36,589 bases of DNA, taken from Candidatus Kuenenia stuttgartensis (GTDB lineage Bacteria > Planctomycetota > Phycisphaerae > Phycisphaerales > SM1A02). Of this stretch, positions 1-36,589 are shown piece after piece; positions within the stretch are counted from its first letter, which is position 1, and each line of letters opens with the position of its first letter. Both the position numbers and the translations under genes were made by a program. The stretch is taken from assembly GCA_945902075.1 (NCBI GenBank), contig CAMDMA010000036.1, positions 1 to 36,589 on the forward strand. The letters are read 5' to 3'. The notes beneath the pieces are model-generated. The model was not told the origin of the DNA. It did not search any database and saw only the letters and a list, made by a program, of their open reading frames with translations.

Positions 1-356
1 AGGCGAAGGCCGACGCGAAGGCGAAGGCTGACGCGAAGGCGAAGGCCGACGCGAAGGCGAAGGCTGACGCGAAGGCGAAGGAAGCCGCTCGGAGGCAGGC
101 GACGCAAGCCAAAAATTCTCAAGCCAAAAATTCTCAAGCTAAGAAGCCCCAAGTTCTAAAGTCTCCAGCGAAGCAGCCTGCATCAAAGAAGTCCGCGCCC
201 GCGCGAACTGGGGTTAAGAAACCGAGCAAGTCGAGCAAGCCGAGCAAGCCGAGCAAGCCGAGCAAGTCGAGCAAGCCGAGCAAGCCGAGCAAGCCGAGCA
301 AGTCGAGCAAGCCGAGCAAGCCAAGCAAGCCAAGTAAGCGCGGAAGTCGAAAGTGA
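1..356 (+). CDS. C-terminal tail of a truncated lysine-rich protein
   Basis: Frame 3 is open from the left edge to a TGA at 354-356; the start and any folded domain lie outside the window. The visible tail is built of Ala-Lys-Ala-Lys-Ala-Asp hexads (about 3-77), then a short Gln/Asn/Ser segment (AKNSQ twice), then Ser-Lys-Pro triplets (about 222-338), ending in KRGSRK. Such basic, disordered tails occur on histone-H1-like proteins, topoisomerases and RNA-binding proteins, and the function cannot be read from the tail alone. The stop overlaps the GTG start of the next gene by four bases (GTGA, 353-356), so the two are probably co-transcribed and translationally coupled. The reading frame is supported by the amino-acid periodicity and by the overlap; the product is unknown. 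Confidence 0.6.
   Translation, partial: AKADAKAKADAKAKADAKAKADAKAKEAARRQATQAKNSQAKNSQAKKPQVLKSPAKQPASKKSAPARTGVKKPSKSSKPSKPSKPSKSSKPSKPSKPSKSSKPSKPSKPSKRGSRK
3..77 (+). repeat. 18-bp tandem repeat coding for AKAKAD (36-bp higher-order unit)
   Basis: The unit GCGAAGGCGAAGGCYGAC recurs, with the Y position alternating C and T, so the true period is 36 bp. It keeps the reading frame and encodes alternating Ala-Lys with one Asp per six residues. The left edge of the window cuts the array. Confidence 0.8.
231..338 (+). repeat. 9-bp (Ser-Lys-Pro) repeats in a 36-bp higher-order unit, three copies
   Basis: AGCAAGCCG-type nonamers are organised as TCG-AGC-AAG followed by three CCG-AGC-AAG blocks. 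The 36-bp superunits start at 231, 267 and 303; the third has drifted (CCA, AGT). This encodes the basic Ser-Lys-Pro tail and looks like recent slippage-type expansion. Confidence 0.8.
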
Positions 357-3300
357 CCCGATTGATCAGGATTGCCGTCCTGATCGCTGCCGGTTGTTCG
401 TCGGTGCTTGTTGTCTCTTGTGCGACGAACGAAGCGGACTCGCGGAGCGAACACACAGCGGACTTCCGGCCTGCGTCCGTGGACCATGTGGTTCCAAGTC
501 CGCTTTGGATTGGCACTTTTCCGCAGGGTTCTGACCGCGCTTCGGATGCTCTCGCAGATCGCGGTGATGCGCTTCGGTCGATCTCCAGTTTTCGGCTGTC
601 GCTTCCTCCCGAAATCGTGACCAAGCCGATTTCGAAAGAGGTCAATCTGCTTCTCGCCCGCGCAGCGGAAGCCCTCGCACGCAACGAATCGCCGGCCGCA
701 ATTGCGGCCGCTGAGGAAGCGGTGCGCCTTGAGCCCACACGCATTGAGCCGCTTGAGTTGCTGTTACTTGCCCGACTGTCGCGTGGGGAGACCATGCAGG
801 TTCGCGAGATACTCGCCAAAATCTCTGCGCTCGATTCACGCAACACAATCGGTGTCGCGTTTCGTGGACTTGAAGCGGTGCAGCAGGGTCGAGTCGTAGA
901 CGCATTGGCGCTCCTCAGTTGGCTTGTCGGGCCGGATGCGCTGCCGCGGCGGGGTGCGTCGATTCCCTTGCCGACGGGTCCGGGCGAGATTGAAGAACAA
1001 GCGGGAATTTGCGCGCTTGAGCTCAATGCGAACGCGGCAGCACTCGCGTGTTTCAACGAAGCGCTTCGCATGCGCGCCACCGATGTTGAGGCAACACGCC
1101 GCGTGCAACTTCTTCGCGCGGACGCGTTGGTTGGGCTCGGTCAACTCGACGACGCAGCGATTTTGCTTGCTTCCATCTCGCAAACAACGTCTCAAGCAAC
1201 GTCGCAAGCAACTCTCGAAGCCGCTCCCGAATCAACTCCCGAAGCACAACTTCAGTCGACACGCAGCGAGCGTGGAGGCGTTGATCTGCTCGCGATGCTG
1301 GCATCGATGCGACTCGACGCAGTCGACAACTTTCGCGGCCGCGCAGACGAACCACTGCGTCGGGCGTTGGCGACATTCTCGCAACTGCCACATGATGATT
1401 TTGCCATGTACCGCCTTCTCGAATCAGCGCGCGATGCAAGTTTGCACGAGCGCAGTCAGACCATTCGTGCGCTTTTGGATTCTGTGTCAGATCGGACTCT
1501 CGACGCGCGCGGTCGTGTGGAACTCGCGGCGCTCTTACTTGATCGCGGGCGACTCGCGACCGACGACGGTCGCTCGGAACTTGAGGCGCTGCTTCGGGCG
1601 AATGTCGATGACCAAGCGGCGGTTCGGGGCGCGCTCCGTGTGCTCTGCGCGCGCGACCTTGGTAAGGCGGTTGCGCTCGTTGGCGATCTCGTACGTACCC
1701 ATCCCAATGAGTTGGACACATTGGCCAACGGTCTGCTTGCGTCCGGCATGGACATCGACCGCCTCCTCGCAGCAATTAATGCCGACGGCCGCGCACCCGA
1801 GTGCGATGCGCTGCGGAGCCGGATGCTGGCGCGGTTTGGATTCGTGGAAGAGGGGCTTGCCGTCGCCGAGGTCGCACGTGCGCGTGATCCTGCGTCTGCG
1901 TGCGTGCTCGCTGCTGCGGCACTTTGCGCGGCGGAGCTCGATGATGAGTCGCTGGTCAGCGAGATTGATGACGTCGTGACCGCAGCGGGATGCGGCGTCT
2001 GTCCTACGCTCGCGACCTGTTGGGCGATGCTCGAGGATATGGCGCGCGCACGCGACCGCGCGGCGCGGGCGAATGCGCAAGAACCTTCGCGTGACGTTGA
2101 CGCGCCGACGGAGCGCCTTGTCGATCGCGTTCTCGCGGCGGCCCAACAGCTTGAAGGTACGAGGCTTCCCCTCTTTCAGGAATGTCTTGCGCTTGCGGAC
2201 GAACTTGACCCATCGTCGCCCGCCCTTGATCGGCTCGCTGCGCGTGCTGGAACTGCCGCTGCGCCCCCCGGACTCATGCGTTGGGCGCAGCATGTCGCGC
2301 GCGAGACGCCCGCGCTTCCTTCGAGGCGCAAGCTTGTGCTCTTCCTTGAGCAGCGGCCTCCAGCATTGTCGATTCCAGCGGCGCCGTGGAGCGCAAGGTT
2401 TGACGCCGCGTGCACCGCGAGTACTGATGTGCGCCAGGCCGAGGCGAGGACGCTCGCGCGGATGCGCCCGAGGACGCCGGAGGCACTCGCTGCGTTGGCG
2501 CGCGCTGAACTTGAATTGGGGAAGCCAAACGAAGCAGCCGCGATCGTGATCGCGACTGCTGATAGCACCACGGCACTCGTCAACGCTCGCGCGGCGCGCG
2601 CGCTTCTTCTCGTCGCTGGTGAGGTCGCCCGTCGCGCGCCGGCGCAGGCGGTTGCGATGCAGGGGCTCGCCGCCGGACTCGTCGAGAAGCTCGGTCGCAC
2701 AACACCACGCGAGATGCTGGCCGCGATGAGCCTTGCGGTTGTGACCCGCGCGGAGACGAAGTCGATTGAGCAACTTGCGTCCGTCCTCGCGGGTGCGGCG
2801 CGGCCTCCGACGAGCACCGAGCTCCCGGAGTATTTCGACCTGTTCGCCGCCGTGAAGTCGGTCGACGAGGATCCATTCCCAGCGGCCATCCTTGCCGAAG
2901 CCCTGGCCCGCGAAACCCGGTTCGAGCCAGAGGTGCGTGCGCGCTTGGGTGCGTCGGCGGTTGCGCTCTTTGCAGCGTCGGGTGGCGCGGAAGATCGTTC
3001 CGGGGCACTCGCGCGAAGTCTCGTTGAGACGGGCGCAGCGCCGTTCATGCGCCGCGGAGAGACAAGCGGCGGCGTGGGCCGCGCGATCTTGCGCGCAGCG
3101 GATCTTCACGCGCTCATCGGTGATGCTGCGGGAAGTCAGTCGCTCCTCGAAATGGCCGTTCGAGAGTCGCCCGACTCTCCGGAGGCACTGAACAATCTTG
3201 CCTACATCAATGTCGAGCGTGGCACGATCACCGATCGCACCATCGAGATGGTCGAGCGCGCGGCCGCCGGTGCGCCGGACAATCCAGCCATTCTCGACAC

Positions 3301-3700
3301 CATCGGTCTTCTTCGACTCGACCAAGGCCGACTTCGCGACGGAGCTGGTGGGCCGGGAGCGATCACACTGTTTCGGCAGGCGCTTCGGCTGAAGCCGGAT
3401 GATCCATCGCTTCAAACCCTCGATCATCTTGGCGACGCACTTTGGCGCGATGGCGACCAACAGGGAGCCATCCGCTGTTGGCAGCAAGTGGGACAGATCG
3501 CTGCGCTGCGCTACCCGCCGGAACCCATCGCGCGCAGTCTGCTCGAGTATCAGCAGCGCGAGTTCGGGGTGCCGCTTGTCAATCCCGTTGAGTATGTGAA
3601 GCGTATGTACGGCGATGTCGTCGATCGGGCGGATCGAAAGCTTGAGCAGGTTGCCGCCGGTTCGGCCCCCTCGGTCCGCGGCAGCGCTGATTCCCGATGA
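353..3700 (+). CDS. Large TPR-repeat lipoprotein
   Basis: The 1115-residue product starts at GTG 353, chosen because it overlaps the upstream stop (GTGA) and is followed at once by a lipoprotein signal: a basic MTR start, a hydrophobic stretch, and a lipobox-like LVVSC at about residues 19-23. Mature protein should therefore be lipid-anchored outside the cytoplasmic membrane. Helical TPR-like pairs are visible near residues 80-150 (an AIAAAEEAVRLEP-type repeat), around 200-260, and most clearly at about 940-1080 (alternating ALNNLAYINVERG and AITLFRQALRLKP-type motifs). A Thr/Ser/Gln/Ala-rich linker lies near residues 280-305. TPR arrays are protein-protein scaffolds and no enzymatic motif is seen. 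The gene is followed after 59 bp by the yebC-like gene. The specific partner is unknown. Confidence 0.85.
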   Translation: MTRLIRIAVLIAAGCSSVLVVSCATNEADSRSEHTADFRPASVDHVVPSPLWIGTFPQGSDRASDALADRGDALRSISSFRLSLPPEIVTKPISKEVNLLLARAAEALARNESPAAIAAAEEAVRLEPTRIEPLELLLLARLSRGETMQVREILAKISALDSRNTIGVAFRGLEAVQQGRVVDALALLSWLVGPDALPRRGASIPLPTGPGEIEEQAGICALELNANAAALACFNEALRMRATDVEATRRVQLLRADALVGLGQLDDAAILLASISQTTSQATSQATLEAAPESTPEAQLQSTRSERGGVDLLAMLASMRLDAVDNFRGRADEPLRRALATFSQLPHDDFAMYRLLESARDASLHERSQTIRALLDSVSDRTLDARGRVELAALLLDRGRLATDDGRSELEALLRANVDDQAAVRGALRVLCARDLGKAVALVGDLVRTHPNELDTLANGLLASGMDIDRLLAAINADGRAPECDALRSRMLARFGFVEEGLAVAEVARARDPASACVLAAAALCAAELDDESLVSEIDDVVTAAGCGVCPTLATCWAMLEDMARARDRAARANAQEPSRDVDAPTERLVDRVLAAAQQLEGTRLPLFQECLALADELDPSSPALDRLAARAGTAAAPPGLMRWAQHVARETPALPSRRKLVLFLEQRPPALSIPAAPWSARFDAACTASTDVRQAEARTLARMRPRTPEALAALARAELELGKPNEAAAIVIATADSTTALVNARAARALLLVAGEVARRAPAQAVAMQGLAAGLVEKLGRTTPREMLAAMSLAVVTRAETKSIEQLASVLAGAARPPTSTELPEYFDLFAAVKSVDEDPFPAAILAEALARETRFEPEVRARLGASAVALFAASGGAEDRSGALARSLVETGAAPFMRRGETSGGVGRAILRAADLHALIGDAAGSQSLLEMAVRESPDSPEALNNLAYINVERGTITDRTIEMVERAAAGAPDNPAILDTIGLLRLDQGRLRDGAGGPGAITLFRQALRLKPDDPSLQTLDHLGDALWRDGDQQGAIRCWQQVGQIAALRYPPEPIARSLLEYQQREFGVPLVNPVEYVKRMYGDVVDRADRKLEQVAAGSAPSVRGSADSR

Positions 3701-3759
3701 ACAGCACGCTCTCCGCGCTATTCTTTCCACTGCCCGCACTTTCTGAAACGAGTCACCGC

Positions 3760-4470
3760 ATGGCTGGTCATAGCGCCTGGAAGAACATCAAGCACCGCAA
3801 GGCCGCCGTCGACAAGAAGCGCGGCAAGGTCTGGAGCAAATGCTCACGCGCGATCATCGTCACCGCGCAGAAGGGCGGTGGCGATCCGCATTTCAACCCG
3901 TCGCTTCGCATCGCGATCGACGCAGCGCGCGCGGTCAACATGCCGCGCGATACGATCGAAAAGGCGATCAAGAAGGGGACTGGCGAAGGTACCGCTGAGC
4001 AGTACGAGAGTGCACGCTACGAAGGATACGCGCCGGGCGGCGTTGCACTGATCGTTGAATGTCTCATCTCGAACGCCAACAAGGCTGCGGCGGACATCCG
4101 CGTGATCTTCGATAAAAATGGCGGCAAGATTGGGGTGCCCGGCTCCGTAGCCTTCAGTTTCTCACAGAAAGCGCAGGTCATCGTGGAGGGCGGAAGCGAA
4201 GAGCAGCTCATGAATTGCTGCCTTGACGCCGGGGCTGAGGAGATCCAGGGCGACGGTGAGACTTTTCAAGTTCTTGGCGCGCCGAGCGATCTCATCGCTA
4301 TCCGCACCGCCATTGAAGCGCAGGGGCTGACGGTGGACAGCGCAGAGATCGTCTGGATTCCTTCGCAGACGGTCGAGGTGGATGCAGACACACTTCTTGA
4401 GGTTGAGAAGATTGTTGATGCGCTCGAAGACCTTGACGACGTGCAGAATGTTTACACCAGCCTTGCATGA
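3760..4470 (+). CDS. yebC: YebC/PmpR-family protein (TACO1-like)
   Basis: The 236-residue product begins MAGHSAWKNIKHRKA, the family's hallmark N-terminus, so ATG 3760 is taken as the start rather than the in-frame ATG at 3697, which would add 21 poorly conserved residues. The family features DPHFNPSLR, ARAVNMPRDTIEKAIKKG and YEGYAPGGVA follow in the usual order, and the length is normal (about 240-250). Members have been described as transcriptional regulators and, more recently, as ribosome-associated factors helping difficult (polyproline-type) translation; which applies here cannot be told. The stretch usually resembling TDNRNRT reads SNANKAAAD, so that conserved basic segment is weaker than usual. 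Probably co-transcribed with the TPR lipoprotein 59 bp upstream. No clear Shine-Dalgarno sequence is seen. Confidence 0.93.
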   Translation: MAGHSAWKNIKHRKAAVDKKRGKVWSKCSRAIIVTAQKGGGDPHFNPSLRIAIDAARAVNMPRDTIEKAIKKGTGEGTAEQYESARYEGYAPGGVALIVECLISNANKAAADIRVIFDKNGGKIGVPGSVAFSFSQKAQVIVEGGSEEQLMNCCLDAGAEEIQGDGETFQVLGAPSDLIAIRTAIEAQGLTVDSAEIVWIPSQTVEVDADTLLEVEKIVDALEDLDDVQNVYTSLA

Positions 4471-4501
4471 GAGAAGACGAAGCGCCACGAGCGTTCATGA
4501 A

Positions 4502-4529
4502 AAACGCCCCTGCCGAAGCGGGGGCGTTT
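4502..4529. terminator. Bidirectional intrinsic terminator
   Basis: A 12-bp stem (AAACGCCCCTGC / GCGGGGGCGTTT with one G-U pair) closes a CGAA tetraloop. It sits between the convergent yebC (stop at 4470) and the lipoprotein gene (stop at 4607). Read leftward it is followed by TTTTTC, the better U-tract; read rightward the tract is only TTT. Confidence 0.8.
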
Positions 4530-4606
4530 GAGTTTCACGGTAGAGACCACGACCGGCGCTTGCGGGTCGAGATTTTTGCGAGTCAAGATTCTTGCCAACA
4601 GGCAAG

Positions 4607-5164
4607 TCACTCGGGAAGTGGCTCAGCTGCGGGATCGGCTGTCGGCTCAGGTTCTGTCGTCGTGGGAGTTGCGTCGAGCGGTGGCGGGATTGGCGTTTCA
4701 TCAATCGGCGCGTTCGGTATCGCAGTAGGCGTCATCTTCGCGGGGCCGAGAAGCGTGCGCATCTGTTGGAAGTAGCGATCGGCTTCGTCCCAGACATGCG
4801 CGGGAACGGTCAACTGTCGCGCGGTAAAGTCGATCAGCGGTTGATCAAGTTCCTCGTCGCGTGTCAGCACCACTTGAAACTTCCACTCCGCCTCCTCGCG
4901 CCGGGGATCGGAATAGGGCGACACCAGAGTGCGCTTCAAGACGCGATAGATTTCGATGCGGCGGGAGCTGTCGTCGAGGAAGACTTCATTGTCGGAGACC
5001 TTCCAGTTGTCGTACTCCGGAGATCGCGCCGTTGCGACCATCGCGGTCCAGAGCTGGTCGTCTGAGTAGCCGTCGAAGAGCTGCGAGCGGGTTGTGCAGC
5101 CGACGCCGACGGCAAGGAAGCTGGTGACGATGGTGGCAGAGCAGAGGGCTGACAGAATGCGCAT
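4607..5164 (-). CDS. Small conserved-type lipoprotein, function unknown
   Basis: 185 residues. ATG at 5164 is preceded by GGGAGGA six bases upstream, a strong ribosome binding site. The N-terminus MRILSALCSATIVTSFLAVGVGC is a lipoprotein signal peptide with lipobox VGVGC (Cys at about 23). The mature part has an alpha/beta-looking core (about residues 30-130, including WKVSDNEVFLDDSSRRIEIY) and a Pro/Thr/Glu-rich tail from about 140 that looks disordered. No catalytic motif or named family is recognised. The gene stands alone, divergent from the TVP38-family gene and convergent with yebC. Confidence 0.8.
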   Translation of the reverse strand: MRILSALCSATIVTSFLAVGVGCTTRSQLFDGYSDDQLWTAMVATARSPEYDNWKVSDNEVFLDDSSRRIEIYRVLKRTLVSPYSDPRREEAEWKFQVVLTRDEELDQPLIDFTARQLTVPAHVWDEADRYFQQMRTLLGPAKMTPTAIPNAPIDETPIPPPLDATPTTTEPEPTADPAAEPLPE

Positions 5165-5256
5165 GGTGTTCCTCCCGGGGTGACCCCGTGGCGGTCGAAT
5201 ATCGGCAAGACGGGTGAGGTCCGGCCAGAACCTGCGGTCAATCGAAGGAAGGCACG

Positions 5257-6093
5257 ATGAATGGGTCGGCTTCGCGCCCTCTTGTGGACCAACCGACGGC
5301 GCATTATCCGGTCGATTCTCGTACGCTGTGGGGTATGACCGTGAAAGTTGACGAGCCTGGGAGCACGAACAACCCGCCGATGAAGGACCGAAGATTGATG
5401 GCGAGCGGCCTGCTCGGGTTACTTTGGATCACGGCACCGCCGATCGCGGGCACCTTCCTGCTGGTCAAGATCGGTGACATCGGCGACTACCTCCGCCAGG
5501 ATCCCGTCCTTGGCTTTTGGGCGTTTGTGTCTGTCTTTGCCCTCAGTGCCGGACTCGGGATTCTTCCGACCTACGCCCAGGCGATTCTTGGCGGCTGGGT
5601 CTTTGGAATGTGGGCGGGTCTCGGTGGAGCGATGCTCGGTTTCATCGGCGGGGCCGCGATCGGCATGTTGTTTTCGCGGCTCGTCGCCGGGTCAAGCATT
5701 GAGAGTTGGATCGCGTCGCACCCGCGCGCACGCGTCGTTCGGAAGGCGCTTCTCGGCGGCACGAACGCGAAGACCTTTGGCATTGTCGCACTCGTTCGCC
5801 TGCCACCCAACTCGCCGTTTGCGATTACCAATCTTGCGCTCGGCACTATCGGTATTCCGTTCTTCCTTGCGCTCGGCGCAACTGCGGTTGGGATGCTTCC
5901 GCGCACCGCCGTCGCGTGTTTTTTTGCGAGTCAAGCCGCCGGGACCGGGGCGGCTGACATTCAAGGTCTGATCAAGGAAGCCGGCTGGTTTCCGTTCGCT
6001 GTCGGAATCCTGCTGATGTTTGGAGTTGTTGCGGTCATCGGCCGCATCGCGAGTCAAGCGCTCGCGAGGCTCACCGACGGAGGCGGGGTATGA
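5257..6093 (+). CDS. TVP38/TMEM64 (VTT-domain) family membrane protein
   Basis: 278 residues with several membrane helices. The VTT-domain features are visible: a re-entrant-type Gly-rich stretch (ILPTYAQAILGGWVFGMWAG, about residues 102-121) and the RLPPNSPFAITNLALG motif (about 187-202), resembling the R-x-x-P-x-x-P-F signature. Proteins of this DedA-related superfamily are linked to lipid scrambling or flippase-like functions and membrane homeostasis; the substrate here is unknown. The ATG at 5257 is favoured because AAGGAAGG lies just upstream; ATG 5335 (MTVKVDEP) is an alternative that removes 26 non-hydrophobic residues. The stop overlaps the next start (ATGA, 6090-6093), making this the first gene of a three-gene operon. 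Confidence 0.85.
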   Translation: MNGSASRPLVDQPTAHYPVDSRTLWGMTVKVDEPGSTNNPPMKDRRLMASGLLGLLWITAPPIAGTFLLVKIGDIGDYLRQDPVLGFWAFVSVFALSAGLGILPTYAQAILGGWVFGMWAGLGGAMLGFIGGAAIGMLFSRLVAGSSIESWIASHPRARVVRKALLGGTNAKTFGIVALVRLPPNSPFAITNLALGTIGIPFFLALGATAVGMLPRTAVACFFASQAAGTGAADIQGLIKEAGWFPFAVGILLMFGVVAVIGRIASQALARLTDGGGV

Positions 6094-6383
6094 AAAATAT
6101 CCACGCGCGCCAATCTCGCCGCTGGCTTGGTCCGGTGCTCTTTGTTGTGTACTGCGTCGCGTACCTCGCGTTTGTGCTTGGCGCGGCCTTCACCACGTTT
6201 CGCGATGGCAAACCCGTTGGCGGCCTCGCGCGAGCGGCCGTTGGCGGTGTGAACCTCGCGGTCGTCGCTGGAATGTTGCTCATCGTCGGGGCATTCATCC
6301 TCGCGCTGCTTTACGCCATGTTTGGCGCGCGCGCGCACGATGAACCGGAGTACGACGGTGCTCCAAAGGATGATTCGCAATGA
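6090..6383 (+). CDS. DUF485 family small membrane protein
   Basis: 97 residues with two membrane helices (about 12-33 and 50-75) separated by a short polar loop. This is the size and topology of DUF485 (YjcH-type) proteins, which are encoded immediately upstream of acetate/solute symporters of the ActP type. Here it overlaps the upstream gene by ATGA (6090-6093) and the downstream symporter by ATGA (6380-6383), so translation of all three is probably coupled. The acidic C-terminal tail (HDEPEYDGAPKDD) is cytoplasmic or peripheral. The family's biochemical role is unresolved; an accessory role for the symporter is inferred from gene order. Confidence 0.8.
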   Translation: MKNIHARQSRRWLGPVLFVVYCVAYLAFVLGAAFTTFRDGKPVGGLARAAVGGVNLAVVAGMLLIVGAFILALLYAMFGARAHDEPEYDGAPKDDSQ

Positions 6384-8146
6384 TCTACGAATCAAGCATG
6401 CTCGCGATTGCGGTGTTCGCGGCATTCGTGGGTGCGGTCCTTGCACTGAGTTTCTGGCTCGGCTCGCGGGCGCAAAGTGCAGGCGGCTACTTCGCGGCGC
6501 ATGGGCGGGTTGGCTGGTTCGTGAATGGAATTGCCTTCGCGGGCGACTACCTTTCCGCGGCGAGTTTTCTCGGCATTTGCGGCATGATCGCGTTCTTTGG
6601 TTACGACGGATTCCTCTACTCGATCGGCTACCTCGCTGGTTGGATCGTCGCGATGTTTGTGATCGCGGAGCCAGTGAAACGGCTCGGCAAGTACACACTC
6701 GCCGACGCTCTCAACTCGCGGTTTCAGTCGCGAGGAGTGAAACTCGTCGCGGCAGTGGCCACGCTTGTGATCTCTCTGTTCTACCTCGTGCCACAGATGG
6801 TCGGCGCGGGCGCTCTCGTGAAGCCGCTGCTCGGACTTCCGCATTGGGCCGGTGTGACAATGGTCGGCACCGCGGTGACCATCATCGTCGCGACCGCCGG
6901 CATGGTGAGCACCACCTGGGTGCAGTTCATCAAGGGGACGATGCTGGTTGCGATCTGCGCATTCGTCGTTGCGCTCATTCTTGATCGAGGGTTCACCGTG
7001 CCTGCTCGCGCGATCCGGGCAGATGAAACGCAGTCGATCCTCAAGTCGCCGACAGGAACCATCGTGAACGGCGCGCCGCTTGCGCCCGACAACCAACTGG
7101 ACTCCCGACTGCGCGCCGAACACGGCACAGGCTTTGGAAGTGTTGCGGCACTTCCCGCCGGTGTGACCACGACGGGACCGCTCGGCCCGATCGCATATCT
7201 CGAGACATTTGCGCAATCGTCCATTACCACGTGGCGAAAGGGCACCGATGCAGAGAGCGGTGCGACCACCTTCACGCCAGTTGACCGCGCGGGCTCAGAA
7301 CTGTTGCTTCCGGGTGGTAGCCCAACGTTCAAGGGAGTGCGCGATGACCGCCTTGTGTCGAAACTCGACTTTCTCTCGTTGATGCTCGCACTCTTTCTCG
7401 GTACCGCGAGCCTTCCGCACATTCTCATCCGCTATTACACCGTGAAAGATGCGGCTGCCGCCCGCAAGAGCACCGTCGTTGGTATCGCCGCGATTGGAAT
7501 CTTCTACATCCTCACTCTGTATCTCGGCCTCGGCGCGATGACAAGCGGAGCGCTCGATCCAACCGACTCCAACATGGCGGCGCCGCTCCTTGCGCGCACA
7601 TTCGGCAATGGACTTTTCGCGGTGATCAGTGCGGTCGCGTTCACGACGGTGCTTGGGACCGTCAGCGGCCTCATCATGGCGGGCGCCGGAGCAGTTGCGC
7701 ACGATCTACTCAAGGATGTGTTCTTGCTCAAACTCTCGGATCGAGAGCAAGTGCGCGCCGGAAAGATCGCTGCGGTCGGACTGGGCGTCATCGCCATTGG
7801 GCTTGGTGTCATGTTCGAGAAGATGAACGTGACATTCCTCGTTGGATGGGCGTTCAACGTGGCGGCCAGCGCCAACCTTCCAGCGCTCGTGATGCTCCTC
7901 TTTTGGGCTCGTACGACGAAGCAGGGGATCATTGCATCGATCTCGGTCGGCTTGGTCTCAAGCCTGACTTGGATCTTGCTCTCTGCGGACACCTTAGAAA
8001 AGGTCTACGGCTACTCAGCGACGGAGTCCCTCGCGAGCTCCATCGTTCCGTTCAGTCAGCCGGCGATCGTCACGGTGCCGCTTGGTTTCGTTGTGCTTGT
8101 CGTTGTCTCGCTGCTCACCGCCCAACGAAACACGGCGCCCGGTTGA
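6380..8146 (+). CDS. Sodium:solute symporter, ActP-like (cation/acetate symporter type)
   Basis: 588 residues, about 13 hydrophobic segments, typical of the SSS family. The N-terminal block (GGYFAAHGRVGWFVNGIAFAGDYLSAASFLGI, about residues 34-65) closely matches ActP-type symporters, and the DUF485 partner directly upstream supports this subgroup. A long hydrophilic insertion (about residues 210-325) separates two membrane blocks, longer than in compact SSS members. The substrate is inferred as a small monocarboxylate such as acetate, taken up with Na+ or H+; sequence alone does not settle it. The gene ends inside the loop of the hairpin at 8130-8161. Confidence 0.9.
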   Translation: MIYESSMLAIAVFAAFVGAVLALSFWLGSRAQSAGGYFAAHGRVGWFVNGIAFAGDYLSAASFLGICGMIAFFGYDGFLYSIGYLAGWIVAMFVIAEPVKRLGKYTLADALNSRFQSRGVKLVAAVATLVISLFYLVPQMVGAGALVKPLLGLPHWAGVTMVGTAVTIIVATAGMVSTTWVQFIKGTMLVAICAFVVALILDRGFTVPARAIRADETQSILKSPTGTIVNGAPLAPDNQLDSRLRAEHGTGFGSVAALPAGVTTTGPLGPIAYLETFAQSSITTWRKGTDAESGATTFTPVDRAGSELLLPGGSPTFKGVRDDRLVSKLDFLSLMLALFLGTASLPHILIRYYTVKDAAAARKSTVVGIAAIGIFYILTLYLGLGAMTSGALDPTDSNMAAPLLARTFGNGLFAVISAVAFTTVLGTVSGLIMAGAGAVAHDLLKDVFLLKLSDREQVRAGKIAAVGLGVIAIGLGVMFEKMNVTFLVGWAFNVAASANLPALVMLLFWARTTKQGIIASISVGLVSSLTWILLSADTLEKVYGYSATESLASSIVPFSQPAIVTVPLGFVVLVVVSLLTAQRNTAPG

Positions 8147-8161
8147 GGCCGGACGCCGTGT
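8130..8161. terminator. Hairpin between convergent symporter and efp genes, possible terminator
   Basis: ACACGGCG (8130-8137) pairs perfectly with CGCCGTGT (8154-8161), with additional CCGG/CCGG pairing inside; the symporter stop codon is in the loop. There is no U-tract rightward; leftward it is followed by TTCGTT, so it may serve efp better. Confidence 0.45.
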
Positions 8162-8201
8162 CGATGTTCGAAAGTGGCGCGTTTCCCTAACGGTTACTCA
8201 A

Positions 8202-8756
8202 TCACGCGCGGCTGCGATAGGCGCCGTCAGCGGTGCCGACAATCACCTTCTCGCCGATTGTGATGAACGGCGGGACTCTGGTCTTCAGCCCGGTTTCGCA
8301 GGTCGCCTCTTTGAGTTGGTTGGTGGCAGTTGCCCCCTTGATTCCTGGTGGGGTGTCGGTGACCGTCAAGGTGACGACCAGCGGAAGCTCGACCGACATC
8401 GCCCTGCCATCGCACCAAAGCACAATGATCTGGGTGTTGGGAAGCACGTAGAGCGCAAGATCGCCCACAACCTCCTTGGGAAGTTCGACTTGCTCGTAGC
8501 TTTCGAGGTCCATGAACACAGCCATGTTTCCCTGCTGATAGAGGTACTCCATCTGCCGGCGGTCAAGGTCCACCTGCTCGACGTCTTCGCCGGAGCGCAG
8601 GCGCTTGTCGATCAAAGATCCAGACTTCAGGTCGCGAATCTTGATCTGAACGAACGCGCGGAGGTTACCCGGCGTCCTGTGCTCGGTCTCGAGAATGAGG
8701 AAGAGCCGACCATCCATCTTGATGGCCATGCCCGGGCTGAGTTCAGTGCTGTTCAA
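8202..8756 (-). CDS. efp: Elongation factor P with atypical loop
   Basis: 184 residues, usual EF-P length, with the KOW-like N-domain followed by two OB-type domains (TVTDTPPGIKG and GLKTRVPPFITIGEKVIV are conserved). EF-P binds between the P and E sites of the ribosome and rescues stalling at consecutive prolines. The start is TTG at 8756: it gives the full N-terminus (MNSTELSPGMAIKMDGR) and has AAGGA seven bases upstream, whereas the first ATG would cut the domain. The loop that normally carries the modified Lys or Arg (PGKG in E. coli) reads PGNLR here, with Asn31 at the tip. No modification enzyme gene lies in this window. Single gene, convergent with the symporter. Confidence 0.93.
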   Translation of the reverse strand: MNSTELSPGMAIKMDGRLFLILETEHRTPGNLRAFVQIKIRDLKSGSLIDKRLRSGEDVEQVDLDRRQMEYLYQQGNMAVFMDLESYEQVELPKEVVGDLALYVLPNTQIIVLWCDGRAMSVELPLVVTLTVTDTPPGIKGATATNQLKEATCETGLKTRVPPFITIGEKVIVGTADGAYRSRA

Positions 8757-8786
8757 TAGAAAGTCCTTGGAGGATTGAAGAGGGGG

Positions 8787-8795
8787 AATGTAGCA
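8787..8795 (-). promoter_or_regulatory. Possible extended -10 promoter of efp
   Basis: Read leftward, TGC-TACATT forms an extended -10 element. Transcription would start near 8780, giving a leader of about 25 bases that contains the AAGGA ribosome binding site. No good -35 is seen, which is acceptable for an extended -10. Inference only. Confidence 0.35.
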
Positions 8796-8941
8796 CGCTC
8801 AGCGGGATCCGGCGCCTTTGCGGTCAGGATCGTCGATTGTGGGCGAGCGCGATGGAAGACAGGCGACCGTCCGCCGAACAGATCGAAACCAGCGATGTTC
8901 CAAAGGCGAGTGCTAGTGGAAAAGCGAGGAAAAAAGAAAGA

Positions 8942-8961
8942 CCCCCGACCGAGGTCGGGGG
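8942..8961 (-). terminator. Leftward intrinsic terminator with no obvious leftward gene
   Basis: CCCCCGAC (8942-8949) pairs with GTCGGGGG (8954-8961) around a CGAG loop. Read leftward it is followed by TCTTTCTTTTTTCC (8928-8941), a good U-tract; read rightward it is followed by purine-rich sequence. The only leftward gene beyond it, tauE-like, already ends before 10621 with its own hairpin, so this site suggests an unannotated leftward transcript. Confidence 0.65.
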
Positions 8962-9028
8962 CGGAGGGAGGGAAAAGGGCTTTTTAGGAAGGAGTCTTTC
9001 GACTCTCTTCAACACAACTATGCATCGG

Positions 9029-9071
9029 AATTCCAAGGGTGCAAATCCCTCAGGCACTTTTTCTTGGAATT
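9029..9071 (+). promoter_or_regulatory. Stem-loop in the leader of the DUF1573 gene
   Basis: AATTCCAAG (9029-9037) pairs perfectly with CTTGGAATT (9063-9071). An inner GTGC/GCAC stem (9039-9042 with 9054-9057) continues after a T-rich bulge. It could fold in a transcript of either strand. No known riboswitch is recognised. Confidence 0.4.
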
Positions 9072-9260
9072 GCCGTCATGATCCAAAAAAGTCGCCCAAA
9101 GGTCACGACCGGCAGAATCGACAGAGCGGATTCGACGCTTCGTCGCGCTCGTCACCCGAAAAGCAGCGAAGTGGAAACCGCAACGAGCGGGCTTTGGTGA
9201 GGTATCCGCCACTCCGCCGTCGGGCTGAGAAGCGGCAGGCGGCTTTCCCGGTGCGAGGTG

Positions 9261-9274
9261 GGTCGAAATCGACC
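9261..9274. promoter_or_regulatory. Palindrome GGTCGA-AA-TCGACC, possible operator
   Basis: A perfect 6+6 inverted repeat with an AA centre lies 30 bp upstream of the TAGACT hexamer at 9295-9300, i.e. over the expected -35 region of the DUF1573 gene. A similar palindrome with the same GAAATC core lies in the fusA promoter region (34179-34192). Confidence 0.3.
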
Positions 9275-9346
9275 GAACCCGCACGCTTCTCCGATAGACT
9301 CCGCTCCCCGGAAACACGTCCGGCCCTTTCTGCAAGGAACTTGACC

Positions 9347-10513
9347 ATGGTCGCCAGCACCCACGCACGATTCTCGCTCGCTCCGAGCCCCGTAATGATC
9401 TCAATGACCCTCTGGGCACTGGGTCTCGCCACGCTCTGCGGCCTGGTTTCGCCCGGTTTCGCCCAAGCGGCAGCGCCTTCGCCTGCTCCTGCCGTCGCTC
9501 CACAGTCTGCTGCTCCCGCGTCCGCAAACGTTCCGCCTTCGCAAGCCGCAGTGGAAGAGGAAGAGATGGACGAGGCACCACCAATCCGCATGGAGCCGCC
9601 GATGCTCGACTTCGGAATCGTGGCCCCCGGCGCGAGTTCGCGGGGCGTGGTGAAGTTGATCAATACCGGTACGAAGGAACTTGAGATCCTCACCGTGCAG
9701 CCCGGCTGTAAGTGCACGACCATCAACGACATCGCTGGCCAGAAGATTCCGCCGGGGGGATTTGTTGAACTCAATACCGAGATGAAGGCGCAGTCTTCTC
9801 CCGGCAGCAAGTCGGCGGAAATCAAAATCCTTATCGACGGATATGCGCAAGTCCTCAAACTCGCCATGAGGAACGAAGTTTCGCTTCCGGTGCGGGTGAG
9901 CCCGGCCTACATGAACGTTGTCAAGGGTCAGCCTCTCACCGGCCGCATTGTCGTTGAGTCGATCGACAAGCAGCCCTTCAAGATTTGTTCGATCGGCGGC
10001 AAGAAGCCCAATCTTGTCGGGTTCGACATTGAGACGGACGCACCCCGAAACCAGTACCTCGTGGACTGGGATTTCAACCGCGACTTCGAGACCGGTATTG
10101 CTCCGCGCTACTGGATCATCGAGACTGATCGCGCCGACTGCCCGCTTGTGGACATTTTCGTCCGACATGAGTCGAGCATGCCTCGCCCCGTCCTTAAATT
10201 GACCGAGTATCGACACACCTTTGGTCGTGTCGAGGAAGGCACTCCGTTCGAGTTCACCATCGATATCAACGACCTCCCGGAGGCGGAACGCGTCATCACC
10301 GCGGCGAGTGCCTCGAGCGCAGGCAAAGTTGAACTCGTGAGTACCACGGTGGAGGGGAGTTTGACCCACGTCAATCTCAAACTGATTCCAGCGCCGGGGA
10401 CCCTTGGCGTTCAGTTCATCCCATTCAGCATTTACACGAATGCGCGCGAGCAAAAGGTCGCTGTCTGGGGCCAGTTTGTGCCCAAGGGAACTGTCGGCTG
10501 TTTCGGTCGCTAG
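9347..10513 (+). CDS. Secreted DUF1573 domain protein
   Basis: 388 residues from ATG 9347, which has AAGGA eight bases upstream and begins a signal-peptide-like N-terminus (hydrophobic run from about residue 17 to 36, probable cleavage after AQA). A Pro/Ala-rich linker (about 42-66) leads to a typical DUF1573 motif: LDFGIVAPG, then LINTGTKELEI and a QPGCKCTT ending (about 86-126). These are Ig-like (ASH/MSP-type) domains common in Bacteroidetes and planctomycete envelopes; a second, diverged repeat (HTFGRVEEGTPFEFTI) is visible near 290-305. The Cys-x-Cys of the motif is retained. The function is unknown, and a structural or surface role is inferred. Monocistronic with a strong terminator downstream. 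Confidence 0.87.
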   Translation: MVASTHARFSLAPSPVMISMTLWALGLATLCGLVSPGFAQAAAPSPAPAVAPQSAAPASANVPPSQAAVEEEEMDEAPPIRMEPPMLDFGIVAPGASSRGVVKLINTGTKELEILTVQPGCKCTTINDIAGQKIPPGGFVELNTEMKAQSSPGSKSAEIKILIDGYAQVLKLAMRNEVSLPVRVSPAYMNVVKGQPLTGRIVVESIDKQPFKICSIGGKKPNLVGFDIETDAPRNQYLVDWDFNRDFETGIAPRYWIIETDRADCPLVDIFVRHESSMPRPVLKLTEYRHTFGRVEEGTPFEFTIDINDLPEAERVITAASASSAGKVELVSTTVEGSLTHVNLKLIPAPGTLGVQFIPFSIYTNAREQKVAVWGQFVPKGTVGCFGR

Positions 10514-10552
10514 TTCGAGCGCACCCGCTGCGTTTGAAAAAGCAAGTATCAA

Positions 10553-10587
10553 CGACGAAGGTCGCGGAACACCCGCGGCCTTCGTCG
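10553..10587. terminator. Intrinsic terminator between convergent genes
   Basis: A 15-bp stem (CGACGAAGGTCGCGG with CCGCGGCCTTCGTCG, one G-U) has an AACAC loop and is followed rightward by CTTTTGT. It lies 40 bp after the DUF1573 stop and 34 bp beyond the leftward permease stop, so it probably serves both. Confidence 0.85.
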
Positions 10588-10620
10588 CTTTTGTCCTGTG
10601 TTTCGGTCGGCACGACCGGC

Positions 10621-11433
10621 TTATGACAGCCCGGCGAGGATCATGCGCACTCCGGCGAAGACCAACAGGAGCGCGAGGATCAGTCGAATCGCCGCAATCG
10701 GCAGCCGATACACCAAGGCGGCACCTAGCGAACCGCCGAGCATCGCAGCAGGGGAGAGGATCGCTGCGAGCGTCATCGAACTTGCAAGCGTTGGATTCTT
10801 CCCGGTTGGATCAGAGAGCCCCTCAAGTGTTGCGTTTTTCGCGATGGCACCGATCAAGCACGCGGCGATCATGGCAGCGGCCGAAGTCGCCACGGCCTGC
10901 CGGAGCGGGAGTTTCCCGAACTTTCGGAGGAGCGGCACCATGATCGCGCCGCCGCCAATGCCGAGGAGCCCGGACGCAAATCCACCGATGGCTCCAACGA
11001 CGCTGCCAAGAATCCATCGTGTCTCACCAACTGGTGGTTCGGCATGGTCCTTCACGCGTCGAGCAAGCGAGAGGAGTTCCGCGGCTGCGGCATAGCAGAG
11101 GAACGCGCCGAAGACGACATACAGCGATGCCGATGGAATGGCGTTGCTTGCCATGACACCGATGAACGACGCAATGGCGGTTGCCGCGGGCATCACGAAA
11201 ACAAGGTCGCGACGGATTGTTCCCCGCCCCCGATGGCGGCGCGTGGCTGCGGTGGCAACGAAGACATTGGCAACCAGCGCGCTCGCTTGATAAAGGTGGT
11301 AACTCGGGCCGTACAACAGCGTCAGCGTTGGAATGATGAAGATCGATCCACCGAGGCCAAGGAGGCCACCGAGGGTGCCGCCGACAAGGCCGACGAGCGC
11401 AATCTGAAGGAGTTGTACAACGGTCCACTCCAA
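10621..11433 (-). CDS. TauE/SafE family membrane permease
   Basis: 270 residues with about eight membrane helices arranged as two homologous halves. Each half starts with the family's glycine motif: GGTLGGLLGLGGSIFIIPTL (about residues 18-37) and GGFASGLLGIGGGAIMVPLL. The family (formerly DUF81) exports or imports sulfite, sulfoacetate, taurine-derived anions and similar compounds; the substrate is not predictable here. The start is TTG at 11433, as no in-frame ATG gives a full first helix. There is no Shine-Dalgarno sequence, but TACGTT lies eight bases upstream (11442-11447), which fits a leaderless transcript. The gene is divergent from the 3D-domain gene; no sulfur-metabolism neighbour is seen. 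Confidence 0.88.
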   Translation of the reverse strand: MEWTVVQLLQIALVGLVGGTLGGLLGLGGSIFIIPTLTLLYGPSYHLYQASALVANVFVATAATRRHRGRGTIRRDLVFVMPAATAIASFIGVMASNAIPSASLYVVFGAFLCYAAAAELLSLARRVKDHAEPPVGETRWILGSVVGAIGGFASGLLGIGGGAIMVPLLRKFGKLPLRQAVATSAAAMIAACLIGAIAKNATLEGLSDPTGKNPTLASSMTLAAILSPAAMLGGSLGAALVYRLPIAAIRLILALLLVFAGVRMILAGLS

Positions 11434-11746
11434 GTTCGTGCAACGTAGCAGGCATTGCGTTCAAGAGCGGCTTGGCAGTTCGACGGAAGCATGACGGATC
11501 CTCTCGCGTACCCCCGCGCACGCGCCGGGGATACCCGCTGAGCGTCGCGTGGTGTCCATCATGCAGTTTGTGCCGCCTATGACAACGATCACTTGGAGCC
11601 CGGCCTTGAAAGCGCAGAATTCATGTCGCGCGCGCTTGGAAGCTCTCGCGATCGCGCTACGATCGGCCTTGAAAGTCGCGCGCTTGAGCCGTTGTCGGCC
11701 ACGTGATCGCTGAACCGCAGGCGCCAAACTTTATACCCAACTGGGC
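11434..11746. other. Divergent intergenic region, 313 bp, no gene seen
   Basis: It contains two copies of GGCCTTGAAAG (11602-11612 and 11665-11675), each followed by a GTCGCGCG...CTTG motif, and a CGCGATCGCG palindrome (11647-11656) between them. TATACC (11732-11737) lies nine bases before the GTG start of the 3D-domain gene. These may be regulatory; nothing else is supported. Confidence 0.5.
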
Positions 11747-12541
11747 GTGCAACGAAAGATGAACCACCGTTCTGTCACGAACGTCCCGAAGCGCGCTGGC
11801 CACACCGTGGTGGCGTTGGTCGGCTCTCTGGTTGCAGCGAGTGTCTTGGTTGGTCTTGGTATTGCGACGGGTCGTACAGCACAGAGTTCGGGAGCCCCCA
11901 CAACGATTGCGTTGCGCGCATCGAACGATGGTGGCTCAAGTCCAACGAGTACGACGAAATTGTCGCGAGCAACGACGATGACGCCGCATGCGACGCAGCA
12001 CGCTGCGCAGGAAATCGGGTCAGGGCTGCGACGGAGCGCGGATGGCCATCTTGAACCAGTCGCGCCCGGCCCAGCGCCCCAACAGACATCGGGCTTCCTG
12101 GATACGCCAAACTTCGGCAAGGACGCGCTCTCAAATTCGGAAGAAGTGCTCGGACAGTTTGATGGACGGCCCGTTCGCGTCGTCCGAACCGTCCGGATGC
12201 GCGTGACTGCGTATAGCCCCGATGCGCGCAGTTGCGGAACGAGTGCCGATGGCATCACCGCAAGCGGGCATTCCGTGTCGACCAACGGCGGTTGCCTTGT
12301 CGCCGCAGACCCGAAGTTACTTCCGCTCGGCTCGATTGTGAGCGTTCCGGGCTATGACGGAGGAGCGATCGTGCCCGTCCTTGATGTTGGTGGCGCGATC
12401 AAGGGAAACCGTCTCGATGTGCTGTTTCCAACCCACGAAGCAGCGATGAACTGGGGCGTCCGCGACATCGATGTCGATGTTTGGGAGTACGCCGACGGTC
12501 GTCCCAATGGATTTCAGCGCGTGCGCCGCCCTGCGAAGTGA
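11747..12541 (+). CDS. Membrane-anchored 3D-domain protein (probable cell-wall hydrolase)
   Basis: 264 residues. An N-terminal membrane anchor (about residues 20-43, VVALVGSLVAASVLVGLGIA) is followed by a Ser/Thr/Pro-rich linker and a C-terminal 3D domain (about 150-250). The domain's features are present: MRVTAYSPD, GCLVAADPKLLPLGSIV, VLDVGGAIKGNRLDVLF and WGVRDIDVDVWEY, including the conserved aspartates that give the domain its name. Such double-psi barrel domains occur in lytic transglycosylases (MltA) and Rpf/YuiC-type muralytic proteins, so peptidoglycan cleavage outside the membrane is likely. The start is GTG 11747 or ATG 11759; TATACC nine bases before the GTG slightly favours the former. 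Confidence 0.85.
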   Translation: MQRKMNHRSVTNVPKRAGHTVVALVGSLVAASVLVGLGIATGRTAQSSGAPTTIALRASNDGGSSPTSTTKLSRATTMTPHATQHAAQEIGSGLRRSADGHLEPVAPGPAPQQTSGFLDTPNFGKDALSNSEEVLGQFDGRPVRVVRTVRMRVTAYSPDARSCGTSADGITASGHSVSTNGGCLVAADPKLLPLGSIVSVPGYDGGAIVPVLDVGGAIKGNRLDVLFPTHEAAMNWGVRDIDVDVWEYADGRPNGFQRVRRPAK

Positions 12542-12582
12542 CCCGAGGGAACATCGGACAGTCGTTGAGTTGTCGCTGCATA

Positions 12583-12601
12583 TGCGCGAACGCAATTTTT
12601 T
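12583..12601 (+). terminator. Weak possible terminator of the 3D-domain gene
   Basis: TGCG-CGAA-CGCA (12583-12594) is only a 4-bp stem with a stable tetraloop, but it is followed by A and six T. It lies 42 bp after the stop. Weak. Confidence 0.3.
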
Positions 12602-12658
12602 GTGGTAGCTGCTTACCTTCTGGACTTTTGTGGTGTTTTGCGCTGTTTCGCGCACGCA

Positions 12659-14209
12659 TTAAACCGCGCTCCTTTCGACGGATCGCATGCGATCGAGAAT
12701 GCGATAGTGAATCGCCTCGGCGATGTGTGACTCCGACGTCGCGGCAGAGTCGTCAAAGTCTGCGATGGTTCGCGCGACTCGTCGCACTCGGTCGTAGGCA
12801 CGCGCGGAGAGACCAAGGTCGCGCATCGCACCCTCAAGCAGCCGCTGTGCGGGCCCTTCAAGTGCGCAGAAGCGATCGAGCTCACGCCCGCTCAGTCTTG
12901 CGTTGGTACGGTCGCGTCCTTGGCGACACTCCATTCGGCCACGCGCGTCGAGGACTCTGGTTCGAAGTTCGAGACTCGTCGCGCCCGGACGCGATGAGTG
13001 CAATGAGGCAAAGCCGACCGCGCGAACCTCCACATGCATGTCAATTCGATCGAGTAACGGTCCCGAAAGCCGTCCTATGTACCTTTCTTGTGCCCGGCGT
13101 TCAGAAGCACTCGCAGCGAAGCCGCCAGCATGGGAAGGGTTCATTGCGGCGACGAGCATTGCGCGCGCGGGAAATCGCATCGTGCCATTCGCCCGGGCGA
13201 TCGTGACGAACCCATCCTCAAGCGGCTCGCGGAGACACTCAAGGGCGACCCGCGGAAACTCGGGAAGTTCGTCAAGAAAGAGCACACCATGGTGTGCAAG
13301 GCTGACTTCGCCGGGGCGCGGAACGCTTCCTCCGCCAACGATCGCTGCAGCACTCGCGCTGTGGTGCGGCGCACGAAACGGTCTTTCGCGAATGAGGCCC
13401 GCACCGCGGGGAACACCACCGATTGACGAGTAAATGCGCGTGACATCGAGTGCTTCGTCGGGTGACAGCGGAGGGAGGATGCCGGGAAGCGCGCGCGCCA
13501 TCATGGTCTTTCCGCTTCCGGCAGGCCCGATGAGCAGCGCGTTATGACCGCCAGCCGCTGCAAGTGCCAGCGCGCGTTTCGCTGCCTCTTGCCCACGGAT
13601 TTCGGCGAAATCAAGGGCAGCGCCAAATGGAGCGGGACATGTCGTCGGTGGTGGTTCGGGTGGCAACTCGTAGAGCCCGTTGAAAAAGCCGACGGCTTCC
13701 TCAAGCCTCGTGACACCGTAGACCTCGATCCCCTCGACGGCGGCAGCTTCGGGCGCATTCTCCGCCGGTACCACGATGCCGCGCAATCGATGCGCACGCG
13801 CGAAGGCCGCAAAACTTGTGGCGCCGCGAATTGGCCGAACCATGCCATCAAGCGACAGTTCGCCTGCAAGGGCGAACTTTGAAAGCCGATCATCGGCGCG
13901 TTCGCCGATGACTCCTTGCATGCGGAGTACTGCGATGGCGATAGGAAGGTCATACACCGGGCCTTCCTTCCGAAGGTCGGCGGGTGCGAGGTTGACCGTG
14001 CATTGCCCTCGTGGAGTTGGCAGCCGACAGTTCGATAGCGCCGCGCGCACGCGGTGCATGGATTCACGGACAGAGGCGTCTGGCAGTCCGACCACCGACA
14101 TCGTCGGGGAACGATCTTCCTTGCCTTCACCACCATTGCGCTCGTCGCACTCGATTTCCACTGGTAACGCGTCGATCCCCCGAAGGGCAAAGCTGAGTAT
14201 TCGTTGCAT
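12659..14209 (-). CDS. comM: ComM/YifB family Mg-chelatase-like AAA+ ATPase
   Basis: 516 residues, the family's usual size. The N-terminal ChlI-like/Lon-protease-like domain (about 1-175, with VVGLPDASVRES and RVRAALSNC) is followed by an AAA+ core: Walker A GPAGSGKTMMARALPGILPPL (about 227-247), Walker B GVLFLDELPEF (about 312-322), then the SGPLLDRIDMHVEV motif (about 378-391) and the C-terminal lid (LSARAYDRVRRVARTIADF). ComM is a hexameric branch-migration helicase that helps integrate foreign DNA in natural transformation. Where most homologues have a Cys-rich NPCPCG...C.C segment, this one reads NPSHAGGFAASASERRAQ with no cysteines. ATG at 14209 is the start; no clear ribosome binding site. 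No competence genes are adjacent. Confidence 0.92.
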   Translation of the reverse strand: MQRILSFALRGIDALPVEIECDERNGGEGKEDRSPTMSVVGLPDASVRESMHRVRAALSNCRLPTPRGQCTVNLAPADLRKEGPVYDLPIAIAVLRMQGVIGERADDRLSKFALAGELSLDGMVRPIRGATSFAAFARAHRLRGIVVPAENAPEAAAVEGIEVYGVTRLEEAVGFFNGLYELPPEPPPTTCPAPFGAALDFAEIRGQEAAKRALALAAAGGHNALLIGPAGSGKTMMARALPGILPPLSPDEALDVTRIYSSIGGVPRGAGLIRERPFRAPHHSASAAAIVGGGSVPRPGEVSLAHHGVLFLDELPEFPRVALECLREPLEDGFVTIARANGTMRFPARAMLVAAMNPSHAGGFAASASERRAQERYIGRLSGPLLDRIDMHVEVRAVGFASLHSSRPGATSLELRTRVLDARGRMECRQGRDRTNARLSGRELDRFCALEGPAQRLLEGAMRDLGLSARAYDRVRRVARTIADFDDSAATSESHIAEAIHYRILDRMRSVERSAV

Positions 14210-14284
14210 GCCCGCGGTTCTACCCCGCGAACTTCAGTCAACCGAAATGTCCGACACTTTTTCCATGCGGTTCAAAAAAGAAAA

Positions 14285-14301
14285 CCGCACCGGCAGTGCG
14301 G
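14285..14301 (-). terminator. Intrinsic terminator of putA
   Basis: CCGCAC (14285-14290) pairs with GTGCGG (14296-14301). Read leftward the stem is followed by TTTTCTTTTTTG (14273-14284), a clear U-tract. It lies 33 bases past the putA stop. Confidence 0.8.
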
Positions 14302-14333
14302 CGAGAACCACTGCTTCAATGATCTACACCGAC

Positions 14334-17300
14334 TCAGTCGAGCCCGGGCGCGAAGCCGCGGCGCATCGTGTTTTCGCAAACGGCCCGCGGTTCAACGAAC
14401 TGCAGCAGGTAGTCGCGACCACCAGCCTTTGAGCCGATGCCGGACATTCCGAACCCGCCAAACGGCTGCCGCCCAACGAGCGCTCCGGTGATACCGCGGT
14501 TGAGGTAGAGGTTGCCCACGCGATACTCGCGCCGCGCGCGAGAGAGATGTGCAGGTTTGCGGCTAAAGACGCCGCCCGTCAACTTGTACTCCGGAGCGTT
14601 GGCGATCGCGAGTGCTTCATCGAAGTCCTTCGCAAACATCACCGCGAGCACCGGTCCAAAGATCTCTTCGCGGGCGAGGCGATGTTCCGGCAGGATTCCG
14701 CTGAAAATCGACGGGCCGACATAAGGCTTGCCGACCTTCGCTTCGAGGCCAGCAGGGATCTCGAGGGTGAGTTCGTGCTTTCCCTCGGTCTTGCCGATTT
14801 CAATGTACGACCGAATTTTGCGCGCGGCTTCTTCGTCGATGACTGGGCCAATGTCGGTCGACGGATCGGATGGATCGCCGACAACCAACGCCTTGGTTGC
14901 GCCGATGAGGCGATGAAGAAACGGCTCGTATGCGCTTCCGACCACAATCACGCGACTCGCGGCCGAGCACTTCTGCCCACAGAATCCGAACGCACTCTGA
15001 CGAACCGCGAGCACCGCCTCATCGAGATCTGCAGAGGTATCGACGATGATGGCATTCTTACCGCCCATCTCGCACACAACCTTCTTGACGAACTCTTGAC
15101 CCGGTGCGACCACGCCCGAAGCTTGCACGATGTCGAGGCCAACGGCCTTGGAGCCAGTGAACGCGATGATCGCCACGCGCGGATCACGCACGAGCGCTGC
15201 ACCTACGGTTTCGCCGGGTCCGGCGATGAAGTGGAGCGCCTCTTTCGGCGCGCCGGCACGCCAGAGAATCTCACACATCGTGCGAGCGATGGAAGGCGTT
15301 TGCTCCGCAGGCTTGACGACGACGGTGTTGCCGGTGACGAGGGCCGCAACAGTCATGCCACAGCAGATCGCGAGTGGGAAGTTCCACGGCGCAATGACCG
15401 CTGCAACGCCGCGTGGCTGATACCACTGTTCGTCAAGTTCGCCGACGAACTGCCCGAGTCGCTCAGGGTTGAAGAGCTTCGCGCCCTCGCGCGCGTAGTA
15501 CTCGCAGAAATCGATGGCCTCGCAAACATCTGCGTCCGCTTCGCGCCAGACTTTACCGCTCTCGCGGACGATGATCGCGGAGAGTTCGTCGCGTCGTGCG
15601 CGCATGTCATTCGCAGCAGCAACGAGCACCGCCGCGCGCGTTGCGTATTCGGAGTCGCGCCACGCGGGAAACGCAGCGTGCGCATGCTGCACGGCGCGTG
15701 TCGCATCATTCGCGGTACCAGAGTTTGAAACCGATGCAACCGTTGTCTTGGCCATCATCGCGGCGAACGATGCGCGAACGTCGTCGATCGCGAAGTTTCG
15801 CATGGGTTCGGTGAAAAACGCTCGACCATTCGAGATTGCCGCAGGCGCACTGCTGAGTGCGTGCCGTTCTGGTGCGTTGGCGATGCGATCGATGCCAGGA
15901 TCCGAATCAAACGCGCGGTGCGGGCTTGCGAGAAGTTGTTCCGTCGATGCGTTGTCCTTGAATCCGGCTTTGAGCCATGACTCATTCGAACTATTCTCAA
16001 GCAGTCGTCGCACGAGATAAGCCATTCCAGGAATCAGCTCGCCGATCGGGGCGTACTCGCGGAGTCGGAGGTCAAGGTCAACTGCGGCACTCTTGAGTTG
16101 GTCGCCCATTCCGTAGAGCATCTGTAACTCAAGCGCAGACTTCGGAAGTCCTCGTTTCTCAAGCGCAGCGAGCGTGGCAGCGATCGAACGCGCGTTATGA
16201 CTTCCAAGCGCAAGCTTGACGCCACCTTCGCCCGCGCGTGTTGGCGTCGAGGCAACGAAGGCGGCAGCCATTCGTTCAAAGCTCGCGTCGGTATCAATCT
16301 TGCGGCTCCACACCGGGACTGGCCAGCCTTGCTGCTCGGCGTGAATGGTTTCGTAGTCCCAATACGCGCCCTTCACGAGACGAACAGTGACCTGGCGACC
16401 GGTTCGTCGCGACCAATCAATGATGCGGCGCGCGTCGTCATCACCCGAACGCAAATACGCCTGCATTGCGAGGCCAGCGTGAAAGTCGTACTTCTCGCAT
16501 GCACGCATGAAAAGTTCCAGCGTCAGATCCTTGAGCGCGAACTGCTCCATGTCGAAATTCACAAACACGCCGCGCTGTTTGGCCGCAACAAGGATCGGCC
16601 CGATGTTCTCAAGGAGCCCACGGATCGAGCCTTCAGTATCGATTGGATCGACACGTGCGCTCAGCGAACTGATCTTGATCGACACATTTGTGCGCGGAAT
16701 CGGTCCAAGGTGGTCACTTTCAAGTCGCGCATTCGCTCCCCACGATGCGACTGCTTGCGGCAGATTCTCAATGAGATCGAGATACTTGCGTCGGTACGCA
16801 GTCGCTTCGTCGTCACTCACGCAAGCTTCGCCGAGAAGATCGACGGAGAAGCAAAGGCCAGAATCCCAGATTTTCCGCAAGGTGGGCAGCGAACTCGCAG
16901 CGTCGGTTCCGACGATGAATTTCGAGGCCATCGAGGTGATCTGGCTCGACATCGTCTTCGTGACGACGCCCTTCATCAGTACGCCAGCCTTGAGCGCGGT
17001 TGCGACGAATGGCGGCGGCGTCACGCCAGGTTGCGCGAGGTAGTCGGTGAGATGGTCGTAGACAGCGTCTGAATCTTTCAGCGTCGGGAAGCAGTCGACG
17101 AAGCGGAAGATCTGTACCTTGAAAGCCTCGTCCTGCATGGCCCAGTCCATGAGGCCTTCGGACCACACTGCAAGCATGTTGGTCTTGGCGCCGCGCGCGC
17201 GGTCTAGGAATTCCGTGCCGATCGCGATGGTCCGCGCTTCAACCGCGGGGTCCTGCGGCGCGACCACTCGGCCGACGGGAGCCGATGCGGTCTTGGGTGC

Positions 17301-17342
17301 GGGCGTGGAAGAGGTCTTTTTACTCTTGAAAAACAGCGCCAT
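14334..17342 (-). CDS. putA: Bifunctional proline dehydrogenase / glutamate-semialdehyde (P5C) dehydrogenase
   Basis: 1002 residues from ATG 17342. The enzyme oxidises proline to P5C with FAD, passing electrons to the quinone pool, then oxidises the semialdehyde to glutamate with NAD+. The proline dehydrogenase barrel spans about 60-460 (RLVKGAYWDYE near 325, YAPIGELIPGMAYLVRRLLENSSNES near 430-455). The aldehyde dehydrogenase spans about 520-985, with the catalytic-glutamate motif CEMGGKN (near 757) and catalytic Cys in FCGQKCSAAS (near 790). There is no N-terminal ribbon-helix-helix DNA-binding domain, so it is a short (type A) PutA that cannot repress itself. The in-frame ATG at 17474 would add 44 Arg/Ser-rich residues and is rejected. 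A TATACT hexamer lies ten bases before the ATG. Confidence 0.96.
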   Translation of the reverse strand: MALFFKSKKTSSTPAPKTASAPVGRVVAPQDPAVEARTIAIGTEFLDRARGAKTNMLAVWSEGLMDWAMQDEAFKVQIFRFVDCFPTLKDSDAVYDHLTDYLAQPGVTPPPFVATALKAGVLMKGVVTKTMSSQITSMASKFIVGTDAASSLPTLRKIWDSGLCFSVDLLGEACVSDDEATAYRRKYLDLIENLPQAVASWGANARLESDHLGPIPRTNVSIKISSLSARVDPIDTEGSIRGLLENIGPILVAAKQRGVFVNFDMEQFALKDLTLELFMRACEKYDFHAGLAMQAYLRSGDDDARRIIDWSRRTGRQVTVRLVKGAYWDYETIHAEQQGWPVPVWSRKIDTDASFERMAAAFVASTPTRAGEGGVKLALGSHNARSIAATLAALEKRGLPKSALELQMLYGMGDQLKSAAVDLDLRLREYAPIGELIPGMAYLVRRLLENSSNESWLKAGFKDNASTEQLLASPHRAFDSDPGIDRIANAPERHALSSAPAAISNGRAFFTEPMRNFAIDDVRASFAAMMAKTTVASVSNSGTANDATRAVQHAHAAFPAWRDSEYATRAAVLVAAANDMRARRDELSAIIVRESGKVWREADADVCEAIDFCEYYAREGAKLFNPERLGQFVGELDEQWYQPRGVAAVIAPWNFPLAICCGMTVAALVTGNTVVVKPAEQTPSIARTMCEILWRAGAPKEALHFIAGPGETVGAALVRDPRVAIIAFTGSKAVGLDIVQASGVVAPGQEFVKKVVCEMGGKNAIIVDTSADLDEAVLAVRQSAFGFCGQKCSAASRVIVVGSAYEPFLHRLIGATKALVVGDPSDPSTDIGPVIDEEAARKIRSYIEIGKTEGKHELTLEIPAGLEAKVGKPYVGPSIFSGILPEHRLAREEIFGPVLAVMFAKDFDEALAIANAPEYKLTGGVFSRKPAHLSRARREYRVGNLYLNRGITGALVGRQPFGGFGMSGIGSKAGGRDYLLQFVEPRAVCENTMRRGFAPGLD

Positions 17343-17352
17343 AGGGGCGCGC

Positions 17353-17358
17353 AGTATA
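17353..17358 (-). promoter_or_regulatory. Probable -10 element of putA (TATACT), leaderless-type
   Basis: TATACT matches TATAAT at five of six positions and ends ten bases before the ATG; transcription would start within about three bases of the start codon. The best -35 at 17-bp spacing is TTCGCC, weak. No Shine-Dalgarno sequence is present. Confidence 0.5.
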
Positions 17359-17527
17359 GATCCAGAGAGCCGCGAGGCGAACGCATGATTCCACGCAAAA
17401 CCGTGCGCCGCGACGATACGCCTCGACAGCCTCTCCGCGAACGATCGCGCGGATGAGCCTCGCGATGCACCCAACGGAAGTGTTGATCGCGAGCGCGTTG
17501 CGATCGCAGGGTCGAACGCCGTGTCGG

Positions 17528-19084
17528 TCAGTAACTCGCGCTGCCGCTCGCGGCGGCAATCGCGCGTTCGTAGCAGCGCGCGGTGCGGATGGCGGCACCG
17601 TCCCAGTTGATACCGCGGATTTCAAACGCACCATGCTCGACGAGTTGCCGCGAGAGCGGGGGATGGCGGAGTACAGCGAGAATCTTGTCCGCCATATCTT
17701 CGATGTCCCAAAAGTCGACCTTGAGCGCGTGCATCAGCACTTCGCTTACTCCAGAGGACTTTGAGATCAGCACCGGCACATTGTGGCTCATGGCCTCGAG
17801 CGGGGCGATGCCGAAGGGTTCGCTCACACTGGGCATCACGTAAAGATCGGCCATTGCGAACACGCGCGCGATATCGCGGCCGCGAAGGAAGCCCGTAAAC
17901 AGCACCTTGTTTCCGATACCGAGTGCGGCAGCCATCTCGATCATGCGCTGGGCCTGATCACCCGATCCAGCCACGACAAACTTCACATCATCCATGTGCT
18001 CGAGCACTTTCTTCGCCGCCTGGATGAAATACTCCGGGCCTTTTTGCATAGTGATGCGGCCGAAGTAGAGGACGATCTTGTCCTTTGAATGAATCGGCTG
18101 CACGCCAGCGTCGGCCGGGTCGAGGTCGACGCCGTTGTAGACAACATCGATCTTTGCCGCGGGCACGCCGTAGCGATTTACGCACACGTTTTTCGTGAGC
18201 ATGCTCACCGCAATCGCACGCGTGGCGCCGTGCATGCCGCGGCGTTCGATGTTGTAGACCTGTTGGTTGGGATGTTCGCCCGACCGATCGAACTCCGTCG
18301 AATGCACATGGACGATGAGTGGTTTTCCGGTCAACTTGGCGATGGCAAGGCCCGCTGGGTAGGTCAGCCAGTCGTGGGCGTGAATCACATCGAAGGAGAG
18401 CCCCCGCGTGGCGTCGACGGCAAATCGTGCATAACGGTCGGCCATACCAAGGAGATCACCGGAGTAATCCGCTGCTTCGGCACCGCGCGACTCACTTGCT
18501 TGGCGGTCGCGGCCTGCAGTTTCAGGGAGCGCAGTCTCCAATGCGCGCTCGACTGGATCGCGGGTGAGCTCAGGGAATGCGCCCGCGTGCGCGAGGGTGC
18601 GGATGCGTTCGATCGTCCAGCCAGCTTCACGCATCAGTCGCACGCTCTCGGCAATACGCGATGGTTCGGATGAGGTCTTGGACTCGTAGACCGATGGATA
18701 CTGCCCAGGAATCTCGATGAATCGAGTCGATTCAAACTCATCGACTATGCGCGACCACGACTCACGCTCGGACACAGTCATATCGGCATCGGGAGGAGCA
18801 ATCGCGGCAACCGGCGCAGTGCGAGATGCGGGCGCGACGGTGTTTGGAGTGGGCTTCGCTTTCTCGAGCGGCTTGCCGTCTACAGGCTTACGCTCAACGA
18901 TCGCACCCGGACTGACCAGCCGTACATGCGACGCGCTCTCTGAAGGCACCGTTTTTGGCAACACAAACGTGACTTCCACGTGCTGCCTATCAAGCGCGCG
19001 CGTCAGCCCGTAGCAGGCTGTTCCAAGTCCGCCAGTGATGAAAGGTGGAAATTCCCACCCGAGCATGAGTACGCGTAGAGCCAT
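17528..19084 (-). CDS. GT4-family glycosyltransferase (glycogen/starch-synthase-like fold)
   Basis: 518 residues from ATG 19084 (GGAA about nine bases upstream; the protein then opens with MALRVLMLGWEFPPFITGGLG, the usual GT-B nucleotide-sugar loop). The in-frame ATG at 19132 would add 16 atypical residues. The C-terminal half carries the GT4 hallmarks: DVVYNGVD, KIVLYFGRITMQKGPEYFIQA, VVAGSGDQ, FTGFLRGRDIARVFAMADLYVMPS and the E-x7-E motif EPFGIAPLE. HAHDWLTYPAG in the middle is the acceptor-side motif. A variable, Pro/Ala/Glu-rich segment of about 130 residues (roughly 68-195) separates the first strand-helix unit from the rest. Donor and acceptor are unknown; an alpha-glucan or cell-surface polysaccharide role is possible. 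It stands alone between putA and an unrecognised gene. Confidence 0.88.
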   Translation of the reverse strand: MALRVLMLGWEFPPFITGGLGTACYGLTRALDRQHVEVTFVLPKTVPSESASHVRLVSPGAIVERKPVDGKPLEKAKPTPNTVAPASRTAPVAAIAPPDADMTVSERESWSRIVDEFESTRFIEIPGQYPSVYESKTSSEPSRIAESVRLMREAGWTIERIRTLAHAGAFPELTRDPVERALETALPETAGRDRQASESRGAEAADYSGDLLGMADRYARFAVDATRGLSFDVIHAHDWLTYPAGLAIAKLTGKPLIVHVHSTEFDRSGEHPNQQVYNIERRGMHGATRAIAVSMLTKNVCVNRYGVPAAKIDVVYNGVDLDPADAGVQPIHSKDKIVLYFGRITMQKGPEYFIQAAKKVLEHMDDVKFVVAGSGDQAQRMIEMAAALGIGNKVLFTGFLRGRDIARVFAMADLYVMPSVSEPFGIAPLEAMSHNVPVLISKSSGVSEVLMHALKVDFWDIEDMADKILAVLRHPPLSRQLVEHGAFEIRGINWDGAAIRTARCYERAIAAASGSASY

Positions 19085-19191
19085 CCCGTTTTCCAAAACC
19101 TTCGGCGTTTCACACGCCGTAATGGGATCCACGCAAAGCCCGGGATCGATTGTTCTATTGCGCTTCGCAGTCCGCGACGCGTCCTCAGCAG

Positions 19192-19653
19192 TTAGGCAGC
19201 ATCTTCGCCGCCACCGACATCGCCAAGCGCGCGGAAGGCTGCTTCGTATGCGAAGAGAAACTTCGCGGCAATTTCCGCTTGCTCCATGCCCTCCACAGTT
19301 GGGACGACGTTCTCAAAGGTGTACAACTTTGCATCATCGCGAAAGTGCTTGACGACCGGAACTTTCCCTCGCCAGCCAAGTTCAGCGAGTTCCTCCTCGA
19401 TGAGTTCTTCGATCGGATCGCCGAAATGCATGAGGTCTGACTCGATCGACTCGCTCAGCCAGCGGTCGGGAGTCGCGAAGCGAACAACTAACCTGCCTTC
19501 AAAATCCGCGAGTTCGTACCACGCCGGCTCCGGGCAGTCCTTGGCGTGACAGCGGATACGGTCAGCAAGCAGGTCGATCTTCGCGAAAACGCCGCGTGCG
19601 CCAGCATTGTCGGAAACGAATTGGAGAATTGCATGCGCAGGGGAGTCGTTCAA
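19192..19653 (-). CDS. Unrecognised small acidic protein
   Basis: 153 residues from TTG 19653, chosen because GAAGGA lies about eight bases upstream; the ATG at 19740 would add 29 Arg/Pro-rich residues. The protein is soluble, with no signal peptide or membrane helix. It has an acidic middle (FGDPIEELIEEELAEL), a Cys pair (RCHAKDC near residue 35) and a C-terminal helix (IAAKFLFAYEAAFRAL). No family is recognised. It precedes the glycosyltransferase gene by 107 bp on the same strand and may be co-transcribed, though they need not be related. The coding status is supported by the ribosome binding site and a normal residue composition. Confidence 0.65.
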   Translation of the reverse strand: MNDSPAHAILQFVSDNAGARGVFAKIDLLADRIRCHAKDCPEPAWYELADFEGRLVVRFATPDRWLSESIESDLMHFGDPIEELIEEELAELGWRGKVPVVKHFRDDAKLYTFENVVPTVEGMEQAEIAAKFLFAYEAAFRALGDVGGGEDAA

Positions 19654-19876
19654 CGGCGTGTATTCCTTCGAGTGTGCTTGACCGGTCCGGCAAGCGGGCG
19701 GCCATCGTAGCGGACGACCCCGAGGCGGGGCGACAATCAACGAACCACCGGACGTGTTTCATGGGAACCAAACCTTGCGACTTCGGCATTCGATCGGCAG
19801 AATTGCGGGGAATCTGTCGCGCGCAGAAATTGCACCTCGCGTCGTCGTAGGATGCGCCAAACCCGAGGGAGGACGC

Positions 19877-21013
19877 ATGGAGGCGAATGACGCAGGATTT
19901 ACCGCAGGGAACGCACAAGAAAGCGAGAGTCCGGCTCGCGCCACGACCACGCCGACTGCTGCCGCCGGTGCGAGCCGCCAGGAGGGACCGTGGACCGTAC
20001 GAGCATTGCTCGCGTGGATGACGCCCTTCCTCCGAACGCGTGAGGTCGACAGTCCGCGCGCCGTGGCTGAGATCTTGCTCGCCGAAGTCCTCCACGTTGA
20101 GCGATTGCGGTTGTATATGGAGCCGGACCGCGCAGTGGCGCCGATTGAACTCGCCCGCTTGCGAGATCTCGTTGCGCGAGCCGGTCGTCACGAGCCCGTG
20201 CAGTTTTTGGTTGGGCGTTGGCCGTTTCTTGGGCGAGACTTTGAGGTCGCGCCGTGCACGCTGATTCCGAGGCCCTGCACAGAGTTACTGGTGGAGCGCG
20301 CGGTGGACTGGTATCGCGCGCGCCGCGAGGAGCAGGGCCACAGTGGTGTGCGCGTCCTTGACCTTTGCACTGGATCAGGCTGCATTGCCGTATCGGTTGC
20401 GCTCGGTATGCGTGCCATCGCACGGCCAGAGGGCGCTGGGTGCACACCATTGCGTGCCGTCGCCGCGCTGGCCGAGCCGATTGCGCGCGACATTGCGGAG
20501 CAGGTCGTCACCGAGATTGATCGCCAACCATTGACGGCAGAGACGATTTCGGTCGTTGCAACCGACATCGTTCCGGAGGCAGTCGAACTTGCTCAAAGAA
20601 ACGCACGGCGACTCGGTGCTTCCATCGATTTCCGCGTGGGTGATCTTTTCGCAGCGATCAAGCCCGGAGAGCGTTTCGATTTGATCATGTCGAACCCGCC
20701 GTATGTGTCTGACGCCGAGTACGGCGAACTCGACGCGAATGTTAAAGAGTACGAGCCCGCGAGCGCTCTCCGCGGTGGCCCTGACGGACTCGACATCATC
20801 CGTCGAGTCGTGCGTGATGCTGCGGACCGACTGAACCCAGGCGGTCTACTCCTCGTTGAGATTGGGTGGAAGCACGGCGAAGAGGCGCAAGCGCTTTGCA
20901 TGGGAAGATCGTCGGACGGGCGCACTTCTCGCGGAGAGAGTCCATGGAGTGCTGTTGAGATTCACCGCGACGGAGATGGCCAACCGCGCATTCTCGCCGC
21001 CCGCCGTGCGTGA
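19877..21013 (+). CDS. prmC: Release-factor glutamine methyltransferase (HemK/PrmC)
   Basis: 378 residues from ATG 19877, preceded by GGGAGGA. PrmC transfers a methyl group from S-adenosylmethionine to the Gln of the GGQ motif of release factors RF1/RF2. The N-terminal helical domain (about 35-125, with PVQFLVGRWPFLGRDFEV and TLIPRPCTELLVE) and the Rossmann methyltransferase core are clear: motif I VLDLCTGSGCIAVSVAL (about 162-178), the catalytic-site motif NPPYV, and LNPGGLLLVEIG. Between motif I and the acidic motif II strand (VVATDI) there is an insertion of about 40 extra residues (GCTPLRAVAALAEPIARDIAEQ region) not found in standard PrmC. No prfA is adjacent. The stop lies in the first unit of the 21-bp repeat array. 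Confidence 0.92.
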   Translation: MEANDAGFTAGNAQESESPARATTTPTAAAGASRQEGPWTVRALLAWMTPFLRTREVDSPRAVAEILLAEVLHVERLRLYMEPDRAVAPIELARLRDLVARAGRHEPVQFLVGRWPFLGRDFEVAPCTLIPRPCTELLVERAVDWYRARREEQGHSGVRVLDLCTGSGCIAVSVALGMRAIARPEGAGCTPLRAVAALAEPIARDIAEQVVTEIDRQPLTAETISVVATDIVPEAVELAQRNARRLGASIDFRVGDLFAAIKPGERFDLIMSNPPYVSDAEYGELDANVKEYEPASALRGGPDGLDIIRRVVRDAADRLNPGGLLLVEIGWKHGEEAQALCMGRSSDGRTSRGESPWSAVEIHRDGDGQPRILAARRA

Positions 21014-21080
21014 CCGTGCTCGCGCCGGGCGTGACCTTGCTCGCGCCGGGCGTGACCTTGCTCGCGCCGGGCGTGACCTC
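21010..21080 (+). repeat. Three 21-bp tandem repeats plus a partial copy
   Basis: The unit GTGACC(T/G)TGCTCGCGCCGGGC starts at 21010, 21031 and 21052, followed by a partial GTGACCTC at 21073. Copies 2 and 3 are identical; copy 1 differs by one base. The array begins on the prmC stop codon and ends on the stop codon of the leftward regulator, filling the whole convergent gap. Each copy holds CGCC-G-GGCG, so the RNA could fold on either strand. Confidence 0.9.
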
Positions 21081-22812
21081 AAGACGCGGTTGTCGGCCGT
21101 TCGCGAAGCGCTTTGCGAGCTTCTTCGAGAAGCTGTGAGATTTGAAAGGGCTTGAACAAGAAGCAGTGCAAGCCCTCCTGCGTGGAGCGGACGATGGAGT
21201 GGTTCGGGTCATATCCGAATGCAGTCATCAGAATGACCGGCGTATCCGCGCATGTGTCTTTCGCAGCGCGGAAGACTTCGTAGCCGTTGGCATCAGGCAT
21301 CCGTACATCCGAGATCACAAGATCGAAAGTCCCGCCGCTCGTCGACAACTCGCGGATGGATCGAATAGCGGCACCCCCATCAGCACACTCACTTACGCGG
21401 CAACCTTGCTGCTCAAGTACGGCCTTTACCGTTCGACGGATCGCATGGTCGTCGTCTGCGACGAGAATCGAACGCCCGGCGAAAATCGGGTCGCTTGATC
21501 CCTCGCGGAGAAACTCGTCCGCTCCGAGTACGCCGCGCGGCGCGACCGTGGCGTTCCGGATCAACTCTTCGACCTTGGCAACATTCTCAATCAAACGTTG
21601 CGCAAGTTCGTGTTCGGCTACATCCTTCGTCCTTGCGTGGAGCGCACGCGCGTCATTGGCAAGCTGCTCGAGCGGAATCGCTGCTTCTCGCGCGATGTTT
21701 CCGAGCATCGTGCGGTGCGTCTCGCAGCGTTCGGCAACAAGCATGTCGAGCATGTTCAGCGAAAGTGCAACGTAGCGACCAAGTAGTTCTGCCCCGATGC
21801 GGTCTTCGTCATCGAACTGGTCGCGCTCGACACTTTCAACATTGAGCACTCCGATTACGCGGTCGTGGAGGCGGAGGGGCACCGTCAGCGTGCTCATGGC
21901 GCCGGGGAGCCCGCGGAGATACCGCGCATCTTTCGAGACATCTGGGCAAAGCACACTTTCGCCAGTCGTGGCGACGAGTCCGCTGATTCCATTACCTTCA
22001 GCGCGCGCAAAAATGCGCTCGCCGATCCCAAGCGGCACGAGCCCTGAGCAAAACACAAGTTCCAATTGCTCTGTGCGGCGGTCGGTGAGTCGATATTCGA
22101 AATGATCGAACCCAAGCACGCTTTGCGTTGCGGAAACCACGCGTGCTTCGAGGGCACGCAATCGTTCGGAGGCGTTGAGTGCGCGAATGGTGTCGGCATC
22201 GAACTGCAGGAGTTCGGCACCGGCCTGGTCGATTGCGTCGAGGCGATCTTGGAGACGACGGGTGGCAGTGGCATCGACAAGAAGCGCCACGGCACCCTCG
22301 ACTTGCTCGCCTGCATTGCGAAGGAGCGGCGTCATGACCACCTCATACCACGCGCCGACAGCGCGGAAACTCGCACGAAGGGTGGCAGCGGTCGCTCGGG
22401 AGCGACGCCATGCGTTGATGGCATCGACGCAGCAGTCTGCGAATCGTCGCATGGTCTCGGGGGATTGCCGCGAGAGGCCATGGTTCATCCAAACGAGTTC
22501 ACCGGTGGGCTCGACGATGCCGACACCTTGACCGAGGAGTTCAAGCGCGCGCGTCGCGCGATCTGCGGTCGTGGCACTTCGGCGTTCAGTGATGGCAAAC
22601 TGGGCGAGTGCTTGACGCTGTGCATCGTCAAGGGGTTGTGTGCCGTGGAGTTCGTAGGTGAACAACCCGCTCACACGCCCAACTCCGGGCTCCCGAGCTC
22701 CATCGGGGTGGCCGTCAGTTTTGGAGGGTTCGTCGGTCGACATGATTTGGTCGTTGTTCCATGTTGGCTCGTCCATGATCGAGGCACGATCCGAAATTGT
22801 CTGCACCGTCAT
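21079..22812 (-). CDS. PAS-GAF-response-receiver regulator with degenerate kinase helix
   Basis: Up to 577 residues. A PAS-like domain (about 80-190, GVGIVEPTGELVWMNHGLS) and a GAF domain (about 215-360, containing FARAEGNGISGLVATTGESVLCPDVSKD and VIGVLNVES) are followed by a helix resembling a histidine-kinase DHp (MLGNIAREAAIPLEQLAND, about 373-391), then a complete receiver domain (about 446-572) with acidic pocket ADDD, phospho-acceptor Asp502 in ISDVRMP, Thr530 and Lys554. There is no HATPase domain and no output DNA-binding domain. In the DHp-like helix the residue aligned with the phosphorylated His is Arg. It probably receives phosphate from another kinase and acts through protein contacts. 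The start is uncertain: ATG 22812, 22776 or 22743, none with a good ribosome binding site. Confidence 0.85.
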   Translation of the reverse strand: MTVQTISDRASIMDEPTWNNDQIMSTDEPSKTDGHPDGAREPGVGRVSGLFTYELHGTQPLDDAQRQALAQFAITERRSATTADRATRALELLGQGVGIVEPTGELVWMNHGLSRQSPETMRRFADCCVDAINAWRRSRATAATLRASFRAVGAWYEVVMTPLLRNAGEQVEGAVALLVDATATRRLQDRLDAIDQAGAELLQFDADTIRALNASERLRALEARVVSATQSVLGFDHFEYRLTDRRTEQLELVFCSGLVPLGIGERIFARAEGNGISGLVATTGESVLCPDVSKDARYLRGLPGAMSTLTVPLRLHDRVIGVLNVESVERDQFDDEDRIGAELLGRYVALSLNMLDMLVAERCETHRTMLGNIAREAAIPLEQLANDARALHARTKDVAEHELAQRLIENVAKVEELIRNATVAPRGVLGADEFLREGSSDPIFAGRSILVADDDHAIRRTVKAVLEQQGCRVSECADGGAAIRSIRELSTSGGTFDLVISDVRMPDANGYEVFRAAKDTCADTPVILMTAFGYDPNHSIVRSTQEGLHCFLFKPFQISQLLEEARKALRERPTTAS

Positions 22813-22863
22813 TCGGACTCATGCACACCTCATGAATCCTTACAGGCATCTTTGGCGGGTGCT

Positions 22864-22883
22864 GCTTCGGAGCGCTTCGGAGT
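22864..22883. repeat. Two 10-bp direct repeats GCTTCGGAGC/T
   Basis: Adjacent decamers in the divergent promoter region between the regulator and the ABC operon, one helical turn apart. They could be a tandem binding site or chance. Confidence 0.4.
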
Positions 22884-23033
22884 GTAGTTCCTTCGCAGCG
22901 GAACGGAGGAGTGTTCCTGATGGAGGATTGCTTCTCCGCGCATCGAACACACCCGCGGAACGCGCCGCCCGATACACTTTGAACTTCCCTATGACCGAAG
23001 CCCGCATGGCATCCGAACTCGGAGTGCACCGCC

Positions 23034-24095
23034 TTGGTACATGAGGCTCCCTTGCGGGCTCGCAGCGCCGAAACCGCTTCGCCCGACGAGGGCGCGTTCG
23101 GCGTGATCGCCCGTGGATTATCGAAGCGGTTCGGCTCGGTTGTCGCCGTTCACAACGCGACTTTTTCGCTTCCGTCTCAAGGCGTGTGTGGCCTTCTCGG
23201 GCCGAACGGTGCAGGTAAAACCACCACCATCCGGATGCTCGCTGGTGTTCTAACGCCGGATGCGGGCTCGCTCTCGCTTGCGGGAGTCGATGCATTGCGC
23301 GAGGGAGGTCGGGTTCGAAAGTCGATTGGCTACCTCCCGGAGTCGGCGCCGCTCTACCCCGAATTGACCGTACGCGAGTACCTCGCCTTTCGCGCGGGAA
23401 TCGCCGGGCTTGACCGGCGCGCAGCACGCGACTCAATGGATGAAGCGATGCATCGCACGGATGTCGCGCGCTTTTGCGACCGTTGTTGCGGTGCACTCTC
23501 GAAGGGCATGCAGCAGCGCGTCGGTCTCGCGGCGACGCTTCTTGGGCAACCAGCTGTTCTGATTCTCGATGAGCCATCGGTGGGGCTCGATCCGGGGCAG
23601 ACGCTCGCCTTTCGTGAACTGATCCGCGCGCTCGGCGAAACGCGGCTCGTACTCCTCTCCTCTCACCTCCTCGCAGAAGTGGAGGATGTCTGTTCTGAGC
23701 TCCTCATCATCGCCCGCGGTCGTGTTGTCGCGCATGAGTCGATGGAAGTTTTTCGTCGACGCGCGCGCGCAGGAACGCATCATCGCATTGAAAGTGAACG
23801 GTCGTTCCTCAGCCTGCCGGAGTTCCGCGGGCTGTGCGATGAGGCGACGGAGCGGCCACTCCCAGACGGTTGGGTCGAGACGCGATTTACAAGTAGTGAT
23901 CCGCGCGCGAGAGAACTTGTTGGGCGCGCGTTGCTTGGCGCATCGATTCCGGCGCGCGTACTGGAAGGCACCGATACGCGGCTCGAGCAGGTCTTTGTTG
24001 CTCTCGTAGAAAAAGCGCGTCGCGAGAATGAACCGCGTCGCGACAATGAACCGCGTCGCGAGAATGAAGTGTCGGCCACGGAGGTTGTCCGATGA
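23034..24095 (+). CDS. ABC transporter ATP-binding protein, GldA-like
   Basis: 353 residues if it starts at TTG 23034 (GGAG nine bases upstream); GTG 23103 is an alternative that removes a 23-residue polar extension. All nucleotide-binding motifs are present: Walker A GPNGAGKTT (56-64), signature LSKGMQQRVGLA (155-166), Walker B AVLILDEP (174-181) and switch His in LLSSH (about 208). It is the ABC-2 exporter type seen in the GldA/F/G complexes of Bacteroidetes and related operons of planctomycetes. The C-terminus ends in a repeated basic/acidic tail (RRENEP/RRDNEP/RRENE). It overlaps the permease gene by ATGA (24092-24095) and is the first gene of the operon. Confidence 0.92.
   Translation: MVHEAPLRARSAETASPDEGAFGVIARGLSKRFGSVVAVHNATFSLPSQGVCGLLGPNGAGKTTTIRMLAGVLTPDAGSLSLAGVDALREGGRVRKSIGYLPESAPLYPELTVREYLAFRAGIAGLDRRAARDSMDEAMHRTDVARFCDRCCGALSKGMQQRVGLAATLLGQPAVLILDEPSVGLDPGQTLAFRELIRALGETRLVLLSSHLLAEVEDVCSELLIIARGRVVAHESMEVFRRRARAGTHHRIESERSFLSLPEFRGLCDEATERPLPDGWVETRFTSSDPRARELVGRALLGASIPARVLEGTDTRLEQVFVALVEKARRENEPRRDNEPRRENEVSATEVVR
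24015..24068 (+). repeat. 18-bp tandem repeats coding for RR(E/D)NEP
   Basis: Three near-identical 18-bp units (CGTCGCGAGAATGAACCG-type) encode the charged tail of the ABC ATPase. The reading frame is kept, so the copy number can vary without breaking the gene or its overlap with the permease. Confidence 0.8.
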
Positions 24096-26881
24096 CCAAC
24101 TCACTTCGCCGAATACGCGCACTCGCCAAGCGCGAAATTTTGAGCGCCTTCGTCTCACCAACTGGTTGGATCGTGCTGGCGATCGCCGGGCTCGTCGCAG
24201 CGGTGGCATTCTTCGCTGGGTCTTTCGAAGAGTCGCGGCCAGCAACGCTGCGCACCGCAGTCCTCGCTGCGGGATGGGCGCTCCTTGCCACGGCGCCCGC
24301 GCTTTCGATGCGTGCATTCAGCGAAGAGTTTCGGCTGAAAACGTGGGAGACACTCTTCGCAAGCCCGCTTGGCCCCATCGAGATGGTGATCGGGAAGGCA
24401 CTTGGCTGCGCAGCACTTGTCGCGGTCAGTTTGCTTCCGCTTGCGCTCTTGGTTGTGCCGCTCGAGTTCCATGCGTCGCCAGATTACGGCGAGATCGCGT
24501 GCGGCTTGGTTGGTCTCTTTCTCACTGGTTTCGCCGCGACATCACTTGGTATTGCGGTTTCGGCAACGACCGCGAGCCAAACGGTCGCGTTTCTTGGGGC
24601 GTTCTTTGCCTGGCTCGGGCTTGTCGCTGGCTCGCGCATCTTGGTGGGTGCGCTTCCGCTGAGTTTCGCGCCGATCGCGGCCGCATGCGATCCGCTCCGC
24701 CGCCTCGAGGGATTTGCACTCGGGCTGTTTGATAGCGGTGGCGTCGCATTTTTTGTCGGGATTGCGATCGTCGGGCTCATCATCGCGACCATTCTTCTTG
24801 AGCGTATTCGTGATCGTGAGGCGCGATCCGCGGTCGGTCGCGTCTTTGGTCGGGTAGAGGGGATGACGTTCGCACTGGCGTCGATCGCGGCAGTCGCAGC
24901 GGGGATCGCGCTCTTTTCTCAGCCCGCGCTGCGCATCGAGCTCGATGCGACGAAAACGCGCGCCTACAGCCTTGCCCCTTCGACAAGTGAACTCCTTCGC
25001 GGACTCTCGGGGCAATGGAAAGTGCTGCTCTTTGTAGATGCTGCGCAGGCGGATCCGGCGGTGCTCCGGCAGATTGACGAAGTCCTCGAGCGCTTTCACG
25101 ACGCGAATGACGCGATCGAAGTTCGGCGCATTGACCCCGCCGACCCATCGGCAAGCGGTGCATTTGAAGAGGAACTTGCATCGATCGTCGCAACCCGCGC
25201 AAGCGAAGTCGCGGAGTGTGAAGCTGCCATTGTGCGTGGGCTCGCGGCGTATGACGCGTTTCGTGCGGAGGCCGCCGGGCAACCTGCCGGACTTCGTGCG
25301 GCGGCGGGCCAACTTCCAGCGGACAGCTCGGTGCGTCGCGCGGTGGAGCAAATAGCCGGACTGTTCGCTCAGGTCGCGACCGATGGCGAGCAATTCCGTG
25401 CGCGTGTCGCGGAACTTTCGCGTACGAGCGCATCCCGACCGCTTCCTGATATCGAGGGTGCACGAAGCGCGCTCGCGCAGGGTTTTCGGTTGTGGAGCGA
25501 CCAAATCGCCTCTGCAGCATCGCTCTTTGGCCAATGGCGCAATCAGCCCTCGATTCCGCAACCCGTACGCAATGTGCTTGCCGCGCGCATCGAACCTTTT
25601 GAGGTGCTCGCGTCGCGCATGCAAAGTTCGCGTCAGGAACTTGAGGCGCTTCCGGCACTCGAGTTTGATGCGCTTGGACGCGAGTTACTCGGTGGTGAAG
25701 CGGCGGTCGTCGTTGGCGCGGGTCGCATCGCGGTCATTCCAGCGTGGCGTATTTTCCCACGGGCCGCAGCTGCGGAGGGAACCGACCGCGTCTCGTACAG
25801 TTGGAGCTTCCGCGGTGAAGAAGTTCTCTCCGGTGCGATCCGAAGCATCGCGTCCGGCTCGATGCCAGAGGTCATCTTTGTTCATTGCGAGCGTGAATCC
25901 CTGCTGCGTGCGAAGCAAGACCACAGCGATCTCACGGCCGTTGCGGATGCGCTCCGCAGCGCGGGTTTCGTGCTCGGCGAGTGGACGCCCGGCCGTGGAG
26001 ATCGTCCGGTTCCCGAGAAGGGGCGAGCGCAGGTGTTTGTTGTCATCCCCGCCCTTCGGCGCGCGCAGCTTGACCTTTCGCGTGAAGAGCGGCTGCTCGC
26101 AACTGCAGCTGCCGAACTGGTCGCCGACGGGAAATCTGTGCTCGTGACAGCGGGACGAAGCATGCTCGCAGTGCTTGGGCAACCCGATCCGTGGGAGTCG
26201 CTTCTTGCGCCATTCGGACTTGAACCAGATTCTGGACGTGTGATCCTCGAACTCGTTGCGAAAGACGACGGGACGCCAGAGACGCGTCCATGGCAACTCA
26301 TCGAGCGTGTTCCCGAATCGCCGCTTGCTTCACGATTGCGCGGTCGTCCGGTGCTACTCAACCAGGCCATGCGGGTGAAACTGAGCGAGCCGGCACCACC
26401 AGGCGTCGTTCGTCAAGTCGTTATCGAGGTCGAGCCGTCACCATCGCGCTGGCTTGCGGATGACTGGCGCGGTGATGGTGATGGCGTGCGTGAGGTTCCG
26501 GCACGGAAGGTCTTGAATGAGGCAGTCCCGGTGGCGGTGCTTGCAGAGCGAAAGGTTGCGGGCGGTACCCAGCGCGTGGCGCTTGTCGCGAGCGGCGGGT
26601 GGCTCCTCACCAGCGTCGCGGATCTCTCCGACAGTCTCGGCGGCGGGCGCACCGCGCTTGTAAACCCTGGAAATCGCGAACTCCTTCTCGCAAGTGTGGC
26701 GTGGCTTGCCAATCGCACGGACCTTCTTGACTCGGGCTTGAGTGGCCGAGAGGTGTCGCGGATTGAAGGGCTTTCAAGCGGTTTCCGCCGCGCGTGGATG
26801 ATCGGGTTCGGCACGCTACTTGCCATTGGTCCCATCGCGATCGGTGCGTTGGTCGTTGGCCGACGGAGGGTGCGCGCATGA
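24092..26881 (+). CDS. Fused ABC-2 permease and GldG-type auxiliary protein
   Basis: 929 residues. The first 260 residues form a GldF-like ABC-2 permease with about six membrane helices (it opens MTNSLRRIRALAKREILSAF; ALSMRAFSEEFRLKTWETLFASP is the typical cytoplasmic segment). A further helix near 268-288 starts a large extracytoplasmic GldG-type domain (ABC_transp_aux; LDATKTRAYSLAPSTSELLRGL, then LLFVDA), and a last membrane helix (about 900-922) closes the protein. In flavobacteria GldF and GldG are separate proteins; here they are one chain. A helical, Ala-rich stretch (about 370-520) is inserted in the GldG part. Export or anchoring of an envelope component is inferred; the cargo is unknown. 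The gene overlaps both neighbours by ATGA. Confidence 0.9.
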   Translation: MTNSLRRIRALAKREILSAFVSPTGWIVLAIAGLVAAVAFFAGSFEESRPATLRTAVLAAGWALLATAPALSMRAFSEEFRLKTWETLFASPLGPIEMVIGKALGCAALVAVSLLPLALLVVPLEFHASPDYGEIACGLVGLFLTGFAATSLGIAVSATTASQTVAFLGAFFAWLGLVAGSRILVGALPLSFAPIAAACDPLRRLEGFALGLFDSGGVAFFVGIAIVGLIIATILLERIRDREARSAVGRVFGRVEGMTFALASIAAVAAGIALFSQPALRIELDATKTRAYSLAPSTSELLRGLSGQWKVLLFVDAAQADPAVLRQIDEVLERFHDANDAIEVRRIDPADPSASGAFEEELASIVATRASEVAECEAAIVRGLAAYDAFRAEAAGQPAGLRAAAGQLPADSSVRRAVEQIAGLFAQVATDGEQFRARVAELSRTSASRPLPDIEGARSALAQGFRLWSDQIASAASLFGQWRNQPSIPQPVRNVLAARIEPFEVLASRMQSSRQELEALPALEFDALGRELLGGEAAVVVGAGRIAVIPAWRIFPRAAAAEGTDRVSYSWSFRGEEVLSGAIRSIASGSMPEVIFVHCERESLLRAKQDHSDLTAVADALRSAGFVLGEWTPGRGDRPVPEKGRAQVFVVIPALRRAQLDLSREERLLATAAAELVADGKSVLVTAGRSMLAVLGQPDPWESLLAPFGLEPDSGRVILELVAKDDGTPETRPWQLIERVPESPLASRLRGRPVLLNQAMRVKLSEPAPPGVVRQVVIEVEPSPSRWLADDWRGDGDGVREVPARKVLNEAVPVAVLAERKVAGGTQRVALVASGGWLLTSVADLSDSLGGGRTALVNPGNRELLLASVAWLANRTDLLDSGLSGREVSRIEGLSSGFRRAWMIGFGTLLAIGPIAIGALVVGRRRVRA

Positions 26882-28248
26882 GGTGGCTTCGGTCGGTGAT
26901 CGCACTCGGAATTGCGCTTGCGCTCGGCCTCGCGGCGCGACAATTTGCCGCACCGCCCGTCGCGACAACATCCGCCCGGCGTCCGTTCGTTCCCACAAGT
27001 GTCGTGGACCCTGAACGCGTCATCGATGTGATTCTTGAGCGCGATGGCGTGCGCTATCGATTCGTTCGACGGGGTGAGTCCTGGTGGCAGACGGAGCCGA
27101 TTGAGTTTCCGGTGGATAGTTGGTCGATCCGTCAGTTTGTGATTCGGCTGCTCAAGACTGAATCGGTTCGCAGTGTTCCCGCCGATCCTGAGTCGCTTTC
27201 GCGCGCGGGACTTTCGCCGGCGGTCGCGAGCATCGAGTTGACGATCCTCAACGACGACGGTGTGTCACGCACCGTGGGCGTTGAACTCGGCAAACGCAGC
27301 CTCGCAGGACGTGCCTACGCGCGAATGTCCGATGCAAACGCAACGTTTGATGTGGTTGATGCGACCCTGCATGAGTTCGTTCTTGAACGGGACCCGAAGG
27401 AGTTTCGCAGGCGTGACATCTTCGTTGATCTCAGCGAGGTCGATCGCGTGGCGTTCAACTCGGGTGGAAACTTGACGGTGCTCGAGCGCACGGGTCGCGA
27501 CTATCGACTTTCTGCGCCTGTTCGTGCACGGGCTGATCGTGCGCAGGCAGAAGAACTTCTTGATGCGTTGCGCCGCGCACGATCCGGCGGTTTCATTGTC
27601 GATCGGCCCGCGGAGCTTGCGGTGTACGGCCTTGCGCCCGCGGCGGCAACCATCACGGTCGATGGCGCCGGAAACACGCAGACGCTTCTGATCGGTGATG
27701 CGGTGTCGATTGGCGCACAGGATCGCTTTGGAATGATGGAGGGGTCGCAGACCATCGTGCGACTTCCGGCTGCGGAGATCGCTGGAATCGTGCCGCGCGT
27801 TGAACGGCTCCTTGACGCTGTTGCGACTGGCGTTCGCCCACGCGATGTCGGTGGACTAGAGATCGTGTCTGGAGCAAATCGCGTCGTACTTCATCGGGAA
27901 GTCGAGGGTTGGACGGCACGGTTGTTCGATGTCTCACGGATCGATGGCGCCGACGCCGCTTCTAAGGAGCCGCGCGTTGTAGACACTGACGCAGTTGATC
28001 GGCTGCTCTCTGCGCTATGTGAGGCGCGTGCAGGCAGTGTCGAGATCGCGGATTTCCCAGCCGATCGCGAGGTTGCGCGCATCACCCTTCTTGGATTTGC
28101 GGGTGAGCCGATCGATACGGTTCGCGTCGCGCGGCGCGCCTCCGACGACAAACTCATTCTTGAGAATGGCGACGGCGTTTTGCGTATTCATGGCGCGATT
28201 GATCTTCCACTGGAACCGGCTGCACTTGGTCTGATGCGAACGCGGTGA
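26878..28248 (+). CDS. DUF4340 domain protein, membrane-anchored
   Basis: 456 residues from ATG 26878, which overlaps the permease stop (ATGA). An N-terminal membrane anchor (about 5-24) precedes an extracytoplasmic beta-rich protein with repeated DUF4340-type units: ILERDGVRYRFVRRGESWWQTEPIEFPVD (about 52-80), then VAFNSGGNLTVLERTGRDYRLSAPVRARAD (about 194-225), where a Trp/Tyr is followed by a Pro and an aspartate-led helix. DUF4340 genes commonly follow GldG-type genes in planctomycete and proteobacterial operons, so it is probably an accessory of the transporter. The mechanism is unknown. Confidence 0.87.
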   Translation: MRWLRSVIALGIALALGLAARQFAAPPVATTSARRPFVPTSVVDPERVIDVILERDGVRYRFVRRGESWWQTEPIEFPVDSWSIRQFVIRLLKTESVRSVPADPESLSRAGLSPAVASIELTILNDDGVSRTVGVELGKRSLAGRAYARMSDANATFDVVDATLHEFVLERDPKEFRRRDIFVDLSEVDRVAFNSGGNLTVLERTGRDYRLSAPVRARADRAQAEELLDALRRARSGGFIVDRPAELAVYGLAPAAATITVDGAGNTQTLLIGDAVSIGAQDRFGMMEGSQTIVRLPAAEIAGIVPRVERLLDAVATGVRPRDVGGLEIVSGANRVVLHREVEGWTARLFDVSRIDGADAASKEPRVVDTDAVDRLLSALCEARAGSVEIADFPADREVARITLLGFAGEPIDTVRVARRASDDKLILENGDGVLRIHGAIDLPLEPAALGLMRTR

Positions 28249-28255
28249 CGGATGT

Positions 28256-28307
28256 TGATCATGTTTTGATCATGCATTGATCATGTCTTGATCATGTTTT
28301 GATCATG
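28256..28307. repeat. Five TGATCATG copies at exact 11-bp spacing
   Basis: TGATCATG occurs at 28256, 28267, 28278, 28289 and 28300, separated by TTT, CAT, TCT and TTT. Each holds the palindrome TGATCA, so neighbouring copies can also pair as 6-bp hairpins in RNA. The array lies at the convergent end of the DUF4340 gene and ribD, and its right part encodes the last residues and stop of RibD. Confidence 0.95.
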
Positions 28308-29434
28308 TGCGTCGACTCGAGTGTGGTGGCCGCGGGTGTTGCCATCGTCCAGCGATAGTGGAGAAGCGCATCGCTTCCGCGGCGCCGGACGCTCAGTAGC
28401 CGCCCACGCGGGATGGCGGCGAGCACTTCCGGCATCAAGCCGCGCGCGCATCGACGCGCCACATCATCGGCAACGAGGATCGGCGCGACAAAAATCCACG
28501 CCTCATCAAGGAGCCGCTCGCGAATCAATCGGCCGACAAGTCCGCCGCCTGATTCCACAAGCACCGTTGAAACGCCTTCCGTTGCAAGTATGCGTAGCGC
28601 CGGCTCGATGCTGTCGCCGACACCGAGCTCGATGACGGTCACGCCAGCTTCCGCGAGCCGCCTCCGCCGTGCGACAACAGGTGCCTCTGCATCCGCGCGA
28701 ACCAAAATGGTCGTGGGCAATGTCCCGTCGACAACTTTCGAATCAAGCGGAGTTCGCGCGTCGGGATCGAAGACAACGCGTCGCTGTGGCCGAGTCGAGC
28801 GCCCATCGCGCGCGGTGAGACGCGGGTCGTCTTCAAGCACCGTCCCGATGCCGGTGAGGATTGCATCAACGCGCCCACGCTCGCGATGAACCATGCGGCG
28901 CGACCGACTACAACTGAGCCATTGGCTGTCACCGTTGGCGAGTGCGACTGCGCCGTCGATCGACTGCGCCCACTTCGCAGAAATCCACGGAAGCCCGGAG
29001 CTGATGCGTTTGAGAAATGGGAGAGTCAGTTCGTTTGACCCCGCATGCTCAAACCTCTGCACGCGAACGCCCGCCGCCGCAAGCTTCGCAGCGCCGCCTA
29101 CTGCGAGCGGATTCGGATCGGCAACGGCGAACACAACTTCAGCGATTCCTGCGGCGACCAAGGCATCGCAGCAAGGACCAGTTCTCCCACGATGTGCGCA
29201 TGGTTCGAGCGTCACAATCGCAGTTCCTCCACGCGCGCGCCCGCCAGCTGCGGCAAGCGCGGCAACCTCTGCGTGGGCCTCGCCCCACCGACGGTGGTAG
29301 CCATCGGCAATGATCTCGCCGTCCGCTGCGGTGATGACACATCCGACCATTGGATTCGGCTCCGCACCGCCGTGACCGCGCGAGGCAAGGCGCACGGCTC
29401 GATCAAGCAAAACGCGAATGCGCTCGGGAGTCAC
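28292..29434 (-). CDS. ribD: Bifunctional riboflavin biosynthesis deaminase/reductase RibD
   Basis: 380 residues. The N-terminal deaminase (about 1-145) removes the amino group from the pyrimidine formed by GTP cyclohydrolase II; its zinc site is complete (HAE near residue 54, EPCAHRGRTGPCC near 77-89). The C-terminal reductase (about 148-370) reduces the ribosyl side chain with NADPH (ISAKWAQSIDGAVA, SRRMVHRERGRVDAILTGIGTVLEDDPRLT, VLVESGG). Length is normal. The start is GTG 29434, which overlaps the stop of the upstream phosphatase gene by GTGA (29431-29434), implying translational coupling. The final six residues (STHMIKT region) come from the TGATCATG array, so the C-terminus has drifted. 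No other rib gene is in the window. Confidence 0.95.
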   Translation of the reverse strand: MTPERIRVLLDRAVRLASRGHGGAEPNPMVGCVITAADGEIIADGYHRRWGEAHAEVAALAAAGGRARGGTAIVTLEPCAHRGRTGPCCDALVAAGIAEVVFAVADPNPLAVGGAAKLAAAGVRVQRFEHAGSNELTLPFLKRISSGLPWISAKWAQSIDGAVALANGDSQWLSCSRSRRMVHRERGRVDAILTGIGTVLEDDPRLTARDGRSTRPQRRVVFDPDARTPLDSKVVDGTLPTTILVRADAEAPVVARRRRLAEAGVTVIELGVGDSIEPALRILATEGVSTVLVESGGGLVGRLIRERLLDEAWIFVAPILVADDVARRCARGLMPEVLAAIPRGRLLSVRRRGSDALLHYRWTMATPAATTLESTHMIKT

Positions 29435-31602
29435 GCGCTAGCCCCGGCGAAGGAACCGTGATCCTGACTTTGAACCTGAGTCTGACTTGGGCTCGGCGGC
29501 GCATCGCCTGTGATCCAAGAGACGGAGCGCCGCTGAAGAAACGCGACTTCCGCGATGAGCAGATCGTCCTCGGCCATGCCCGCTTCGAAGGTTTCAACAA
29601 GCCGCATCAAAAACTGTGTCCATCGTGGCGGCGCAACTGGTCGACTCACGATTTCGCGCAAGCGTTCAAGTCCAAAGCGCTCGCCGCGCGGACTCTTCGC
29701 GTCGTAGGCGCCGTCCGTAAAGAGAATCAGCGTGTCACGCTCTTCGAGTTGGATACTGGCCTCATCCTCGCCGAACTCGTCGTTGTCGACCGCGCCAAGG
29801 AGAAACGTCGTCGATGCGAGCTCCGTCACATCGCCGCGTGAACGCAGGAAAATGGGCGGGTGGCCGGCACTTGCGTAGCGCAATTCGCCTGAGCGAGGAT
29901 CAATGGTGAGAAGAATGGCTGTTGCATACAGCTGATGTCGGGCGAGCAAGCGGTGAAAGTAGCGGTTCAGGCGCGCGAGTAGTTTCGCCGGGCCGTCGTT
30001 GGGATGTTCGTCGCGGAGACGCTCGATTTCGCCATGAATGCGAGCGACGCTCATCGCGCTGGTGAGCCCATGCCCGGTGACATCGATCAGCGCGAGATGA
30101 AAGCGATCATGATCGTCGGTCCAAACATGAATGAAGTCGCCACCAATATCTGCAGCGGGTCGATAGCCAAAGTCGAAGCGCATCCAATCGACAACAATCG
30201 GCTTCGGGAAGAGCGACTCGTGGACCGCGCGTGCCTGCTGATACTCGCGGCGCATCTCGAGAAAGCGTCTTCCGATGAACCCGCTCTTGAAGCGGTTTCG
30301 ATGCCACTGGAGTCGCGCGTAACAGATGACAAGTGCTGGCGCAAAGAGAAAGGGAACCGCCAAAAGTTTGCCAACAAGTTCGAGCCAATCATTCTGTGGT
30401 ACCGCAAGACCAAGCGAGAGGAGCAGCCAACACACGAGGAGCGGCGCGATCGGCTTCAGCGATTCGCGCCACGTCCACGGCAGAAAAAGTGATGCGGTGA
30501 GATGCCAGAAAAAGATGGAGATCAGAGGCGTCGCCCAGGCGTCGGGAATCGCGAGAAGGAGCGCCGATTCGAAGACAAAGTTGATGAGGCCGAGGATGAG
30601 GATCATCCGTGAAGCGGCAGTCACGAGTTCGGTGCGGGTGTAGAGTTTGGGCCGGACGACAAGCCCAAACCACGCGGTCACTGCAACGACCGGCGCAGCG
30701 AGCAGCGTAAAAATCCACCAAGGCAACGTGGAGGGATCAAACTCGTCATCGACGGTCAACGGAGTTGAAGGGGCACTACTTGGGAGGTTCGTTGTGGGGA
30801 GTTCAGTCTTTGACTCAGTGATTGGCGATTCAGTGGTCGGCGATTCAGGGGTCGGCGATTCAGGGTTTGCTAGCTCGTGGTTTGGTAGCTCGTGGTTTGC
30901 TAGCTCGTGGTTGAGTAGCTCGTGGTTGAGTAGCGTGGGGTTGGGCGCTTCAGTGTTGATGAGTGGCTGAGGGTTACGCAAATCGAGCGCCTGTGTGCCG
31001 ACGTCATCGGTCTCGCCCGATCTGCGATCGCCTGCGAGAGCAGGGCGATCGGCAGGGGTCGCCAGCTCGGCGGACTCGCCTGGTGCATCGAGATACCAAC
31101 GATCAATCGGTCCGGGTCGCGGTGCCGCCCGCCGTGCCCCGCGCTTTTGCTCGCGACCACCTGATGTGACATCGTCGGCAAAATCGCGCACGATCGAACT
31201 GAACGCATCCAGTGATGAAACCACGGCTTCAGCACCACGAGCCCGCGCGCGCTCGCGTTCTTCGAGTTCACGTTCTTCGCGCTCGCGAATCGTATTGGCG
31301 ATCTCGATGGCGCGGCGATCACCCGGACGAGGAGTGAGGCCAGCATCTGCGCGTCGCTCCGCTTGTTCGGCGCGTCGCTCAATCGGTGTCGGTTCGCGTT
31401 GTTCGGTTGGAGCAGCCTGTTCGGCGCGACCGATCGAAACAAAGATGAGCCCGGCAGTGGAAACGATTTGAAAGATTACATAGGCGATACAGAGGTAGCC
31501 AAGGCGTCGACGTAGCCACCTACCGAGCTCACGCTCGTACTCCGCACGAAGCGCGCCGGTCTCAATAGGTACTTCAACTTGGTCGTCTGCCGCGTCCGAC
31601 AT
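29431..31602 (-). CDS. Membrane-bound SpoIIE-type PP2C serine/threonine phosphatase
   Basis: 723 residues. One N-terminal helix (about 34-57) is followed by a long polar segment with an Arg/Glu-rich coiled-coil-like part (about 70-125) and pentapeptide repeats (about 222-263). Then come several more membrane helices (about 285-440), a short linker helix (RRFLEMRREYQQARAVHESLFP) and the PP2C domain (about 475-695). The metal and catalytic motifs are intact: RPAADIGGDF, LIDVTGHGLTSAM, YASAGHPP, LFTDGAYDA and DDLLIAEV. Such proteins (RsbU/SpoIIE class) dephosphorylate anti-sigma antagonists, controlling stress sigma factors; no partner gene is adjacent. There is no Shine-Dalgarno sequence, but TATCAT lies eight bases before the ATG. 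Coupled to ribD downstream. Confidence 0.9.
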   Translation of the reverse strand: MSDAADDQVEVPIETGALRAEYERELGRWLRRRLGYLCIAYVIFQIVSTAGLIFVSIGRAEQAAPTEQREPTPIERRAEQAERRADAGLTPRPGDRRAIEIANTIREREERELEERERARARGAEAVVSSLDAFSSIVRDFADDVTSGGREQKRGARRAAPRPGPIDRWYLDAPGESAELATPADRPALAGDRRSGETDDVGTQALDLRNPQPLINTEAPNPTLLNHELLNHELANHELPNHELANPESPTPESPTTESPITESKTELPTTNLPSSAPSTPLTVDDEFDPSTLPWWIFTLLAAPVVAVTAWFGLVVRPKLYTRTELVTAASRMILILGLINFVFESALLLAIPDAWATPLISIFFWHLTASLFLPWTWRESLKPIAPLLVCWLLLSLGLAVPQNDWLELVGKLLAVPFLFAPALVICYARLQWHRNRFKSGFIGRRFLEMRREYQQARAVHESLFPKPIVVDWMRFDFGYRPAADIGGDFIHVWTDDHDRFHLALIDVTGHGLTSAMSVARIHGEIERLRDEHPNDGPAKLLARLNRYFHRLLARHQLYATAILLTIDPRSGELRYASAGHPPIFLRSRGDVTELASTTFLLGAVDNDEFGEDEASIQLEERDTLILFTDGAYDAKSPRGERFGLERLREIVSRPVAPPRWTQFLMRLVETFEAGMAEDDLLIAEVAFLQRRSVSWITGDAPPSPSQTQVQSQDHGSFAGASA
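30813..30940 (-). repeat. 15-bp repeats coding for pentapeptides (xxNHE, then SPxxE)
   Basis: In the phosphatase gene, a run of 15-bp units encodes LLNHE, LLNHE, LANHE, LPNHE, LANPE, then SPTPE, SPTTE, SPITE. The frame is kept. Two related unit types follow each other, suggesting stepwise duplication within the extracytoplasmic or linker segment. Confidence 0.8.
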
Positions 31603-31610
31603 GGGCGGCC

Positions 31611-31616
31611 ATGATA
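31611..31616 (-). promoter_or_regulatory. Possible -10 (TATCAT) of the phosphatase-ribD operon
   Basis: TATCAT matches TATAAT at five of six positions and ends eight bases before the ATG, so a leaderless transcript is possible. No clear -35. An 11-bp palindrome TCACG-C-CGTGA (31628-31638) lies just upstream and could be an operator. Confidence 0.4.
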
Positions 31617-31727
31617 GGGCTCGTCACTCACGCCGTGACTCAGTCATTCTCCTGATTTCGTCGCGACACCTCGAAGGCGGTAGAGGTTTGAGCTGGAATC
31701 AGGCAGCCTGGTCAATGAAGCAAAAGG

Positions 31728-31761
31728 AACGCCGCCGCCGGTGGGGACCGGCGGCGGCGTT
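31728..31761 (-). terminator. Intrinsic terminator of fusA
   Basis: A perfect 15-bp stem (AACGCCGCCGCCGGT / ACCGGCGGCGGCGTT) with a 4-base loop is followed leftward by CCTTTTGC. It lies 68 bases past the fusA stop. Confidence 0.85.
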
Positions 31762-31828
31762 GGATCGAACGGTTTGAGTTGCCTGCATCAATCGGTTCCG
31801 CGGGATCATCCGCGTGCCTGATCATGCA

Positions 31829-33940
31829 TCACTTCTTGAGGACGGCTTCCTTCAGCTTCTCCGGCATGACGCGGTAGGTCAGCGGCTCCATCGAGCTCGT
31901 TGCACGACCCTGGGTCATGGAGCGCAGAGTCGTCGTATAGCCGAAGAGTTCCGACAGCGGCACTTCGCAGGTGAGCAGACGTGCGTTACCACGCATTTCC
32001 TGGTCGGTGATCTGGCCACGGCGAGAGGCGATGTCGCCCGAGACGTTACCGAAGAACTCGTCCGGAGTCGTGACCACGAGCTTCATGATGGGCTCAAGCA
32101 ATGCTGGACGCGCCTTCATGATCGCCTCGCGGAAGGCCAACATACCGGCTTGTTCGAATGCGATCTGGCTCGAGTCGACGTCGTGGTACGAGCCGAAGAC
32201 GAGCTGGACGCGGACGTTGATGACGGGGTAACCGCCGAGAACGCCCGATGCCGCTGCCTGACGCACGCCGTACTCGATCGAAGGAATAAACTCGCGCGGA
32301 ACAACGCCGCCCGAGATCTTGTCTTCGAACACGACGCCGTTCTTCATCTTCAGCTCCTCTGCCTCCGCCTCCTCGGGCGTGATGGGCATGACGCTGACGA
32401 CCGCGTCACCGAACTGACCGCGACCGCCTGACTGCTTCTTGAAGAGCCCGCGGACATCGCTTGCGGTGCCGGTGATCGTCTCGCGATACGACACGCGCGG
32501 CTTGCCGACGTTCACACCGATCTTCATGTCGCGGGTGAGCTTGTTCTTGATGATTTCAAGGTGCAACTCGCCCATGCCCGCGATGATGGTTTCACCGGTC
32601 TCATCGTTGTAGTTCGAGCGGAAGGACGGATCCTCGCGGCGAATGGTGACGAGCGCGTCGCCGAGCTTCTTCTTATCGTCGGCGGTGATCGGCTCGATCG
32701 CCATCGAGATGACCGGCTCAGGGAAGGTCATGCGCTCGAGGATGATCGGGTGATCGGGATCACAGATCGTGTCGCCGGTGAATGAACTCTTGAGTCCGAT
32801 CACGGCGACGATGTTGCCTGCGTCGATTGCATCGAGGGCGTTCCGGTCGCGAGCGTGCATCTCGAAGATGCGGCTGACATTTTCCTTCTTGCCGTTGCCC
32901 GGGTTGAGCACGCGCGTGCCTTTATCGAGCGTGCCGGAGTAGACGCGAATGTAGGTGAGGTCGCCGTGGGTGTCGCTGACGACCTTGAAGACGAGCGCAG
33001 AGAACGGCGCTGTCGGATCGTGGGGGCGGGTGAGCGGCTGATTGACGTCGTCGGGATTGACGCCCTTTGTGTCGGGGCGCTCGGTCGGGTTTGGCAGGTA
33101 GTCGACGGCAGCGTCGAGGACCTTCTGAACACCGATGTTCTTCAGCGCAGCGCCGCAGAGCACCGGGAAGCACTTGATATCGATGGTGCCCTTGCGGAGC
33201 CCGGCCTTGATTTGCGCGTTGGTGATATTCGCGGGATCAGTGAGGTACTGCTCCATGAGCACATCGTCGACCTCAGCGGCCTTTTCGATCATCTCAGCGC
33301 GGAACAGCTCAGCCTTGTCCTGGAGATCGGCTGGAATCGGACCCTCGGTGATGGTCGCACCCTGATCTTCGGCTGAGAAGTAAAGAGCCTTCATCTCAAC
33401 GAGGTCAACGACGCCGATGAAATCATTGCCCTTACCGATCGGGAGCTGGATGGCGACGCCGTTTGCGCCGAGGCGCGAGCGGATCGAAGCGAAGGAGAAG
33501 TCCCAGTCGGCGCCCATCTTGTCCATCTTGTTGATGAAGCAGAGGCGCGGCACGCCGTAGCGGTCGGCCTGACGCCACACGGTCTCAGACTGCGCCTCGA
33601 CGCCTTCCTTGCCGTCAAACACTGCGCACGCGCCGTCAAGAACGCGCAGCGAGCGCTCGACTTCGATGGTGAAGTCGACGTGGCCCGGGGTGTCGATGAG
33701 GTTGACCTTGTAGTCCACATCATCCTTGGTCCAGGGGCAGGTTGTCGCGGCGGACTGAATGGTGATGCCGCGCTCTTGTTCTTCCTGGAGGAAGTCCATC
33801 GTCGCGGTGCCCTGGTGGACTTCGCCGATCTTGTAGTTGCGGCCGGTGTAGAACAGGATGCGTTCGGTCACGGTCGTCTTACCTGCGTCGATGTGGGCGC
33901 AGATGCCGATGTTGCGGACCTTTGTGAGATCGGTAGCCAT
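31829..33940 (-). CDS. fusA: Translation elongation factor G
   Basis: 703 residues, full length for EF-G. This GTPase drives translocation and, with ribosome recycling factor, splits ribosomes. The G1 motif AHIDAGKTT (about 15-23), switch [13 protein letters not shown]3 DTPGH, G4 NKMDK and domain II to V motifs ([32 protein letters not shown]) are present. The ATG at 33940 has AGGA eight bases upstream. It is not in a str operon: no rpsL, rpsG or tufA lies nearby, and the gene has its own promoter region and terminator. The leader is about 255 bases long with several inverted and direct repeats. Confidence 0.98.
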
Positions 33941-34177
33941 GTCAGTAGTCCTGAGTAGGAGCCGCGCGAACGAGCGAGGCAGGTTGAAGCGGTCAAATCG
34001 CCGACGGTTCGGCGGGGGAGAGAACGGATGAAATGTCGTGGAGCTGATTGGTGCTGGGTAGATTCAGACGATGTCCCTCAACCAGTCACGCGGCGACGAA
34101 CCAGTCAGCGCGCGGGCGCTCGGCTCGATCTCGGGACAGGCAGGGTTGTCGTCGTTTGGCACGGTTGCTCTCAAAGG

Positions 34178-34193
34178 CGGCTGAAATCAGCCG
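34178..34193. promoter_or_regulatory. Palindrome CGGCTGA-AA-TCAGCCG at the fusA transcription start
   Basis: A 7+7 inverted repeat begins just downstream of the predicted start. It could be an operator or a 5'-terminal RNA hairpin. Its core GGCTGAAATCAGCC resembles GGTCGAAATCGACC at 9261-9274. Confidence 0.4.
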
Positions 34194-34201
34194 AGTCGGA
34201 G

Positions 34202-34230
34202 AGTGTAGATACCCGCGCAAGTGAATGCAA
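34202..34230 (-). promoter_or_regulatory. Probable fusA promoter (TTGCAT - 17 bp - TACACT)
   Basis: Read leftward, TTGCAT (34225-34230) and TACACT (34202-34207) are separated by 17 bp. The predicted start is near 34195, giving a leader of about 255 bases. This is the best sigma-70-like match seen in the window. Confidence 0.5.
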
Positions 34231-34267
34231 CAGGCGGTTTGGCCTCGGCTTGTCGAGCGGGGGCGGA

Positions 34268-35230
34268 TCAGACGACGCGGACGAAATCCTGCTCTCGGAT
34301 GGCTTCCGCGGCGAGAATGGGTTTCACTTCGGCGAGGTAGCGGCGACCGTCCTCGACGTAGCCGGCGGTGGGTGCAAGGCTGGGCATTCGGGCGGTAAAG
34401 AAGGCGTTCAGGCGACGCATCGACAGTTCGCGAACGAATTTGGCACCCATCGAGGCGAGGGCGACCGGGAGGTGGCGCTCCTCTGCGCCGACCTCAAACG
34501 AGAGCACCAGCCCCTCGCCAATCTCATAGGTCGAGCGTTCGCCGTCCTCCACGATGGTCCGCACGCGTGCGCCTCGAGCCACGTGCGCCTCAAGCTCGGC
34601 GGTGTAGTCGCTGCGCCCGCCCTGACGATCAATCGCGAGAAAGGTTGGTTCGTCTCCGCGAAGGAGATCGATGTTGCGCGCCGCGTCGAACACCAGCGAC
34701 ATGTTGACGCGCGCCTTGTTTCGGAGGGTCTCATAGAGTGCGTTGAAACCCGGCGCGTCAAGGGCTGCGACTCCGAAGTGTTCGAGGACGACTCCACTTT
34801 TTGCAAGGGTGTTCGCCAGCAGATTGCGCGCAATTGCGATCTCCGCCGCCGAGTGTGACACGGGCATGGACTGTGGGGTCTCGTGCCACGGGGTCGCGCT
34901 TGTGGCGCGCGGGTGAACTCCGAGTGCATTCAACAACGCACGGTCATTCTCTGGCGGCTCGCATGCCGCAAACGCAAGCACCCCGCGCTCGAGATGAGCA
35001 AGCGGCTGCTTCCCGGCACTCTTCAACTTTTTACTATCGGCGATCGCGATCCGTCGTTTTGGGTCTCGCGGCTTCCGGCAAAGGGCCGACTCGAGCAGTT
35101 TCCAGAGGTCGGGCGGCGCAGTATCCAAAAGTGCCTGCGGAGGAAACGACACGCGAAATGCGCTCGCGCCCACACAAAGCGGCCCGAGCAGGGGGCCGTA
35201 TCCCGCTTCATCGATGCCTGCGTAGATCAC
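34268..35230 (-). CDS. Enlarged RNase HII-like protein
   Basis: 320 residues, about 100 more than standard RNase HII. The N-terminus IYAGIDEAGYGPLLGPLCVGAS carries the DE pair of the active site (Asp7, Glu8 region). AIADSKKLK (about 61-69), FLAIDRQGG (about 197-205, third acidic residue) and ASMGAKFVRELSM (about 256-268) match the family motifs IDG and SIIAKVxRDxxM. At the last site the usual Asp of RD is Glu (RE). RNase HII removes ribonucleotides from DNA; whether this diverged form does so is uncertain. The start is GTG 35230, overlapping the mnmA stop by GTGA (35227-35230), so translation is coupled. Confidence 0.8.
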   Translation of the reverse strand: MIYAGIDEAGYGPLLGPLCVGASAFRVSFPPQALLDTAPPDLWKLLESALCRKPRDPKRRIAIADSKKLKSAGKQPLAHLERGVLAFAACEPPENDRALLNALGVHPRATSATPWHETPQSMPVSHSAAEIAIARNLLANTLAKSGVVLEHFGVAALDAPGFNALYETLRNKARVNMSLVFDAARNIDLLRGDEPTFLAIDRQGGRSDYTAELEAHVARGARVRTIVEDGERSTYEIGEGLVLSFEVGAEERHLPVALASMGAKFVRELSMRRLNAFFTARMPSLAPTAGYVEDGRRYLAEVKPILAAEAIREQDFVRVV

Positions 35231-36333
35231 CCCGGCAATGTAACGCGAATCCAGCCGCCACCGAGGATTCGCTGATCTTGGTCGTAGCAGACGACCGCCT
35301 GTCCAGGCGCAACGCCGGGTTCAGTCTGCGCGAAGGCAATGGAGAGCACGTCGTCGACGAGGCGCACGTGCGCGGGAATCGGCACGCCGTGGGCGCGCAC
35401 CTGCACGGTGCACTCAAGATCGGTCGCGTCGGCATACCACGTGACATCGCTTGCCTCAACGCCGCCAACACCAAGCGCGTCACGCGGACCCACGACGACG
35501 GCGTTACGCGCAGGATCTTTGCGAAGTACGTACAGCGGGATGGTTGCCGCAACGCGAATACCCCGACGTTGGCCAATGGTGAAATGTTGGTGGCCATCGT
35601 GACGACCGAGTTCGCGCCCCGACTCGTCCACGATTGAGCCTTCAGTGAACCGTTCTGGTGCACGCTTTGCGAGAAACGCAGCGTAATCGTCGGGAACGAA
35701 GCAGATCTCCTGTGAATCCGGCTTGTCAAACACCGGAAGCGCAAGTTCGCGAGCAAGTTCGCGCACCGCAGGTTTCTCCATGCCTCCAATCGGCAACATC
35801 ATTTTGGCCACCGCCGCGCGCCCAACGCCAAACAGCACGTACGACTGGTCTTTCGCTTGATCAAGACCACGCGCGATGCGCGGACCATCGTCACTCGCGG
35901 CGATGCGTGCATAGTGCCCGGTAGCGACCGCCTCGCAGCCGAGTTGCTCGGCATACTGGCGTAACTTGCCGAACTTGAGCCAGTCATTGCAGCGAACGCA
36001 CGGGTTCGGCGTGCGGCCCGCGTGATACTCCTCTTCGAAGTACGAAATAATGCGACCGAAGTCGTTTCGGAAGTTCACAACATAAAACGGGATTTCGAGC
36101 TTCGCGGCCACGAGGCGCGCGTCGGCGGCATCGTTGATCGAACAGCAGCCGTGTTGGCCGATTCGCGCGCCGGTACCGATCGTGCAGGACTCGCCATCGA
36201 TCGGTGTCTCAAGTTCCTCTCCCGGACTTCCGAGTCGCATGAAGCAACCGACGACATCATGGCCATCACGTTTGAGAAGCGCTGCGGCGACAGAGCTATC
36301 GACGCCGCCCGACATGGCAAGCAGAATTTTCAC
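35227..36333 (-). CDS. mnmA: tRNA-specific 2-thiouridylase MnmA
   Basis: 368 residues from GTG 36333, directly followed by KILLAMSGGVDSSV. This PP-loop enzyme activates U34 of Lys, Glu and Gln tRNAs with ATP and inserts sulfur for the s2U modification. The ATP site MSGGVDSSV (about 7-15), catalytic Cys in NPCVRCND (about 107-114), ATGHYARI, LDQAKDQSYVLFGV and the second catalytic Cys in SQEICFVPDD are all present, as is the C-terminal barrel (HFTIGQRRGI, LGGGWI). A longer start at 36402 would add 23 Arg-rich residues before this and is rejected. TAGACT lies seven bases before the GTG and there is no Shine-Dalgarno sequence. First gene of a coupled pair with the RNase HII-like gene. Confidence 0.95.
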   Translation of the reverse strand: MKILLAMSGGVDSSVAAALLKRDGHDVVGCFMRLGSPGEELETPIDGESCTIGTGARIGQHGCCSINDAADARLVAAKLEIPFYVVNFRNDFGRIISYFEEEYHAGRTPNPCVRCNDWLKFGKLRQYAEQLGCEAVATGHYARIAASDDGPRIARGLDQAKDQSYVLFGVGRAAVAKMMLPIGGMEKPAVRELARELALPVFDKPDSQEICFVPDDYAAFLAKRAPERFTEGSIVDESGRELGRHDGHQHFTIGQRRGIRVAATIPLYVLRKDPARNAVVVGPRDALGVGGVEASDVTWYADATDLECTVQVRAHGVPIPAHVRLVDDVLSIAFAQTEPGVAPGQAVVCYDQDQRILGGGWIRVTLPG

Positions 36334-36340
36334 CGTGCGT

Positions 36341-36346
36341 AGTCTA
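36341..36346 (-). promoter_or_regulatory. Possible -10 (TAGACT) of mnmA, leaderless-type
   Basis: TAGACT ends seven bases before the GTG start, so transcription would begin at or next to the start codon. The -35 is not recognisable. Confidence 0.35.
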
Positions 36347-36412
36347 AGCCGAGGTTGCAGACGTGTTCGTCGACAGGAGGGTGCACATAGGGGTTCTGCC
36401 AAAAAGCAAACA

Positions 36413-36429
36413 GCCCCGTTAGACGGGGC
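36413..36429 (-). terminator. Leftward intrinsic terminator beyond the 39-bp array
   Basis: GCCCCGT (36413-36419) pairs with ACGGGGC (36423-36429). Read leftward it is followed by TGTTTGCTTTTTGG (36399-36412), a reasonable U-tract; the rightward side is GTTCGC. It would end a transcript that comes from the right through the 39-bp repeats. Confidence 0.65.
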
Positions 36430-36466
36430 GTTCGCGGGAGGGAGAGGGTAAGAGAGATTATGAGAG

Positions 36467-36589
36467 CCTTCGTTGTGCGACGCGTGTTCCGGCGCGTCGC
36501 ACGTTCCTTCGTTGTGCGACGCGTGTTCCGGCGCGTCGCACGTTCCTTCGTTGTGCGACGCGTGTTCCGGCGCGTCGCACGTTCCTTCG
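36467..36589. repeat. 39-bp tandem palindromic repeats, three copies plus a partial at the edge
   Basis: Identical units start at 36467, 36506 and 36545, and a fourth begins at 36584 and is cut by the window. Each unit holds a perfect 10-bp inverted repeat, GTGCGACGCG and CGCGTCGCAC, around an 8-base loop (TGTTCCGG), separated from the next by about 11 bases (GTTCCTTCGTT). Since 39 is a multiple of three, frames stay open through the array; rightward from ATG 36460 it reads as a 13-residue cationic repeat (FVVRRVFRRVARS). No spacers of variable sequence occur, so it is not a CRISPR. Confidence 0.95.

Follow-up and report, generated by a model that had tools for sequence, protein, structure and literature searches.

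What a perfect array of hairpins is doing at the very end of a contig, and whether these hairpins were multiplied as parts of a transcript or as an indifferent repeat, is the question raised by the locus described here. The window analysed, 36,589 nucleotides in length, represents the entire contig C36 of a genome assembled to 3.31 Mb in 70 contigs, and its right end is occupied by a tandem array (36467-36589) with a period of 39 bp, 3.2 copies (123/39 = 3.15) and 100% matches as defined by TRF. Every full 39-bp unit carries a hairpin of 28 bases with perfect 10-bp arms and an 8-nt loop, so that hairpin plus 11-base linker make up the amplified unit, while the fourth copy is cut by the contig end at 36589 and retains 6 bases only. 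The first-pass annotation, made from the letters of this DNA, described a perfect array of three identical hairpin-bearing units and the start of a fourth, running off the edge beside a leftward terminator; TRF and the located hairpin and U-tract bear this out, with the correction that the palindrome is limited to the 10-bp arms and does not embrace the whole unit. The features to which the text refers are as follows (G003 is a relative of the same genus).

36467..36589, minus strand (as for fba and mnmA): array of 3.15 perfect tandem copies of a 39-bp unit, truncated by the contig end (TRF)
36475..36502, minus strand: hairpin 1, with a stem of 10 bp and, read on the fba strand, the loop CCGGAACA
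36514..36541, minus strand: hairpin 2, identical to hairpin 1
36553..36580, minus strand: hairpin 3, identical to hairpin 1
36436..36466, minus strand: linker separating the array from the terminator, rich in pyrimidines on the fba strand; G003 has a shorter linker, likewise pyrimidine-rich, in the same place
36401..36435, minus strand: putative intrinsic terminator for leftward transcription from fba, with a stem of 13 bp interrupted by one bulge and then five U (sequence pattern and G003 alignment)
36341..36346, minus strand: TAGACT, possible -10 element, 7 nt ahead of the mnmA start codon
35227..36333, minus strand: mnmA, coding for tRNA 2-thiouridine(34) synthase and following the terminator

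The array and the probable gene on its right side

The array is far beyond chance. In a sample of 437 kb, composed of the window and 400 kb of the same genome, 88 arrays reached the cut-off TRF score of 50 versus 3, 2, and 0 in three dinucleotide shuffles, and the score of 246 obtained here is the second highest among the 88 (the top one being 416). Among the arrays listed for 442 kb (22 sequences of this genome), the sole other one composed of hairpins with a stem of at least 8 bp was L165:7591-7666, located inside a 962-codon open frame. The search for the stem unit that the first-pass annotation had proposed returned a single locus: with up to 3 mismatches allowed, the stem-loop pattern has 5 matches in its own genome, all at the ends of C36 and of another contig, C6, and no copies in 60 relatives. 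The idea of a protein-titrating array, also advanced there, gains no support from this distribution. Rfam families gave 0 matches above the gathering threshold in the window, L008 and L020, plasmid and phage collections were without match, and no tRNA genes were detected within the window.

Other repeats are present in the same contig. An array of 13 copies of a 9-bp unit, CCGAGCAAG, at 222-339 overlaps an open frame at 3-356 on the plus strand, and an 11-bp unit repeated 4.9 times at 28255-28308 overlaps the ribD frame (28292-29434, minus strand) at its 3′ end and adjoins an open frame that converges on ribD and ends at 28248. Both ends of the contig lie in tandem arrays, of an 18-bp unit at 1-81 and of the 39-bp unit at 36467-36589, and at least 3 of 17 sampled contig starts bear an array in their first 550 bases (L156:102-141, L165:46-133, and L175:274-550). 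Tandem repeats may thus be a cause of breaks in this assembly.

Extension of the locus to the right, together with counting of the units, led to C6, whose extreme end shares 112 bases at 97% with the window end, including most of the unique linker. Past this shared flank C6 contains two units 92% alike, then a spacer, and then fba, the gene for class I fructose-bisphosphate aldolase, reading toward the array. Of the relatives of this aldolase that are named to phylum or class, the closest are MAGs of Planctomycetota, Planctomycetia, and Phycisphaerae (L040, L042-L046), with many other phyla lower among 80 rows. Because of the shared C6 flank and the order of fba and mnmA in relatives (see below), we infer that C36 and C6 very probably represent one locus, meeting at the array, and that the terminator would be the one ending fba. 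Copy number differs between the two contigs, C6 having two units that diverge in letters and C36 at least three identical ones, which reflects either varying copy number or strain difference, or assembly collapse.

Downstream of the array, the terminator is composed of a core stem (36413-36429), a stem extended to 36406-36435 with one bulge, and five U at 36405-36401, i.e., a GC-rich stem directly followed by a U run, with a predicted energy of -21.0 kcal/mol. By pattern alone such terminator-like sites are about as frequent as chance predicts (2 found versus 1.8 expected in 1.6 kb), and the call is supported by the matching site of G003, which aligns with it in the same place before mnmA, rather than by the pattern. 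The pattern written from both genomes gave one match in each of them and none in 39 others, so this terminator is not widespread in the genus.

The TAGACT hexamer is one that we take to be a possible -10 element of mnmA, which would then have a leaderless start. TANACT-like hexamers, resembling a leaderless mnmA promoter, stand 6-7 nt ahead of the mnmA start in this and several related species (L010, L016, L020, L021, L023, and L041); TANNNT overlaps the fba stop codon in L012, L014, and L022, and no TANACT-like hexamer was seen in L011 or L019. On the other side of mnmA, the minus-strand frame 34268-35230 matches RNase HII, with the best stretch limited to residues 4-24, and inserted sequence may interrupt the domain.

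The fba-mnmA spacer in relatives

In 13 of 13 loci of the genus that contain both genes, fba lies immediately before mnmA in the same orientation, at distances of 12-286 bases; fba is cut by a contig end in two of them and mnmA matched partly in one, and the genome studied here (contig break) and G014 (mnmA fragment only) were left out of this count. In G006 mnmA was not found. The same order with a 12-base gap occurs in G031 from another genus, but it is not general beyond: the genes lie on opposite strands in L035, mnmA is on the other side in L031 and L038, and many loci outside the genus have no fba near mnmA. The array very probably sits, as the comparison suggests, in the fba-mnmA spacer.

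None of the 13 same-genus relatives possesses the array, and in 12 of them the hairpin is lacking as well, their spacers being 12-103 bases long; the hairpin is therefore dispensable. The same spacer bears an 11-mer repeated 6.3 times in G007 and a 12-mer repeated 3.2 times in G015, both unrelated to the 39-bp unit, and, as far as these sequences tell, it is a place expanding repeatedly by tandem duplication.

The exception is G003, where the spacer of 286 bases contains one hairpin with the identical loop CCGGAACA and 11 of 12 stem positions paired, though most letters of the stem are different. Among 20000 dinucleotide shuffles of this spacer the loop, chosen after having been seen, appeared in 102, at least 9 of 12 pairs were formed in 2, and 11 pairs in 0. 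Seven of the 10 core stem pairs are changed on both sides with pairing kept, a level reached by 1 of 500 shuffles in an alignment of 3 rows, two from this genome, which is in effect one comparison of two species. An alternative alignment of G003 with indels in the stem can also be drawn.

A 12-taxon concatenated tree did not resolve the relationship of G003 and the genome studied here (G000), single-gene trees did not place the two, and forcing them as sisters was 12.3 log units worse and not rejected (p-AU 0.099). A single origin of the hairpin may therefore imply several losses.

An RNA model, R1, was built from G000 and G003 sequences, so its matches to them are not independent evidence; beyond these two its best E was 0.0172 among 16 genus genomes and, under stricter filters, 0.0038 and 0.0046 among 181 family genomes. 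In ten inspected loci with weaker matches, neither fba nor mnmA was found within about 1.5 kb. The two best of the weak matches come from two genomes of one other genus, have near-identical letters and lie in long open frames, a trait that does not discriminate since the G003 site also falls within a 542-codon frame on the other strand. The bare 8-mer CCGGAACA is not enriched: searched with S-ended flanks in 16 genus genomes, it gave 0-14 matches per genome, mostly at or below the backward control, in a list judged by eye and unscored, where G003 stood out by its clear stem and the ends of our own array did not fit the pattern. As DNA, the C6 spacer matched 7 of 15 other genus genomes over merely 23-46 bases (E > 6e-4); one of them, located in G007 away from fba-mnmA, overlaps the hairpin sequence (85% over 33 bases).

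These comparisons bear on the strongest competing explanation, that of a purely neutral repeat in which the G003 loop is leftover homology, template switching corrected quasi-palindromes into perfect arms, and the hairpin has no function at all. Tandem repeats common in the genome and arising again and again in this very spacer, as well as the lack of the element in most relatives, agree with it. An 8-nt loop kept over a stem with most pairs replaced on both sides nevertheless exceeds plain homology, with the reservation that two species are compared and the indel alignment is possible, and we regard total neutrality as tentative, appreciable in probability though rather unlikely.

Folding, strand, and resemblance to known elements

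Predicted hairpin energies amount to -21.1, -20.5, and -23.7 kcal/mol on the other strand and to -18.5, -13.4, and -20.6 kcal/mol on the fba strand, where the common unit takes the value of -18.5. In the outer unit of C6, next to fba, an A.C mismatch weakens the stem on the fba strand (-13.4 versus -18.5 kcal/mol), whereas the other strand forms a G.U pair at this position. The array together with the terminator folds better than shuffles (z -4.97), and in the minimum-energy fold of the array neighboring units are paired together rather than forming a string of separate hairpins. As to the leftward transcript itself, which would cross the array, the proposal of the first-pass annotation is strengthened in part: the right-hand gene, very probably fba, is oriented into the array, and one relative has a matching terminator at the same place before mnmA. 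Among the functional labels suggested, a 3′-UTR element appears to be the best, judging by the orientation of fba and the position of the terminator.

Whether such an element is maintained by selection is another matter. Palindromes of the REP/BIME type, tagged by GTAG or CGTC, are described in PMC3733652 as intergenic, 20-40 bp long, with proposed roles in termination and mRNA stabilization, and the unit considered here resembles them as a palindrome of the same size class between genes. REPs are dispersed in high copy, unlike this unit confined to one locus, and the CGTC families of Table 1 have 4-5-base loops versus 8 here (PMC3733652). An unpaired GTAG or CGTC tag was not found at the foot of the stem, the inter-stem bases being GTTCCTTCGTT on the plus strand; with 5 matches at the C36 and C6 ends only, dispersed copies are absent too, and membership in a REP family was rejected. 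A selected array analogous in function, with hairpins kept for protection of the fba mRNA 3′ end or as a backup of the terminator, could account for the location between fba and its terminator, the strong stems, the favorable folding, and the retention of loop and pairing in G003. It has to face the relatives devoid of array and, with one exception, of hairpin, the unequal copy number within the assembly, the weakened outer unit, and stems that are better on the opposite strand, and we consider it doubtful. Folding predictions of the latter kind give no favor to selection on the fba-strand RNA and speak against strong selection.

Less probable is an assembly artefact, whereby perfect copies were produced by an assembler walking a repeat cycle. 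The array does lie at a contig end, with only two units on C6, but the latter contig independently holds tandem copies with different letters, so tandem copies are real, and 123 bases would fit one short read or long k-mer. A CRISPR array, similar in having repeated palindromic units, is rejected as the identical units are contiguous and without unique spacers.

Three further proposals ascribe more specific roles to the units. It is very improbable that the loop CCGGAACA, on a stem free to vary, serves as an RNA recognition signal specific to this lineage at the fba 3′ end, where a protein or small RNA would bind it, and that its multiplication gave an array tuning central carbon flux by titrating or recruiting this partner. 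Hardly tenable is a role of the hairpins in rightward transcription, where they would act like terminators and keep antisense transcripts out of fba: that strand does give the more stable stems, a G.U pair preserves the stem of the variant unit there, and both C6 units score terminator-like, but these 2 sites compare with 1.4 expected by chance, the tail is a weak, interrupted U-run, and no rightward gene or nearby promoter-like site was seen. A coding repeat, starting from a plus-strand ATG (36460-36462) behind a purine-rich stretch and reading FVVRRVFRRVARS repeats in its array part, is next to negligible: its frame is open for 94 codons on C6 and 2 of the 3 changes that distinguish the C6 units are synonymous there, but none of the six frames of the unit contains a stop, no Pfam family was found up to E 1, no match exists in 15 same-genus genomes and those elsewhere are weak (best E 0.0016, 60 genomes), G003 is without ATG at the matching place, and the sole plus-strand promoter-like match in 35000-36589 (36022-36051) is about 400 bases off.

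A proposed path from a single hairpin to a minisatellite

Near-identical head-to-tail units of about 10-100 bp are one mark of a minisatellite, which the array bears with 39 bp × 3.15 at 100%; a second mark is copy number varying between individuals, and for the two units of C6 against at least three of C36 either strain difference or assembly collapse may account. The array shares with bacterial intergenic minisatellites (VNTR) the near-perfect units of tens of bases, the intergenic location, and the assembly break, its copy number may likewise be unstable, and it differs from them in that the unit is a strong hairpin, of which another species has a single counterpart at the equivalent position. 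The plain minisatellite, which the first-pass annotation had named as the simple alternative, fits the tandem copies in view of the unequal counts on C36 and C6, the weakened outer C6 stem, the absence of arrays from the 13 relatives, and the 12 without hairpin.

The explanation that we favor, and hold to be reasonably probable, is an old hairpin of the fba 3′ end recently expanded into a minisatellite of unstable length, with little or no effect of the extra copies. The fba transcript would run leftward into the spacer and end at the intrinsic terminator ahead of mnmA. The hairpin with the loop CCGGAACA before this terminator was probably single-copy in the common ancestor with G003, and in this species it would have been recently amplified, together with the 11-base linker, via replication slippage or unequal recombination, either being assisted by the palindrome. 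Array length is probably neutral, and extra copies most likely have little or no effect; an mRNA-protecting role of the hairpins is possible, at most in shielding fba mRNA from 3′ exonucleases. Overall, the array is a real, tidy, and mostly ordinary minisatellite that most likely grew from an fba 3′-end hairpin. It explains the break of C36, which very likely belongs together with C6, and it offers a plausible step from the single-copy 3′-end hairpin of G003 to the tandem hairpin array of this species at one syntenic place, and thus a modest example of the way in which palindromic minisatellites may originate beside terminators.
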